Source of the DNA: Calditrichota bacterium
GTDB taxonomy: Bacteria > Zhuqueibacterota > JdFR-76 > BMS3Abin05
Direction: 5' to 3'
NCBI GenBank assembly: GCA_013151735.1
Contig: JAADHR010000049.1
Coordinates: 1-58,431, forward strand
DNA: 58,431 nucleotides
In this document: positions 1 to 58,431 of the stretch, one piece after another
Layout: the number at the start of each line of letters is the position of its first letter
Position numbering within the stretch: position 1 is the stretch's first letter
Notes under the pieces: generated by a model
Databases searched by the model: none
The model's input: the letters and a program-made list of their open reading frames with translations, nothing else
Told to the model about the DNA's origin: nothing
Translations under genes and position numbers: made by a program

Positions 1-60
1 CGAAAAAAGATTTCTCTTTAGGGCGCGGTGACAGGCGTTTGGGCAAAGGTTTCCATGAAT

Positions 61-131
61 GATGTAGCCGCAGGCTTTACGCCTGCGGATTATTGGGGAT
101 GGGGGATCGCACCCGTAAAGGGTGCGGTTAC
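61..131. repeat. REP/BIME-like double hairpin, copy A
   Basis: Two palindromes face each other. The first (68-88) has an 8 bp stem CCGCAGGC/GCCTGCGG around TTTAC and is preceded directly by GTAG. The second (108-126) has a 7 bp stem CGCACCC/GGGTGCG around GTAAA and is followed by GTTAC. Read on opposite strands both share the core CGTAAAG, with stems that differ by paired (compensatory) changes. A GTAG tetranucleotide at the foot of a hairpin is the hallmark of REP sequences mobilised by RAYT (TnpA-REP) transposases. The match to that class is inference. Confidence 0.7.
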
Positions 132-175
132 AGGTTGATTGGGAAACAAGGTACATTTACCCAGAGGGTTTGTGT

Positions 176-245
176 GATGTAGGCGCAGGCTTTACGCCTG
201 CGGATTTTTGGGACAGAGGATCGCACCCGTAAAGGGTGCGGTTAC
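176..245. repeat. REP/BIME-like double hairpin, copy B
   Basis: Second copy of the element at 61-131, in the same orientation and starting 115 bp later. It has the same order: GATGTAG foot, GCAGGC/GCCTGC hairpin with TTTAC loop, a divergent linker, then the CGCACCC/GGGTGCG hairpin with GTAAA loop, ending GGTTAC. Stems and feet are conserved while the linker between the hairpins has changed, as expected for BIME-like units. Confidence 0.7.
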
Positions 246-298
246 TTCCAAAAGGCAAAAAATGAATAAATACGCAACCAAAAATACGAGGGTATCAA

Positions 299-955
299 AT
301 GAAAACGACGTATGCAATTCTCCTGGTGTTAACCATGGGTGTGATTCTGGCCTCTTGTGGCAAAAAAGAAAAAGCAAAGACCTTTCCGGTGCTTACATCC
401 GCGCAAATTAAACAAATTCAGGAAAAAATGAAAAGCCTGCCGGATGAGCCTGTGGCAAAGGATGAAGTGGGTGTTATCGAAACCAACTTCGGGACAATTG
501 TCATTGAACTTTATCCTGATGTGGCCCCGCACACCTGTGCCAGTTTTAAAAAATTAGCGAACCACGGATACTTTGATGGGGTTTTATTTCACCGCGTTGT
601 GCCGGGTTTTGTGATTCAGGGAGGGGATATCCTCACCCGCGATGCAGATCCCTCCAATGACGGCACCGGTGGTCCCGGGTATACGCTTCCGGCAGAATTC
701 AGCGACAAACACCATGTTCGGGGGACCGTTTCCATGGCCAGAAAGGCCAACGATGTGAATTCGGCAGGCAGCCAGTTTTTCATCTGCCTTGCCGATTGCC
801 CGAACCTGGATTATCAATACACGATTTTTGGGAAGGTCATTAAAGGCATGGATGTTGTCGATAAAATAGCAGCGGTACCTGTTAAAAATCAACATCCACA
901 GGAAAAAATTATCATGACAAAGGTTCGGGTTGTTAAAAAAAGTGAGCTCAAATGA
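299..955 (+). CDS. Cyclophilin-type peptidyl-prolyl cis-trans isomerase, lipoprotein
   Basis: This 218-residue protein should catalyse cis-trans isomerisation of Xaa-Pro bonds and so assist folding of exported proteins. A lipoprotein signal runs from residue 1 with lipobox LASC and Cys20 as the predicted lipidated residue, which places it on the periplasmic face of a membrane. The cyclophilin domain covers about residues 58-212. Family signatures are visible: GTIVIELYPDVAPHTCASF, GVLFHRVVPGFVIQGGD (with the catalytic-type FHR) and GSQFFICLAD. The ATG at 299 has GAGGG just upstream. The end overlaps the next gene by ATGA, so it is probably translationally coupled to the subtilase. The family call is secure; the client proteins are unknown. 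Confidence 0.92.
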   Translation: MKTTYAILLVLTMGVILASCGKKEKAKTFPVLTSAQIKQIQEKMKSLPDEPVAKDEVGVIETNFGTIVIELYPDVAPHTCASFKKLANHGYFDGVLFHRVVPGFVIQGGDILTRDADPSNDGTGGPGYTLPAEFSDKHHVRGTVSMARKANDVNSAGSQFFICLADCPNLDYQYTIFGKVIKGMDVVDKIAAVPVKNQHPQEKIIMTKVRVVKKSELK

Positions 956-2739
956 ACGTCAAAAAGGGTAAATGCCTCATGCGAATGGCGCTGTTCCTGG
1001 CGTTGACAGGAAGTCTTTTTCTGTTTTCGGGCAACGGCTTTTCAAAGGGCAAAACAGGGCAGTCAAAATATTGGGTGTTTTTTCGGGACAAGGGACACGG
1101 GGGGCTGCTCAAGGGACAGCAGGTGGAGGCCCTGGCGCGCGCACATCTTTCGGAACGGGCTGTCCAGCGCCGTCTCAAACGCGGGAGCGGGACCTCTCTG
1201 TTTGATTTTACAGATGTGCCGGTTTATCCGGATTATATTCAGCAGATTCGGGCCGCGGGGTTTCGGGTGTGGACGGTTTCAAAATGGCTGAATGCCGTGA
1301 GTGTTTTTGCATCTCCGTCGTCGCTTGAGAGACTGCGTTCGTTTCCTTTTGTGAAAACGATTAAACCCGTGAACGTGTTTATTCGGCCGCCTGTCCGACA
1401 AAAACCCATTGAAAAGATAAAAGCACCGGTATTTGAAAAGGCGGTTCGTTCGCATTCCCTGCATTACGGTCCGTCATTCGAACAGGATTCTGTGATTCAT
1501 GTTCCCGAGGTACACGACCTTGGTTACAACGGCTCCGGTGTTTTAATTGGCATGCTGGACACCGGGTTCAACTGGAGGCACCACAAGGCTTTCCAGAATT
1601 TGAAAGTGGTTGCTGAATATGATTTCATTCACCACGATTCCATTACCGCCAACGAAGCCAAGGACAGTCTCTATTTTCCCGACAAACCGGGTCAAGATGC
1701 GCACGGAACGGAAACCCTTTCGTGCATTGGGGGATTTGCGCCCGGTGAATTGATTGGCCCGGCTTATGGTGCCAGTTTTGCTCTGGCGAAAACGGAATAT
1801 GTTCCCACAGAAACCCGAATCGAAGAGGACAATTGGGTTGCGGGAATCGAATGGGAAGACAGTCTTGGGGCCGATGTCGTGTCCAGCTCATTGGGATATC
1901 TGGATTTTGATAACGGTTTTTCCTACGATCCCAAAACACAATTGGACGGCAATACAGCCGTCACCACAATTGCGGCTGATCTGGCAGCCAAAAAGGGGAT
2001 TGTTGTGGTGAATTCGGCCGGAAACGAGGGACATTCTCGGCCTACGACACTCATTACTCCGGCCGACGGGGACAGCGTTATTGCGGTGGGAGCGGTTCGA
2101 ATGGATGGAGAAATTGCCTCGTTCAGCTCCGATGGACCCACATCCGACGGTCGCATCAAACCGGACGTGGTGGCACCGGGTGTGGGGGTTTATGTGGTCT
2201 CCCCCTACACAACGGATGGCTTCACGCGTTCCAGCGGGACGTCATTTTCATGTCCGTTAACGGCAGGTGTTTCTGCGTTGATTTTATCGGCTTACCCGGA
2301 GTTGAAACCCATGCAGGTTCGGGATGCTTTGCGAAACACGGCAAACAACGCAAAATATCCAAACAATTTGTACGGCTGGGGGTTGATTGATGCGTACAAG
2401 GCGCTTCAGTATGCCAAAACAGAGGTGGAGGGGGTTAATGGGTCCGTTATTCCCAAAAAACTGGAGCTGTCTGATGCCTATCCCAATCCCTCGCCCGGTT
2501 TTGTGTCTGTTCGTTATGGTCTGCCCCAAGAGACGGATGTTACGATCTCCGTGTACAACATCCTTGGGCAGCGGGTCAAGACGCTATTTCACGGGGATCA
2601 ATTTGCCGGAGGGAATCACATTGTATCGTGGAATGGACGATCAGAGACGGGTGAGCCGGCTCCTTCCGGAGTGTATTTTCTGGTTTTGAAAACCAATCGT
2701 GCCCATGCAACCCAACGAATTTTGTTACTGAGAAAATAA
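952..2739 (+). CDS. Secreted subtilisin-like (S8) serine protease with C-terminal sorting domain
   Basis: A 595-residue exported subtilase. Residues 1-30 form a Sec signal peptide; 35-135 look like an I9-type propeptide (WVFFRDKG start). The catalytic domain spans about 190-485 with Asp203 (MLDTGFNW), His251 (DAHGTE), oxyanion Asn358 (SAGNEG) and Ser431 (SGTSFSCP), so the triad is intact. The last 85 residues form an Ig-like YPNPSPG...NILGQRV...SGVYFL domain of the type linked to type IX secretion or FlgD-like surface anchoring in FCB bacteria. Such a domain is the main taxonomic hint in the window. Start: the ATG overlaps the cyclophilin stop; a second in-frame ATG at 979 is possible. Likely a surface or extracellular protease feeding peptide use. 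Confidence 0.93.
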   Translation: MNVKKGKCLMRMALFLALTGSLFLFSGNGFSKGKTGQSKYWVFFRDKGHGGLLKGQQVEALARAHLSERAVQRRLKRGSGTSLFDFTDVPVYPDYIQQIRAAGFRVWTVSKWLNAVSVFASPSSLERLRSFPFVKTIKPVNVFIRPPVRQKPIEKIKAPVFEKAVRSHSLHYGPSFEQDSVIHVPEVHDLGYNGSGVLIGMLDTGFNWRHHKAFQNLKVVAEYDFIHHDSITANEAKDSLYFPDKPGQDAHGTETLSCIGGFAPGELIGPAYGASFALAKTEYVPTETRIEEDNWVAGIEWEDSLGADVVSSSLGYLDFDNGFSYDPKTQLDGNTAVTTIAADLAAKKGIVVVNSAGNEGHSRPTTLITPADGDSVIAVGAVRMDGEIASFSSDGPTSDGRIKPDVVAPGVGVYVVSPYTTDGFTRSSGTSFSCPLTAGVSALILSAYPELKPMQVRDALRNTANNAKYPNNLYGWGLIDAYKALQYAKTEVEGVNGSVIPKKLELSDAYPNPSPGFVSVRYGLPQETDVTISVYNILGQRVKTLFHGDQFAGGNHIVSWNGRSETGEPAPSGVYFLVLKTNRAHATQRILLLRK

Positions 2740-2753
2740 AATAAGGCATTTTT

Positions 2754-3713
2754 ATGGCAAAAAAACCGGTTGTCGCGTTGGTACTCGGCGGTGGCGGAGC
2801 CCGCGGCATGGCGCACATCGGCGTGTTAAAGATTCTTGAAGAGGCTCAGATTCCAATTGATCTGATTGTGGGAACGAGTGCCGGTTCACTGGTGGGAGCC
2901 ATGTACGCAACATCCCAAAATGTTGTGACGCTTATTCGCCGCTTCGAAGAATTCTTACAGAGTAAAACGTACAATCATACGGGCATGCCAAAATTCCTTC
3001 AAAAAAAACCCGCTGAAAATTTTTTTGGTCAGGTTGCCACCTACCTGGAGGAACGAATTGTCATTAATCTGGCTTACAGCCGGACGGGTTTGCTTGAACG
3101 GCGCCGCCTTCGGGAAGCGGTTGATTTTTTGGTCGATCCGGTGAGTATCCGCGAAACCAAAATTCCTTATGCCGCCGTTGCGGTCGACCTTATTTCGGCA
3201 AAAGAACTCATATTTACAGAGGGAAACCTCCAAACGGCTGTTGAGGCGAGTTCCTCGCTGCCGGGATTTTTGCCTCCCCTCAAACAAAATTCCCATGTTC
3301 TGGTAGATGGCGCGGTTCTTCACACGGTTCCGGTTATTCCGGCCAAAAAATTGGGGGCTGATTTTATTATTGCCGTCAACGTAAGCCAATCTTTAGACAA
3401 TGAACCGGAGCTGGATAACGTCATTGATATTCTTTTTCGATCAAATTCAATTACATCGTATCGCTACAGTCGGATGCAAATGAAAGAGGCGGATCTTATT
3501 ATTCGGCCTGATGTGGGGGATGTCCACTGGTCGAATTTTTCCCGGTTCAATGAGTTGATCGAGAAGGGGGAGGAGGTGGCCCGCAAAGCCGTTCCCGTTA
3601 TTCGCCAAAAAATGCAAAAGAAATTCCAGTTTGGTTACCGATGGTTTCGGGGAAAAAGGGAAACCATCTGGATTGATAATAAGGGTGTTCGTGTTTATCA
3701 GGTGGAGGATTAA
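2754..3713 (+). CDS. Patatin-like phospholipase family protein
   Basis: A 319-residue patatin-fold serine hydrolase of the RssA/NTE type, expected to cleave acyl esters of phospholipids. Visible are the oxyanion loop GGGGARG (residues 12-18), the nucleophile elbow GTSAG with Ser42, and the second member of the dyad, Asp185 in DGA. There is no signal peptide, so it is probably cytoplasmic or bound to the inner face of the membrane. It follows the protease by 14 bp and precedes the PTS IIA gene by 3 bp, which suggests one transcript. The family is certain; the substrate is not, and similar proteins in other bacteria have regulatory as well as lipolytic roles. Confidence 0.9.
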   Translation: MAKKPVVALVLGGGGARGMAHIGVLKILEEAQIPIDLIVGTSAGSLVGAMYATSQNVVTLIRRFEEFLQSKTYNHTGMPKFLQKKPAENFFGQVATYLEERIVINLAYSRTGLLERRRLREAVDFLVDPVSIRETKIPYAAVAVDLISAKELIFTEGNLQTAVEASSSLPGFLPPLKQNSHVLVDGAVLHTVPVIPAKKLGADFIIAVNVSQSLDNEPELDNVIDILFRSNSITSYRYSRMQMKEADLIIRPDVGDVHWSNFSRFNELIEKGEEVARKAVPVIRQKMQKKFQFGYRWFRGKRETIWIDNKGVRVYQVED

Positions 3714-3716
3714 GCG

Positions 3717-4187
3717 GTGGAAATCTCAGGAATGCTTTCCCCGGATATGATTTTTCTGGATATTCCCGGAAAAACCAAAGAAGAGGTGATCCGTGAACTG
3801 GTTAACCGGATTACAGAAAAAAAAGCAGTCTTAAAAAATCCCGATCAGTTTTATGAAGAAGTGTTGGAGCGCGAACGATTAGGAAGTACCGGAATCGGAG
3901 AGGGAGTGGCTATTCCGCATGCCAGAACAGACAATGTGGGGAAGATGATTGTTGTTTTTGCCCGAACAAGAGACGCCATTGATTTTAATTCCGATGACAA
4001 GCGTCCGGTACGGCTGCTTTTTATGATCGCCGTTCCGGTCAGGGGATTGAAATCGTACCTGACCACGTTAGCCAAAATCTCACGCATTGTCCGGCAGGAG
4101 AAGGTGCGGCGTATGTTATTGGAAGCATCCTCTCCGGAGGATGTGATCCGTGTCATTCAAATGGCGGAAAAGGAAATTTCAAGTTAA
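3717..4187 (+). CDS. PTS EIIA (fructose/PtsN-type) domain protein
   Basis: A 156-residue single-domain EIIA of the mannitol-fructose family. The phosphorylatable histidine is His68 in GEGVAIPHAR, and the downstream region (RLLFMIAVP, then a helical segment) fits the fold. The start is GTG at 3717, supported by GGTGGAGGA six bases upstream; an ATG at 3732 lacks such support. No EIIB or EIIC gene is nearby, so a regulatory role like PtsN or the stand-alone IIA proteins of non-fermenters is more likely than sugar uptake. Its tight spacing to the patatin gene and to a following membrane protein gene is unusual and may indicate that it regulates one of them; that is inference. Confidence 0.85.
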   Translation: MEISGMLSPDMIFLDIPGKTKEEVIRELVNRITEKKAVLKNPDQFYEEVLERERLGSTGIGEGVAIPHARTDNVGKMIVVFARTRDAIDFNSDDKRPVRLLFMIAVPVRGLKSYLTTLAKISRIVRQEKVRRMLLEASSPEDVIRVIQMAEKEISS

Positions 4188-4214
4188 TTATCCGGCAGAT
4201 AAAGGGCAACAAGT

Positions 4215-4724
4215 TTGGCGAATCATAATTTACGAATTTTGACCTGGGGGGCGCTTTTTATTACATTGGGAATCCTTCTGCCGATTCTTTTTCATCTTTT
4301 TGGCTTGGGTCCCGTTTTTTTGCCGATGTTCATCCCCATTCTGACGGCTGGTTTTTTGATGCCTCCGGCCAGTGCCATTTTTATTGGGGTCAGCACACCC
4401 ATCCTGTCTTTTCTCATCACGCACATGCCGCCTGTAATTATCCTTCCGCTCATGATCATTGAGGGACTTTTTCTGGGAGGCATCCCGGCCGTTTTTTATG
4501 GAAAATTAAAGTGGAATTTCTGGCTCGTTCTTTTAGCAGCCCTGATCTTTGACCGGATTTTGTTGGGAATGATGGTCCTTTTACTGGCGCCGGTTTTTCA
4601 TTTGCCTTCTCGACTTTCGTCCATTTACATGGTCGTGCAGGGCTTTCCCGGCATTTTGCTCAATCTGTTTGTGGTTTCTGTTTTTGTGAAGCTGCTGAAA
4701 TTCACCGATGCGGGCAGGCTTTAG
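4215..4724 (+). CDS. Integral membrane protein resembling an ECF transporter S component
   Basis: A 169-residue hydrophobic protein with about five or six membrane segments. The start RILTWGALFITLGILLPILF, followed by GLGPVFLPMFIPILTAGF, matches the pattern seen in substrate-binding (S) components of energy-coupling factor vitamin and metal transporters. No ATPase or EcfT gene is in the window, so it would need to share a module encoded elsewhere, as group II ECF transporters do. The start is TTG at 4215; there is no strong ribosome binding site (AAAGGG at 4201-4206). Substrate unknown. Assignment rests on sequence style rather than on a diagnostic motif. Confidence 0.6.
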   Translation: MANHNLRILTWGALFITLGILLPILFHLFGLGPVFLPMFIPILTAGFLMPPASAIFIGVSTPILSFLITHMPPVIILPLMIIEGLFLGGIPAVFYGKLKWNFWLVLLAALIFDRILLGMMVLLLAPVFHLPSRLSSIYMVVQGFPGILLNLFVVSVFVKLLKFTDAGRL

Positions 4725-4781
4725 TTTTTCTTAACAGCAAAAAAGATTCGAATCAAAAAATACACATTCCCTTTTTAAGAG

Positions 4782-4809
4782 CCCTTTTGGATAATCGAAG
4801 GGTTTTTTT
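4782..4809 (+). terminator. Probable rho-independent terminator
   Basis: A 5-6 bp stem CCCTT/AAGGG with an 11-base loop is followed by a run of seven T. It ends the 299-4724 gene block. The stem is short, so efficiency is uncertain. Confidence 0.5.
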
Positions 4810-4854
4810 ATGACAAAAAAAATTTGCCAATGGGCTTAAGTAAGTGTTTTTCTA

Positions 4855-4883
4855 TTGACAGAAAGGGTTTGAATCCTTATTTT
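4855..4883 (+). promoter_or_regulatory. Sigma-70-type promoter for the octahaem cytochrome
   Basis: A perfect -35 TTGACA (4855-4860), a 17 bp spacer and TATTTT (4878-4883). It is the only strong -35 box between the preceding terminator and the cytochrome start at 5113. Confidence 0.5.
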
Positions 4884-5112
4884 ATTCTAAAGAAAAAAAT
4901 AATAAGATTAGATTTCATTTTATATAGTATATAATATAGTTTTTCAAAAAAGCACAGCACGATTCAATTAATTTCTGCTGGTACGGGTCTGCCTAACAGG
5001 CTTTTGTTATGCAAATATATTAAAGGGTGCCTCATTCCCCGCCAAAACACAGCGGGAACATTCCCAGAACTCGCAGCGGCAGATTAAATTAAAATAAATC
5101 ATGGAGGATCCT

Positions 5113-7674
5113 ATGAAAACAATCAAAATTTGGGGCATGGCCGTGTTTGTCATGCTCATTTTTAGTTATGGCGTATTGGCATCCGAACATCCCAAAATTC
5201 CTCTTCTGGATGAGCAGGGGAATAATGTGATTGAAATGGCCAAAAAGCAGGGACAGAAGTTGGTGCTTAACGGAGTTACCTATTACAAAGGGGCTCCATA
5301 CAGCTCCGAGCAAACCTGCGGCGCCTGCCACGATGTAAAGGCCATTACAAAGGCGTACCATTTTCAAATAGGGGCAACTGAGGTCAGTGATGACTGGGGT
5401 GAAAAGCATCCTCAATATCACGACAAATACTTGACCTCCCCCGGTCAGTATGGCTTCTGGTGACCGCCCTCCTATCGCCAGTTGGCGAGAAAACACAATA
5501 CTTCTCAATTAACCTTCGATATTGGCACACCTGAAGAGGTTTTTACCTGCGCCTCGTGTCATCCGGGGGGTGGCCCCTATGAATACGATCGCAATGGCAA
5601 GCGTCTGGATCAAACGAATCCGAACAAAGTGCCCCCATTAGACGGAGATTATTACAGCTACACCACAAAAGAGACGTCTCAGGGAACCTGGGGAAAGCCC
5701 CACAAATTTGACTGGCGAAAAACGGGTTCTCTTGAAGTGGATTGTATGATTTGCCATTTGGATCCGGATGCCAAACGTATCTCGGATGCGACTGGCGTAA
5801 AACCGATGGCATACAATCCTCGGATCCGAATCTTTGCCAAACGAAAACTGGGAAAAGTTACGGCTGTTTCTCTGGGAATTTACCCTGGCCCGGGCTGGCA
5901 ATCAGCTTTCACGTACTCCGATCCCCTGTCGCGCAGTAAAATCACATTTGAAAAGGACAAATATTATGTCGATTTGGACAATCCCATGGCGGATGCCCGA
6001 AATTATATGCGCGCGCCCTATGTGGAAGGTCAGGGGTTTAATTACGTTGGGTTAAGGGCAAAACGCCAGTTCTTGGGCCATTATTTCCGGTGGGCGCCCT
6101 CTGCAGGTCTGATGGGCTGGGATAATAATCAGGATGGTTACCCGATTACCTATCTGAAATTGGTCAAACACAAGGGTAAATTTGTTCCGGAAGTCTATTA
6201 TGAGGCCAGTGAATTTGATAATGACAATGAAATATCGGTTCCGATGCTGAGTTCAAAAGAGACAGAAAACGGCCAAAATAAATGGACGCGCGTGTGTGCC
6301 CAGTGTCATGTGGGTGTGAAAGACCCGATTAATGGAAGTTTTCAGGTGCGAACCTGGGGTATGGGCATGAAAGCCGATATTGTGAAGCGCGGAGAAATCT
6401 GGAATCTAAATCCTCAATCGGAAAAGGATCCCGGATACGACGTTCATGGCGCTGCCGGACTGGAATGCACCAGCTGCCATGCCCGAACGAAGCCAGACTC
6501 GGTAGAATGGGATGATTATGTGGTCAATCCTGATCACAACTTTCTTAAAGGCAATGATTCCGGTAATGCCGTTCGCAATGATCTGGATAACCACCCGTCC
6601 CCGAAAAATTGTACCTATTGTCACATTCAGGAAGAAGTCGGTCCCAATCCTCATGAAGCGCATGCCAAAGTTTTCGGGAGTTCGGCCTGGGTGCATATGA
6701 ATAAGATTGCCTGTGAAACCTGTCATATACCTCATGTGCGCTATTGGACGTTTCGGTCCTTTGATTACAGCCTCGGATTTCAATTCGATTACGATAACCG
6801 CCATTTTCCAAAACCGGATGGCGGAATGATGAACGTTATGCTTCCACCCTATTATGGGCCGATTCCCTTTTATGGAATGGGCAATATCAATTGGTTGGTC
6901 GGGCATCGGGATACGGATGCGTTTGCAACGGACAAATTGGCTCCTGTCGCATATATGATTCCCGGGCAGCCGAATGATCTCTATGGAATGATGTATCAGA
7001 AAATGACGGGACAAAAGGGTTTTGATTGGGAACCGGTGCTTTATTATTGGAAAGGAACCCATGGCAACCAAATCATGATCGGTAATCCCATTACGGTTAC
7101 AACCTGGTTTGATAAGACGATGGAGAAAATCCTTTATCCGCGTGAAATGAATGCTGCGGTGCGAGGTATTTTCCGGGATAAAAGTGGCCGCAGTTACGCG
7201 CAACTTATTACGAATGACCGCATTTATGACAAAACCGGTTTTATGGGACATCCGGATATGAGACCGGAGGTGAGTACGCTGGATGATATCCGGAAGGTAA
7301 GAAAAGCCCTTATTGTTGTTTTGAAGAAGGAGGGCGAAAAGAACCCGAATCCGGTGCTGTATATTGCGGCGCACTATTTTAAGGTGTCTCACAATGTATT
7401 GCCGGCCGATCAGGCACTGGGGGCGAACGGTACCTGTACCGCCTGCCATGGCAAGAATGGACGGGTTGAAGATCGGATTATTACATTCACTCCCAATAGT
7501 ATACAAGGATTCAATCAGGGGGTGAAAGAAGGATTGATTAAGATCGATCCGGAAATCAGTTATGTAAAACCGGTTGATCTGGATAAAGATGGGAAGCCCG
7601 ATGTTCTGGGTGCATCTGAAAAGAGCATTCTCAAAGTTACGAAAGAACATCTGGAACGCGAATCTGAGAAATAG
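5113..7674 (+). CDS. Exported octahaem cytochrome c with in-frame TGA; candidate selenoprotein
   Basis: The frame from ATG 5113 (GGAGGA just upstream) to TAA 7674 is 853 codons and is broken only by TGA at 5461-5463. Residues 1-23 form a Sec signal. Eight CXXCH haem sites start at about residues 69, 146, 211, 395, 452, 500, 534 and 775, one before and seven after the TGA. Residue 117 (the TGA) sits in FW-x-PPSYRQLA. The segment after the TGA continues in the same frame, with no SD-led restart: the first possible start, TTG 5482, has no ribosome binding site. TGA ends other genes here, so it is not recoded as Trp. Eleven bases after it a hairpin with a GU-containing loop resembles a bacterial SECIS. 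The likely role is periplasmic or surface electron transfer or reduction. The alternatives are a point nonsense mutation or a sequencing error. Confidence 0.75.
5475..5488 (+). promoter_or_regulatory. Candidate bacterial SECIS hairpin
   Basis: TCGCC (5475-5479) pairs with GGCGA (5484-5488) around the loop AGTT. Exactly 11 nt separate the TGA from the stem, the spacing known for the minimal E. coli fdhF SECIS. The apical loop presents G-U, as SelB requires. A bulged U below the upper stem can be drawn (U5473, with C5472 pairing G5489) but is not certain. Confidence 0.5.
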
Positions 7675-7700
7675 TAGAGAATCAAAATAATTACCCAAAG

Positions 7701-7733
7701 AAAAAGCCCCTTTTTACAAAAAGGGGCTTTTTT
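7701..7733 (+). terminator. Strong rho-independent terminator
   Basis: AAAAAGCCCCTTTTT pairs with AAAAGGGGCTTTTT around ACA and ends in a T run. It lies 26 bases after the cytochrome stop, so the cytochrome is probably transcribed alone. Confidence 0.85.
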
Positions 7734-7835
7734 GTCTGGAAATTTTAATTAATATTCAATAACTTTAAAGATAATCCTATCTCAGTTAAGACTCTGGAGT
7801 TCTGAGTTCATTTCAAAATAAATGAAGGAGGGCGT

Positions 7836-9389
7836 ATGTTACCGGAATTTAAAAATCAGGCCTACCTGGACTTTTCCATTCCCGAAAATAGAAGAAGAAT
7901 GGAGGAGGAACTGGAAAAAGCAGAGGCCAATTTCGGGAAAGAATATGATCTTTACATCGGCGGTCGTTGGATGAAAGCTCCGGAGAGATTTGAGTCGCGA
8001 AATCCAAGCGACAAAGATCAGATAATCGGTGTTTTTCAAAAAGCCTCATCAAAGGAGGTCGATCAGGCGATTGCGGCCGGGTTAAAGGCGTTTGAATCGT
8101 GGAAATGGGTTCCTGCGAAGGAACGCGCGGCCGTCCTTCTGCGAGCCTCTCAAATTATGCAGAGAAGGCGGATTGAAATCGATGCCTGGATGGTTTTGGA
8201 AGAGGGTAAGAATTGGCTGGAAGCCGATGCGGATGTTGCAGAAGCCATCGATTTTTTGGAATTTTATGCCCGCGAAATGCTGCGCTACGGATCCCCTCAA
8301 CCGGTTACCCCGGTTCCGGGAGAGTTTCCTGAATTATTTTATATTCCGCTGGGAATGGGGGCGGTTATTCCTCCCTGGAATTTCCCCATGGCCATTCTTG
8401 CAGGGATGACCAGTGCAGCCATTGTAACCGGGAATACGGTACTTTTAAAACCGGCCAGCGATGCCCCCAAGATGGGACATATTTTTACGGAAATTATGAT
8501 TGAAGCGGGATTACCGGCAGGTGTTCTGAATTATGTTACAGGCGGCGGCGCCTCTATTGGCGATTATATTGTGAAGCATCCCAAAATTCGATTCATTTCC
8601 TTTACCGGTTCCCGGGATGTGGGCTTGCGGATCAATGAACTGGCTGCCAAACATCAGGAGGGACAGCTCTGGATTAAGCGCGTCGTGGCGGAAATGGGCG
8701 GAAAGGATGCCATTGTTGTGGACGCCGAAACGGATCTGGAAAAGGCGGCCGCGGCAACCATCGCGTCGGCTTATGGATTCCAGGGTCAAAAATGTTCGGC
8801 CGCTTCGCGGGTTATTGTTCACCGGGATGTTTACGATCGCTTCGTGGATTTACTGGTTCAAAAGGCCTCGAAAATTACGGTTGGCCCCGTTAAGGATGTC
8901 AAAAATTATATGGGACCTGTGATCAATCAGGCTGCTCTGGAAAAGGTGTTATATTATGTGGACATTGGGAAAAAAGAGGGGACACTTGTTTACGGAGGCA
9001 AGAAGATTGATGGAAATGGTTTTTTTGTCGAACCTACTATCATCAAAGATGTTTCCAGAGACTCTCGCGTGGCGCAGGAGGAAATATTCGGTCCCGTTTT
9101 GGCGGTTATTAAGGCGAATGATTTTGATGATGCCATCGACATTGCCAATAGTACGGAATATGGCCTAACCGGGGCTGTGTGGAGTGTAAACCGGGATCAC
9201 ATTTTAAAAGCAAAAAATGAATTTCACGTAGGTAATCTGTACATTAATCGGAAATGCACCGGCGCATTGGTGGGCGGCCATCCATTTGGCGGTTTTAATA
9301 TGTCTGGTACAGATTCAAAGGCCGGCGGCCGCGATTATTTGCTATTATTTTTGCAGGCAAAATCTGTTTCTGAAAAATTGGATTATTAA
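7836..9389 (+). CDS. rocA: L-glutamate gamma-semialdehyde (1-pyrroline-5-carboxylate) dehydrogenase
   Basis: A 517-residue NAD(P)-dependent aldehyde dehydrogenase with the length and layout of the stand-alone RocA/PruA type P5C dehydrogenases, which oxidise glutamate semialdehyde to glutamate in proline and arginine breakdown. The nucleophile is Cys320 (GFQGQKCSAAS), the general base Glu286 (VVAEMGGKDA), and the nucleotide site is seen in PPWNFP (179-184) and FTGSRDVG (256-263). The C-terminal PFGGFNMSGTDSKAGG is typical of this subfamily. The ATG follows AAGGAGGG. No proline dehydrogenase gene is adjacent, so the partner must be elsewhere. The cytoplasmic product would supply glutamate to central metabolism. 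Confidence 0.9.
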   Translation: MLPEFKNQAYLDFSIPENRRRMEEELEKAEANFGKEYDLYIGGRWMKAPERFESRNPSDKDQIIGVFQKASSKEVDQAIAAGLKAFESWKWVPAKERAAVLLRASQIMQRRRIEIDAWMVLEEGKNWLEADADVAEAIDFLEFYAREMLRYGSPQPVTPVPGEFPELFYIPLGMGAVIPPWNFPMAILAGMTSAAIVTGNTVLLKPASDAPKMGHIFTEIMIEAGLPAGVLNYVTGGGASIGDYIVKHPKIRFISFTGSRDVGLRINELAAKHQEGQLWIKRVVAEMGGKDAIVVDAETDLEKAAAATIASAYGFQGQKCSAASRVIVHRDVYDRFVDLLVQKASKITVGPVKDVKNYMGPVINQAALEKVLYYVDIGKKEGTLVYGGKKIDGNGFFVEPTIIKDVSRDSRVAQEEIFGPVLAVIKANDFDDAIDIANSTEYGLTGAVWSVNRDHILKAKNEFHVGNLYINRKCTGALVGGHPFGGFNMSGTDSKAGGRDYLLLFLQAKSVSEKLDY

Positions 9390-9407
9390 AAATCCACTCT
9401 CATTCAC

Positions 9408-9434
9408 GGGCTGTCCTCTTTGAGGGGATAGCCC
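9408..9434 (+). promoter_or_regulatory. Hairpin covering the ribosome binding site of the kinase gene
   Basis: GGGCTGTCCTC (9408-9418) can pair over 11 positions, two of them G-U, with the segment ending in GATAGCCC (to 9434). The pairing buries the GAGGGG that serves as the ribosome binding site for ATG 9437. No T run follows, so a terminator is less likely than translational control. Confidence 0.5.
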
Positions 9435-9436
9435 TA

Positions 9437-10102
9437 ATGTCATTCTTGGGAAATATGCAAGAAAATCCGTTCTATCTGGTTATTGCAGGAAATATTGGCG
9501 TCGGTAAAACGACACTGACACATATTATTGAGGAAAAGTTAGGCTGGACGCCCTATTACGAAAAGGTTGTCGAAAACCCCTACCTGGCCCTTTTTTATCA
9601 AAATATGGAGCGATGGGGATTTCATTCTCAAATATTTTTCCTGACCCATCGGTTTAAGGCCCATCTGGAATTTCAAAATGCACGCTCACCCATTGTACAG
9701 GACAGAAGTATTTTTGAGGATGCAGAGGTTTTTGCTGAAAACCTCTATCAACAGGGCCTCATGCAAAAACAGGATTATGCCACGTATCGCGATCTTTACG
9801 AAGCTATTATTCAATCCATCCGGTCCCCGGATCTTATCCTTTATCTGAAGGCTTCTCCATGGACGTTACTTACCCGAATTCGAAAACGGTGGAGAGATGT
9901 CGAACGCAATATCGATAAGGAATATTTATTTCAACTTAATCTAAGATATGAATACTGGATCCGAAAAATTGAATCGGAAATACCTGTTCTAATTGTAGAA
10001 ACGGATCAAAAAGATTTTGTTGAAAATGTCGAATGGCGGGATGAAGTTTTGGCCACAATTCTGGAACACTATCGTTCACATTTGAAGACAAATCAATACT
10101 AA
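9437..10102 (+). CDS. Deoxynucleoside kinase (dAK/dGK family)
   Basis: A 221-residue cytoplasmic kinase that would phosphorylate deoxynucleosides for nucleotide salvage. Features of the dNK family are visible: P-loop GNIGVGKTT (about residues 17-25), catalytic-type Glu in YYEKVVENPYL, the substrate-binding QIFFLTHRFKAH, and the DRS motif in QDRSIFEDAEVFA. The LID-type arginines are in RIRKRWRDVERNI. The start at 9437 has GAGGGG at the right distance; a later ATG at 9455 would trim only the variable tip. It stands between P5CDH and a new promoter at 10127. Its ribosome binding site lies in a stable hairpin, which suggests regulated translation. Confidence 0.88.
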   Translation: MSFLGNMQENPFYLVIAGNIGVGKTTLTHIIEEKLGWTPYYEKVVENPYLALFYQNMERWGFHSQIFFLTHRFKAHLEFQNARSPIVQDRSIFEDAEVFAENLYQQGLMQKQDYATYRDLYEAIIQSIRSPDLILYLKASPWTLLTRIRKRWRDVERNIDKEYLFQLNLRYEYWIRKIESEIPVLIVETDQKDFVENVEWRDEVLATILEHYRSHLKTNQY

Positions 10103-10126
10103 AATTGTAATTAAAAGAAAAATTTA

Positions 10127-10155
10127 TTGAATTTACTTGATGAATCAGTTATATT
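10127..10155 (+). promoter_or_regulatory. Promoter of the trans-envelope operon
   Basis: TTGAAT (10127-10132), 17 bp, then TATATT (10150-10155), about 27 bp before the first gene of the 10182-18798 operon. The same two hexamers with the same spacing occur upstream of satD (25429-25457). Confidence 0.55.
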
Positions 10156-10181
10156 CTAAAAATAATTTTTAGGTGCCCAAA

Positions 10182-11246
10182 ATGCAAAAATTCTGGTTTA
10201 AGGTGATGAACGTTTCCTTGAAAAAGATGTGTTTTTTTGTGCTGTTTTTTTCCATGTTGTTTTTTTGGGGAAATGTAAACCCATCCTATGGACAAATTTC
10301 GATTAATGGAGGGCGCGGTCTTTTCCGAATTACATCGGCAGAAACGGTTAGCCCGGGAAATTTGTACATTAGCTCTTTTGGAAGCGCCTATTTGAAAAAA
10401 TCGGATGGATCGCTGGCCAAAGACTACCACATGAGCGTGGTTTTTACATACGGTATTTATTCGCATTTGGAGCTGGATACCCGTTTTGTGGCTTATCAAG
10501 ATGATCAATCACACATTTGGGGGCCGATAGGCAACACGCAGGTTGGTCTGAAACTGCAAATTCCAATCGAAAGCCGTTATATTGCTTTGGGGGTGGGAAG
10601 CAAGGTCATCTTCCCGACGGCACCCAATCAGGATGTTCCTTATGAAGCCTTTTCAGCCGATGGGGTGGCGTGGACACCTGAGGCATACGCCACGTTTGAT
10701 TTAACGGATATCATTGATTATCCGTTGAAATTTTATGCAAATGGTGGCTATATGGATCACAAGTTGTTTGATGGCATGTTTTCCAATAAAATAGATGAAA
10801 CCTATCTGAATGCGGGTTTGAAATTCCCCATTAAAAATACCATATTTTACTGGGAACTGGATTCTCGCCAGTTTATTCATCGAATGGATGAGATCGCCTT
10901 TGGAGAAAACTGGATCTATTCCAATCAGGGTTTGGTCTTTGTGGGGCCGTACAATCTGATTATGAATGTGTCATTGGATTGGAATTTGACGAAAGATGAC
11001 CCGGCAACGGCCTATCACCCCAAAGAATACGCCCGCTGGAAATTGTGGCTGGGTGTGACACGGTATATTTCTCTGAAAAAATATGCGACTCAGGCTTTGG
11101 ATCGGCGGCGGAGACAAAAAGAGAAAATGGCCCTGATGAAGCAGCAAGAGGAATTGCAAAAACAACGCAGTAAAGCGAGTGAAGAGATTTCACGCATGCA
11201 GGAAATGTTGAAAAGACCGAAGAAAAAAGAAAATCCAAACAAATAA
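10182..11246 (+). CDS. Outer-membrane beta-barrel-like protein of the trans-envelope operon
   Basis: A 354-residue protein from ATG 10182, where AGGTG at 10171-10175 gives proper spacing; a GTG at 10173 overlaps that site and is less likely. A signal peptide ends near SYGQ. The body has alternating hydrophobic segments and aromatic-rich strands, as in small barrels (GLFRITSAETVSPGNLYISSFGSAYL, then HLELDTRFVAY and YIALGVGSKVIFP). The last 60 residues are charged and helical (QALDRRRRQKEKMALMKQQ), a likely periplasmic coiled tail. It is the first gene of the operon with TPR, ExbB and ExbD genes, so it is a good candidate for the outer-membrane end of that complex. No named family recognised. 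Confidence 0.7.
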   Translation: MQKFWFKVMNVSLKKMCFFVLFFSMLFFWGNVNPSYGQISINGGRGLFRITSAETVSPGNLYISSFGSAYLKKSDGSLAKDYHMSVVFTYGIYSHLELDTRFVAYQDDQSHIWGPIGNTQVGLKLQIPIESRYIALGVGSKVIFPTAPNQDVPYEAFSADGVAWTPEAYATFDLTDIIDYPLKFYANGGYMDHKLFDGMFSNKIDETYLNAGLKFPIKNTIFYWELDSRQFIHRMDEIAFGENWIYSNQGLVFVGPYNLIMNVSLDWNLTKDDPATAYHPKEYARWKLWLGVTRYISLKKYATQALDRRRRQKEKMALMKQQEELQKQRSKASEEISRMQEMLKRPKKKENPNK

Positions 11247-11256
11247 ATTGGTACTT

Positions 11257-12587
11257 ATGAAAAAAGTAATTATAGCGATTGGTTTTATTTTTGTGATGTC
11301 TCAAATGGCAATGGGAACCGTTCGGAGTAGTACCCTTTCGCAAAAGGAGCTTGACCGGGCGGCAACCAAGGTTTACAAAACGGCTCTGGATCAAATGAAA
11401 ACGGGCAATTACTGGAAGGCCGCCCAGAACCTGATTGTCATTACCGATTACTACAGCGATTATAAAAATCTTGATGCGGTTTTGTACAATCTGGGAACCT
11501 GCCTTTTCCATCTTGAACTTTACAATGCTGCTGAAAAAATTTATGTCTATTTGATTAAAAATTATTTGGATTCCCCTTATGTGGCAAATGCCGTCTATGG
11601 CCTGGAACGGGTCTACTATACAGATCGGATGTATAACAAAGCGTTGACCTATTTTCAAGTCATTACGGAAAAATTTCCCACCATGAATGAAATGGATGGG
11701 GCGTATTACTATGCTGGACAAAGCTATTTTTATCTGAATGATTATACGCAATCCATTCTTACGCTAAAACGGGTCTCTTCCAAAAGCTCATTCAGGGGGT
11801 ATGCCCTTTATACCATGGGGCTTGGCTATCTAAAAAAAAAAATATCGATAAGGCCATTGAGTCATTCGAATATATCCTGAATTTACCCAAAATTTATACG
11901 GATATAAATGCTTTACGGGAACGAGTCCGGTTGGTTATTGGTCTAACCTATTTTGAATTGAAAGACTATTCGCGGTCCATTCGTTTTTTGAAAAAAGTTT
12001 CACCGAGAAGTGCAGAATATGGAAAGGCTTTGTTGGGGTTGGCTTGGGGATATATAAAATCCAAAGAATACCAAAATGCAGTTCCGCCTCTTGAGATCTT
12101 TTTAAAGAGATATCCCCATAGTGAATATATACCAGAAGTTTATCTGTTATTGGGACAGGCCAATTTAAAACTTCACCTTTATGACAAGTCTATCTTCTAT
12201 TTTAATAAAATATTGGAACGATTTCCGAATAACAAAAAAAATGAGCAGGAAATCCGGTCAATAGCCGAAAATATTGATAAAGAACAGAAACAGATAAAAA
12301 ATATTCAGGTCAATTTGTTGCTTTTGGAGACGCGTCTGTTAAATACCATACAATTGACGACGCCCAAAAAGTATATTCCAAAATTTATGTTTGAAGAAAA
12401 AAAGAAGTTGGAGAAAAAGCGCCGCCTGTTATTGCGGGAGATTATTTTAGAGAGAAATGAATACAGAAACCTACAAGATCAAATTCAGCAATTGAAGTTG
12501 GTCTATGAAAAGAGAGATAAGGACTGGCGCAGTTATGCAGAATATGGTATTTCTAGAGCCCTCTATTTGAAAGAACGGGAGCAATAA
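11257..12587 (+). CDS. Periplasmic TPR protein, frame interrupted at an 11-A run
   Basis: Two open frames make one protein of about 440 residues. The first runs from ATG 11257 with a signal peptide (MKKVIIAIGFIFVMSQMAMG) and YfiO/BamD-like tetratricopeptide repeats (YYSDYKNLDAVLYNLGTCLF, YNKALTYFQVITEKFP). It enters a wrong frame after the A run at 11832-11842 and stops at 11880. In the -1 frame the same bases read NIDKAIESFEYILNLPKIY and continue into further repeats to 12587. Adding one A (12 A) restores a continuous protein. The C-terminal third is a long charged coiled coil. Explanations are assembly error, RNA polymerase slippage or a phase-variable switch. It lies 2 bp before the next TPR gene and shares its style. 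Confidence 0.75.
11832..11842 (+). other. Homopolymer of 11 A at the frameshift point of the TPR gene
   Basis: Eleven consecutive A lie exactly where the reading frame of the TPR gene has to shift. Runs of nine or more A are known to allow RNA polymerase slippage in bacteria, and they are also common sites of indel errors. Confidence 0.8.
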
Positions 12588-12589
12588 TC

Positions 12590-15451
12590 ATGAAACGGAT
12601 TTCATATCTGATCATTGGCCTATTTCTTAGCCTGTTTTTACTATCCAGGGGGAATGCTCAAGAGAAAAACAAGCTGCAGTCTGTAGACCAGGCCATCCAG
12701 AGAATGCATTTATCCGTTAATGATTTGAGCCTTACAGAATTGGAAAAGGCTATCAAGAAAAATGAGGAGCTGCTTCTCAAATACCCCAATAGCGAATTTA
12801 CCCCCAACATTCTTTTCCAGCTTTCAGAACTTTATATTAAAAAATCACGGTTAGATTTTGGCCGAAAGATGTCGGAATACGAAAAGCAGTTAAAGGATTT
12901 TGACGCGGGGAAAACGGCCATCGAACCTACCATACCACGGATCAATTTTAATGACGCCCTTCATTATTTGCAGGAACTGGAAAACCAGTATCCTTATATC
13001 AGTTTTATTGACAAGATTCTCTATCGGATGGCGCTTTGCTATCAGGAAGAGAATAATCTGGTTAAGAGTCAGGAGTATTTCGATAAACTGGTTTCACAAA
13101 CCCCCAACAGTCCTCTGGTTGCCGAATCCTATTTCCGTTTGGCCGAACACTATTTTGATGACGGAAAATATGAAAATGCCATTCGGTACTACTCAAAATT
13201 AGTCAAAAAAAACATGTGGAATAATACCTTTTTCGACATGTCCCTGTATAAATTGGGGTGGACCTATTACAAACTGAACAAGTATCCTGAAGCCATTAGT
13301 AATTTTATGTATTTGTTAAAGGACATTGAAACGCAACAGCGATTGCAATCACAATATTTGGATCGCTCATCGGCCGATTTGATTGATGAAGCGTTGCAGT
13401 ATATTGCCATCAGTTTCAGTGAATTCGGGGGGCCGGAAAAGGCCAAAAATTTTCTTCTCTCTCTGGGGGACAATCGATATGACGATGAGATCCTGAAGCG
13501 ATTGGGAAATATTTATAAAAAGCAGGACCGGTTGGAACAGGCTATTGCAACGTATCGCATTCTCCTAAAGACCTTTCCGGATGTTCCGTATGCGCCTGAT
13601 ATTCAATTGAATATTGTGGCCTGTTACAAGCAGCTTTGGGATCCCCAAAAGGCCAATGAGGAGCAGGAAAATCTCGTAAAAAATTATGGCCTGGAAAGCA
13701 AGTGGTACCAGGAAACGAAAAATGATTCCGTTCGAAATCATGCCCGTCAGGTGGTACGGGATGCCCTTTATAATGTGGGTATTTTTCATCAACTTCAAGC
13801 CAGAGAAGCCGGCGGGGATAAAGAGGAATATCGCAAAGCGATTGAATGGTACAATCGTTTTCTGGAAGATTTTAAGGACGACCCGGGTGCGTACAAGGTT
13901 TTATATTTTATGGCCGAATGTGAATACCAGATTGGCGATTACGAAAGTGCCGCAGAAAATTACAGCCAGATTGCCCACGATACCTCCAATACCGAGTATC
14001 TGGAAGATGCCGCCTATAATACCATTCTGAGTTATCTTAAGGCGGCTGAAAATTACTCGGATGGTAACCCGGTTGTTTTTGAGGTTCCCGGGTTTTTGAC
14101 CAAAAAGGATACCGTGCGCATTGAGGTGAAGAATCTTCCGATGAAACAATTCATTTTGGCATCTCTGGAATTCCCTCATCTGGTGAAGGACGGCCCGCGA
14201 ACGGTTGAAGTCTTGCTGAAACTGGCCGATGAACTCAGCAAAATTCAGCGCTATGACCTTGCCCGGGCGGCCTACTTAACCATTATCAATAATTATCCGG
14301 AGAGCGACTACTACGGCACAACCATGATGCTGGTGGCGCAGTCCTATTTTAAAGAGGAAGATTACAGCCGTGCCGAAAAATGGTACCAATCGGTTTTGAC
14401 CGCTCTTCCCGATTCCTCGAAACTGGTGGCCAAAGCAAAGGGCATGGTGGCTTCCTCGCATTACAAATTGGCGGAGAAATTGCGGGAATCGGGTAAGCCC
14501 ATGCAGGCAGCTAAAGAATACGCTACCGCAGCGCTCAAATATCCAAACTCCACAATTGCCGAAATGGCCCTTGTCCAGGCGGGGAAACAATTCGAGGCTA
14601 TTGGAGACACGGTGAGTGCCGCACAAATCTACGAAAAATTTCTTGAAAAATATCCCGATTCCAGATTATTGGATAAAGTAGCCGTCACGGCAGCAGCTTA
14701 TCGGGAAAAAATGAAGCAGTGGGATAAAGCCGCCTCCGATTATCTGAAATTGGTCGAAGTCAATTCGCCCCTGAAAGCAAAGGCCCTGTATTTCGCGGCG
14801 AATTGCTACTACAAACAGAAAAACTGGAACAAGGCCATTGATCTTTTTTCAAAATATATTACCATCTTTGATAATTACAACCACTATGTAGAGGCCCTTT
14901 TAAGGATGGGAGAGGGGTATTATGACCTGTCCCAGCCGAAGATGGCTTTGACGTTTTTGAATAAAGCCCTCACGGTGTACAACGATCACAAGACCGAGAA
15001 TATTAACCCGTATTATGTAGCCAATGCCTCGTTTCTGATTGGCGAAATCCATTTTCAGCAATATGCAGCCATTGAAATTACGTCCGATTTTGCCAAAAGC
15101 TTGGGAGCCAAGAAGAAATATCTGAAAATCTGCCTGCAGGATTACAAACGAACCATTGATTTTCGGGTGGCGGAATGGGTTACAGCTTCTTACTATGAAA
15201 TTGGGCGTGCGTGGGAAGAATTTGCCAATGCCATGATCAATTCTCCCCTTCCGGCAAACCTTTCCACGGAGGAAGTGGCAGCGTACCAGTTAAAACTGAA
15301 CGAGGCGGCGGCTCCGCTTCTTAAAAAAGCGGCAAAATATTTTCAGGCCAATTTGAAACAAGCCAAAAAGAATCATATTGATAATATTTGGATCAAAAAA
15401 AGCCAGAACCGCTTTGCCAGTTTAACGCAAAAGGGAGTGAAGGCCGAATGA
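12590..15451 (+). CDS. Large periplasmic tetratricopeptide-repeat protein
   Basis: A 953-residue exported protein: Sec signal (about 1-23), then TPR-type helical repeats over almost the whole length. Repeat cores include ELEKAIKKNEELLLKYPNSE, NLVKSQEYFDKLVSQTPNS, KYENAIRYYSKLVKKN and YDLARAAYLTIINNYPESDY. The pattern resembles the BamD/GltE-type solenoids that scaffold envelope complexes. It sits between another TPR gene and a small secreted protein, all before exbB/exbD, so a periplasmic scaffold joining the inner-membrane motor to the outer-membrane protein is likely (inference). The ATG follows the previous stop by 2 bases; the end overlaps the next start by ATGA. Confidence 0.85.
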   Translation: MKRISYLIIGLFLSLFLLSRGNAQEKNKLQSVDQAIQRMHLSVNDLSLTELEKAIKKNEELLLKYPNSEFTPNILFQLSELYIKKSRLDFGRKMSEYEKQLKDFDAGKTAIEPTIPRINFNDALHYLQELENQYPYISFIDKILYRMALCYQEENNLVKSQEYFDKLVSQTPNSPLVAESYFRLAEHYFDDGKYENAIRYYSKLVKKNMWNNTFFDMSLYKLGWTYYKLNKYPEAISNFMYLLKDIETQQRLQSQYLDRSSADLIDEALQYIAISFSEFGGPEKAKNFLLSLGDNRYDDEILKRLGNIYKKQDRLEQAIATYRILLKTFPDVPYAPDIQLNIVACYKQLWDPQKANEEQENLVKNYGLESKWYQETKNDSVRNHARQVVRDALYNVGIFHQLQAREAGGDKEEYRKAIEWYNRFLEDFKDDPGAYKVLYFMAECEYQIGDYESAAENYSQIAHDTSNTEYLEDAAYNTILSYLKAAENYSDGNPVVFEVPGFLTKKDTVRIEVKNLPMKQFILASLEFPHLVKDGPRTVEVLLKLADELSKIQRYDLARAAYLTIINNYPESDYYGTTMMLVAQSYFKEEDYSRAEKWYQSVLTALPDSSKLVAKAKGMVASSHYKLAEKLRESGKPMQAAKEYATAALKYPNSTIAEMALVQAGKQFEAIGDTVSAAQIYEKFLEKYPDSRLLDKVAVTAAAYREKMKQWDKAASDYLKLVEVNSPLKAKALYFAANCYYKQKNWNKAIDLFSKYITIFDNYNHYVEALLRMGEGYYDLSQPKMALTFLNKALTVYNDHKTENINPYYVANASFLIGEIHFQQYAAIEITSDFAKSLGAKKKYLKICLQDYKRTIDFRVAEWVTASYYEIGRAWEEFANAMINSPLPANLSTEEVAAYQLKLNEAAAPLLKKAAKYFQANLKQAKKNHIDNIWIKKSQNRFASLTQKGVKAE

Positions 15452-15789
15452 AAAAGATAATCCGACGTGTGGGCATTGCTGTTCTCTTACTCGTTTTGAT
15501 GTCGGCTGTTTCGATGGCCCAGCAAAAGACCAAACAAAAACAGGGGAAAACAACCAAGAGCAAAACAGCGGGAATTTCGCAGGAAGCAAAAAAACTCTTC
15601 CTGGATAAAATTGAAATTAAGGGGTGGATTGCCAAACCCCAGATGGTCTATATTATTCCCGGAACGGATCCCAAAGTGGACGATATCGTGATTGACCGAT
15701 CGTTCATCGATGAGATAATGAAACCACTCGACAAAGATACATTCGAAAGAAAATACAATAAAAAACAGGAAATGCTCATCCCGTGGTAG
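15448..15789 (+). CDS. Small secreted protein of the trans-envelope operon
   Basis: 113 residues from ATG 15448, which overlaps the upstream stop. Residues 1-24 form a signal peptide (LLLVLMSAVSMAQ), followed by a basic linker (KTKQKQGKTTKSKTAG) and a compact C-terminal part with FLDKIEIKGWIAKPQMVYIIPGTDP. I recognise no family. The motif around IEIKG...KPQ and its place directly before exbB suggest a periplasmic accessory subunit of the motor complex. Confidence 0.7.
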   Translation: MKKIIRRVGIAVLLLVLMSAVSMAQQKTKQKQGKTTKSKTAGISQEAKKLFLDKIEIKGWIAKPQMVYIIPGTDPKVDDIVIDRSFIDEIMKPLDKDTFERKYNKKQEMLIPW

Positions 15790-15815
15790 GTTCTGTAAGA
15801 ATAGGAGGATAAATT

Positions 15816-16448
15816 TTGGACGCAGTTATTGCTTTCTTCAAAAACGGCGGTACATTCATGTACATTATCCTGGCAATTGGCCTCTGGGGAATTGCCATTA
15901 TTGTGGAACGGTTTATTGTGATCTATTTTGTGAACCGGATCGACAGCAAAGGATTTACCAACCAGATTGTGCATCTTATTCGTGAAAATAAAATTGATAA
16001 GGCCCTCTCGCTCTGCGATCGCTCAAAAGCGGCTCTGCCACGGATTGTGAGAGCCGGTTTGGAGGAGGCCGATTCGGCCCAGGAAGATATCCAGAATGCC
16101 ATAGAATTGCGTGCCCTGACCGTTTTTCCAAAACTGGAAAAACGCACAGGCTATTTGTCGATGGCGGCCAATGTGGCTACACTGTTAGGCCTTTTGGGAA
16201 CAATTTGGGGATTGATTGAATCGTTTCAGGCCGTTGCGCATGCAGATGCTTCCCAGAAAGCGGCCCTGTTAACAGGCGGTATTGCACTGGCACTCAACAC
16301 GACGGCTTTTGGTTTGATTGTCGCCATCCCCATCATGTTCTTTTACTCGATTTTGTTGGAAAAAACAAACGAAGTAATTGATGAAATCAATGAAAATGTT
16401 GGAATTATTTTTCAGGCGTTGGCGCGGCGGACTCGAAACGGCAAGTAG
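15816..16448 (+). CDS. exbB: MotA/TolQ/ExbB proton channel family protein
   Basis: A 210-residue inner-membrane stator subunit. It has an N-terminal membrane helix (TFMYIILAIGLWGIAIIVERF), a cytoplasmic helical domain and two C-terminal helices. The second carries VATLLGLLGTIWGLI and the third ALNTTAFGLIVAIPI, the threonine-bearing pore-lining signatures of ExbB/TolQ. It would form the pentamer that uses proton flow to drive two ExbD chains. The start is TTG at 15816, with AGGAGG at 15803-15808 well placed. It is followed by two exbD genes and a TonB-like gene. Assignment to ExbB rather than TolQ or AglR is not possible from sequence alone. Confidence 0.92.
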   Translation: MDAVIAFFKNGGTFMYIILAIGLWGIAIIVERFIVIYFVNRIDSKGFTNQIVHLIRENKIDKALSLCDRSKAALPRIVRAGLEEADSAQEDIQNAIELRALTVFPKLEKRTGYLSMAANVATLLGLLGTIWGLIESFQAVAHADASQKAALLTGGIALALNTTAFGLIVAIPIMFFYSILLEKTNEVIDEINENVGIIFQALARRTRNGK

Positions 16449-16460
16449 GGTGATTTTGTT

Positions 16461-16925
16461 ATGAATCTCAGACGAACAATTGGCAAAGAACGCCGGTCGG
16501 AAGATGCCGATGTCAATATTACACCGATCATGAATGTGTTTGTGATTTTGATCCCGTTTTTGCTGCTAACGGCCTCCTTTGTTAAAATTGCCATTATCGA
16601 TTTTTCACTGCCCTCAGCCGAACAATCCTCAGCCAACACCATTAATGCTAATGACCTAAAAGAGCTGACGGTTCTGGTGGTGTCTATTGACAAAAAGGGC
16701 TTTCAGGTTAAGACATCTGAAAAAAAACTGCCGTTTGTGAAAAAAATAAACGGCAAATTCGACTACGCAGGACTTAAAAATCGGCTAAACTGGGTGAAAA
16801 AGAAATACCCAAAACTGGAAGATGTGATCATTTCGCCGGACGCAACAATCAAATACGACACCATCGTAAAGGTAATGGATACATGTCGTGAAACAGGTTT
16901 TCCGAACTTTTCGATTTCAGGGTAA
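16461..16925 (+). CDS. ExbD/TolR-like protein lacking the membrane aspartate
   Basis: A 154-residue ExbD/TolR homologue with a short cytoplasmic tip, one membrane helix (about 20-42) and a periplasmic domain. The family normally has an Asp that carries protons at the start of the helix (Asp25 in E. coli ExbD). Here the matching segment is VNITPIMNVFVILIPFLLL, with Asn25 in that place. The chain could thus be a structural partner that cannot be protonated. The paralogue encoded 2 bases downstream keeps the Asp. The periplasmic half (KELTVLVVSIDKKGFQV...VIISPDATIKYDTIVKVMDTC) is normal for the family. Confidence 0.9.
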   Translation: MNLRRTIGKERRSEDADVNITPIMNVFVILIPFLLLTASFVKIAIIDFSLPSAEQSSANTINANDLKELTVLVVSIDKKGFQVKTSEKKLPFVKKINGKFDYAGLKNRLNWVKKKYPKLEDVIISPDATIKYDTIVKVMDTCRETGFPNFSISG

Positions 16926-16927
16926 CA

Positions 16928-17431
16928 ATGAATCAGGCCTTTTCCAAAAAAAGTATTCTCAGTCGAAAGCGGAGAAAAAACGGAATTTTTACGCTTCGCT
17001 TGACGTCCATGATTGACATGTTCACAATCTTGCTTGTTTTTTTGCTGAAAAATTACACCACCGAAAATCAGGTGCCGGTCATGGCAAATGATCTGCGGCT
17101 GCCATCGTCCACGGCCCAGAAGATTCCTGAAACAGCGTCTGTGGTAGGCCTTACCCGGCAGTGGGTTTTGCTTGACGGGAAAAAGATGGCCCGTGTGAGC
17201 GATGTGCTCAAGTCGGATAATTTGCTCATTAAGAATCTTTTTCTGGAATTACGGGCAAAACGCTTAATCTCCGAGCGGCTGGCTTCTTACGACTCCAAGA
17301 TGAAATTCCGGGGGGAGATTACGATCCAGGGAGATAAAGACCTTCCTTTTCAATTGTTGAAGAAAGTGATGTATACGTGTGGCCAGGTGGGTTACAATAA
17401 TATGCAGCTGGCTGTTATTAAAAAAGAATAA
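16928..17431 (+). CDS. ExbD/TolR-like protein with the membrane aspartate
   Basis: A 167-residue ExbD/TolR protein: basic N-terminal tip (KKSILSRKRRKN), one membrane helix starting LTSMIDMFTILLVFLL with the expected proton-carrying residue at Asp30, and a periplasmic domain ending in GEITIQGDKDLPFQLLKKVMYTC, the usual ExbD ending. It follows the Asn-bearing paralogue by 2 bases. Since ExbB pentamers hold an ExbD dimer, the two may form a heterodimer with a single active carboxylate. That is inference. Confidence 0.92.
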   Translation: MNQAFSKKSILSRKRRKNGIFTLRLTSMIDMFTILLVFLLKNYTTENQVPVMANDLRLPSSTAQKIPETASVVGLTRQWVLLDGKKMARVSDVLKSDNLLIKNLFLELRAKRLISERLASYDSKMKFRGEITIQGDKDLPFQLLKKVMYTCGQVGYNNMQLAVIKKE

Positions 17432-17457
17432 AAAGGCAGAAGAAATTTACCGAACGG

Positions 17458-18798
17458 ATGAAGCATAAATCAGGTGTTCTACACATAAAGGTTGAAGACC
17501 AGGATGGCCCACGCGAATTTTATTTGAGATCGAATAAAAAGTACCGCGTCGGACACGATACCTCAAACGATCTGACCATCTACGGCGACCACGTTCCCAA
17601 AAGACTTGCTCTTTTTGAGGGAAAGGGGGATCATTTTGTCTTGAATGTGGATGCTTTCATGGACGGGCAAATCTCCAACGATCATTCGTCATTAAACATC
17701 CAGGACCTGATTGACCACGATCTTCTTCCTCAAAAAAGAAACATCTACGAAATCCCCATTAAGTTTGATAAGAGGGGTTGGGTTAAAGTTGGCCCCACGC
17801 GTTTTGAATTTGATTTTAACAGCGCCGCAAATGAAGTGGATGATTCGGTCCACTACTGGAATTTTTCCAGGCGCTATTTGCATGGGATAACGAATGATCT
17901 TCCCTACAAAATTATTGTCTTGCTTTTCATTGTTTTGGGAACCTTCTGGTCGGTAAAGGTTTACCATGCCAAACCCATTGTTGAGAAAAAATTTAGTCTT
18001 GAAAGGGTTACACGGCGCGTGGCCCGATTTATTATTGCTCCCAAAAAGCCTAAAGCGATTCGGCCGAAAAGCAAAATAGGGGTTGCCAGTTCAAAAGAAA
18101 CGCCGTCAAAAAAAACAAAATCCTCAAAATCCTCTTCACCGGAGGCCAAGAAGCAGGCTGCATTTGAGGCGGCAAAAAAGGCCGTTGTGAAAAAGGGACT
18201 GCTGGGCCTGATTGCAGGTAAAGGAAAATCCGGTAAGGGAGGAACCGTTGTTGATGCGCTCATTGATAAGGGCCTGGTACGGGAATTGGACAACGAGCTG
18301 CAGTCGGGAAAAGATTTGCAGGTCGAATTGCCCTCGTTGGAGGACAATGGGGGGGATCTGAGCGATATTTTGTCATCCGATACCCCATCTGTGGATAATT
18401 TGATTACAAACGATCAGGTGCAGGAAAGCTTCAATCTGAAGGAAAAGGGTGGCGTTAATCTGGAGGAAATGAGCGCCCTCTCCGGAGACACGGAGGCAGT
18501 CGGGCACAGAAGTCAGCAGTCCATACGGGACGTGATTGTTTCGTATATGGGGCGCATTACCTACGTCTACAACAAGTATCTGAAAACCAATCCTGATCTT
18601 GGGGGAAAGATTGTGATTGAGATCAAAATTGCCGCATCCGGCGAAGTGTTGGATGCCCGAATTGTTTCATCCTCAATGAACAGTCCGGCTTTTGAAAATG
18701 AATTGCTGCAAGTGGTCCGGCACATCAAATTTAAGCCCATTCCTGAAGGTGTTGTAACGGTCGAAAATCCCTTTGTTTTTTCCCGAAGTGACCGCTGA
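17458..18798 (+). CDS. FHA-like and AgmX/PglI (TonB-like) domain protein
   Basis: A 446-residue single-pass protein. The N-terminal 120 residues look FHA-like (KYRVGHDTSNDLTIYGDHVPK...GWVKVGPTRFEFDF), and would lie in the cytoplasm. A membrane helix follows (PYKIIVLLFIVLGTFWSVKVY, about 145-163), then a basic, Ser/Lys-rich linker. The C-terminal domain (IRDVIVSYMGRITYVYNKYL...GKIVIEIKIAASGEVLDARIVSSSMNSPAFENELLQVVRHIKF) is of the AgmX/PglI type related to TonB. The same order of domains is known from GltG of the Myxococcus gliding machinery. As last gene of the operon it would carry motor force from ExbB/ExbD across the periplasm. Confidence 0.85.
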   Translation: MKHKSGVLHIKVEDQDGPREFYLRSNKKYRVGHDTSNDLTIYGDHVPKRLALFEGKGDHFVLNVDAFMDGQISNDHSSLNIQDLIDHDLLPQKRNIYEIPIKFDKRGWVKVGPTRFEFDFNSAANEVDDSVHYWNFSRRYLHGITNDLPYKIIVLLFIVLGTFWSVKVYHAKPIVEKKFSLERVTRRVARFIIAPKKPKAIRPKSKIGVASSKETPSKKTKSSKSSSPEAKKQAAFEAAKKAVVKKGLLGLIAGKGKSGKGGTVVDALIDKGLVRELDNELQSGKDLQVELPSLEDNGGDLSDILSSDTPSVDNLITNDQVQESFNLKEKGGVNLEEMSALSGDTEAVGHRSQQSIRDVIVSYMGRITYVYNKYLKTNPDLGGKIVIEIKIAASGEVLDARIVSSSMNSPAFENELLQVVRHIKFKPIPEGVVTVENPFVFSRSDR

Positions 18799-18928
18799 GG
18801 TCTGGCAGTCACCATTCCCGCACCTTTTTCCCGCCAGAACGGCACCCATCCTCCAAAATAAATTCCTGGCGTAATTAACTTAATTCAAAAATAATATGTT
18901 ATCTTTCACACACCCAAACAAATTTCCC

Positions 18929-18957
18929 TTGCAAAATTACGGCGAGTTTGCTAATTT
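18929..18957 (+). promoter_or_regulatory. Promoter of the FAH-SDR gene pair
   Basis: TTGCAA (18929-18934), 17 bp, TAATTT (18952-18957), about 48 bp before ATG 19006. It lies in the 207 bp gap after the trans-envelope operon. Confidence 0.45.
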
Positions 18958-19005
18958 AAAATAGTAAAATTCTTGCGTTGAACCTGTACCTCACGGAGAA
19001 ACGAT

Positions 19006-19935
19006 ATGCGGCTATTTTATCTTTTGCGGGATCAGAAGCACACAATCGGCGTTGAACTGGAAAAAGGTATGGTGGATTTTTCCGCCGCTCTTCAAACCTA
19101 TTTTTTCATGAAACACAACCGGTTAATGTACCGCCTCGATTCTCCCTTCGATCTGATTCAGGCCGGACTTTTGGATGAAGATTTTATGCTCCGGATTTTT
19201 GACTATCTGGAATCTCATGATTTGTGGAATCCGTTTATCATAACAGATACCTATAAAATTCTTCCCCCGGTTCCTCAAACCGGAAAAATCATTTGTCTCG
19301 GACGGAACTACGCGGCCCACGCCAAAGAGAGCGGAAGTGAAGTGCCCACGGAGCCGATTCTTTTTGTAAAAACAAAATCCACGGTTATCGGGCAGGAGGA
19401 AAAAATCCTGCTGCCGAAAGACGTGGGGCGTGTCGATCACGAAATTGAATTGGCCGTTGTAATCGGCAAAAGGGCCGCACAGGTATCCAGGGCCGCCGCT
19501 TTTGAGTTTATTGCCGGATTTACTATTTTGAATGACGTGACGGCGCGTGCCATGCAGAAACAGGATATTGACGCGCGAAAACCCTGGTACCGCTCAAAAA
19601 ATTTTGACACATTTGGCCCCATGGGGCCCTGTCTGGTTACTTCAAAGGAAATTGGCCGTCCAATTGAACTGGATTTGACCCTCCGTGTGAATGGAGAGAT
19701 TCGGCAGCACTCAAATACAAGAAATATGATTTTTGATATTCCCACGCTCATCGAGTACATTTCGCAGTGGATTACGCTGGAACCCGGCGATCTGATCTCC
19801 ACAGGAACGCCTGAAGGTATCAGTGAGCTTCACCCGGGTGATATTGTAGAGGCGGAAATCGAAAAGATTGGCATCCTCAGGAATTTTGTTGCTTCACGTG
19901 ATCAAATAGGGAGACCGCATGAATCTGGAGCTTGA
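19006..19935 (+). CDS. Fumarylacetoacetate hydrolase family protein
   Basis: A 309-residue FAH-fold enzyme of the type that hydrolyses or decarboxylates 2-oxo acids in aromatic and sugar-acid breakdown. The FAH domain covers about 90-300 with IICLGRNYAAHAKESG, the metal ligands in DHEIELAVVIGK, the NDVTARAMQKQD loop and the closing GDLISTGTPEG. The N-terminal 90 residues are the variable cap found in longer members. Start ATG 19006 is preceded by ACGGAGAA. It overlaps the following SDR gene by 17 bases, so the two are probably co-translated and work in one pathway. The substrate cannot be deduced. Confidence 0.9.
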   Translation: MRLFYLLRDQKHTIGVELEKGMVDFSAALQTYFFMKHNRLMYRLDSPFDLIQAGLLDEDFMLRIFDYLESHDLWNPFIITDTYKILPPVPQTGKIICLGRNYAAHAKESGSEVPTEPILFVKTKSTVIGQEEKILLPKDVGRVDHEIELAVVIGKRAAQVSRAAAFEFIAGFTILNDVTARAMQKQDIDARKPWYRSKNFDTFGPMGPCLVTSKEIGRPIELDLTLRVNGEIRQHSNTRNMIFDIPTLIEYISQWITLEPGDLISTGTPEGISELHPGDIVEAEIEKIGILRNFVASRDQIGRPHESGA

Positions 19936-20710
19936 GAACAAAGTCGCCATTGTCGGGGGATCCAGTAAGGGATTGGGAAAGGCCATTGCCTTGCGGCTGG
20001 CCGAAGAAGGGGCCTCGGTAACGATTTGTGCCCGGGGAGAAGACGCTTTGTTGAAGACCCAGGACGAAATCCAGAAAAAAACAGGGCAAGACATTCTGGC
20101 TGTTCAGGCCGATCTTTCGAAGAAAGAAGAGGTTTCCGTCGTTGTAGAAAAGACACTGGAGACCTTTTCGAGGGTCGATATTTTGGTAACCAATGCCGGA
20201 GGGCCGCCGCCTCTGTTTTTTATGGAAATTTCCGATGAGCAGTGGGAAGCGTATTTGCAGGTAAGCCTGATGAGCGCTATCCGGTTGATTCGCCTGGTAC
20301 TGCCCCACATGGTCAAACAGAATTGGGGGCGAATTCTTAATTTGACCTCTGTTTCGGTAAAACAGCCCATTGATAATCTGATTTTATCCAACACGGCGCG
20401 GCTGGGTATTGTTGGACTGGCTCGTACACTTGCGAATCAATACGCCAAAAACAATATTACAATCAACAATGTGGCCCCCGGATATGTTCTGACGGATCGG
20501 GTCCGCCAATTATTTGAGGCAAAAGCACAGCAGGAAAAGCGGTCGCTTGAAGACGTAACCCGGGAGATCACAAAGCAGATTCCCATGGGCCGGTTAGGTA
20601 AGCCAGAAGAGATTGGCGATATTTTTGCCTTTTTGGCTTCGGAGCGCGCGGGGTACATCACAGGTGTCACCCTGCAAGTGGACGGGGGTTTTGTAAAATC
20701 ATCGTTATAA
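19919..20710 (+). CDS. Short-chain dehydrogenase/reductase without the YxxxK pair
   Basis: A 263-residue SDR with an intact Rossmann nucleotide site (GGSSKGLG, 13-20), NAGG (92-95), catalytic-type Ser144, the VAPGYVLTD loop and the usual QVDGG ending. At the position of the catalytic Tyr there is Ser157 and in place of the Lys Arg161 (LSNTARLG). An LSNxxR signature in this place is seen in a set of SDRs annotated as 3-oxoacyl-ACP reductase-like, so this looks like a defined subfamily rather than decay. Either the chemistry differs or the protein is not a classical oxidoreductase. It overlaps the FAH gene, suggesting a common substrate pathway. Confidence 0.85.
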   Translation: MNLELENKVAIVGGSSKGLGKAIALRLAEEGASVTICARGEDALLKTQDEIQKKTGQDILAVQADLSKKEEVSVVVEKTLETFSRVDILVTNAGGPPPLFFMEISDEQWEAYLQVSLMSAIRLIRLVLPHMVKQNWGRILNLTSVSVKQPIDNLILSNTARLGIVGLARTLANQYAKNNITINNVAPGYVLTDRVRQLFEAKAQQEKRSLEDVTREITKQIPMGRLGKPEEIGDIFAFLASERAGYITGVTLQVDGGFVKSSL

Positions 20711-20850
20711 GAAGCACAGGTGGTTGTCTCCTCAAACTCAGGGGGGAACAACCGGGACAGCCCGGGCAGAGGGTCTTGTATCTGAAATGGGCCGTTTTTG
20801 CCCTCCGGAATTTTTCCGGAAATCTAACCTCCTAAAGGAGTCATCAGTCC

Positions 20851-21600
20851 GTGAGCCGGATACTTTACGGAATTCATCCGATTCAAATGGCCATCGATGC
20901 CGAAGAGCCAATCGAAAAGATCATGGTTTCAAAATCGGCCCGGGGTCCCCGGGTGGGACAACTCATTTCGCGGGCCCGGAAAAAGGAGATTCCGGTTCAA
21001 TATGTTGCTCCGGATGTGATTAAAAAAAAGGCTGAATCCAAGGCCAGCCAGGGAATTTTGGCCTGGGTGGCGGAGGTACGCTGGTATTCTCTGGAAGATT
21101 TACTGGATAAATTGCAATCGGAGTCAGCCCCCTTATTCTTGCTGATTCTGGATCAAATTGAAGATCCCCACAATCTGGGTGCCATTGCCCGTTCAGCCGA
21201 AGCCTTCGGGGCTCACGGATTGATTGTACCTCAGCGCCGGTCGGCTCCGCTGTCGGGGACGGCCTCAAAGGCAGCCGCCGGTGCGCTTGAGATTTTGCCG
21301 ATCGCGCGGGTGAAAAATCTGAACCGGGCGATTGAGATGCTTCAGGCCAACGGGATCCGGGTCATCGGAACAGACGAAAAGGGCGAAATGCCCGTGTGGC
21401 AGGCCGCTCTTACGAATTCGGTCGCCATTGTGATCGGCAATGAAGGAAAGGGAATGCGCCGCCTTGTTCGAGAGAAATGCGACGAGCGGGTTCAAATTCC
21501 TCTTCGGGGGAAAACCCCCTCATTAAATGCATCTGTCGCTGCAGGAATTGTGTGTTACGAAGTCTTTAAACAACGTGTAATAAAAGGGTCGATCAAATGA
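20851..21600 (+). CDS. rlmB: 23S rRNA (guanosine-2251-2'-O)-methyltransferase
   Basis: A 249-residue SPOUT (SpoU/TrmH) methyltransferase. The N-terminal substrate-binding domain begins ILYGIHPIQMAID; the catalytic domain has DQIEDPHNLGAIARSAEAFGAHG (motif 1), VIGNEGKGMRRLV (motif 2) and IPLRGKTPSLNASVAAGIVCYE (motif 3), which form the knotted SAM site. The residues fit RlmB, which modifies the peptidyl-transferase region of 23S rRNA. The start is GTG 20851, with AAAGGAG 8 bases before. The leader (20711-20850) has small hairpins, one of which (CTCCTAAAGGAG) contains the ribosome binding site. The end overlaps the flavin reductase start by ATGA. Confidence 0.9.
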   Translation: MSRILYGIHPIQMAIDAEEPIEKIMVSKSARGPRVGQLISRARKKEIPVQYVAPDVIKKKAESKASQGILAWVAEVRWYSLEDLLDKLQSESAPLFLLILDQIEDPHNLGAIARSAEAFGAHGLIVPQRRSAPLSGTASKAAAGALEILPIARVKNLNRAIEMLQANGIRVIGTDEKGEMPVWQAALTNSVAIVIGNEGKGMRRLVREKCDERVQIPLRGKTPSLNASVAAGIVCYEVFKQRVIKGSIK

Positions 21601-22157
21601 AAACGTTTACGACAACCCCGGGTCGTTTTTATCGCTTTTTTCCCATGTCCGTAACGGTAATTTCCGTGCGGTACAAAAATAAGGACAATCTGATGCCGGC
21701 TGTTTGGAATTCTCCCCTTTCGTTTGATCCTCCTCTGTTTGGCGTTTCAATTTCTCCGAAACGCTTTACACATGAATTAGTAAAATTAGCCGGAGAATTC
21801 ACAGCCAATTTTTTTGATTATGCCTATAGTCACAAAATTGCGGAGTGTGGCAGTGTGTCGGGGCGGGAAATTGACAAATATGAAAAATTCGGACTCACAA
21901 AAGAAGACTCTCAACTGGTGAAGTCGCCCATCGTAAAAGAAGCCTATTGTTCGTTGGAGTGCATTTTGGAACGGGTCGAGGCTTACGGAGATCATGATTG
22001 GTTTGTTGGAAAAATCCTGGGCATTCACTATGAAGAAGACGTCTACGATGAAGGCGGGCTGCTTAAACTGGATACCATTCGTCCGGCGATGTACATGGGG
22101 GCCGACACCTATTTTACGGCAGATCCCAAAAGCAAAATTTTGATTCCCAGGAAGTGA
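21597..22157 (+). CDS. Flavin reductase family (FMN-binding) protein
   Basis: A 186-residue protein of the flavin-reductase-like FMN-binding split-barrel family (DIM6/NTAB). Typical features are FYRFFPMSVTVISVRYKNKDNLMPAVWNSPLSFDPPLFGVSISPKRFTHELV, the ETF-like stretch EFTANFF, and the C-terminal VGKILGIHYEEDVYDEGGLL. It would bind FMN and pass electrons from NAD(P)H or act as a flavoprotein partner of an oxidoreductase. Its start ATG overlaps the rlmB stop. The partner enzyme is not evident. Confidence 0.85.
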   Translation: MKTFTTTPGRFYRFFPMSVTVISVRYKNKDNLMPAVWNSPLSFDPPLFGVSISPKRFTHELVKLAGEFTANFFDYAYSHKIAECGSVSGREIDKYEKFGLTKEDSQLVKSPIVKEAYCSLECILERVEAYGDHDWFVGKILGIHYEEDVYDEGGLLKLDTIRPAMYMGADTYFTADPKSKILIPRK

Positions 22158-22297
22158 GGTCACTCCAAAAGCTGCGCACGGCCCAGCCGGTATGAATTGA
22201 ACTTCATGGGGGTTCATTTTGTGAAATTCGGGGGAGGAGGCTTTTGGGAGCAGACATAAAAATAAAAAACTCTTTTGAAGAAAGGAGTGAAAACCCG

Positions 22298-23137
22298 ATG
22301 TCAGCAATGGAAGGAAGGCGGATTCGGAAACCTGCTGTGGCAGGGACATTTTATCCGGACAACCCTACCGTTCTAAAGGAACAGATTGATTTTTTTCTTG
22401 AAAACCTTGAAGAGCGTGAAATTGAGGGGGATATTTACGGTATCATTTCACCCCATGCCGGGTACATGTATTCCGGGCAGGTAGCCGCTGCGGGATACAA
22501 ACAGCTGCTGGGGCGGGATTACGATGTGGTTCTGGTCATTTCTCCCAGTCACCGGGAGTATTTCAAGGGGGTATCTGCCTTTTGCGGCGAGGCATACGAA
22601 ACACCCCTGGGTCTTATCCCCGTTGCGGAGGATTTATGCCGGCGTCTAACCGAACAATCCGAACTGCTGTTTGATTCCTGGACAGGGCATCGGGAAGAAC
22701 ACGCGCTGGAGGTTCAATTGCCGTTTCTTCAGCGGATTTTAGGGGAGTTCCGGCTGATCCCTTTGGTGATGGGAGATCAAAACTACGATGACGCGGTGGA
22801 AGTGGGGGAAGCCATTGCCAGAATTCTCCGCCACGAGAAGGCTCTTGTGGTTGCCAGCTCTGATTTATCCCATTATTATCCGGCAGCCGTTGCCGAAAAA
22901 ATGGATGCCCGGGTCATTCGTCACGTCTCCAATTTCGATTACGAAAGTCTGTGGGATGACATCGAAATGAGACGTGCGGAAGCCTGCGGTGCGGGTCCGA
23001 TTGTTTCGGCTATGGTGGCAACAAAAAAAATGAGTGCAAACAAAAGCGAGGTCCTGCTGTACCGTCACTCGGGCCATGTAACCGGAGATGACAGTGCCGT
23101 TGTCGGATATCTGTCGGCGGTCATGTATCGCGTCTAA
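22298..23137 (+). CDS. amrB: AmmeMemoRadiSam system protein B (MEMO family)
   Basis: A 279-residue MEMO1-like protein related to class III dioxygenases. The start IRKPAVAGTFYPDNPTVLKEQIDFFL and the histidine-bearing segments ISPHAGYMYSGQVAAAGY, ISPSHREYFKGVSAFCG, EHALEVQLPFLQ and SSDLSHYYP are diagnostic. AAGGAG 10 bases upstream supports ATG 22298; the earlier TTG at 22244 does not have such a site. MEMO, AMMECR1 and a radical SAM protein are often encoded together and are thought to modify an unknown target. AMMECR1 is encoded two genes downstream, and no radical SAM gene is in the window. Confidence 0.9.
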   Translation: MSAMEGRRIRKPAVAGTFYPDNPTVLKEQIDFFLENLEEREIEGDIYGIISPHAGYMYSGQVAAAGYKQLLGRDYDVVLVISPSHREYFKGVSAFCGEAYETPLGLIPVAEDLCRRLTEQSELLFDSWTGHREEHALEVQLPFLQRILGEFRLIPLVMGDQNYDDAVEVGEAIARILRHEKALVVASSDLSHYYPAAVAEKMDARVIRHVSNFDYESLWDDIEMRRAEACGAGPIVSAMVATKKMSANKSEVLLYRHSGHVTGDDSAVVGYLSAVMYRV

Positions 23138-23153
23138 TAAGGATAAAGATGAT

Positions 23154-23963
23154 ATGAAAAAGAAAGCGTTCGGTGAAAAAGTACTTCGTCTTGTGATAAC
23201 GCCCGTGCTTTTGGCGCTGTTTTCAGTCGGGGCACAGGCGCAATCAGTGGGATTGTCGTTTTACACGGTATCGCCCGATCAGGGGAAATCAGGCAAACTT
23301 TATTTGAATTATGACACCAATTACGGGGTTCGGGCTATTCGTCCGTTTGGTGAGGACGGTGTGGAACAACGGGCCGGAGTTGTTTATGGAATCACCTCCA
23401 ATTTAAGCCTGCTTGGAGTGGCCGGTGCTTTGATTGATCGAAATTCTGCCGTTCATGCCGGATCGGTGCAGTTGGAACTCATGCAGAAAATTCTTTCACA
23501 GAAGGATCACTTTGTGAACCTGGCCGCCAGTGTGGGCTTTTTACGGGAATATCTTGGGACAAATGTCCTCATGGCCCGGCTGGCACTGGGCCGCGATTTT
23601 GGACGGTTCAATCTTCGGGGAAATGCTGTTTTTGAAAAACCCTTCGCCAAGAATCGCGATCCAATGGACGTGATTACAACGGCCGCCGTTGGCTACCGGA
23701 TATTCCCCTGGCTCTGGGGAGGGATTGACGCTGTCGGAGAGGATCTGGAAGGCTTTTTTGAACCGGATGAAGCAGAGGGAGGTGCAAAACTGATGGTCGG
23801 TCCGACCGTGCAGATGCACTTTTCCAGCAAGATGCAAATGCGCCTGGGTGCCGGACCGATTTTTTATCTGACAAAAAGTACTCCCATTAGCGAGGCGCCT
23901 CGATATCTTCCACCCGGGAAAAGCGGATACACCATTCGCGTATCGATGATTTATGGAATTTAA
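23154..23963 (+). CDS. Predicted outer-membrane beta-barrel protein
   Basis: 269 residues from ATG 23154. A signal peptide ends at AQA (about residue 28). The rest has short amphipathic strands with Gly and aromatic turns (AGVVYGITSNLSLLGVAGALI, LRGNAVFEKPFA, VGPTVQMHFSSKMQMRLGAGPIFYLT) and ends in YTIRVSMIYGI, a typical last strand with an aromatic residue near the end. No family recognised. It lies 16 bases after the MEMO gene and 28 before AMMECR1, in the same operon, which is not a place where one expects a barrel protein. Confidence 0.7.
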   Translation: MKKKAFGEKVLRLVITPVLLALFSVGAQAQSVGLSFYTVSPDQGKSGKLYLNYDTNYGVRAIRPFGEDGVEQRAGVVYGITSNLSLLGVAGALIDRNSAVHAGSVQLELMQKILSQKDHFVNLAASVGFLREYLGTNVLMARLALGRDFGRFNLRGNAVFEKPFAKNRDPMDVITTAAVGYRIFPWLWGGIDAVGEDLEGFFEPDEAEGGAKLMVGPTVQMHFSSKMQMRLGAGPIFYLTKSTPISEAPRYLPPGKSGYTIRVSMIYGI

Positions 23964-23991
23964 GGTGATTCCATAAAAAGGAGGTGATGAA

Positions 23992-24579
23992 ATGTCAAAA
24001 AAAGCGGGTGTCGATCTCGGATTAACGGATGAAGAAAAACTCTATTTGCTCCGATTAGCGCGGGACGTTATTTCGAAAAAGGTGAAGGGGATAAATGTTA
24101 CTATCCCGGAGCCCCCCACTGAGAGATTGCATGAGAAACGCGGTGCCTTTGTGACGTTAAATGAAATGGGTCAGCTTCGGGGCTGCATCGGCTACATTGA
24201 AGCCATAAAACCGCTTTATTTGACCATTGCTGAAATGGCTGAATCGGCCGCGTTCCGTGATCCCCGCTTTCCACCCGTAACGGCTGATGAAGTCCCGAAC
24301 CTGGAAATTGAGATTTCGGTGCTCACGCCGCTTCGCCCCATTGAGTCGATTGACGAAATTCAGGTAGGGCGGCACGGACTCTTGGTGCGCCAGGGGTTTT
24401 ATCAGGGATTGCTCCTGCCGCAGGTTGCAACGGATTACGGCTGGGATCGGGAAACGTTTTTGACCCAAACCTGTCATAAGGCCGGGTTGCCCGGAAATTG
24501 CTGGAAGGAACCGGAAACAGAAATCCTGATTTTTTCAGCGGATATCTTCAGTGAGAAGGATTTCAATGAGAAACAGTAG
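23992..24579 (+). CDS. amrA: AmmeMemoRadiSam system protein A (AMMECR1 family)
   Basis: A 195-residue AMMECR1-domain protein. Signatures are GAFVTLNEMGQLRGCIGYIEAIKPLYLTIAEMAESAAFRDPRFPP with the invariant LRGCIG, followed by VPNLEIEISVLTPLRPI and the closing GLLLPQVATDYGWDRETFLTQTCHKAGLPGNCW. An AAAAAGGAGGTG site lies just upstream of ATG 23992. It forms a cluster with the MEMO gene. The human AMMECR1 is named for a disease, but the bacterial function is not known; the shared occurrence with radical SAM proteins suggests a modification pathway. Confidence 0.92.
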   Translation: MSKKAGVDLGLTDEEKLYLLRLARDVISKKVKGINVTIPEPPTERLHEKRGAFVTLNEMGQLRGCIGYIEAIKPLYLTIAEMAESAAFRDPRFPPVTADEVPNLEIEISVLTPLRPIESIDEIQVGRHGLLVRQGFYQGLLLPQVATDYGWDRETFLTQTCHKAGLPGNCWKEPETEILIFSADIFSEKDFNEKQ

Positions 24580-24706
24580 ATTGTCCCATCCCCCGGCCGG
24601 AGAATGAGACGAAAGGTTTTCTCATCCGATTGGGTTTGGAAATACGGGTTTCCGATAGATCCTCAAAAGCAAGGAGGATAAAAACACTCGATAAAAGGAG
24701 ATTCAG

Positions 24707-24970
24707 GTGATAGTACTAAATTCGCTGGAGGAAAAGGAATACCAAAAAATATTTGAAGCGGCTGTTAAGATGATCGAAGAGCGCCGGAAAATCGATCCGT
24801 CGTTTTCGATAAAGGATCTGGAACGCCTCTTGCGGACCGAATATGAAGTGGAAGGAAATGATCAGTTTGGCCGCGGTAGGGTTTTCGAACTGGAACTGTC
24901 TGCGACAATTGCGGCTCACGAGTTTGTACTCGCAAAATGGAAAAAGGAAAGCGATAATTCGCATCAATGA
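24707..24970 (+). CDS. Small protein of unknown function
   Basis: 87 residues, acidic and helical, with no membrane segment, cysteine cluster or known motif. It starts with GTG 24707, six bases after AAAGGAG. Helices are predictable in LEEKEYQKIFEAAVKMIEERRK and in SIKDLERLLRTEYEV; the C-terminal ELSATIAAHEFVLAKWKK is also helical. The gene lies between AMMECR1 and a rubredoxin-domain protein and probably shares their transcript. I do not recognise a family. Confidence 0.65.
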   Translation: MIVLNSLEEKEYQKIFEAAVKMIEERRKIDPSFSIKDLERLLRTEYEVEGNDQFGRGRVFELELSATIAAHEFVLAKWKKESDNSHQ

Positions 24971-24997
24971 ATAAAATTGAAATAGGGAGGTAATAAC

Positions 24998-25330
24998 ATG
25001 GAACTGTGGCAATGTTCAGTTTGCGGTTATATTGCAGATGAGGAAGCTCCTGAAGTGTGTCCCAAATGTGGTGCTCCCCGGGAAAAATTTGAAAAGCTGG
25101 AGAAAAGTCGAACGGATTTGGTGGAGCGCGCTCGATACACGAATTCGCTCCACCAGGAATTATTTTCAATTCTTGGAAATGCTCTGGATGTGGCTGAAGA
25201 AGGAATTGAAGATAACCTTGATCCGGGGTGCCTGGATATTTTTCAGAAGGCCAAAAAGCACGCAACCGAATTGCGGCAAATGATTCTGGCCGAGATTCAA
25301 ACCCACATCAACAAAGGGAAATGGGGCTAA
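24998..25330 (+). CDS. Rubredoxin-type iron protein with C-terminal helical domain
   Basis: 110 residues. Residues 1-35 form a rubrerythrin-like rubredoxin knuckle pair, [31 protein letters not shown], with four Cys (CxxCG and CPxCG) to hold one iron. The remaining 75 residues are helical ([30 protein letters not shown], then [20 protein letters not shown]) and do not contain the ExxH di-iron motifs of rubrerythrin. It could pass electrons in an oxidative-stress or cytochrome-linked system. AGGGAGG precedes the ATG and a strong terminator follows at 25346. Confidence 0.82.
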
Positions 25331-25345
25331 AATCCGATTCACATG

Positions 25346-25380
25346 TCCTCCTCTGAGATACTCGGAGGAGGATTTTTTTT
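25346..25380 (+). terminator. Strong rho-independent terminator
   Basis: TCCTCCTCTGAG pairs with CTCGGAGGAGGA around ATA (12 bp with one T-G), followed by eight T. It ends the 19006-25330 block. Confidence 0.88.
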
Positions 25381-25428
25381 CATAAGTTTCACCCTGTTTT
25401 GTTATCTTCATAATATCCGCATTCTAAG

Positions 25429-25457
25429 TTGAATCTATTCACAGTATTTAGTATATT
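25429..25457 (+). promoter_or_regulatory. Promoter upstream of satD
   Basis: TTGAAT (25429-25434), 17 bp, TATATT (25452-25457): the same hexamers and spacing as at 10127-10155. Confidence 0.5.
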
Positions 25458-25582
25458 CTTAGGGTTTTTAGGATCTTACATCCAAAGAATTCCGAAACTA
25501 ATATCCATTATTTTCGTATTGTATTTAGTGTCGAAATAAAAGCCGATACGTTCTTGGATTCCAGGCATTATGGCGACATTGC

Positions 25583-25641
25583 CGCTGGGGCAAAGCCTGC
25601 GATTACACTGTAATAAATAACCGCACCCTTTAGGGGTACGG
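25583..25641. repeat. Degenerate REP-like hairpin pair
   Basis: The first part reads CGCTGGGGCAAAGCCTGCG and is followed by ATTAC. The second, CCGCACCC/GGGGTACGG around TTTA (25621-25641), matches the CGCACCC hairpin of 61-245 on the other strand. Both stems have mismatches, so this looks like a decayed copy in rearranged order. Confidence 0.5.
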
Positions 25642-25681
25642 TCGTTCTTGGATAAGTCAAACCAAAAATCAGGTCTTCTCT

Positions 25682-26302
25682 ATGTCTTATTGTGTTCTTA
25701 CGGCCGATATTCATCAGTCACGCCTGGTGGCCAACCGCCAAGAGCTTCAAGATCAAATAGAGGCATCTCTTCAAACCGTTAACCAAACCTTTGCATCCTC
25801 GATTGGCGTTCCCTTTACAATTACACTGGGTGATGAGTGGCAAGGGATTGTTCAAACGTTGTCTGCGGCATATGAAATTGCGGTTTATTTTATTGAAACG
25901 TTTCATCCTGTCCGGTTGGCTATCGGCATTGGAGAAGGAAAGATTGAAACAGCGTGGCGCCAACGCTCGTCTGAAATGGACGGGGAAGCCTTTCATCGGT
26001 CGCGAAATGCCCTTGAAGAGGCACGGCGAAAAAATCGGAGAATCCGGTTTGCAACTTCTCGTACCCATGAAGATGTCCTTCTAAATGCGATTACATTTCT
26101 TCTCCAAATTCAGCGAGAAAGCTGGACGGAAAAACAATTCAAAAAATTTTCTGTGTACAGAAAGTTCAGAAATACGATCAAAACCGCGGAAGCGATCGGT
26201 GTTTCCCAATCGGACATTCATCAGACGTTAACCGCCATTCAGGCCGATGGTTATCTTGAAGCGGAAGAAGATTTACTATATTACCTGAAGAATTATAAGT
26301 AA
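25682..26302 (+). CDS. SatD family protein
   Basis: A 206-residue protein that matches the SatD family: MSYCVLTADIHQSR at the start, FTITLGDEWQGIV in the middle and RLAIGIGEGKIET followed by MDGEAFHRSRNALEEARR. The C-terminal 60 residues (NTIKTAEAIGVSQSDIHQTLTAIQADGYLEAEEDLLYYL) look like a winged helix-turn-helix. The family is named from a Streptococcus acid-tolerance locus; its biochemical role is unknown. The gene is paired, as is usual, with a DUF3307-type membrane protein gene. A regular array of TTATAAGT half-sites begins at its stop codon, and the winged helix is a candidate to bind it. Confidence 0.82.
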   Translation: MSYCVLTADIHQSRLVANRQELQDQIEASLQTVNQTFASSIGVPFTITLGDEWQGIVQTLSAAYEIAVYFIETFHPVRLAIGIGEGKIETAWRQRSSEMDGEAFHRSRNALEEARRKNRRIRFATSRTHEDVLLNAITFLLQIQRESWTEKQFKKFSVYRKFRNTIKTAEAIGVSQSDIHQTLTAIQADGYLEAEEDLLYYLKNYK

Positions 26303-26360
26303 TAATACTTATAATAAGCATACTATAAGTTAAATAGCTTATAGTTTTTAAATTATAAGT
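26293..26360. promoter_or_regulatory. Array of alternating TTATAAGT half-sites
   Basis: Five half-sites alternate in direction: TTATAAGT (26293), ACTTATAA (26307), ACTATAAG (26322), CTTATAGT (26338) and TTATAAGT (26353). Their centres are 14-15.5 bp apart. The first two and the third and fourth form perfect 8 bp inverted repeats. A 16-base direct repeat AATTATAAGTAATAAT recurs with a 60 bp offset (26291 and 26351). The regularity suggests binding by a multimeric repressor between the two genes. Confidence 0.6.
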
Positions 26361-26375
26361 AATAATGCTGAGACA

Positions 26376-26759
26376 ATGATTACATTTTATGAAAAAATTG
26401 GTTTTGTAACAGCAGGGTATCTTGTTGCACTGTTCGGTGTGGATTTTTTCATTCTGATTGTTCTTAAAGCTCTGTTGCGGCGAGAGGTGGATAATGTGTT
26501 TCGGAAAATGTCTGAAATTCGCCTGAAAGGGGTTAGCCGCTATATTGGTTGGGTGGAGCGTTTTTTCATTTTAACCTTGGTGCTGGTAGGGAGCTATGCC
26601 GGAATCGGGTTTGTGCTTGCGGCGAAGAGTATTTTGCGTTTGGGTAAAGAGGAAAAATTTATTGAGTACGTTCTTTTGGGAACCATGCTCAGCTTTTCAC
26701 TGGCCCTTGTTATTGGATTGTTTTTACGATATTTATTGGGACTATCGGTGTTTCAATAG
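26376..26759 (+). CDS. Membrane protein resembling the C-terminal half of DUF3307 proteins
   Basis: 127 residues with three predicted membrane helices (near 10-30, 60-83, 95-120). The segment RYIGWVERFFILTLVLVGSYAGIGFVLAAKSILRLGKEEKFIEYVLLGTMLSFSLALVIGL is the pattern seen at the end of DUF3307 membrane proteins that accompany SatD; the N-terminal half of those is shortened or missing here. ATG 26376 has only a weak ribosome binding site. It is probably controlled by the half-site array in the 73 bp gap before it. Function unknown. Confidence 0.72.
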   Translation: MITFYEKIGFVTAGYLVALFGVDFFILIVLKALLRREVDNVFRKMSEIRLKGVSRYIGWVERFFILTLVLVGSYAGIGFVLAAKSILRLGKEEKFIEYVLLGTMLSFSLALVIGLFLRYLLGLSVFQ

Positions 26760-26821
26760 GATTTGGATTTTTTCCGAATATTACATTTTGCAAGAATAGA
26801 ATTAGCGAAAGGAGTTTGCCA

Positions 26822-28012
26822 ATGCCCGATCCAATTGTTCATGAGAAGATTCAACAAGCCTCTGAGATTTTGAAGGAGAAAGGAATTGACGCGTGGCTTG
26901 TTTTCGTGCGGGAATCGGCTGCCATGGCCGACCCAACACTGGAAATGGTTTTAGGGACAGGCTGTACCTGGCAATCGGCATTTTTTATTACGGCTGCCGG
27001 TGATACAATTGCCATTGTCGGGAGTTTGGATGCGGCGAATATCGAAGGCACGGGCACCTACAGGGAAATAATCGGTTACACCGCTTCAATTCGGGACGAT
27101 TTATTGAAGACCCTTAATAAAATAAATCCACAAAAAATCGCCATAAATTATTCGAAAAATGATTACATGTCAGATGGCTTGACTCATGGAATGTTTTTAT
27201 TGCTGCAGGATTATTTGCAGGGAACCCCGTTTATCAATCGCCTGGTATCTTCGGAATCCGTTGTGTCGTCTTTGAGGGGACGGAAATCTCCCACGGAATT
27301 GAAACGGATTCAGGAAGCCATTCGGATTACGGAAGAAATTTACGATAAAGTAACCGGTTTTTTGCATCCCGGACAGAGCGAAAAAGAGATTGCCGCATTT
27401 ATTAAAAATGAGTTTGATGCCTACGGGGTCGAACCCGCCTGGGATCCGATCATGTGTCCCTCGGTGTTTACAGGTCCCGAAACGGCCGGTGCCCATTTTG
27501 GGCCGACAGATCGGAAAACAGAAAAGGGACACATTATTAACATGGATTTTGGGGTGAAAAAGGACGACTACTGTTCCGATATGCAGCGGACCTGGTATTT
27601 TTTGAGAGACGGAGAAACAAAAGCTCCGGAGAATGTACAAAAGGGATTCGATGTGTTGCGCGATTCCATTCAGTTGGCGGCAAAGGCCATTAAACCGGGA
27701 ATGGCCGGTTGGGAAATCGACAAAGTGGCACGGGATCACATCGTGCAAAATGGATTTGAAGAATATCCGCATGCACTTGGCCACCAGGTGGGCCGGCTGG
27801 CGCACGATGGCGGAGGATTATTGGCCCCCCAATGGGATCGGTACGGCGAGTTACCCTTCCAGCCGATTGAAGTGGGACAGGTGTACACCCTTGAGCCCCG
27901 CCTGACGGTAGAGGGCCATGGGGTCGTGACCATGGAAGAAATCATTGTTGTGCGGGAAAATGGCGCCGAGTTTTTGAGTCATCCGCAGACGGAGTTGTGG
28001 CTGATTGGGTGA
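26822..28012 (+). CDS. M24 family Xaa-Pro aminopeptidase
   Basis: A 396-residue cytoplasmic metallopeptidase of the creatinase/aminopeptidase P type. The N-terminal domain (about 1-160) is the creatinase-like fold; the C-terminal pita-bread domain holds the metal ligands: Asp in IINMDFGVKKDDYCSDMQRTW (two), His in EYPHALGHQVG, Glu in TLEPRLTVEGHGVVTMEE (two). AAAGGAG upstream places the start at ATG 26822 rather than at the TTG six bases earlier. It should remove N-terminal residues preceding proline, or cleave a related dipeptide, and fits the peptide-using theme of the region. Probably single-gene transcript. Confidence 0.88.
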   Translation: MPDPIVHEKIQQASEILKEKGIDAWLVFVRESAAMADPTLEMVLGTGCTWQSAFFITAAGDTIAIVGSLDAANIEGTGTYREIIGYTASIRDDLLKTLNKINPQKIAINYSKNDYMSDGLTHGMFLLLQDYLQGTPFINRLVSSESVVSSLRGRKSPTELKRIQEAIRITEEIYDKVTGFLHPGQSEKEIAAFIKNEFDAYGVEPAWDPIMCPSVFTGPETAGAHFGPTDRKTEKGHIINMDFGVKKDDYCSDMQRTWYFLRDGETKAPENVQKGFDVLRDSIQLAAKAIKPGMAGWEIDKVARDHIVQNGFEEYPHALGHQVGRLAHDGGGLLAPQWDRYGELPFQPIEVGQVYTLEPRLTVEGHGVVTMEEIIVVRENGAEFLSHPQTELWLIG

Positions 28013-28197
28013 GGAAAATGCTTTTGGGGCTTTCACCATAAAGAATTATGCTGAGATGACACAAAAAACTGTGTAGGATTGAACAATCACCACAATTTAT
28101 TTTGGGGACCCTTGTTACAAAGAGGAGCCTAAAAAACCAAACCATGGCCACGGTCCAATGTGGCGAAAAAGAATAGGCTTAAACACGGGAGGATTTC

Positions 28198-30153
28198 ATG
28201 CGAAAAAAAATACTGTTAGTTGTGGGAATCAGTGTATTAATGTGGGGAATGGCATTCGCTGGTACCCAGCAAAAAGCGGCACCGGAGGTGATTCAAAAAC
28301 TAAAAGCGGCAGGGGATTTGAAAACCTATCCGGATGCAAATTCCATCATTGTTTTCGATTCCACCACGTATCACTACAAAGCGAATGGACTGTACAGCAA
28401 TTATCAGCATGCGCTGGTGAAAATCCTGACCAATCAGGGAAAGAAGGCAAATGGAGAAGCCCATTTTCCATACTTCCGAAAATATGATAAAATTTCAATT
28501 GAAATGGCTCGCGTGATCAAACCCGATGGTTCTGTTATCCCGGTTCCGGAGGATAAAATTACGGATATTACCAGCGGCTCGGCGGTAGCCATGAATATTT
28601 ATGAACCGGATATGCGGGAGAAGGTGGTCACTTTTCAGGGCCTGGAGGTGGGAGATGCCATTGAATATCGGGTTACGGATGTGTCCCATCAGGCGCCCAT
28701 GGAAAATCACTTTGATGCGGTTGAACTGTTTCAGGGGATGTCCCCGATTGTGGAGCGTGTGTTTCAAATAACGGGTCCCGTGGAGAAGCCTCTTCACTAC
28801 ATTGTGAAACGCGGAAAGGTCGATTTCTCAAAAGTGGAAAAGAACGGGCAAATCACCTACACGTGGAAGGTAAAGAATGTGCCGCGAATCATCCCGGAAC
28901 CCGGCATGCCGGCTTTACCGGATGTGGTGACCAAATTAGTGGCATCCACCACCACATCCTGGAAGGATATTTCCCGCTGGTATTTTAATCTGACAGAGCC
29001 CAGACTGGCTTTGAATGATTCCATTCGAGCAGAGGTCAAACAATTAACCGCCGGAAAGACGGACTGGAATCAGAAGGCCCTGGCTATTTATCATTTTGTT
29101 GCGCAGAAGATTCGTTACATGGGATTGTCCATTGGCAAGAAAGCCGGTTTTCAGCCCCATCCGGTGACCCAAACCTACAAGATGCGTTACGGTGTTTGCA
29201 AGGATGTGGCAGCTCTGATGGTGGCGATGTGCCGCGAGGCGGGAATCAAGGCGGATATTGTTCTCACCAATCCGTCCATCCAAACAGACGCCGAAATTCC
29301 GAATATCAATTTTAATCATGCCATCGTCGCATTGCAAGACTCCTCGGGAAAATTTGTTTATGCGGATCCGACGGTTGAAGATTGCCCCACATTATTGCCC
29401 TCCACGGAAGCCGATCAGGCCGTATTGGTGGCTACCAAAAAGGGCGAGGATTTGCAGTACACTCCCTATTCGCCTCCCGAAGATAATATGGGCATTATTC
29501 ACGGGATATCCTCCCTTTCAAAAGACGGAACACTTACGGGACAGATTATCTTCGACACGAAGGGCATTTACGATCTGGCGTTCCGGGGATTCTCGAAACG
29601 TATGCCTCCCATGCAGTTAAAAATGATCTGGCAGCAGGTGTTGCAGGGCGTGTACCCGGGTGCCAAATTGGTTGATTTCAGCATGTCAGATGTAAATGAT
29701 TTGTACAAACCGTTTCAAATGAAGCTTTCCTACACGATTGACGGGTATGCCATGAAGGCCGGAAAATATGTCCTGGTAAAGTCGCCTGTTGCAACCGGTG
29801 GATTTGAATTGATATCCAGAAGCATTTTTCGGTCGGCCAGTTTGCCCAGCCGAACCTACCCGCTTCGAATTGGGACGACATTTGGTTCGCTGGAAGAAGA
29901 GGACATGACCCTTCCGGAGGGTGTTTGGGTGAAGGCAGTGCCGAATCCTGAGAAACTGGATCAGAAACCTGTTTATTACGGCGTAGGTTACACCGTATCC
30001 AAGGATGCATCCGGGAAAAATGTAGTTCACTTTAAGAAAAAACTGTTGGTTGAGAAGAAGGTGCTTTCACCAAAAGAATATCTTGTTCTTAAAAAGGCAC
30101 TTCAGGCGAAACAAAAAACCGGACGCGGCGAAATTATTTACATGGCAAAATAA
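28198..30153 (+). CDS. Exported DUF3857/transglutaminase-like protein, active-site triad intact
   Basis: 651 residues with a Sec signal (about 1-21). A DUF3857 beta domain occupies about 60-230 (HALVKILTNQGKKANGEAHFPYF, ARVIKPDGSVIPVPEDKITDI) and a transglutaminase-like domain about 260-400. The catalytic residues are present: Cys334 in YGVCKDVAALMVAM, His374 in FNHAIVAL and Asp390 in YADPT. A further beta-rich region (DUF2569/3858-like position) ends the protein. It is probably periplasmic and acts on peptides or proteins as a cysteine peptidase or cross-linking enzyme; the substrate is unknown. ATG 28198 follows GGGAGGA. It is followed closely by a paralogue that has lost these residues. 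Confidence 0.88.
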   Translation: MRKKILLVVGISVLMWGMAFAGTQQKAAPEVIQKLKAAGDLKTYPDANSIIVFDSTTYHYKANGLYSNYQHALVKILTNQGKKANGEAHFPYFRKYDKISIEMARVIKPDGSVIPVPEDKITDITSGSAVAMNIYEPDMREKVVTFQGLEVGDAIEYRVTDVSHQAPMENHFDAVELFQGMSPIVERVFQITGPVEKPLHYIVKRGKVDFSKVEKNGQITYTWKVKNVPRIIPEPGMPALPDVVTKLVASTTTSWKDISRWYFNLTEPRLALNDSIRAEVKQLTAGKTDWNQKALAIYHFVAQKIRYMGLSIGKKAGFQPHPVTQTYKMRYGVCKDVAALMVAMCREAGIKADIVLTNPSIQTDAEIPNINFNHAIVALQDSSGKFVYADPTVEDCPTLLPSTEADQAVLVATKKGEDLQYTPYSPPEDNMGIIHGISSLSKDGTLTGQIIFDTKGIYDLAFRGFSKRMPPMQLKMIWQQVLQGVYPGAKLVDFSMSDVNDLYKPFQMKLSYTIDGYAMKAGKYVLVKSPVATGGFELISRSIFRSASLPSRTYPLRIGTTFGSLEEEDMTLPEGVWVKAVPNPEKLDQKPVYYGVGYTVSKDASGKNVVHFKKKLLVEKKVLSPKEYLVLKKALQAKQKTGRGEIIYMAK

Positions 30154-30187
30154 TCCCTTTCGAAAGAATGATGTTAAGGAGGCACAA

Positions 30188-32131
30188 ATGAAATTTCTAT
30201 ATAAACTATTTGGAGCACTGCTGTTGGGATTGTGCATCAGTACATTCGCAAGCGCACAGCATCGCTATTCTGAAGCGGAGGTGAAAAGTCTGATCGAAAA
30301 TGCGCCCAGCTCGGTGGATTATCCGCAGGCAAGTGCCGTTATTTTGCTCAGCCAAAAAATACTCACCATTCACAAGGACGGAAGTTCTACATTGGATGAG
30401 CATTTACTCATCAAAATTTTGAAACATCGCGGAAAACAAAAGTACGGAGATCAGAAGCGAAAATACAATGCCAAATCCGACAGCATTCAGGTGATTCGCG
30501 CCGTTACCTACAAGCCCGGCGGCAAGGTGATTGCCGTGGAATCCAAGGCCATTAACGACATTACACCGCTTGAACTAACCAGTGCGTCCGTTTATGCAAA
30601 CATTCAGGAAAAGGTTATTTCGTTTCCGGCTCTCAGCCCCAACGCGGTCATGGAGCTAAAACTCCGGAAAGTTTCAAAAGCCCCCAAGGATTCCACAGAC
30701 CGCCATTATTGGGGAATGGTTGGGTTTCAAACGAACGATCCCATTTTGCGAAAGGAATTTGTCCTGATCGTTCCCAAAAGCCAGGATGCCAATTTCACCT
30801 TTTTGCACAAAAATGTGAAGCCCGAGCAGACCACTTTTGGGGATGATCGGTATGTTTACAACTGGCGCGTCGAAAAATCCCCTCAAATCATCACCGAGCC
30901 CAATATGCCACCCTTCGAGGATTTTATTCCGTTGCTGGTTTTTTCCTCGGAAAAACAGTGGCCTGCTGTTGGGAAATGGCTTGGCACCAAATTCTTTAAG
31001 CATGTGGTTGTTACGGATTCTATCCGGAAACAGGTGAAGGACCTGATCAAGGGAAATCAGACGGAAGATGAAAAAATCCGGAATATTTTTCTTTTTGTCG
31101 CACAAAAAATCCGAAACGTGTACTTGCAGCTGGGTCTGGCCGGCTATGAACCGCACGATGCGGATTCGGTGTTGGCAAACCGCTACGGCGACTCCCGGGA
31201 TAAATCCGTTCTTCTGGTGACCCTTTTAAAGGCCGCCGGTATTACGGCCTATCCGGCATTTGTTAATGCCGAACCCCTTCCGCTGGTTAAATCCGTTCCC
31301 ACACCCAAACAGTTCGATCAAATCTATGTGGCCGTTCCCCGGAAAAACGGGGAAACACTCTGGCTTGATCCCTTTGCTGACGATACCCGTTACCCCTATT
31401 TTATCGGCGGGCAGGGGAACACCTCTCTGGTGGTGGCTCCACAAAAATCATTTTTATGGAAAGTGAAAAAATTCGCACCGGAGTACAATCTCTCCGACAG
31501 CCAGTTAAATTGCCAGCTTGACAAAGAGGGTTCTGCAAAAACCGAGATTACATCCCGATTAAACGGGTATTTTGATATGCGGGCCCGATCATCGTTAAAG
31601 GATCAAACTCCCAAAGAAATTCAACAATATTTTCTGAAGATGGCCAATGCCATGGGAGAAGGGTCCAAAGAAATTTCCCACAGTCTGAGTAATTTGAAAA
31701 ATCTGGTGGAGCCTGCGGTGATTCGGCAGGTAGTTAAAACGCCCGACCTGGGGATTGTTGAAGGAAATATGATGATTTTCCGCGTTCCCCGCGTTCCGTA
31801 CGGATTCGTACACAATCCCTTTTTCCCCAGCCTTGAAAAGCGAAAGTTTGATTTTGAAATTGGCTCGACCATGAAAATCGTTTTGAAGGGCGACATCACC
31901 CTTCCACAGGGCTATAAAGTGGCATACGTACCAGAACCTTTTTCAATAGAAAACAGTTACGGCTCCTGGGCCATTCACTTTTCAACGATGAAATCGGGAA
32001 AAATTCACTACACGTACTCGTATATTTTGAAAAAGATGCGGGTTCCAATTCGTGATTACCCGGAATTCAAAAAGGCTTTTGACGATTTTTCCAGGCCTCA
32101 AAATCGTTTGATTTTGCTGGAAAAGAAATAA
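30188..32131 (+). CDS. Exported DUF3857/transglutaminase-like protein, catalytic residues lost
   Basis: 647 residues from ATG 30188, which has AAGGAGG; a longer frame reaching back to 30050 lies inside the previous gene. Signal peptide about 1-22. The same domain order as the gene before it: DUF3857, then a transglutaminase-like fold. At the active site the Cys is replaced by Ser336 (YGDSRDKSVLL) and the His by Gln378 (FDQIYVAV); only Asp394 (WLDPFA) remains. The rest of the fold is well conserved, so this is a maintained pseudoenzyme rather than a decaying gene. The pair may work as an active/inactive complex, or the second may only bind the ligand. Confidence 0.88.
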   Translation: MKFLYKLFGALLLGLCISTFASAQHRYSEAEVKSLIENAPSSVDYPQASAVILLSQKILTIHKDGSSTLDEHLLIKILKHRGKQKYGDQKRKYNAKSDSIQVIRAVTYKPGGKVIAVESKAINDITPLELTSASVYANIQEKVISFPALSPNAVMELKLRKVSKAPKDSTDRHYWGMVGFQTNDPILRKEFVLIVPKSQDANFTFLHKNVKPEQTTFGDDRYVYNWRVEKSPQIITEPNMPPFEDFIPLLVFSSEKQWPAVGKWLGTKFFKHVVVTDSIRKQVKDLIKGNQTEDEKIRNIFLFVAQKIRNVYLQLGLAGYEPHDADSVLANRYGDSRDKSVLLVTLLKAAGITAYPAFVNAEPLPLVKSVPTPKQFDQIYVAVPRKNGETLWLDPFADDTRYPYFIGGQGNTSLVVAPQKSFLWKVKKFAPEYNLSDSQLNCQLDKEGSAKTEITSRLNGYFDMRARSSLKDQTPKEIQQYFLKMANAMGEGSKEISHSLSNLKNLVEPAVIRQVVKTPDLGIVEGNMMIFRVPRVPYGFVHNPFFPSLEKRKFDFEIGSTMKIVLKGDITLPQGYKVAYVPEPFSIENSYGSWAIHFSTMKSGKIHYTYSYILKKMRVPIRDYPEFKKAFDDFSRPQNRLILLEKK

Positions 32132-32169
32132 TAATAAGCACGACTCCGGACAGAAATGAAAGCGACTGC

Positions 32170-32204
32170 GTAGGCCAACAGATTTTGTTGGCCTACTTTA
32201 ATTT
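32170..32204 (+). terminator. Rho-independent terminator
   Basis: An 11 bp perfect stem GTAGGCCAACA/TGTTGGCCTAC around GATTT, followed by TTTAATTT. It separates the transglutaminase pair from the methyltransferase gene. Confidence 0.8.
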
Positions 32205-32218
32205 AAACAGGATAAAAA

Positions 32219-32851
32219 ATGACGCGAACAAAAAACCATTATTATGACGGTTGGTTCTATCGAAAGTACATTGATCCCAATCTTGAAGAAGTCAGACAAA
32301 TCATTGCCGGGCAACTGCCCGAAAATTGTTCCACGATTGACATTGGCTGCGGCACGGGTGCCCTTGTCTTCTCTCTGGCGGATAAATGCCGGCGACTTGT
32401 GGGCGTGGAGCTTTCGCCCCGAATGTTGAAATTTGCCAGTCAACAAAAGGAGCAGTTGGGGCTAAATCAGGTGGATTTTGTGCTGGGAAATGCCTCCCGG
32501 TTGCCTCAGTTCAGGGATAAGGAATTTGACGTAGCCGTTACCTCAATGGTACTCCACGAAATGCCGGCTGGCCTTCGGGGGGCGGTTATTCTGGAAATGG
32601 TACGTGTGGCAAAAGAGGTTATTCTGGCGGATTATGCCATTCCGCAGCCGAAAAATCTTTCCGGTTACACCACGTTTCCGGTTGAGTTCGTAGCCGGTCT
32701 GTCCCATTTTAAGGGATTTCTGTCCTTCTACAAAAACGGGGGATTACCGGGTTTGTTGAAATCAGTGGGACTTACCAGTGCCTATTCCACTCTCAACACC
32801 GCCGGAACCATCCAGATTGTGAAAATAACCAACCATCCTGCCCGCGGCTGA
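32219..32851 (+). CDS. Class I SAM-dependent methyltransferase
   Basis: A 210-residue methyltransferase with the Rossmann motifs VDIGCGTGALVFSL-type (IDIGCGTGAL, motif I), LVGVELSPRML (II), VDFVLGNASRLP (III) and FDVAVTSMVLHEM (IV), which are typical of ubiquinone/UbiE-like small-molecule methyltransferases (PF08241/PF13649). The C-terminal portion differs from UbiE proper. It lies directly after a terminator and 190 bp before the Tex gene, so it may be a single transcript. Substrate unknown. Confidence 0.85.
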   Translation: MTRTKNHYYDGWFYRKYIDPNLEEVRQIIAGQLPENCSTIDIGCGTGALVFSLADKCRRLVGVELSPRMLKFASQQKEQLGLNQVDFVLGNASRLPQFRDKEFDVAVTSMVLHEMPAGLRGAVILEMVRVAKEVILADYAIPQPKNLSGYTTFPVEFVAGLSHFKGFLSFYKNGGLPGLLKSVGLTSAYSTLNTAGTIQIVKITNHPARG

Positions 32852-33040
32852 ACGCAGTTTACTCGGTTCTACCGGAATTTTTATGTCGTAAGTCCCCGAC
32901 ACCTTTTGTCCGGAGATTTAATGCCGATCCAAAGAACCGACTCGTCGGCAATCCTCTCTTTCACCTTGCGAATGATCCAAAATCCAAAATTTTTGTATTA
33001 TTTAAAACACTATTTCAGTCACAAAAAACAGGAGTGTCGT

Positions 33041-35215
33041 GTGTACGAAGGGTTAACCGAAGAACAGATTGTTGAATTGATTGCAGAAGAACTGCGGGTT
33101 CTCCCGGTTCAGGTTAAAAACACCGTGGAATTGTTGGACGACGGCAACACCGTGCCGTTTATTGCGCGGTACCGAAAAGAGGTCACGGGTAAGCTGGATG
33201 AAGAGCAAATCCGGGACATTCAGATGCGGGTGAATTATTTTCGTATTTTGGAGGAGCGAAAGCAGACGGTTCTAAAAACGATCGACGAACAGGGCAAGCT
33301 TACCCCGGAACTCCGGGAGAAAATCGTCCGTTCGCGAAAATTGCAGGAAGTGGAAGACCTTTATCTGCCCTACAAACCAAAGCGAAAAACCCGCGCCACA
33401 ATGGCCAGAGCGAAGGGATTGGAACCGCTTGCCCAACTTATTTGGGAACAGAAGATTGAGGAAGGTACACCGGAAGAGTATGCCGAGCCGTATGTCAGCG
33501 AGGAAAAAGATGTTCCTTCCGTTGACGAGGCGTTGCAGGGTGCCCGGGATATTGTAGCGGAAATGATTTCGGACAGTGCCGATTTCCGTCAGTTGGTGCG
33601 AAAATTCGTTTTGGATACCGGACTGCTTGTGAGCGAAGGGAAAACCGACGCGCGCGCCGAGTATGAAATGTACGCCGATTACAAGGAGCTTCTCAAGCGC
33701 ATCCGTCCGCACCGGATTCTGGCCATGAACCGCGGGGAAAAAGAAGGAAAACTCCGGGTCAAAATTGAGGTGGAGGACGACTCCGTTTTGCGAAAATTGG
33801 AGCTTATGATTGTTCGAAACCCACAGTCTGTTTTTGTCGAACACCTGCGTACGGCCGTTACCGATGCCTACTACCGGCTGATTTTTCCGGCAATTGAGCG
33901 GGAAGTCCGGAGTCTTCTCACCGAAAAGGCGGAGGACCATGCCATTCAGGTGTTTGCCAAAAATCTTCGCAATCTGCTCATGCAGCCGCCCATCGCAGGG
34001 AAAATCATTATGGGCATTGATCCCGGCTACCGCACCGGCTGCAAAGTGGCCGTGATTGATGAAACCGGTAAATACCTGGAGGGAAACACCATTTTCCCGC
34101 ACCCGCCCCAAAATCAATGGGACAAGGCGAAGGGCATTCTATTGGACTTAATTAACAAGCACTATGTGGACGTCATTGCGATCGGCAACGGCACCGCTTC
34201 CCGTGAAACCGAGCAGCTGGTGGCCGAGCTCATTCAAGAAAAGGTTCCGGACGTGCGGTACGTCATTGTGAGCGAAGCCGGAGCGTCCGTGTATTCTGCT
34301 TCTCCGCTGGCTCGGAAGGAATTTCCCGATTTGGAAGCCAGCATGCGGGGCAATATTTCCATTGCCCGCCGCCTTTTGGATCCCTTGGCGGAACTGGTGA
34401 AAATTGATCCCAAGTCCATTGGGGTAGGATTGTATCAGCACGATGTAAATCAAAAAAAATTGGCCGATTCCCTGCAAACCGTGGTGGAATCGGTGGTGAA
34501 TTATGTGGGGGTGGATGTGAATACGGCTTCCCCGGCCCTGCTCAAATATGTTTCCGGGCTGAACGGCAAGCTGGCGGAAACTATTGTCGCCCATCGTGAT
34601 ACACATGGGGCGTTTAAAAATCGCCAGGACTTGTTGGACGTGAAGGGAATGGGGGCCAAGAGTTTTGAGCAGAGCGCCGGATTTTTGAGAATCCGGGGGG
34701 GAAACAATTGGCTGGACAATACGGCCATTCACCCGGAGTCTTACGAATCGACTCAAAAGCTTCTGAATGTGCTGGGTTTGGATTGGGAAGTGGTGCGCGC
34801 AAACGGCCAGATTGTACGCCGAAAAATTGAAGAAAAGAATCTGGCCTTCGAGGAGTTGGCCGCAAAAATCGGTGTGGGTGAATATACGCTGATGGACATT
34901 CTGGAGAATCTGGAAAAGCCGGGACGTGATCCGCGAACGGAAGTCCCTCCGCCCATCTTCCGCAGTGACGTGCTGAAAATGGAGGATTTAAAGGAAGGAA
35001 TGATTTTGAAGGGGACAGTGCGAAATGTGGTGGATTTTGGAGCCTTTGTAGACATCGGTGTCAAGCAGGATGGCCTGGTGCACCGGAGCGAAATGGGACG
35101 CCGCGTTAAAGATCCCATGGACGTTCTTTCCGTGGGGGACGTCATCGATGTGCGGGTCCTGAAAGTGGACCTGGAACGACAACGCGTGGCATTGAGCTTG
35201 AATCTGGAAGGGTAA
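33041..35215 (+). CDS. tex: Tex-family S1 RNA-binding transcription accessory protein
   Basis: 724 residues from GTG 33041, which has GGAG at 33031-33034; the open frame reaches back to 32906 but the family begins at the LTEEQIVELIAEELRV region, so the extension is not credible. Domains: N-terminal helical Tex domain (NTVPFIARYRKEVTGKLDEEQIRDI), YqgF/RuvC-like nuclease fold (IMGIDPGYRTGCKVAVID), helix-hairpin-helix pair (NTASPALLKYVSGLNGKLAETIVAHR, then DLLDVKGMGAKSFEQSAGFLRI) and a C-terminal S1 domain (LKEGMILKGTVRNVVDFGAFVDIG). Tex is a conserved nucleic-acid binding factor linked to transcription and stress. The size is normal for the family. Confidence 0.93.
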   Translation: MYEGLTEEQIVELIAEELRVLPVQVKNTVELLDDGNTVPFIARYRKEVTGKLDEEQIRDIQMRVNYFRILEERKQTVLKTIDEQGKLTPELREKIVRSRKLQEVEDLYLPYKPKRKTRATMARAKGLEPLAQLIWEQKIEEGTPEEYAEPYVSEEKDVPSVDEALQGARDIVAEMISDSADFRQLVRKFVLDTGLLVSEGKTDARAEYEMYADYKELLKRIRPHRILAMNRGEKEGKLRVKIEVEDDSVLRKLELMIVRNPQSVFVEHLRTAVTDAYYRLIFPAIEREVRSLLTEKAEDHAIQVFAKNLRNLLMQPPIAGKIIMGIDPGYRTGCKVAVIDETGKYLEGNTIFPHPPQNQWDKAKGILLDLINKHYVDVIAIGNGTASRETEQLVAELIQEKVPDVRYVIVSEAGASVYSASPLARKEFPDLEASMRGNISIARRLLDPLAELVKIDPKSIGVGLYQHDVNQKKLADSLQTVVESVVNYVGVDVNTASPALLKYVSGLNGKLAETIVAHRDTHGAFKNRQDLLDVKGMGAKSFEQSAGFLRIRGGNNWLDNTAIHPESYESTQKLLNVLGLDWEVVRANGQIVRRKIEEKNLAFEELAAKIGVGEYTLMDILENLEKPGRDPRTEVPPPIFRSDVLKMEDLKEGMILKGTVRNVVDFGAFVDIGVKQDGLVHRSEMGRRVKDPMDVLSVGDVIDVRVLKVDLERQRVALSLNLEG

Positions 35216-35423
35216 GATCAACCGGCGTTGGAATTGACGGAATGGTGCAGAGGAGTTCCTTTTTTAACGAGGGTTGCAGCTTTAAGCCGGAATATCGGGA
35301 AATAAAAAAACAAAATTATTTTCTTGTTTTAATAACTATGAAACGTTGGAATGTATTTCGGAGTTTAAAAAATCGGTTGGGCTGTTATCCAATAAAAAAG
35401 AAGAAAAGATAAGGAAAGAAAAA

Positions 35424-35633
35424 ATGGATGAGGACATCGACGGCTATTATTTGGATGACGGAACAAAAATTGATCCCAATTTAATTCCCAAACCGGGATT
35501 GTGTTTGACGTGTAAAAAAGACGATGATCCCGCCGAAGAGATCCTGTGTACGCTCACGCGAATCGATGAACGGGATGACTCGGAGTTTGTCTGCTACAGC
35601 TACGAGCCCAAATCCAAACAGGGCTTTGCGTGA
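35424..35633 (+). CDS. Small acidic protein with four cysteines
   Basis: 69 residues from ATG 35424, with AAGGAAAG upstream; the in-frame extension to 35346 has no ribosome binding site. It begins MDEDIDGYYLDDGTKIDPNLIP and has Cys residues in PGLCLTCKKDDDPAEEILCTLTRIDERDD and EFVCYSYEP. The spacing CxxC-x(14)-C-x(13)-C suggests a small zinc or iron site. I do not recognise a named family. It is followed by a terminator at 35688. Confidence 0.68.
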   Translation: MDEDIDGYYLDDGTKIDPNLIPKPGLCLTCKKDDDPAEEILCTLTRIDERDDSEFVCYSYEPKSKQGFA

Positions 35634-35687
35634 GATTTTCAGGAAGGCTTTTTGATTCACAATGAAAGAATAAAGCGAGTGCATGGT

Positions 35688-35716
35688 AATCCTCCAAAAA
35701 AGGCGGGGGGATTTTT
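35688..35716 (+). terminator. Rho-independent terminator
   Basis: AATCCTCC pairs with GGGGGATT (8 bp with one T-G) and is followed by TTTTT. It lies between the small Cys protein and the YfdX gene. Confidence 0.7.
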
Positions 35717-35749
35717 TCATCCGAAACGAAAACAAGAAAGGAGGGCACG

Positions 35750-36730
35750 ATGAAACGAAGGCGCAGTTTTCATTGGAATCAATCGGGAATAGCAGCAGGT
35801 GTAGTCGCCGTGTTCCTGCTGGCGGCAGTGGCAGGATGTGGACATAAAGCATCAGAAAGCAAACAGGCAGCCATTCCGGGTTCAAAACAACGGATAGCTG
35901 AGCTTAAATCAAAAAGACAAGAGGCCCTTCTAAAAGTCACCGGTATTTCCCGAGACACCCTGAAGGCGAAAATCTATGCAGAGAAGAAAAAACAACAACA
36001 GGCCGGGAAGAAAAAACATGTTCAAGAAGCCTTACAAAGCATTCAGGAAACGGAGAATGCCATTGATCTGATCAAAAAAGGAAAAACCCAGGCGGCTATG
36101 GATACGCTGGCCAAAACGGTGGGTAAACTGGAATTACTGCTTACCCGGTATCCCAGTGACAGCTTGATTTTGGCCGACAGTTATGAGCAAACCATCAATC
36201 TCGCAACCAATTTAAAAAGCGCCAAATGGGCACACGAACAGGTGAAAAAGTGGGTGGCTCAGGATGAGCTTCAAAATGCCCGCCGTCTTCTGGATAATAT
36301 GGTCAGCGAAATTCGTATAACATCGGTTTATCTGCCCATAAAAACGTATCCGGCTGCGATTAAGAAAGCCGCGAAATTATTGGACGAAGGAAAAACCAAG
36401 GACGCACAGGCGGTGTTGGAGGAGGCTTTAACCACACTGGTGATTGAGGAACGATCGATCCCCATTCCCATAATCAGTGCCATTGCGCTAACGGATGCCG
36501 CTTCAGTGATGGCGGATTCTTCCAAAGACAAGGCAGTGGAATTGCTGAAGAATGCGCGCGTGCAGTTGGAATTGGCTAAAGAATTGGGCTATCATCCTCA
36601 CGATAAAATTTATAAGGTGCTGGACAAAGAAATTAAATCCCTGATGTCCAGTCTGAAAAAAGGTAAAAAAACAAAAGGTGTTTTTCAAGATCTCCACAAG
36701 AAGTTAAGAAAATTTAAAGAGAAATTTTAA
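35750..36730 (+). CDS. YfdX family lipoprotein
   Basis: 326 residues. A lipoprotein signal ends at AAVAGC with Cys30 as the lipid site. The rest resembles YfdX: EALQSIQETENAIDLIKKGKTQAAMDTLAKTVGKLELLLTRYP, then ARRLLDNMVSEIRITSVYLPIKTYPAAIKKAAKLLDEGKTKDAQAVLEEALTTLVIEERSIPIPII and QLELAKELGYHPHD. YfdX is acid-induced in E. coli and belongs to the oxalate-related yfd locus, but its role is not settled; the family is mostly helical. Here it stands alone with its own terminators on both sides. AAGGAGGG precedes ATG 35750. Confidence 0.85.
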   Translation: MKRRRSFHWNQSGIAAGVVAVFLLAAVAGCGHKASESKQAAIPGSKQRIAELKSKRQEALLKVTGISRDTLKAKIYAEKKKQQQAGKKKHVQEALQSIQETENAIDLIKKGKTQAAMDTLAKTVGKLELLLTRYPSDSLILADSYEQTINLATNLKSAKWAHEQVKKWVAQDELQNARRLLDNMVSEIRITSVYLPIKTYPAAIKKAAKLLDEGKTKDAQAVLEEALTTLVIEERSIPIPIISAIALTDAASVMADSSKDKAVELLKNARVQLELAKELGYHPHDKIYKVLDKEIKSLMSSLKKGKKTKGVFQDLHKKLRKFKEKF

Positions 36731-36812
36731 CGTGTGCCAGATTTTTCAGAAAATGTGAAAAGGTAAAAATTGAACATCCGGGTCTTAAAATGATCCTGCC
36801 TGGTTGTTTTTC

Positions 36813-36842
36813 AATTCCCCCCAATTTGGGGGGAATTTTTTT
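36813..36842 (+). terminator. Rho-independent terminator after yfdX-like gene
   Basis: A perfect 10 bp stem AATTCCCCCC/GGGGGGAATT around AATTT, followed by a T run. Confidence 0.88.
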
Positions 36843-36967
36843 GGAAAAATGGCAGCCAGCCGACCAATTTCCAGAAAATTTTGAGTGGATTATTTCATCC
36901 ATTTCGCTTAATTTATGGTGGGAGTTTTAAAAAATAAGAATAAAAACAATAGAAAAGGATCTTAACG

Positions 36968-37675
36968 ATGCGTGAAATACCCTATGTTCAACCCCAACCC
37001 TTGAGCGCTGTTCAGGAAAATGCCTTGTTGCGTTCCGTTTACAATTGGATGCTGCTGGGATTGTTTATTTCAGGTGCGGTAGCCTACGTCACGGCTCATA
37101 GTGCCGGCCTCCAACAGCTTATTTTTGGCAATTCCATCATGATCTGGGTCTTGCTTCTGGGTGAATTGGGATTGGTTTTTGCTATTTCAGGTGGGATTAG
37201 CCGGATGTCAGCTTCTACGGCCTCCGGGTTGTTTCTCTTGTTCTCATTCATCAACGGTCTTACCCTGTCGTCTATTTTTCTGATTTACACCTCTTCATCC
37301 CTTGCCACCACTTTTTTCATCACAGGATTGACCTTTGGCGCAACCAGCTTTTATGGATACGTAACCAAAACCAATCTTTCTTCGATAGGGAACTATCTGT
37401 TTATGGGGCTTATCGGAATCATTATCGCATCGGTAGTTAATATTTTTATGAGAAATTCAATGTTGGATCTGGTCATTTCTTATGTTGGGATTCTGATATT
37501 TGTCGGGTTAACGGCATACGACACGCAGAAAATTCGCCGTCTGGGGGAAACCGTGCGACAGTCGGATACCGAACAATTTGGAAAAATCGCGATACTTGGA
37601 GCGTTGTCTCTCTATCTGGATTTTGTGAACCTGTTCCTGATGTTTTTGCGAATTTTTGGACGGGGAGAGGAATGA
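36968..37675 (+). CDS. Bax inhibitor-1/YccA family membrane protein
   Basis: A 235-residue protein with seven membrane helices. The signature region SSIGNYLFMGLIGIIIASVVNIFMRNSMLDLVISYVGILIFVGLTAYDTQKIRRL, with the Asp of TAYDTQ, and the ending ALSLYLDFVNLFLMFLRIFG are diagnostic of the BI-1/YccA/YbhL (TMBIM) family, whose bacterial members are thought to leak calcium and to bind the FtsH protease. It begins with PYVQPQPLSAVQENALLRSVYNWM, a normal tip for this group. ATG 36968 follows AAAAGGATC. The gene lies 36 bp before an amino acid permease and may share its transcript. Confidence 0.92.
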   Translation: MREIPYVQPQPLSAVQENALLRSVYNWMLLGLFISGAVAYVTAHSAGLQQLIFGNSIMIWVLLLGELGLVFAISGGISRMSASTASGLFLLFSFINGLTLSSIFLIYTSSSLATTFFITGLTFGATSFYGYVTKTNLSSIGNYLFMGLIGIIIASVVNIFMRNSMLDLVISYVGILIFVGLTAYDTQKIRRLGETVRQSDTEQFGKIAILGALSLYLDFVNLFLMFLRIFGRGEE

Positions 37676-37711
37676 AATCGTCCGTAAAAGCCTTAACAAA
37701 GTGAGGAAGTT

Positions 37712-39028
37712 ATGGTTGCCCAAAAGCAATTAGCCGAAGAGAAATTGGACATCAAGGAATTGATCGCCATGGGTGTGGGCGGAATGGTTGGCGGGGGAAT
37801 CTTTTCTGTTTTGGGACTTTCTGTGGGGATGGCCGGACACGCAGCGCCCATTGCATTTTCTATTGGGGGCATCATTGCCCTTCTCACCGGACATTCGTAC
37901 GCCCGCCTGGGACTGGCTTTTCAGTCTGACGGGGGAAGTTTCACCTACATGGAAAAAAGTGTCAAAAGTGAAAACCTCGCGGCGATTGGCGGCTGGTTGC
38001 TGCTGGTGGGGTACATTGGTACCCTGGCCCTTTATGCCTATACCTTTGGCGTATATGGGGCGGCGATGTCGGGGGCAACGGTTCATACTCTTGCGGTTAA
38101 ACACTTTCTTGAAAGCTTTATATTACTCTTATTTCTCGGAATTAATTTGTACGGAATTAAAGCCGCTGGTCATACGGAGGTGCTGATCGTTTTGATCAAG
38201 GTCACGATTCTGATGTTATTTGCCGGAATTGGGTTATTTTATGTGAAAGGAAACTACCTGCTTCCGGTATTTAACCAAGGCGCAGCGGGTTTGCTCATGG
38301 GATCGGCCTTGATTTTTGTGGCCTATGAGGGATTTGAACTCATTCCAAATGCCGTTCACGAAATGAAAAATCCGGATCGGGACCTACCTCGCAGTATTAT
38401 CCTCTCGATTGTCATTACGATAATCATTTATTTACTGGTTTCTCTGGTGGCCGTTGGAAATCTCACCCCCGAGAAATTAATCCAGTACAAGGAATATGCC
38501 CTGGCTGCGGCGGCCAAACCTTTTTTAGGACAGGCCGGGTTTATCCTGATCGGACTGGGTGCCTTGCTTTCCACGGCATCCGCCATTAACGCGACTCTTT
38601 TTGGCACCGCCCGGTTGGGAATGGTGATGGCACAGGACAGAGCCCTGCCCCGGGCCTTTTCGTTTCGGGAACGAACCAAAGACATCCCGTGGTTGAGTTT
38701 GGTCATTATTACTTTCGTGACTCTCTTTTTTGTGAATATTGCTGATTTAACCCTGATTTCTTCTTTTGCCAGTTCCACATTCTTGCTCATTTTTGTTTTT
38801 ATTAATTTTTCGGCCATCCGGCTTCGAAAAAAAATCAAAATCAATTCTTTGTCACCGCTGCTTGGATTTTTGTTCAGCCTGGCGGCATGGATTGTTCTCA
38901 TCGTTTATATGTGGCAAAAAAGTTTTAAGGGATTAATCTGGATCGGCGGGTTTTACGTTGCCGTGGCATTTGCCGAATTTTTATTTAGTAAAAGAAGCCT
39001 TTTGGCCCGCGCCAGGCACTATTTGTAA
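37712..39028 (+). CDS. APC-family amino acid permease
   Basis: A 438-residue transporter with about twelve membrane helices. The first helix holds GVGGMVGGGIFSVLGLSVG, the unwound Gly-rich binding motif of the APC superfamily, followed by HAAPIAFSIGGIIALLTGHSYARL. A central AYEGFELIPNAVHEMKNPDRDLPRSI loop is typical of amino acid/polyamine members. The C-terminal region (STASAINATLFGTARLGMVMAQDRALP) also matches. GAGGAAG just before the ATG at 37712 is a good ribosome binding site. Cargo cannot be predicted; a peptide or amino acid feeding role fits the nearby peptidase genes. Confidence 0.88.
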   Translation: MVAQKQLAEEKLDIKELIAMGVGGMVGGGIFSVLGLSVGMAGHAAPIAFSIGGIIALLTGHSYARLGLAFQSDGGSFTYMEKSVKSENLAAIGGWLLLVGYIGTLALYAYTFGVYGAAMSGATVHTLAVKHFLESFILLLFLGINLYGIKAAGHTEVLIVLIKVTILMLFAGIGLFYVKGNYLLPVFNQGAAGLLMGSALIFVAYEGFELIPNAVHEMKNPDRDLPRSIILSIVITIIIYLLVSLVAVGNLTPEKLIQYKEYALAAAAKPFLGQAGFILIGLGALLSTASAINATLFGTARLGMVMAQDRALPRAFSFRERTKDIPWLSLVIITFVTLFFVNIADLTLISSFASSTFLLIFVFINFSAIRLRKKIKINSLSPLLGFLFSLAAWIVLIVYMWQKSFKGLIWIGGFYVAVAFAEFLFSKRSLLARARHYL

Positions 39029-39149
39029 TTCGGATTCGGAAAACGGGTAAACAACCTCGTCTGCATTTGGATTCGAAAAAAGCGTGCGCGCCATTTGAGC
39101 CTGCAAATATTTGAACTGGAGTTAATTTGAGAAAAGAGAAAGGAATCGC

Positions 39150-39407
39150 ATGAGTTCCAAAGAAAAAGAAAATGCTAAGTCAGGAAAACGCCGTCATCAT
39201 CGCTCGTTTGGATCGCTTTTCAAATTGTTCTTCGTGTATTTTATTGTCATTCTGGTGGTTTTTGCCTGGCTCGATTACTATATGAGTGAATTTCTGAATC
39301 CCATTCTATTTGTTGTTTTCTCGCTTTTGATTGCTGCCGTGGCCACCTTTGTTCATGTACGCGTGGGCAAAAAGTCGGAAGTGGATGATTTGGCGGAGAA
39401 ACTTTAG
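39150..39407 (+). CDS. Small membrane protein of unknown function
   Basis: 85 residues: a basic start (KEKENAKSGKRRHHRSFG), two membrane helices (about 27-46 and 52-72) and an acidic end. AGAAAGGAATC precedes the ATG at 39150. It lies between the APC permease and the PfkB kinase and could be cotranscribed with the latter. No family recognised. Confidence 0.65.
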   Translation: MSSKEKENAKSGKRRHHRSFGSLFKLFFVYFIVILVVFAWLDYYMSEFLNPILFVVFSLLIAAVATFVHVRVGKKSEVDDLAEKL

Positions 39408-39439
39408 GCTCTCTTTCCTGAATTAAGGAGGACTTATTC

Positions 39440-40366
39440 GTGATTTACACCATTACACTCAATCCGGCCCTGGACCGCACCATCTGGGTCAAAAAAATCA
39501 ACTACGATGATTCCAACCGAATCGAAAAAGAAGAAAAATATGCCGGGGGAAAAGGAATTGATGTGTCTCGGGTTCTGGGGAAATTGGACTGCGTGAACCA
39601 CGCTTTGGGTTTTCTGGGCGGATATACGGGAATGGAGGTGGAGGGACTGCTCCTGCAGGAGGGAATCTACTGTGATTTTACGCCCATTGCCAATGACACC
39701 CGAACGAATATCGTCTTGAATGTTTCCGAGACGGAGCAGCAGATTTTGTTCAGCGCCAGCGGCCCGGAAATCCGGCCGGCTGAGCTCACCGCATTTTTTC
39801 AGAAACTGGAACAACTCCAGACACCCGAAATTGTGGCCATCAGCGGGAGTTTGCCTGAAAAATTGAGTCCGATTATTTACGCCAGGAGCATTGAAATACT
39901 CAAGCGAAAAAACGCCCGCGTACTTTTGGATACGGATGGTGAAAACCTGCGTGTGGGCATTACCGCAAAGCCCGCCCTCATTAAACCCAATATTCACGAA
40001 TTGAGTCGACTGGTCAAGCGGGATTTGACGCGATTCCCGGACATCCTGGCGGCAGCCGAAGAAATCCAGCACGGCGGGATTGACATTGTGCTGGTATCCA
40101 TGGGGGCAGAGGGTATTCTTTTGGTCAACTCCCATGAAAAAATACTGGCCGTTCCTCCACAGGTAACCGTTGTGAACACGGTTGGCGCCGGAGACTCCGC
40201 TGTAGCGGGATTTATTTTTGGCCTGGCAAACGGGTTGTCGCTTCCGGAATCCCTGAAATATGCCGTGGCGGCAGGTACCGCAACAACCCTTCAACCGGGA
40301 ACGGCGTTGGCACAGCGGGAGGATATTGAGGACATCGTACCGAAGGTGAACGTGAAACGTGTCTGA
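39440..40366 (+). CDS. PfkB-family hexose kinase (1-phosphofructokinase type)
   Basis: A 308-residue ribokinase-fold enzyme. It begins MIYTITLNPALDRTIWV with the tight sugar-phosphate binding pattern of LacC/FruK and has YAGGKGIDVSRVLGKL, LIKPNIHELSRL and the ATP site/catalytic base NTVGAGDSAVAGFIFG. It would phosphorylate fructose 1-phosphate, tagatose 6-phosphate or fructose 6-phosphate. The start is GTG 39440, with AAGGAGG 8 bases upstream. No PTS or fructose transporter is adjacent, so fructose-6-phosphate phosphofructokinase activity (PfkB) is also possible. It overlaps the next gene by 8 bases. Confidence 0.88.
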   Translation: MIYTITLNPALDRTIWVKKINYDDSNRIEKEEKYAGGKGIDVSRVLGKLDCVNHALGFLGGYTGMEVEGLLLQEGIYCDFTPIANDTRTNIVLNVSETEQQILFSASGPEIRPAELTAFFQKLEQLQTPEIVAISGSLPEKLSPIIYARSIEILKRKNARVLLDTDGENLRVGITAKPALIKPNIHELSRLVKRDLTRFPDILAAAEEIQHGGIDIVLVSMGAEGILLVNSHEKILAVPPQVTVVNTVGAGDSAVAGFIFGLANGLSLPESLKYAVAAGTATTLQPGTALAQREDIEDIVPKVNVKRV

Positions 40367-41642
40367 TTTGAAACACAGGATGCACGTACCGTCAACCCAT
40401 CTGCGATCCGGTAGAATTATCGACGAGGTAAAGAAAAATCGGGAACGGATTAAGGAACTGGGTCCGGGACTGATTACAGGGGGCGCGGGTGACGACCCTG
40501 CCGGAATTATTACCTACACGGCTGTTGGAGCCAACACCGGTTTTTCTCTGCTCTGGCTTTTACTCCTTTCCACTCCCATGATGATTGTCGTTCAGGATAT
40601 GGCCGCCCGCGTGGCGGTGGTAACCGGAAAAAGCCTCCCGGAAATTGTAAGGGCATTTTATTCCCGGAAGCTATCGGTGCTGATGGTTTTATCGTTAAGC
40701 ATTGCAAATATCATTACAATCGGAGCAGATTTACAGGGCGTGTCTGCGGTACTTTCACTTCTCACGGGAATCAAAGCCCTGAATTTTATGATTCCCATTA
40801 CGGCTTTGATTGCCTATTTTGTAATGTTTAAGACCTATCGAATCGTTAAACGATTTTTTATGGGATTTACATTTATTCTCATTGCTTATATCGTGGCAGC
40901 TGTTTTGGCCAAACCCGTCCTGAAAACCGTTTTGCTGAATACATTTATCCCTCAAATCAAGATTTCAACCGCCTTTGCATTTGCCGCTCTGGGGTTACTG
41001 GGAACCACCATTTCGCCGTACCTCTTGTTCTGGCAGGCCTCCGAGGAAAAGGAAGAGCACAAGTCCGTTGCCCAGGCAAAGGAAGTGGCCTGGGATACGG
41101 CCATCGGGATGATTTATTCCAATCTGATTGCCTTTTGCATTATTTTAATGGGAGCACTTATGTTGCATGGCTCCGGCCATTCACTCAATACGGTCAGGGA
41201 TGCCGCCCTTGCTTTGTTGCCTCTTGGCAAGGAAAATGCCTTTATTCTGTTTACCATTGGAATACTGGCGGCCGGATTTCTGGCCATTCCCGTTCTGGCG
41301 GGTTCCACAGCCTACGCCGTGGCCGATACGTTTGGGTGGCGCGAAGGGCTGGATTACAAGGTCAGCGATGCCAAGGGCTTTTACACCGTCTTTTTTGGTG
41401 CCCTGATTATTGGCGATCTGATTTACATGTCTCCGTTCTCAGCCGTTCAGGCCCTTTACTACAGCCAGATTCTGGATGGAATTATGCTGCCCATTCTGGT
41501 AGGAATTCTCCTGCTCCTGAATAACAATTCGAAAATTATGGGGGATTACAAAAACTCACGATTTAACAATATATTCGGCTGGCTGACATTGATCGTCAGT
41601 TCGGTGTTTATTTTGGCCATGTTTGGCCAGATGCTTTTTTAA
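40359..41642 (+). CDS. Nramp-related divalent metal transporter with altered metal-site motifs
   Basis: 427 residues with about eleven membrane helices. Helix 1 reads GPGLITGGAGDDPAGIITY (DDPAGI at 45-50), where classical Nramp proteins have DPGN; helix 6 reads TTISPYLLFWQ (216-225), where they have the MPH metal-binding site with its key Met. The overall fold signatures are otherwise those of Nramp (LLSTPMMIVVQDMAARVAVVTGKSL). Members with this ISPY variant form a group apart, and their substrate, perhaps magnesium or another hard cation, is uncertain. The GTG start at 40359 lies inside the kinase gene; ATG 40380 is an alternative. Confidence 0.82.
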   Translation: MSDLKHRMHVPSTHLRSGRIIDEVKKNRERIKELGPGLITGGAGDDPAGIITYTAVGANTGFSLLWLLLLSTPMMIVVQDMAARVAVVTGKSLPEIVRAFYSRKLSVLMVLSLSIANIITIGADLQGVSAVLSLLTGIKALNFMIPITALIAYFVMFKTYRIVKRFFMGFTFILIAYIVAAVLAKPVLKTVLLNTFIPQIKISTAFAFAALGLLGTTISPYLLFWQASEEKEEHKSVAQAKEVAWDTAIGMIYSNLIAFCIILMGALMLHGSGHSLNTVRDAALALLPLGKENAFILFTIGILAAGFLAIPVLAGSTAYAVADTFGWREGLDYKVSDAKGFYTVFFGALIIGDLIYMSPFSAVQALYYSQILDGIMLPILVGILLLLNNNSKIMGDYKNSRFNNIFGWLTLIVSSVFILAMFGQMLF

Positions 41643-41646
41643 TATA

Positions 41647-41672
41647 CAGGGGCGATTTGTAAATCGCCCCTG
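41647..41672. repeat. GGGGCGATTT palindrome, REP-like
   Basis: A near-perfect palindrome, GGGGCGATTT/AAATCGCCCC with a 2-base centre (41649-41670), flanked by CA and TG. It lies between the converging transporter and cytochrome genes and has the same design as 56347-56368. It may also act as a two-way terminator. Confidence 0.7.
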
Positions 41673-41691
41673 CACGTTAAAAAGAAGGTAC

Positions 41692-42963
41692 CTATTTCTT
41701 TGCCATCTTCCGCATGTTTGCCGCAAGCTCCTTAATCTCAACCAGATCCTTTTTCATTTTGGCATAGCCGTACCAGGTGGTGTAATCGGGATTGAAATGG
41801 TAGGCCGCCTGAAACGTTTTCATCCGGTGATCCATAAACATCTCGTACAGGATTTCCTCGATGTGCGTGTTGACTTCATAAAAGGTCAGCAGATCGGGAT
41901 AGGGATAGGTGGCCTGATTGGTTTTTTCCGGAATAATTCCGTCGCGGTAAAGTCCCGCCACTGTCTCGATAGCTTCGGCAAAAAGGCTGTCGGCTGCTTT
42001 GAGCATCAGATCCGCATTTTTCAGATTTTCCTTCGAGAAATTGGCTGAGTGACATTTTTCACAGTTTTTCAGCATCCTGTCCCGTTCAGCCTGCCAGGAT
42101 TCTTTGGTCAGACGGGCCAGTTTTCCGGCCTTAACAATGTCCAGACGCTTGGTGGGTTTGCCGTCTTTATCGAGCACGCCCAGTGCTTTGAGGATGGTCA
42201 CCCGGTAACCCATCCACTCTTTGTCGCTTTCGGGCAGACGCAATCCCAAAAATCCCCAGGCCGTCATCACGCGGTGATTCCCGTTGGTCATGTGGCAGTC
42301 CTGACAGGTGGGTCCCCGGTGGGCCTTGCGATCCGTCAAATAGGCCGATCCGTGTTTAGAGTGGTACCAGAATTCCCATTGTGCATGGTCAAATCCGGTG
42401 TGGCAGCTCATGCAGGCTTCCGGTTCTCTGGCCTCGGCTTTGGAAAACGCGTGGCGGGTATGGCAATTCTGGCAGTCCATGCCATATTTGTAGTATTTCC
42501 GCCAGGGATTATTCTTTCGGACGGACTGATCGGTTACTCCCAGATTGTGACAGCCGTTGCAGCCCTTTTGCCCGGCGATAAAGGCTTCCGGCTGTTTCTT
42601 GGCGAAATCCGGAAAGGCAGAAATTGCCACCAATCCCAGGGCATGTTTGCCGCTCATGTACTGTTCCACTTGCTCAGTGTGGCATTTTTTACAGGTGCTA
42701 ATGGTGGGTAATTCTGCTTTATCCACATCATTTGCGCTCATGTGAGCGGAGCCGTGACAATCTGCACACGTAAGAGATTCTGCCATTTTGCCGCGATTAA
42801 AATCGGCCACAATCCCGGGCGTAATTTTTTTGTGGCACTCCTCGCATTTGGAATTGACTGCTTTTACGGAATTACTAAATCCGGTCACAAAGGCGAAAGC
42901 CAGCAAGATTAACCCGAAAAATTTTGCGATATCGCCTTTGAATAAGGATCGGACTGCATTCAT
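41692..42963 (-). CDS. Octahaem cytochrome c of the hydroxylamine oxidoreductase (HAO-like) family
   Basis: A 423-residue exported protein with a signal-anchor or signal peptide (about 15-35, LILLAFAFVTGFSNSVKA) and eight CXXCH motifs starting at residues 40, 66, 91, 135, 164, 184, 220 and 301. The spacing and the C-terminal EVNTHIEEILYEMF...HFNPDYTTWYGYAKMKKDLVEI match HAO-like octahaem enzymes. In ammonia oxidisers a Tyr links the catalytic haem; here I cannot identify an equivalent. Family members without it (epsilon-Hao) reduce nitrite or hydroxylamine to ammonia, so a reductive role is likelier. The gene is alone; GGAGGG precedes its ATG. No NapC/NrfH partner is adjacent. Confidence 0.85.
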   Translation of the reverse strand: MNAVRSLFKGDIAKFFGLILLAFAFVTGFSNSVKAVNSKCEECHKKITPGIVADFNRGKMAESLTCADCHGSAHMSANDVDKAELPTISTCKKCHTEQVEQYMSGKHALGLVAISAFPDFAKKQPEAFIAGQKGCNGCHNLGVTDQSVRKNNPWRKYYKYGMDCQNCHTRHAFSKAEAREPEACMSCHTGFDHAQWEFWYHSKHGSAYLTDRKAHRGPTCQDCHMTNGNHRVMTAWGFLGLRLPESDKEWMGYRVTILKALGVLDKDGKPTKRLDIVKAGKLARLTKESWQAERDRMLKNCEKCHSANFSKENLKNADLMLKAADSLFAEAIETVAGLYRDGIIPEKTNQATYPYPDLLTFYEVNTHIEEILYEMFMDHRMKTFQAAYHFNPDYTTWYGYAKMKKDLVEIKELAANMRKMAKK

Positions 42964-43091
42964 GGGGCCCTCCGTCGTTTAATTAAGTGAATGATTATCT
43001 GTATTGTGGGTAATTATTTGAAGTGAACCGGTGTTTAACGTTTGAAATATACAAAAAAAATGGCCGTTTGTAAAGAAAAAAATAGGGATGA

Positions 43092-43121
43092 AAAAAAGCC
43101 CGTGAATGAGTCACGGGCTTT
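43092..43121 (-). terminator. Rho-independent terminator of pepD
   Basis: On the minus strand AAAGCCCGTGA pairs with TCACGGGCTTT and is followed by TTTTTT. It lies 31 bases beyond the pepD stop. Confidence 0.82.
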
Positions 43122-43152
43122 CAGTTATTTAATGAATGGGAAAAGTCTGTTT

Positions 43153-44613
43153 TTATTGAGCCAGGGTTTTCAGAATTTCGCCCAGCAAGGTGTAAAACTT
43201 TTTCACTGTGGGGATGCTTACCCGCTCATCCGGTGAGTGAGGATTCTGAATTTCCGGGCCGAAGGACACCATGTCCAGTCCCGGATATTTTTCGCTCAGA
43301 ATGCCGCATTCCAGTCCGGCGTGGATGGCTTCCATTTTGGGCTCTTCCCCGAAAAGCTTTTTGTAGGTTTCTTTGGCGATTTGCAGAACAGGGGATTCCA
43401 GGTTGGGCGTCCAGCCGGGGTAACCCGGAGGCTGTTCAGCAGTTGCTTCGGCCAGCTCGCACAAAGCACGCAGTTTTTGGCTGACGAAATGCAATGCCGA
43501 ATTAATGGAACTGCGGCTGCTCAGGCCCACTTCAATTTCATCATCCAGAAAATGCACCGTGGCCAGGTTGTTGGAGGTTTCCACCAGCCCCTGGATTTTG
43601 GGATGAATTTCCAGAATCCCATGCGGAACGGCCAGCAGAAAGTTCAGCAGACGCTTCTGTAAATCAGCCGTAACCGCATGCCCCGCAGCCGTTTCCTGCG
43701 TTTCAATGTTCCAGGTCATGTTTTCTTCAACCAGGCCGTACTCACCCTTGAGATCATCAAAAACCCGGCTCAGAATTTGCGTAAATGTATCGGTCTTATC
43801 TTTTGGAACGGAGACTACGGCGGAGGCTTCGCGCGGGATGGCATTTCGTTTGTCCCCGCCTTCCATCGCGATCAATTCAAAGGGGATTTGCCGCGCGGCC
43901 GTCCACAGCATGCGGGCCACGAATAAGATGGCATTGCCGCGGTGCAGATTAATGTCCAGACCGGAATGTCCGCCTTTCAGCCCTTTTATTGTAATTTTCA
44001 GGATTTCGCCGGCGGGTTCAGCCGCCTGAAGCTCTTTCTTGAATTTGGCATGGGTGTTTTCGCCGCCGGCACAGCCGATGAAAAACACCCCGTCGTCCTC
44101 GGAGTCGAGGTTAAGCAGGGTTTTTCCGGTGAGCATACCCTCCCCGATCTGCGATGCGCCGGTGAGCCCGGTTTCTTCATCAATTGTAAACAAGAGTTCC
44201 AGGGGGCCGTGGACAAGGGTGGTGTCTTCGAGCACGGCCAGAGCCGCAGCCACGCCCACGCCGTTGTCTGCACCCAGGGTTGTGCCCTGTGCCGTCAGCC
44301 AGTCACCGTCTATCCGGAGCTGAATGGGGTCTTTGGAAAAGTCGAAATCCACGTCCGAATTTTTTTCACACACCATGTCCAGATGACCTTGCAAAATCAC
44401 TGTGGGAGCCTTTTCGTGCCCCGGGGTGGCGGGAACCCGTATTACCACGTTGCCCACCGAATCCTGCTTGTATGTGTAACCGAGGGTTTTGGCCACGGAA
44501 ATCACATAATCAGCTGCTGCTTTTTCATGCCCGGAACACCGGGGAATTTTTCGAATCTCGTCAAAATGCTTCCAGAGCAGTCTGGGTTCTAAGTCCTGCA
44601 GATTTACCGTCAT
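43153..44613 (-). CDS. pepD: Aminoacyl-histidine dipeptidase (Xaa-His dipeptidase, M20)
   Basis: 486 residues, with the start set at the ATG at 44613 because GGAGG lies 5 bases upstream of it (and inside the longer frame from 44625). M20 zinc-dependent exopeptidase with the PepD signatures: LQGHLDMVCEKN (metal His and Asp), TLGADNGVGVAAAL (bridging Asp), TIDEETGLTGA (base and ligand Glu), LLNLDSEDDG. The C-terminal HAGLECGILSEKYPGLDMVSFGP is the second metal region, and HSPDERV closes it. It should cleave dipeptides with an N-terminal amino acid such as beta-alanyl-histidine and other Xaa-His. Expressed from a divergent promoter shared with the malic enzyme region. Confidence 0.93.
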   Translation of the reverse strand: MTVNLQDLEPRLLWKHFDEIRKIPRCSGHEKAAADYVISVAKTLGYTYKQDSVGNVVIRVPATPGHEKAPTVILQGHLDMVCEKNSDVDFDFSKDPIQLRIDGDWLTAQGTTLGADNGVGVAAALAVLEDTTLVHGPLELLFTIDEETGLTGASQIGEGMLTGKTLLNLDSEDDGVFFIGCAGGENTHAKFKKELQAAEPAGEILKITIKGLKGGHSGLDINLHRGNAILFVARMLWTAARQIPFELIAMEGGDKRNAIPREASAVVSVPKDKTDTFTQILSRVFDDLKGEYGLVEENMTWNIETQETAAGHAVTADLQKRLLNFLLAVPHGILEIHPKIQGLVETSNNLATVHFLDDEIEVGLSSRSSINSALHFVSQKLRALCELAEATAEQPPGYPGWTPNLESPVLQIAKETYKKLFGEEPKMEAIHAGLECGILSEKYPGLDMVSFGPEIQNPHSPDERVSIPTVKKFYTLLGEILKTLAQ

Positions 44614-44684
44614 GTTTTCCTCCATTTATTTTTTAAGTGTTTTCAAACAAAACCCTCAGTTTTAGAAATTTTTTCAAGCACTAA

Positions 44685-44713
44685 ATAATACAAATGAATT
44701 ACTTAAGAATCAA
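44685..44713 (-). promoter_or_regulatory. Promoter of pepD
   Basis: On the minus strand: TTGATT (44713-44708), 17 bp, TATTAT (44690-44685), 72 bp upstream of the pepD ATG. Confidence 0.5.
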
Positions 44714-44724
44714 GGATTTTTCCC

Positions 44725-44753
44725 TTGAAACTTTCAAACAAAAATGGTATTAT
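44725..44753 (+). promoter_or_regulatory. Promoter of the malic enzyme gene
   Basis: TTGAAA (44725-44730), 17 bp, TATTAT (44748-44753). The -35 box is half of a small inverted repeat, TTGAAACTTTCAA (44725-44737), which could be an operator. Confidence 0.55.
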
Positions 44754-44837
44754 TTATCGGATTTCTCAAAGATGTGGAACACGTGGCAAGCAAAAAACAG
44801 GTTTTTTTGTGCCACAAAATTTTAGGAGAATGACACC

Positions 44838-46187
44838 ATGTGGTGGGAAAACAAGGTTATGCGGACAATTCGGGTTCGCAATGCACAAAAACCGGGAGTC
44901 ATTGGAAATCTGTTGAAGGCAATCGGCGACGAAGACGGATTTGTGGGTGAAATTTCGACGGTTCATTTTTTAACCTACCATGTCGATCGGGATATCGTGC
45001 TTTTTGCTGAAGACGAAGCCCACTTAAACCGGCTTTTGGATGTTGTCCAAAGGGTTCCGGATGTGGAGCTTCTGGAGGTTCGGGACGAAGTTCTGGAAAT
45101 GCACCAGGGCGGAAAAATCGCCGTTAAAAGCCGGTACAAAATTGAAACCCTGCGTGATCTGCGGCGTGTGTACACACCCGGTGTGGCCAGCGTGTGCCTG
45201 AAAATCAAAGAGGACGAAAGCCTGGCCCGTCGCTTTACAGCCATCAAACATCTGGTAGCGATTGTAACCGATGGCACAGCCATTTTGGGACTGGGTGACA
45301 TTGGGCCCAAAGCGGGAATGCCTGTCATGGAAGGAAAAGCCAGCCTAATGGAAACCTTTGTGGGACTTTCCGGGTTCCCCATTTTGCTGGATACCAAAGA
45401 TACCCAGCAAATTATTGATACGATTACCCATATTGCGCCCACATTTGGGGCTATTCAGTTAGAAGATATTTCAGCACCCCGCTGTTTTGAGATCGAAGAA
45501 GAATTGATTCGCCGACTGGACATTCCCGTGATGCACGATGACCAGCACGGCACCGGTGTGGTGGTGACCGCGACACTGATGAATGCTTCCAAATTAGCCG
45601 GAATTGATCTGAAAAAATCCCGAATTGGTCAGATTGGATTGGGGGCAGCGGGATTATCCATTGCAAAAATGCTGATGCACTACACCGGAAATCCGGTTCT
45701 GGGAGCCGATCTTTCCGAAGATGCCCGAGACCGATTAAAAAGGGTGGGTGGCACCCCTTCCACACTGGAGGAGATCATGCAAAAGGCTGATATTGTCATT
45801 TCAACCACAGGGGTTCCGGGACTGATCAAGAAGGAAATGATTCGAAAAGGCCAGATTATCCTGGCGCTTTCGAACCCCACGCCGGAAATTGAACCGGAAG
45901 ATGCCCTGGCAGCCGGTGCAAAATTTGCCGCTGACGGGAAAGTGGTTAACAATGTTCTGGGCTTTCCGGGGATCTTAAGGGGCGCCGTGGATGCAGATAT
46001 TCCCCGCCTGACCACGGACATGTACGTTGCCGCGGCTGAAACCATCGCTCGTCTTGCACCGGAAGGCACGCTCGTTCCCAGTCCTCTGGATAAAAACGTG
46101 CACCGGGAAGTTGCACGGGCCGTTGCCCGTGTTGCACGGGACACCGGCCTGGCCCGGGCGGATTTGGCCGAATATTTTGAGGATTAA
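44838..46187 (+). CDS. NAD(P)-dependent malic enzyme with N-terminal ACT domain
   Basis: A 449-residue enzyme that decarboxylates malate to pyruvate. Residues 8-85 form an ACT-like domain (IRVRNAQKPGVIGNLLKAIGDEDGFVGEISTVHF), which suggests amino acid feedback control. The malic enzyme core follows: VYTPGVASVCLKI, VTDGTAILGLGDIGPKAGMPVMEGKA, the LEDISAPRCFEIEE metal site, HDDQHGTGVVV and the nucleotide-binding IGLGAAGLSIAKML. Length and order match the short prokaryotic type with ACT. AGGAG at 44823 supports ATG 44838, though ATG 44859 would also leave the ACT domain whole. The gene links the amino acid and peptide use of the region to central carbon flow. Confidence 0.93.
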   Translation: MWWENKVMRTIRVRNAQKPGVIGNLLKAIGDEDGFVGEISTVHFLTYHVDRDIVLFAEDEAHLNRLLDVVQRVPDVELLEVRDEVLEMHQGGKIAVKSRYKIETLRDLRRVYTPGVASVCLKIKEDESLARRFTAIKHLVAIVTDGTAILGLGDIGPKAGMPVMEGKASLMETFVGLSGFPILLDTKDTQQIIDTITHIAPTFGAIQLEDISAPRCFEIEEELIRRLDIPVMHDDQHGTGVVVTATLMNASKLAGIDLKKSRIGQIGLGAAGLSIAKMLMHYTGNPVLGADLSEDARDRLKRVGGTPSTLEEIMQKADIVISTTGVPGLIKKEMIRKGQIILALSNPTPEIEPEDALAAGAKFAADGKVVNNVLGFPGILRGAVDADIPRLTTDMYVAAAETIARLAPEGTLVPSPLDKNVHREVARAVARVARDTGLARADLAEYFED

Positions 46188-46216
46188 TTCTGAAAGAGCC
46201 ATTTGAGAGAAAACGG

Positions 46217-46245
46217 GGGTGATTCGCTGAATCGCCCTTTTTTAT
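46217..46245 (+). terminator. Terminator formed by a degenerate REP-like palindrome
   Basis: GGGTGATTC/GAATCGCCC (one T-G pair) around GCT at 46217-46237, followed by a T run. The stem core resembles the GGGGCGATT palindrome at 41649, so a repeat may have been taken over as terminator of the malic enzyme gene. Confidence 0.65.
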
Positions 46246-46389
46246 TTTTCCTTTTTTGAGTTTTTTCCCCATAGTCAATGAAATAAGAACATGTAAAGAG
46301 GAGCTGCGGGTCATTTTCAACTTGATTCTTAAGATAAAATCCGTTAAATTAAATGACAAAATTCTGCACGAAACAAGGAAGCTGAGTAC

Positions 46390-46833
46390 GTGGTGTTTAA
46401 ATTCTGGAAACGAAGAAAAAAAGTGTCGGAAGAAGAGGAAATCGTTGTTCTCCCCGATCAGATTGAAGTAACAGATGTTTTGGATTTACACGGGTTTTTC
46501 CCGGAAGAGGTGCCCGAAATTGTCGATGCCTTTATTGAAAATGCCATCGGCCTGAAGCTTGAGGAAGTCAAGATCATTCATGGAAAGGGCAGGAGCAAAC
46601 TGAAATGGGTTGTTCGAAGAATGTTGGATGCCCATTCGGCCGTTATTGATTATTTTGATGCGCCTCCGGAACGGGGAGGCTGGGGGGCAACCATTGTCCG
46701 GCTAAAATTGCTTCAGCGGGACGCGGTGACCTTCTCAAAAAATCGCATACGGGCACCCAAACGCACGCATCACACGGAATCAAATACATCTTCATCCTCT
46801 GCAAATAAAAAATCAGAACAGAAAACGAACTGA
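46390..46833 (+). CDS. Smr/MutS2-domain protein
   Basis: 147 residues. The Smr domain spans about 24-108: VLDLHGFFPEEVPEIVDAFIENAIGLKLEEVKIIHGKGRSKLKWVVRRMLDAH, with the LDLHG and HGKG motifs, ending ERGGWGATIVRLK. Smr domains nick DNA or RNA; those outside MutS2 act in RNA or ribosome quality control in some bacteria. The C-terminal 35 residues are basic and low-complexity. The GTG start at 46390 follows AAGGAAG; no better ATG exists. It is 17 bp before the symporter gene. Confidence 0.85.
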   Translation: MVFKFWKRRKKVSEEEEIVVLPDQIEVTDVLDLHGFFPEEVPEIVDAFIENAIGLKLEEVKIIHGKGRSKLKWVVRRMLDAHSAVIDYFDAPPERGGWGATIVRLKLLQRDAVTFSKNRIRAPKRTHHTESNTSSSSANKKSEQKTN

Positions 46834-46850
46834 ACGAAAAGGAACTCTTC

Positions 46851-48380
46851 ATGCATCTTTCCGGAATTGATTTTTTTATTGTGTTGCTGTATCTGGGAGG
46901 TATGCTCTTTTTGGGCGCTTTTTTCAAGAAATATGTGAATTCTTCCCAGGATTATTTTCTCGGGGGTAAAATGCTTCCTTTTTGGGCGATTGGCATGTCG
47001 ATAGTGGTTTCTGATATTGGTGCAATCGATTTCGTCGGCGCTACCGGACAGGCCTACCGTTATGGAATTGTCGTGGCCAATTTCGACTGGATCGGTTCCA
47101 TGCCCGCCATGATGCTGGCGGCGTTTATTTTTATTCCCTATTACTGGCGGGCCGGAGTGTACACCATCCCGGAGTATCTGGGAAAACGCTTCAACGATTC
47201 GGTACGCACCATTGAGGCATTCATTTGGGTGCTGTTTATGGCATTCGACCTGGGAATTATTTTCTGGGCCTCGGCTGTTCTGTTGAATACGTTAATGGGA
47301 TGGTCAATCGGCGTGTCTCTGGTGGTGACCGCCGTGGTGGTCGGGTTTTACACCGTCTCCGGAGGGCTGTCTGCCGTGGTGATGACGGATGTGGTTCAAA
47401 TGATTATTATGTTCGTGGGGGGATTCGCCGTTATTATTCTGGGACTCTGGCAGCTGGGAGGATGGTCCGGGCTGACCGAAAAAATTCTGGCGATGGGTCC
47501 CCAGTATTCGAATCATTTTAAACTGTTTCTTCCAACCAATGTCAATACACCTTACCCCTGGACGGGGATTCTGTTTGGCCTGACCTTTGTCCTGGCACCG
47601 GCTTATTTTATCGGGAATCAGGCAATTGTTCAGCGGACGCTTGGCGCCAGGGATGAGTGGAATGCGAAAGCCGGCGTTTTGTGGGGCTCCTTTTTCAAGA
47701 TGTTTATTCCCATCCTGATTGTTTTGCCCGGACTGATTGCCCTGCCGCTTTTTCCCGGGCTGGCCGATGGCGATGAAGCCTTTCCGACGCTGATCAAGCA
47801 CCTGCTTCCGCCGGGTCTTACAGGGTTGGTTTTTGCCGCGTTTTTTGCGGCCCTCATGTCCAGTGTAGATTCTTACCTGAATTCTGCCGCCACCCTCTGG
47901 ACGAAGGATGTGTATCAGAAATTCATTAAAAAGGATGCCGACGACCGGCATCTGCTTCGAATGGGACGGGTCTTTACCGTTGTGTTTCTGATTATTGGCG
48001 TGGTAACAGCTCCCTTGAATAAGCTTTTCCCGGGAATGTATGTTTACGTGCAAACACTGCTTTCGTTTTTTCAGGGTCCGACTCTGGCCATTTTATTGTT
48101 GGGAATGCTCTGGAGCCGTACCACGCAATGGGGTGGTTTTTGGGGTTTGATTGTGGGGGTCATTTTATCCATGGCCATGTTTGTTTTCAAAGGGACCCTT
48201 TTCACAATTGATGATCCCTTTTTGTATATTTCCTGGTGGTCATTTTTGGGTGCAGCCATTGTAACGGTCGTTGTCAGTCTTTTTTCGCGTCCCGAGCCCC
48301 TGGAGAAACTCCACGGCCTGGTTTACGGTCTGGTAACCAAAGACGACTCGATTCAAAAATCCATTCGGGACCGTTTGTAA
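46851..48380 (+). CDS. Sodium:solute symporter family protein
   Basis: A 509-residue protein with about thirteen membrane helices of the SSS/LeuT fold. Visible are the early DYFLGGKMLPFWAIGMSIVVSDIGAIDFVGATGQAYRYG, with the unwound first core helix, SGGLSAVVMTDVVQMIIMF, and the sodium-site region of helix 8 (FAAFFAALMSSVDSYLNSAATLWTKDVY), with the Ser-Ser pair that holds sodium. The length is typical of SGLT-like sugar or inositol carriers. The substrate is not certain. Two small membrane proteins and a serine hydrolase follow, closely spaced. Confidence 0.9.
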   Translation: MHLSGIDFFIVLLYLGGMLFLGAFFKKYVNSSQDYFLGGKMLPFWAIGMSIVVSDIGAIDFVGATGQAYRYGIVVANFDWIGSMPAMMLAAFIFIPYYWRAGVYTIPEYLGKRFNDSVRTIEAFIWVLFMAFDLGIIFWASAVLLNTLMGWSIGVSLVVTAVVVGFYTVSGGLSAVVMTDVVQMIIMFVGGFAVIILGLWQLGGWSGLTEKILAMGPQYSNHFKLFLPTNVNTPYPWTGILFGLTFVLAPAYFIGNQAIVQRTLGARDEWNAKAGVLWGSFFKMFIPILIVLPGLIALPLFPGLADGDEAFPTLIKHLLPPGLTGLVFAAFFAALMSSVDSYLNSAATLWTKDVYQKFIKKDADDRHLLRMGRVFTVVFLIIGVVTAPLNKLFPGMYVYVQTLLSFFQGPTLAILLLGMLWSRTTQWGGFWGLIVGVILSMAMFVFKGTLFTIDDPFLYISWWSFLGAAIVTVVVSLFSRPEPLEKLHGLVYGLVTKDDSIQKSIRDRL

Positions 48381-48423
48381 TGCTTCTCATTCTTTGAAAA
48401 TAATTATTTTTGGAGAAAGAACT

Positions 48424-48633
48424 ATGCTAAATTTTAATTTTTTAATGAATGTGTCTTCGGTTTGGGCAAAGGTGATCGTATTGGCACTTTTTGTGGTTAT
48501 TTTTATTCTGGTTTGGATCCTTCCAAATGATTATATTTTTAAGGGCGCCCCCGACCGAAAATGGTACAGAAATTTAAAATTATGGGCAACAGCCATTATT
48601 ATTCTTTACGGGTATTTGTACATTCGATTTTAA
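48424..48633 (+). CDS. Small membrane protein next to the symporter (1)
   Basis: 69 residues from ATG 48424, with GGAG at 48411-48414; the earlier start at 48394 has no ribosome binding site. Two membrane helices (about 10-33 and 50-68), with a basic middle (DYIFKGAPDRKWYRNLKLWA). Probably cotranscribed with the symporter and might be an accessory subunit. No family recognised. Confidence 0.68.
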   Translation: MLNFNFLMNVSSVWAKVIVLALFVVIFILVWILPNDYIFKGAPDRKWYRNLKLWATAIIILYGYLYIRF

Positions 48634-48645
48634 TGGGAGAAAAAG

Positions 48646-48879
48646 ATGTCTGACCTGAGCGATAAGGAAAGAATTGAAGAAGGCAAACGGGAAGAAATTG
48701 ATGCCTTTCTCGTGATCGGCGCATTTCTGGTTGTTTTTGGTTTTACGGTTTTAATTGCCATATTTTTCACACCCACGACGCACGGGAAAATTACAAATTT
48801 GATCTCGGCGCTTGTTTTGTTGGCGATTGGATTCGGCGGCGTTTTTAAGTCGCATCGGTTTACGAAGCGAAAAAAATAA
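48646..48879 (+). CDS. Small membrane protein next to the symporter (2)
   Basis: 77 residues. Acidic start (SDLSDKERIEEGKREEID), two membrane helices (about 23-42 and 50-67) and a basic end (KSHRFTKRKK). GGGAGAAAAAG before ATG 48646 is a good site. It follows the first small protein by 12 bases, in the same transcript. Unknown function. Confidence 0.68.
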   Translation: MSDLSDKERIEEGKREEIDAFLVIGAFLVVFGFTVLIAIFFTPTTHGKITNLISALVLLAIGFGGVFKSHRFTKRKK

Positions 48880-48891
48880 AAGAGGTGTGTG

Positions 48892-50088
48892 ATGAAAAAG
48901 CTTTTTCTGCTACTTATTTTTTTGGTGGGAGGGCTAACACTCTCCTTCGCCCAGGACGTTCCGAGATCAAACCCGGCGCTTGTGGGGATGTCTGCGCAAA
49001 AGCTCCAACAGGTGGATGCCGTCATTCAGCGGGAAATTGATCGAAAAACCATTCCCGGTGCGGTGCTGTTAGTAGCCCGAAAAGGGAAAGTCGTTTACTT
49101 GAAGGCCTACGGCCATGCTGAAGTGGTGCCGAAAAAAATTCCGATGAAAACGAATATGATGTTTGATATGGCGTCGGTTACAAAGCCGATTGCCACGGCT
49201 ACCTCCATTATGAAACTGGTGGAAATGGGGAAAATCCGTCTCCTGGATAAGGTCAAGCGGTACATCCCCGGTTTTTCCCGTTATTTGGATTTAAATGATG
49301 AATATGCCCCGGATGCCCGTCTCTACCACTTACTCACCCACACATCGGGCCTGACGCCCTATACCAGCCCGACGATTGTGGGGCGCATTTACGGTACCCC
49401 CACACCAACGGATTCTTTGGTGACGTATATTGCTCATTTGCCGAAAATCAGTGCTCCCGGCGAAGCCTTTCACTACAGCTGTTTGGGGTACATTACGCTG
49501 GCAGATATTATCTGGAAAGTATCCGGGATGAATGTGGCGGATTTTTCACACAAATATATTTTCGGCCCGTTGGGAATGGCCCACACCATGTACAATCCTC
49601 CCAAGGCCCTTCTGAACGATGTGGTTCCCACGGAGGTGATCGATGGCAAACCCCTGCACGGTGTGGTACACGATCCTCTGGCACGGCTGCAGGGCGGCGT
49701 GTCCGGGAATGCCGGACTTTTTTCCAACGCCAGAGATTTGTTTGTTTTTGCGGAAATGCTGTTGAATAAGGGCGCATATCAGGGTGTACGCATCCTTAGC
49801 CCTCTTACCGTGGAAAAAATGACGCATATTTACCCCAAAACCAAATTCTCGGGCAGAGGTCTGGGCTGGGATCTGGCGTCAGATTATTCGTCTAATAAAG
49901 GAGATTTGTTCTCCGCAGAATCCTTCGGGCATACCGGTTATACCGGAACATCTGTGGTGATTGATCCCCCCACGCAAACCGTGGTCATCTTGCTTACGAA
50001 CCGTGTGCACCCGAAAGACAGGGGAAGCGTCGTCCAGTTGAGAAGCCTGGTTTCCAATGTCGTGGCCGGATCGATTGTAGCTGAATAA
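48892..50088 (+). CDS. Exported serine hydrolase (class C beta-lactamase fold)
   Basis: 398 residues from ATG 48892, which AGAGG precedes; the GTG 3 bases earlier is too close to it. Signal peptide about 1-20 (LLLIFLVGGLTLSFAQ). The serine beta-lactamase/penicillin-binding fold has the SxxK motif at Ser95-Lys98 (MASVTKP), while the second motif is YSC (HYSCLGY) where YSN or YAN is usual, and the third is HTG (FGHTGYTG). Such enzymes act as esterases, D-peptidases or amidases. The replaced Asn suggests a different acyl substrate. It ends the symporter gene block, so it may release a substrate for the transporter. Confidence 0.88.
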   Translation: MKKLFLLLIFLVGGLTLSFAQDVPRSNPALVGMSAQKLQQVDAVIQREIDRKTIPGAVLLVARKGKVVYLKAYGHAEVVPKKIPMKTNMMFDMASVTKPIATATSIMKLVEMGKIRLLDKVKRYIPGFSRYLDLNDEYAPDARLYHLLTHTSGLTPYTSPTIVGRIYGTPTPTDSLVTYIAHLPKISAPGEAFHYSCLGYITLADIIWKVSGMNVADFSHKYIFGPLGMAHTMYNPPKALLNDVVPTEVIDGKPLHGVVHDPLARLQGGVSGNAGLFSNARDLFVFAEMLLNKGAYQGVRILSPLTVEKMTHIYPKTKFSGRGLGWDLASDYSSNKGDLFSAESFGHTGYTGTSVVIDPPTQTVVILLTNRVHPKDRGSVVQLRSLVSNVVAGSIVAE

Positions 50089-50440
50089 TTTGGAAGGAAC
50101 CGAATGTGCCCGGGACCGAAAAGGCCCGGGCTCGATAATAATCCCCATTTAAGAGTCGATGTCAAACGAAGCGGCGATATCCTTGTGACCGGTTACCGGC
50201 GAGCCGTCAGCAAAAAACTCTTTCTTTAAAATGTGTTTCGGCGTAGAAATCCCACCCTGAAAGCAGTTTTTTACCACAAAACGAAAAATTTATGTGTTTT
50301 TTCCGTTTAAATGAGTTAATTTATAATTGAAACTCCGGAAGAGGGCTAAAAAAACACGATGTTCTTTTGCTTTCAATACGCTTCGTTGTAACGGAGAAGA
50401 AAACTGGTTTTGGGAGACTAAAGGGAGGAGACAGAAGAAA
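50089..50440. other. Spacer with a coding-like stretch on both strands
   Basis: Contains a GC-rich hairpin GCCCGGG/CCCGGGC at 50107-50130, a possible 41-codon gene on the + strand (50104-50229), a 46-codon open stretch on the - strand (50149-50289) without an ATG, and a perfect TATAAT at 50322-50327 with only a weak -35, perhaps the promoter of the 50441 gene. Nothing else recognisable. Confidence 0.5.
50104..50229 (+). CDS. Possible small gene of 41 residues
   Basis: ATG 50104 has GGAAGGA five bases upstream, which is good. The product begins MCPGPKRPGLDNNPHLRVDV and ends in RRAVSKKLFL, with no known motif. It lies 15 bases after the serine hydrolase stop and in its frame. The GC-rich hairpin lies inside it and the opposite strand is also open with coding-like composition, so the reading is doubtful. 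Confidence 0.3.
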   Translation: MCPGPKRPGLDNNPHLRVDVKRSGDILVTGYRRAVSKKLFL

Positions 50441-50707
50441 ATGTCTGACGAAAGACTGCGAAAATCAATAAAAAACCTTCGTGCGGAAATTGATCGGATT
50501 GATGCGGGAAATGCCGTCACCAGAGATAAAATGGAACACCTGCTGGGTGAACTGGAAGATCAACTCGATCATCCAGAGGATTCAGAAAAATTTCACAAGT
50601 TGGCGGACCGGGTGGAAGCTTTGATTGCCGAATATGAAGCCAAACATCCACGCCTCTCGGCGGCTTTGGAGGAAATTTTGGTTACACTCAGCAACATGGG
50701 CATTTAA
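50441..50707 (+). CDS. DUF4404 family small protein
   Basis: 88 residues from ATG 50441, with GGGAGGAG 10 bases upstream; the longer frame from 50327 has no such site. It is acidic and helical: LRKSIKNLRAEIDRIDAGNAVTRDKMEHLLGELEDQLDHPEDSE, then ADRVEALIAEYEAKHPRLSAALEEILVTLSNMGI. The pattern matches DUF4404, short coiled-coil proteins of unknown role. It may be cotranscribed with the next gene 18 bases away. Confidence 0.75.
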   Translation: MSDERLRKSIKNLRAEIDRIDAGNAVTRDKMEHLLGELEDQLDHPEDSEKFHKLADRVEALIAEYEAKHPRLSAALEEILVTLSNMGI

Positions 50708-50725
50708 GCAAGGAAAACAAGAGAC

Positions 50726-51637
50726 ATGGAATCTGCAAGATTTCGGTCCATGAGTTACTTGGGCATTATCCTGTGTTTGCTCCTTTTGCAATCGGAGGGG
50801 AGGGCAAACGAGAAAAAGATAAGCCGTTTTCTGCCTCTTCAGGAAGAAATTCTCCCATGGCAAAAGGACGGCTCTTTTCAAACCTACGACGCGGCCCATT
50901 TGCAGGATTATCTGGACGGCGGAGCAGACATCTACCTTGAATATGGGTTTTCGTCTGTGGGGGTTCAGGCCTACACGAACAAAAAGGGTGAACTCCAGGT
51001 AGAAATCTTCCGGATGACTTCGCCGGAAGCGGCATTGGGGATTTTTTCCTTCAGGCGCCATTACCCGCCGGATTCGACACTGGAGATTCCGAATGAGGTT
51101 TCAAAATACGATATTCTTTTTCAGAAGGGACGCTTTTTTGTGGCCATCACGAATATGGACGGAAGTCCTGAAACCGCCCGGGCGCTGAGGAAATTTGCCG
51201 TGTCGATTCTGAAAAAAATCCCTGCGGAAGCCCCGGGAGCCGATCCCTTTTCTGCCCTTCCTGCAAAGGGGTTGCAGCCGGTTTCCGAAATGCTGATTGC
51301 CGGGCCGCTTTCGATGCGGGTTCGATGGCCGCTGGGGAGACTGCACTGCTTTCACTTTGAACGGGGCACGACGGGCGTAACCGCAAGGTACAAAGCCAAA
51401 AACATTCGTTTCGAACTGTTTGTGATTCACCCCGGTAAAAGAGCCGGATTTTACCAACTGGTGGAATGTTTCGGAAATATTTTCAATGCCACCATGATTG
51501 TGAAATCAAATAAAAAAATAGTATTGGCCATGATGAATTCCAAAAAGACAATTTTTCTAAAAAAGGGAAAGGATGTCTGGATTATCCCCAATCTTTTTGA
51601 CGACAGACCTGTATTGAATTTCCTGGGTAACAACTGA
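50726..51637 (+). CDS. Exported DUF6599-like protein
   Basis: 303 residues with a signal peptide (SYLGIILCLLLLQSEGRA, about 9-27). The region AHLQDYLDGGADIYLEYGFSSVGVQAYTNKKGELQVEIFRMTSPEAALGIFSFRR resembles the YxNGGAE...LEYGF start of DUF6599 proteins. The second half is beta-rich with a repeat of the same theme (RFELFVIHPGKRAGFYQLVECFGNIF). Such proteins often lie in genomes with cytochrome modules; the function is unknown. ATG 50726 or 50750 are both possible as start. Confidence 0.65.
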   Translation: MESARFRSMSYLGIILCLLLLQSEGRANEKKISRFLPLQEEILPWQKDGSFQTYDAAHLQDYLDGGADIYLEYGFSSVGVQAYTNKKGELQVEIFRMTSPEAALGIFSFRRHYPPDSTLEIPNEVSKYDILFQKGRFFVAITNMDGSPETARALRKFAVSILKKIPAEAPGADPFSALPAKGLQPVSEMLIAGPLSMRVRWPLGRLHCFHFERGTTGVTARYKAKNIRFELFVIHPGKRAGFYQLVECFGNIFNATMIVKSNKKIVLAMMNSKKTIFLKKGKDVWIIPNLFDDRPVLNFLGNN

Positions 51638-51762
51638 GCATCGGGCGTCCTGCCCGAAATCACGTTTCTTTCTGATGAAACTATCCATTCATTCCTTTCC
51701 TTTTGCGTGGAAGAAGGGTTACTTATTGAAGTCCGGCCAAAAAGCGAGGAAGGAGGTGCGTC

Positions 51763-52488
51763 ATGAAACGAATTGCGCACGATGTTCCTCTGGAGCACCT
51801 GGTTTCAAAACAAATTGGTCTTTGGGAGGTGCGTCGGAGAATCCAGGAAAAATACGGCAAGGAAGCGGAAACAGGCGAACCCTGGCAAAAGGCTTACATT
51901 ACCATTTCCCGTGAGGTTGGGAGTAAAGGCAACGAAATTGCACAAAAGCTGGCCGAGATTCTGGGATGGCAGGTTTTCGATAAGGAGATTGTGGATTACA
52001 TTGCAGCCACTTCCCACATTCGCAAGAGTGTGATTGAGTCTTTTGACGAAAAGAAACAGCATGAAATCAAAACTTGGGTACAAACCATTATTGATTCCGA
52101 TGCCCTGAATCCCGATCACTATTTGAATCACCTTATGAACGTGCTTTTTGTAATTGCTGAACACGGACAGGCCATTATTTTGGGCCGGGGGGCCAATTTT
52201 ATTTTGGATCCAAAGAAGGGCCTTCGGGTGAAAATTGCAGCTCCCTACGAGATGCGATTGGTGCAGATCATGCACGAACGGGGATTTTCAAGGAAGGAAG
52301 CCCGCCGCTACATTGAAGAAAAGGATAATCAGAGGCTGGCCTACATTCGCCAGCATTTTCACAAGGATGCGGATAATCCCCTATTTTACGATTTGGTATT
52401 AAATACGGAATTTATGTCGATTTCTTCTGTTGCCGAAACAATTGTTACTGCGTTGAAATCGAAATTGAATCGGATTGAATCGGATTGA
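51763..52488 (+). CDS. Cytidylate kinase-like family protein
   Basis: 241 residues. The segment AYITISREVGSKGNEIAQKLAEILGWQVFDKEIVDYIA is the cytidylate-kinase-like start (in place of a P-loop, SREVGSKG is the nucleotide loop), and VIAEHGQAIILGRGANFIL and EARRYIEEKDNQRLAYIRQHF match the family's lid region. Genuine cytidylate kinase has GPxGxGKS; this group (PF13189) is distinct and its substrate is not defined. AGGAGG lies six bases before ATG 51763. The C-terminal LNRIESD ends near the NAD synthetase start, so the two are probably cotranscribed. Confidence 0.85.
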   Translation: MKRIAHDVPLEHLVSKQIGLWEVRRRIQEKYGKEAETGEPWQKAYITISREVGSKGNEIAQKLAEILGWQVFDKEIVDYIAATSHIRKSVIESFDEKKQHEIKTWVQTIIDSDALNPDHYLNHLMNVLFVIAEHGQAIILGRGANFILDPKKGLRVKIAAPYEMRLVQIMHERGFSRKEARRYIEEKDNQRLAYIRQHFHKDADNPLFYDLVLNTEFMSISSVAETIVTALKSKLNRIESD

Positions 52489-52535
52489 ATTTTAGCCGCC
52501 AAAGTACGAATACATTTGAAATGAGGGCTTTTAAA

Positions 52536-54272
52536 ATGGCAGAAACGGTGCGAATTGCTCAGGCACAACTCAATACAATCGTTGGCGATCTTTCCGGAAA
52601 TCGGGACAAAATTCTGGAATGGATAAAAAAGGCTGAGGCGGCGGATGCGGATATTGTTATTTTCCCGGAATTGGCGCTTACGGGCTATCCTCCGGAAGAT
52701 TTACTTTTGCGCCCAAAATTCATTGAGGATAATCTCCGGGTTTTTTATGAGATTGCGTCCCGGGTCGGTTCTATTACAACCGTCGTAGGGTTTGCCGATC
52801 GGGAAGACGGGCAGGTTTTTAATGCAGCAGGTATTTTGCACCGGGGGAAGGTGGAAGCGATTTACCACAAAATTCAGCTTCCAAACTACGGCGTCTTCGA
52901 TGAAAAGCGCTATTTTCAACCGGGTCGGAATGTGCTTGTATTTGAAAGAAATGATGTGATGTTTGGCATGAGCATCTGTGAAGACATCTGGATCCCGGAA
53001 GGCGTTACGGAAACGCAGGCCTTTCCCGGAGATGCGGAGATTATTCTGAATATCTCCGCCTCCCCGTATCATGTGGGAAAAGGAAATGAGCGAAAGGAAA
53101 TGCTCAAGCACCGGGCCATCGATACCTATTCCTACATTGTATACACCAATCTGATTGGGGGGCAGGACGAATTGATCTTCGACGGAATGAGTGTGGTGTT
53201 TTCAGATGAAGGCAAAATTCTGGCGCAGGGAAAACAGTTTGAAGAAGATTTGATCGTAACGGATCTGGATGTGGGGCAGCTCCGGCGCCGGAGGCACGAA
53301 GACCCGCTTTTTATGCACAAGAAGTTCAAAACACAGGCCTTTTTCCCGATTGAACTGGTCCGGCTGCCGGAGATTTCCGAGCATCCCCGGAACCCTCTTC
53401 CCCGGCGAAATATTCGGTCAGTCAGGAAGATGGAGGAAATCTATCAGGCGCTGACGCTTGGAACCCGTGATTATGTTCGAAAAAACGGATTTAAAAAAGT
53501 GGTCATCGGGCTGAGCGGGGGCATTGACTCCTCGCTGGTGGCCACCCTTGCCGTGGATGCCCTGGGCCCGGAAAACGTGATTGGCGTGGGCATGCCCTCC
53601 ATTTATTCCTCAAAATCCAGCATCACGGACGCGGAACAACTGGCTCAAAATTTGGGGATCCGCTTCATGATCATTCCGATAAAATCCATCTTTGATACCT
53701 ATCTTGACACCCTGAAAGAGGTGTTTAAAGACAGCCGTCCCGACATTACAGAGGAAAACATTCAGGCGCGCATTCGCGGGAACCTGTTGATGGCACTTTC
53801 CAATAAATTCGGCTGGCTGGTTCTCACGACCGGCAATAAAAGTGAAACCAGTGTGGGGTACAGCACGCTTTACGGAGATACCGCCGGGGGATTTGCCGTG
53901 ATCAAGGACGTTCCTAAGCTGCTGGTGTACGAGCTGTCGAAATATCGAAATCGGAAGGCAGGACGTTTGCTGATTCCGAAAAATGTTTTGGTAAAGCCTC
54001 CTTCGGCAGAGCTCCGGCCCAACCAAAAGGACGAAGACAGCCTGCCTCCTTACAGCATTTTGGATCCGATTTTGGAGATGTTTGTGGAACAGGAAATGAG
54101 TCCCTCTGAGATTGTGGCAAAGGGGTATCCGAAGGAAGTTGTTTTTCGTATTGTCCAGATGGTTGATCGCAACGAGTACAAACGCCGCCAGAGTCCGCCG
54201 GGGATCAAAATTACGCCGCGGGCTTTTGGCAAGGACCGCCGCATGCCGATTACCAACCGGTACCGGTTTTAA
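52536..54272 (+). CDS. nadE: Glutamine-dependent NAD+ synthetase
   Basis: 578 residues from ATG 52536, which has GAGGG 8 bases upstream; the longer frame from 52485 and ATG 52521 lack such a site. Domain 1 (about 1-265) is a nitrilase-type glutaminase with Glu in FPELALTGYPPEDLL, Lys in YHKIQLPNYGVFDE and Cys in GMSICEDIW. Domain 2 is the PP-loop ATPase with SGGIDSSLVATLAVDAL, LTTGNKSETSVGYSTLYGD and the closing RRQSPPGIKITPRAFGKDRRMPIT. The enzyme makes NAD+ from deamido-NAD+, ATP and glutamine. The size is normal for two-domain bacterial NadE. Confidence 0.95.
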   Translation: MAETVRIAQAQLNTIVGDLSGNRDKILEWIKKAEAADADIVIFPELALTGYPPEDLLLRPKFIEDNLRVFYEIASRVGSITTVVGFADREDGQVFNAAGILHRGKVEAIYHKIQLPNYGVFDEKRYFQPGRNVLVFERNDVMFGMSICEDIWIPEGVTETQAFPGDAEIILNISASPYHVGKGNERKEMLKHRAIDTYSYIVYTNLIGGQDELIFDGMSVVFSDEGKILAQGKQFEEDLIVTDLDVGQLRRRRHEDPLFMHKKFKTQAFFPIELVRLPEISEHPRNPLPRRNIRSVRKMEEIYQALTLGTRDYVRKNGFKKVVIGLSGGIDSSLVATLAVDALGPENVIGVGMPSIYSSKSSITDAEQLAQNLGIRFMIIPIKSIFDTYLDTLKEVFKDSRPDITEENIQARIRGNLLMALSNKFGWLVLTTGNKSETSVGYSTLYGDTAGGFAVIKDVPKLLVYELSKYRNRKAGRLLIPKNVLVKPPSAELRPNQKDEDSLPPYSILDPILEMFVEQEMSPSEIVAKGYPKEVVFRIVQMVDRNEYKRRQSPPGIKITPRAFGKDRRMPITNRYRF

Positions 54273-54283
54273 TCATCATAAAA

Positions 54284-54318
54284 GAGTCCCCGGCACCTTT
54301 GAAGGTGCCCCGGACTTC
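54284..54318 (-). terminator. Hairpin terminator between converging nadE and hydrolase genes
   Basis: GGCACCTT/AAGGTGCC (8 bp) around TG, extended by GTCC/GGAC across a 2x2 internal loop. On the - strand it is followed by TCTTTT, so it suits the hydrolase gene best; it could act on both. Confidence 0.65.
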
Positions 54319-54333
54319 TCATGGGGAAGGTGG

Positions 54334-55101
54334 CTACGACACAAGGAACTCCTTTACAATTTTCAGGAATTCCGTCGGTGCCTCGGCGTGAAGCCAGTGC
54401 CCCGCGTGGGGAATGGTGCGAATTTCGGCCAGTGGAAAATGCCGCCGAATGTGTGGAAAATCGTCCTCCCGGATGTAGGGAGAACGCTCACCCCGAATGA
54501 AAAGAACCGGTTTTTCGAACCGCAGGGAATCGGGCAAAGGAAGAAGCAGATTCTCGTAATTCTGCAGAATAACCGGCAAATTGATTCGCCACGTAAATCC
54601 GCCTTCTCGTTTTCTGGACAGATTTTTCAGCAGGAACTGCCGAACGGCAGGGTCTGAAATCTTTTGTGCCAGGAGCGCGTCGGCCTCTTTGCGCGAGGTA
54701 ATTTGGCTGATGGGAAACTCACGCAAGGCGTCCAGAATTTCGTCGTGTCCACCGGAGTAGCGTTTCACACCCATATCGGCAGAAATCAGTTTTTTTACCC
54801 GTTCCGGGTGTTGGCCTGCAACCCACATGGCGACCTTTCCGCCCATGGAATGCCCAAGCAAAACGGCGGAAGGGATTTTCTGGTCGTCCATGAATTCCAG
54901 CACATCCGCCGCCATGGCCTCGTAAGTAAAAACCTCGCTGTGCGGAGAGTGCCCGTGATTCCGCAGGTCCAGTGTGAAAACCGTGCCCGTCTCTGACAGC
55001 TTTTGAGCGAGGGTGTGCCAGTTATCCAGCGAGCCTAACAGTCCGTGTAAAATGAGCAGGGGTGTTCCCCCCCGGCCGTATTTTTTAAAATGCAGTTTCA
55101 T
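54334..55101 (-). CDS. Alpha/beta-fold hydrolase (YbfF-like esterase)
   Basis: 255 residues, no signal peptide. The start MKLHFKKYGRGGTPLLILHGLLGSLDNW carries the oxyanion HG, followed by DLRNHGHSPHSE and the nucleophile elbow GHSMGG (Ser85). The acid Asp or Glu is likely in VLFIRGERSPYIREDD and the His is in IPHAGHWLHAE, so the triad is plausible. Similar proteins (YbfF, ABHD11-type) hydrolyse short acyl esters, including acyl-CoA or lipid-derived ones. No strong ribosome binding site is visible before ATG 55101. It stands alone on this strand. Confidence 0.87.
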   Translation of the reverse strand: MKLHFKKYGRGGTPLLILHGLLGSLDNWHTLAQKLSETGTVFTLDLRNHGHSPHSEVFTYEAMAADVLEFMDDQKIPSAVLLGHSMGGKVAMWVAGQHPERVKKLISADMGVKRYSGGHDEILDALREFPISQITSRKEADALLAQKISDPAVRQFLLKNLSRKREGGFTWRINLPVILQNYENLLLPLPDSLRFEKPVLFIRGERSPYIREDDFPHIRRHFPLAEIRTIPHAGHWLHAEAPTEFLKIVKEFLVS

Positions 55102-55214
55102 GGTCTGTGTATTTTATTCAAATGCAGTAGAGATTGTTTTAAAAGCCCCGCGCGGTTCGAGGCGTGAAGCCTGCGTCTGTACGTTACTCTGCATGCAGAT
55201 TCACAAACAGTTTA

Positions 55215-55282
55215 CGGAAAAACAGCCGGAAAATCAAGTTCTTTTTCCCGAATGTTCTTCCATTTTTCCGGTTGTTTTTCCG
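55215..55282. promoter_or_regulatory. Long inverted repeat upstream of the deacetylase gene
   Basis: CGGAAAAACAGCCGGAAAA (55215-55233) and TTTTCCGGTTGTTTTTCCG (55264-55282) form a 19 bp inverted repeat with one mismatch and a 30-base centre. Each arm contains two CCGGAAAA-like words. A second small inverted repeat, TTGAAAGAACTTTCAA, lies at 55299-55314. Both precede ATG 55341 and could be operator sites; a hairpin is the other reading. Confidence 0.5.
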
Positions 55283-55340
55283 GTTTGAATTTCGTATTTT
55301 GAAAGAACTTTCAATCATTTAATATTAGGCGGAGGGAAAA

Positions 55341-56333
55341 ATGAACCGGTTTTCTATTGGAATGGCAGGTGTTGTTCTGGTTTTGATTTTAACGGTTCCC
55401 CAATCGGGCCTCGCTCAAACCAATCAGACTTTGGCCCAGCAAATGGGCTATCCGGCCGACGCACGTCTGCTTATTATTAATGCAGATGATTTCGGCATGT
55501 GTCACACGGAAAATGTGGCCACCATTGACGCCCTAAAAAAGGGAATCGTGACGTCAGCCACCATTATGGTGCCCTGTCCCTGGTTTCCGGAAGCGGCGAA
55601 TTACTGCAAGCAGCATCCGAACGTGGATGCCGGGGTGCACCTGACGCTTACTTCGGAATGGGAATTCTACCGCTGGCCGGGCGTTTTATCCAAGTCACTT
55701 ATTCCTTCTCTACTCGATTCCCAGGGATATTTCTGGCAGGACACCCGCTCGGTGGAAACCCATGCCAAGGGGACGGAAGCCCTGCAAGAGACCCGGGCAC
55801 AAATCGAGCGAGCGCTGGCCTTTGGCGTGGATGTAACCCACATCGATTCCCACATGGGCGCCCACTATGGTCTGGAAACCGGCCGCACGGACATCCTGCA
55901 GGGAACCATGGAGCTGGCACGGGAGTTCGGGCTTCCGTTCCGACTGCCGCTCCACGCGGTCGAGGTTGAAAAATCTCCCAAAAAATATGAAATGTACCGG
56001 AAAATGGTGCAGCACTACCGCGACCAGGGATTTGCCATTCTGGATTATCTGGAGGCTGATTCCTACGACGTGCCTGTCCCCAAACGGTTTGAGTATTACA
56101 AGACCATCATTAAAAACCTGAAACCTGGAGTAACGGAAATTATTATTCACTGCGGACTTCCCACGGATGAGATGAAAGCGGTCACCACCTCCTGGGATCG
56201 CCGTACCGCCGACCACGACATTTTTACCGATCCGCGCATGCTGCAGTTCATTCAGGAACAGGGCGTGAAACTCATCGGCTGGCGGACATTGCGGGACTGG
56301 CAGCGCAGGCAAATGGGCTGGCAGGAAAAATAA
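55341..56333 (+). CDS. Exported YdjC-like carbohydrate deacetylase
   Basis: 330 residues with a signal peptide (about 1-25, VLVLILTVPQSGLAQ). The YdjC/ChbG family fold shows LLIINADDFGMCHTENVATIDALKKGIVTSATIMVPCPWF (metal Asp49/Asp50), AGVHLTLTSEW, and VTHIDSHMGAHYG with the metal histidines. It should remove acetyl groups from amino-sugar oligosaccharides such as chitobiose. ChbG is cytoplasmic in E. coli, while this form is exported, so it would act on extracellular or periplasmic glycans. GGAGGG lies just upstream of ATG 55341. It is followed by a REP-like palindrome and another secreted carbohydrate-type protein. Confidence 0.87.
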   Translation: MNRFSIGMAGVVLVLILTVPQSGLAQTNQTLAQQMGYPADARLLIINADDFGMCHTENVATIDALKKGIVTSATIMVPCPWFPEAANYCKQHPNVDAGVHLTLTSEWEFYRWPGVLSKSLIPSLLDSQGYFWQDTRSVETHAKGTEALQETRAQIERALAFGVDVTHIDSHMGAHYGLETGRTDILQGTMELAREFGLPFRLPLHAVEVEKSPKKYEMYRKMVQHYRDQGFAILDYLEADSYDVPVPKRFEYYKTIIKNLKPGVTEIIIHCGLPTDEMKAVTTSWDRRTADHDIFTDPRMLQFIQEQGVKLIGWRTLRDWQRRQMGWQEK

Positions 56334-56342
56334 TGGTTGCAA

Positions 56343-56372
56343 TTACGGGGCAATTCACGAATTGCCCCTACA
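56343..56372. repeat. GGGGCAATTC palindrome, REP-like
   Basis: GGGGCAATTC/GAATTGCCCC with a 2-base centre (56347-56368); on the minus strand its foot is GTAG, the tetranucleotide found in REP elements. It has the same design as 41649-41670 but with two paired changes in the stem. Confidence 0.75.
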
Positions 56373-56400
56373 AATCATAAAAAACAATTTTGGAGGTTTA

Positions 56401-57855
56401 ATGATCACCCGAAAATTAATTGTTGTGTGGTTGATTTCTATAATTTTTGCCCCTCTTTTACTGGCACAATCTTCACCTACAGCCATAAAATTGGATTCCC
56501 GGCGGGAGCTGTTTGTGGATTCCCTGCTGATTGCCCAAATGAACGGTACCCATCTGCAGCTCCATCACCCGCACGATGCCGGAGAAGTGCTCCGGTTTGA
56601 CAAACCCTGGGAAGGCCCCTTTTGCGGATACATCACGGTCATTAAAGACGGCCCCCGCTACCGGCTGTACTACCGTGGACTTCCGACCGCCAAAGGGGAA
56701 ACATCCAATGTGGCGGTCACCTGCTATGCGGAATCCCGCGACGGCATTCACTGGACCAAGCCCGATCTCGGCCTTTATGAAATCATGGGTACACGGGACA
56801 ATAACGTGGTTCTGGCCAATGTGGCGCCCATCACCCACAATTTCTGTCCGTTTTTGGATACCCGGTCGGATGTAAACCCTGCCCGGCGCTACAAGGGTCT
56901 GGGCGGGACCAAGAAAAGCGGTCTGGTGGCGTTTGTCTCGCCCGACGGCATTCACTGGAAAAAACTCCGGGAAAAACCAGTCCTGATACAGGGCGCTTTC
57001 GATTCTCAGAATGTCTCATTCTGGTCGGAGTGGGAAAAGAAGTATGTGTGTTATTTTCGAACCTGGACTCAGGGCACGTACAAAGGGTTCCGCACGGTCA
57101 GCCGCAGCACATCCGAGGATTTTATTCACTGGTCAAAACCGGTGGAAATGAGTTTTGGGAACACCCCGCGGGAAAACATCTACACGAATCAAACCGCTCC
57201 CTATTTTCGGGCGCCGCATATTTACATCTCCGTTGCCGCGCGTTTCATGCCTCACCGGCAGGTGCTCACGGCCGAACAGGCCAGGGCGCTGGGAGTTAAT
57301 CCCAAGTATTTTAAGGATTGCTCGGATGCTGTCCTCATGTCCACCCGCGGCGGCAACCGCTACAACCGCACCTTCATGGAGGGGTTTATCCGCCCGGGAA
57401 TCGGCCTGCAAAACTGGGTGTCCCGCACCAATTACCCGGCGCTGAATGTGGTGCAAACGGGCCCCACGGAGCTGTCCATTTACGTGGGTCAGAATTACGC
57501 TCAACCAACGGCCAATCTCCACCGCTACACCCTGCGCCTGGACGGCTTTGTCTCGGTGAATGCCCCGTACGCGGGTGGCGAGATGGTTACAAAGCCTTTT
57601 ACGTTTCAAGGAAGGAAGCTCTATTTGAATTTTTCCACCTCGGCTGCCGGCCAAATCGGGGTTGAAATTCAGGATGCTACAGGTCGGGCTATTCCCGGAT
57701 TTTCACTGGCGGAGTGCCACCCGCTGATTGGCAACGAAATCGACCGGGCCGTCTCCTGGAAAAACGGTGAGGATGTGTCCCGATTACAGGGTCGCCCCAT
57801 TCGCCTGCGTTTCGTAATGAAAGACGCCGATCTCTACGCGGTACAGTTTCGGTAG
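56401..57855 (+). CDS. Exported glycosidase-like beta-propeller protein
   Basis: 484 residues from ATG 56401, which TTTGGAGG precedes. Signal peptide about 1-23. The body has repeats of the type YRLYYRGLP...CYAESRDGIHWTKPDLGLY, ...GLVAFVSPDGIHWKKLREKP... and ...FRTVSRSTSEDFIHWSKPV, typical of the five-bladed propellers related to GH43/GH32/GH68 and of hypothetical proteins common in planctomycetes and FCB bacteria. A C-terminal beta-sandwich (about 375-480) may bind sugar. No catalytic residues can be assigned. With the deacetylase before it, it suggests use of a complex glycan. Confidence 0.75.
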   Translation: MITRKLIVVWLISIIFAPLLLAQSSPTAIKLDSRRELFVDSLLIAQMNGTHLQLHHPHDAGEVLRFDKPWEGPFCGYITVIKDGPRYRLYYRGLPTAKGETSNVAVTCYAESRDGIHWTKPDLGLYEIMGTRDNNVVLANVAPITHNFCPFLDTRSDVNPARRYKGLGGTKKSGLVAFVSPDGIHWKKLREKPVLIQGAFDSQNVSFWSEWEKKYVCYFRTWTQGTYKGFRTVSRSTSEDFIHWSKPVEMSFGNTPRENIYTNQTAPYFRAPHIYISVAARFMPHRQVLTAEQARALGVNPKYFKDCSDAVLMSTRGGNRYNRTFMEGFIRPGIGLQNWVSRTNYPALNVVQTGPTELSIYVGQNYAQPTANLHRYTLRLDGFVSVNAPYAGGEMVTKPFTFQGRKLYLNFSTSAAGQIGVEIQDATGRAIPGFSLAECHPLIGNEIDRAVSWKNGEDVSRLQGRPIRLRFVMKDADLYAVQFR

Positions 57856-58353
57856 AAACGCAGAAATGTTTCTAACTTGAACTTTTCGTGTTACAAAATA
57901 AATACGGAAATTTTGTAATCCAAAAATTTCTCCTTGACAACAAACAAAGAATTTCGTAATTTCCAAACAATTTCATAAAAATTGCTTTGAATTGGTTGGG
58001 ACATTCATCTTCAACGCTCCACTGTTGAATTCAATTTCAGGAAAAGGGCCACAAAAAAGCTATTCGGAGTGAATTTCCGCCGGCAGGCTTTTGCCCTTGT
58101 TCCCATCGAAACGCGTAGAAAATCGGGGCACCCATTGAGGGGTGTTCAATCCGTCCGTGTTGGATGAACAAACCGGTACCCATTGGACAGCGGCCAAATT
58201 ATTATTCCAAAATGGCCGCGCTCCCCACCCTGTTTTTCATCAATACGCAGGTGAAGGCAAATTTTGTTAGCCTTGTTTTTCAGGATACTTTTTGCTTCAA
58301 AAAAGGGCCCGGAATAGGCATGGCATGGAAAATCAACCAGGGAGGATCCCAGA
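57856..58353 (+). other. Intergenic region before the Tat gene
   Basis: No gene seen. Contents: an AT-rich start with small inverted repeats, a TTGACA-17-TAATTT promoter at 57934-57962, a CACCC/GGGTG hairpin near 58127-58142 that may be a decayed REP, and a hairpin GCGGCCA/TGGCCGC at 58190-58219. It is the longest gene-free stretch of the window, and its last 200 bases could hold an untranslated leader. Confidence 0.5.
57934..57962 (+). promoter_or_regulatory. Promoter candidate upstream of the Tat-exported protein
   Basis: TTGACA (57934-57939), 17 bp, TAATTT (57957-57962). It lies almost 400 bp upstream of ATG 58354, so a closer promoter may exist. Confidence 0.4.
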
Positions 58354-58431
58354 ATGACCAGTCAGACCACCCGCAGGCAATTTCTCAAACAAGTAGCGGC
58401 AGGCACAACCAGTGTTGCTTTGGCAGGCTTG
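58354..58431 (+). CDS. Tat signal peptide protein, cut by the window edge
   Basis: 26 codons from ATG 58354, with GGGAGGA upstream. The start MTSQTTRRQFLKQVAAGTTS has the twin-arginine motif TRRQFLK followed by a weakly hydrophobic segment, so the product is exported folded through the Tat path. Such signals are common on Gfo/Idh/MocA oxidoreductases and other sugar-related enzymes in these bacteria; the fragment does not show which. The gene continues beyond 58431. Confidence 0.8.
   Translation, partial: MTSQTTRRQFLKQVAAGTTSVALAGL

Follow-up and report, generated by a model that had tools for sequence, protein, structure and literature searches.

A conserved selenocysteine-containing octahaem cytochrome c family related to octahaem tetrathionate reductase

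The gene at 5113–7674 in the window, which is the whole 58,431-nucleotide stretch of DNA analysed here, belongs to a conserved selenoprotein family that is related to octahaem tetrathionate reductase (OTR) and is apparently undescribed in the literature searched. The encoded octahaem cytochrome c is predicted to be exported to the periplasm as a soluble protein and to contain selenocysteine (Sec) at residue 117. Taken as a whole, the explanation set out below, namely Sec at residue 117, an OTR-type fold and a catalytic site at haem 2, has in our estimate a probability of about three in four. A fuller version is quite possible and is offered tentatively: Sec would sit at a catalytic c-haem, as an Fe–Se ligand or as a selenenyl-forming nucleophile, in a widespread, apparently undescribed family in which Sec, Cys and Tyr have been exchanged and one branch of which is tied to arsenic.

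A reading frame with an in-frame TGA codon

Translation of the forward strand with the TGA read through produced 853 residues with a single in-frame TGA and a terminal TAG (Table 1). The frame includes eight CxxCH motifs, one on the 5′ side of the TGA and seven on the 3′ side, and the protein has approximately 12 kDa per haem. The original prediction had described an octahaem cytochrome encoded in one 853-codon frame with TGA at codon 117, a signal peptide and one haem site before the TGA and seven haem sites after it, and re-translation returned the same frame, motifs and division. It had also held that TGA is a stop codon here and that no ribosome binding site is available for a restart. Five of the 29 open reading frames of more than 250 aa in the window do terminate in TGA, and the first listed start past codon 117, a TTG at 5482, falls inside the hairpin and has no ribosome binding site.

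Table 1. Features of the octahaem cytochrome gene and its surroundings in the window
Feature	Position	Strand	Basis
Octahaem c-type cytochrome selenoprotein gene, 853 codons and TAG	5113..7674	+	Translation; orthologue (74% identity) in same-genus genome G002 has the TGA as well
Shine-Dalgarno-like GGAGG before ATG 5113	5103..5107	+	Direct reading
Predicted signal peptide, residues ~1–23	5113..5181	+	Translation; hydrophobic segment
Haem site 1, CGACH, codons 69–73	5317..5331	+	Translation
In-frame TGA, read as selenocysteine 117	5461..5463	+	Sec/Cys/Tyr column in relatives
SECIS hairpin UCGCC-AGUU-GGCGA, 11 nt after TGA	5475..5488	+	Folding and comparison across relatives
Haem site 2, CASCH then PGGGP, codon 146; proposed catalytic haem	5548..5562	+	Translation; relatives; OTR match
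Haem site 3, CMICH, codon 211	5743..5757	+	Translation
Haem site 4, CAQCH, codon 395	6295..6309	+	Translation
Lys425, aligned to OTR Lys153	6385..6387	+	Alignment of relatives; L094 K248 versus OTR
Haem site 5, CTSCH, codon 452	6466..6480	+	Translation
Haem site 6, CTYCH, codon 500	6610..6624	+	Translation
Haem site 7, CETCH, codon 534	6712..6726	+	Translation
Haem site 8, CTACH, codon 775	7435..7449	+	Translation
Intrinsic-terminator-like hairpin with T tail, 3′ of gene	7708..7726	+	Sequence

That the TGA is a true stop or a mutation, leaving a pseudogene, a sequencing error or two polypeptides made by restart, is scarcely credible. Genetic code table 11 reads TGA as the end of translation and the TTG at 5482 could serve as a start, but that restart would lack a ribosome binding site, the TGA recurs at this codon in 33 genes from different phyla, other relatives have Cys in the column of residue 117, and the SECIS hairpin is conserved among the Sec genes. 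The protein is also conserved over its full length, with purifying selection seen both 5′ and 3′ of the TGA. Sequencing error is excluded, since a congeneric species (74% identity) and relatives in many phyla have a TGA at this codon too. Restart, sequencing error and pseudogene were therefore rejected on the conserved TGA, the purifying selection and the TTG without a ribosome binding site.

Distribution and variation at residue 117

A scan of GTDB genomes detected 264 relatives, and the best 79 of the 264 loci were kept. The family ranges over the Thermodesulfobacteriota, Bacillota, Chloroflexota, Nitrospirota, Aquificota and other phyla. Among 86 distinct octahaem relatives, counted with L074 and L051 (the same record) taken once and with rows left unclassified by the script read by eye, column 117 was occupied by Sec in 33, by Cys in 39, by Tyr in nine, by Thr in two and by Phe or Gln in three, a tally in which the proportion of Sec is biased upwards because loci were retained by similarity to a query that itself carries Sec, a bias that does not extend to the exchange of Sec and Cys. 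An alignment of homologues at residue 117, proposed in the original prediction, thus places Sec (33) or Cys (39) in this column. Tyr was found in L076, L078, L080, L082, L084, L085, L087, L106 and L108, in a clade that is mostly Acidobacteriota/Gemmatimonadota and has kept haem 2.

Within the phylum of the window genome (82 genomes), a TGA at the same place was present in the same-genus genome (74% identity) and in two further genomes from more distant families, and Cys was found at this column in six. In a sample of 395 genomes from the phylum of Desulfoluna, a relative was detected at E ≤ 1e-60 in 53, and exactly one TGA was present in most of the highest-scoring ones. One in-frame TAA was reported in each of four relatives from that phylum (G426, G176, G366 and G345). 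A tblastn search of plasmids found no match. In a quick tree with long branches flagged, built without the residue-117 segment, the nine states require 11 changes, and at least three are unavoidable for Sec given the well-supported branches. On this tree the window protein is divergent, with a branch of 2.6.

The SECIS hairpin and the selenocysteine machinery

When the geometry of the hairpin was re-derived, it lay exactly 11 nt past the TGA, as had been predicted. For a single sequence its energy is modest (z about -1.5 to -1.8), and resampling the synonymous codons of the window gene gave the hairpin geometry in 9 of 5000 draws. A search of Rfam for a SECIS-type match returned only sub-threshold hits, at the terminator hairpin. 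As the plain energy test is weak, comparative codon use was taken as the test instead.

The Arg-Gln-Leu-Ala that follows the Sec is spelt CGCCAGTTGGCG (CGC CAG TTG GCG) in 23 of 24 Sec genes and CGT CAG TTG GCG in the remaining one; the mean use of CGC, CAG, TTG and GCG in the same genes is 32%, 78%, 16% and 25%, respectively. The 11 non-Sec (Cys or Tyr) genes that encode these four residues use eleven different spellings, none of them CGCCAGTTGGCG (0/11; Fisher 3e-8 for Sec versus non-Sec genes). The AGUU loop is invariant in 23 aligned elements, and in two stem pairs U-A has become C-G through changes on both sides, the same-genus species showing one of the two. In family members with a two-residue insertion the hairpin lies approximately 6 nt further downstream. 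The description of the element as SECIS-like is therefore borne out by base-level conservation across phyla in the relatives' genes, and in our view this conservation of the bases, rather than of the amino acids, decides the case for Sec insertion.

The genome (3.95 Mb, 95% complete) encodes the machinery that the original prediction had named. SelB scored 342 bits (cut-off 242) and its gene is immediately preceded by selA; a tRNA-Sec (selC) with anticodon UCA scored 72 bits against a cut-off of 47. Two selD genes were above the cut-off, and one contains an in-frame TGA in a VSCAGU motif, which we take to be the standard Sec site of SelD. The two selD loci are L069 (G000:C80) and L068 (G000:C137), one with a TGA and a hairpin after it, the other within a 742-aa open frame. 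With selA, selB, tRNA-Sec and selD all present, Sec decoding is supported for this organism independently of the cytochrome. Across the family, SelB exceeded the cut-off in 22 of 25 genomes that carry the Sec form and in 17 of 33 that carry other forms (p 0.003, uncorrected for kinship). The three Sec-form genomes without a SelB over the cut-off (L111, L114 and L126) are metagenome-assembled, and the gene can simply be missing from such assemblies.

Insertion of Sec at codon 117 is thus practically certain, and the proposal of a candidate selenoprotein is upheld by the machinery, the Sec/Cys column and the base-level conservation of the SECIS. We infer, with very high confidence, that SelB and Sec-tRNA-Sec would be recruited by the hairpin 11 nt past the UGA.

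Relationship to octahaem tetrathionate reductase

Searches of Pfam and NCBIfam gave only general multihaem matches for the window protein. The best NCBIfam match was TIGR04315 (OTR) with 41.4 bits, which is far under the curated cut-off of 375 and leaves the family outside that model, and a phmmer search of the PDB with the window protein alone found no match. Comparison of structures and of family alignments reached further. The model of the relative L094 (pLDDT 91.8) had as its sole significant PDB fold match the OTR structure 1SP3 (prob 1.00, E 4.9e-6), with 552 aligned columns and a TM-score of 0.45 (target length). The model of the window protein itself is weaker (pLDDT 66), yet has the same top fold match. 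When the family alignment was compared with that of TIGR04315 using hhalign, the two matched across haems 3 to 7 with 99.2% probability (E 6e-20).

Lys425 is nearly invariant in the alignment of relatives, and its equivalent in L094, K248, is invariant in that protein's alignment. Both K248 and K425 were placed by hhalign on an OTR Lys that is K153 in 1SP3, presumably the residue that gives active-site haem 2 its unusual distal ligation. The title of Mowat et al. 2004, as cited in PMC5146829, mentions novel haem ligation. On this evidence the window family very probably belongs to the OTR superfamily.

Sec also occurs in true OTRs. A search of the 395 genomes from the phylum of Desulfoluna with TIGR04315 recovered many above-cut-off OTRs with one in-frame TGA. 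In the 29 that were read, 12 have Sec and 17 have Cys at a position 10 residues N-terminal to the leading Cys of the haem 2 motif, which, counted from Cys74, is Cys64 of 1SP3. The Sec OTRs carry a hairpin of their own that overlaps the haem 2 codons. The Sec-bearing true OTRs of Desulfobacterota are L155, L159, L160, L166, L167 and L170, together with L172, L174, L177, L179, L180 and L181.

Position and possible role of Sec117

In both the window family and OTR, a glycine-rich segment of the form CHxGxG comes after haem 2. The segment between haems 1 and 2 has no significant alignment to OTR beyond a short CxxCHxGxG match, so the equation of Sec117 with Cys64 rests on order and context. Sec117 likely corresponds to OTR Cys64, next to the catalytic haem 2. 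In the heptahaem relatives L055, L057–L060, L062 and L064, haem 2 and the Sec/Cys are both gone, with Asn or Ser in most; the three of these included in the tree form one clade and their joint loss counts as a single event.

Membership of the OTR superfamily, the aligned Lys and the TGA found at OTR Cys64 together suggest that Sec117 is the catalytic chalcogen at haem 2, a role that we consider probable. Catalysis also appears more likely than pure electron transfer. Cytochromes with a 'peptide replete' mass per haem were termed catalytic in PMC7096707, and the approximately 12 kDa of the window protein is within that range. In the mechanism we propose, Sec117 would occupy the Cys64 position beside haem 2, with Lys425 as the equivalent of Lys153, and its selenolate would attack a small oxidised substrate at a chalcogen–chalcogen (e.g. 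S–S) or metalloid centre, or bind the substrate at the haem 2 iron. The selenenyl adduct would then be reduced by electrons arriving via the haem chain. Alternatively, the selenolate might itself ligate that iron. The suggestion in the original prediction, that a selenol among the haems might serve as a haem ligand or redox site, is thus plausible.

A different role, in which Sec117 is a permanent axial Fe–Se ligand of haem 2 or a relay in a cytochrome that transfers electrons and has no substrate, seems unlikely. The three commonest states of column 117, Sec, Cys and Tyr, are all able to ligate haem iron, and in the alignment only six conserved His outside the CxxCH motifs and two Lys are available for the eight haems. 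Moreover, His/Cys haem ligation is rare and important in sulfur-based metabolism, as in TsdA (PMC5146829). However, the high protein mass per haem points to catalysis, and the column also holds Thr, Phe and Gln. Lys425 is, in addition, already aligned with the Lys that we take to be the distal ligand of haem 2 in OTR. The replacement of Sec/Cys by Tyr, Thr, Phe or Gln in some relatives does mean that a chalcogen is not essential to every member of the family.

Electron supply, genetic context and possible substrates

Most relatives have C-terminal membrane helices, and in L051, L081, L092, L098 and L110 a cytochrome b domain (PF01292 or formate dehydrogenase gamma type) was found there, implying quinol as the donor. 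Most of the membrane-anchored relatives would probably take electrons from quinol through the fused cytochrome b. In the window protein and its same-genus orthologue there is no cytochrome b anchor and the signal peptide is the sole membrane segment, so the window protein must rely on a donor or partner that is soluble.

The cytochrome gene stands alone in both the window genome and the same-genus genome. Its flanks look ordinary (peptidase, patatin-like, PTS IIA-like and aldehyde dehydrogenase genes, named by eye from their sequences), and no hint of a substrate was seen in these flanking genes. Elsewhere in the window, a TPR-repeat gene at 11248–12587 changes frame at a run of 11 A (11832–11842), and the same gene is broken at a run of 10 A in the same-genus genome (L048, reverse strand, ~14937). 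From the two sequences, this looks like conserved slippage, either transcriptional or ribosomal.

A sulfur oxyanion or polysulfide is our first choice of substrate and is possible rather than probable; an arsenical, the second choice, is about half as likely, and some other compound is as likely as the first. It is doubtful that the enzyme acts on arsenic, for instance by using quinol to reduce arsenicals in oxidised or methylated form while Sec binds As. The genes of the related Cys/Sec clade with GGxW[C/U]SPAP adjoin those for an ArsP-type permease, ArsR, an SBF/ACR3-like transporter and DsbD-like proteins at up to 20 loci, which suggests arsenic chemistry for the GGxW branch. No arsenic-type neighbours were seen for the window gene and the GK[WF]U clade, however, and the association may mark one subfamily only. 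Neighbourhoods of the arsenic type (ArsP_1, ArsR, SBF/ACR3-like, DsbD) include those of L049, L050, L109, L110, L113 and L147, amongst others.

Comparison with known systems

The literature search found no paper that describes the window family as a selenoprotein, only a table row for the OTR model TIGR04315. That row is in a 2026 inventory covering 119 families of prokaryotic selenoproteins, most of the characterised ones being thioredoxin-like, in which only two entries, ExtKL and OTR, are named multihaem cytochromes (PMC13188914). The OTR entry, 'Tetrathionate reductase family octaheme c-type cytochrome' (TIGR04315, WP_331457571.1), is GenBank-annotated and not discussed further, so some precedent for Sec exists within the OTR superfamily. 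Members of the window family would be split or truncated by gene callers that end a frame at TGA. As the family includes cultured species, with members in Fundidesulfovibrio agrisoli, Desulfoluna limicola and Ammonifex thiophilus, the chemistry of Sec with haem becomes testable, and nature already offers Sec, Cys and Tyr variants of a single position for comparison.

The original prediction had suggested a relative of Geobacter ExtKL, and this is highly improbable. ExtKL is likewise a multihaem c-type cytochrome with an in-frame TGA read as Sec, but it is pentahaem and its TGA lies between the pentahaem ExtK and the small ExtL (PMC6148476, PMC5877670), whereas the window protein has eight haems, with the Sec between haems 1 and 2. 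A search of NCBIfam with the window protein gave no match to NF040886 (ExtKL) at E ≤ 1, leaving kinship unsupported at profile level, and the ext operon is absent around the window gene.

The MtrC/MtrF domain II/IV (PF22113) and cytochrome c7 (PF14522) models match window residues 387–546, with haems 4–7, above the gathering score, and the likeness is limited to this part. The OmcA/MtrC decahaem model (TIGR03507) was not among the matches of the window protein at E ≤ 1, and ten haems are expected there rather than eight. The thiosulfate dehydrogenase/tetrathionate reductase TsdA is a dihaem protein from a different family. The comparison with it is one of possible working only, TsdA having a chalcogen residue (Cys) at a catalytic His/Cys c-haem (PMC5146829) and the window protein having Sec.

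The closest counterpart is OTR (TIGR04315; Shewanella oneidensis 1SP3), which shares with the window family eight haems in the order 3+4+1, the conserved Lys after haem 4 and a Sec/Cys between haems 1 and 2. The window family differs in that its Sec is 29 residues before haem 2 rather than 10, it has its own SECIS and a different N-terminal segment, and many of its members are fused to cytochrome b.
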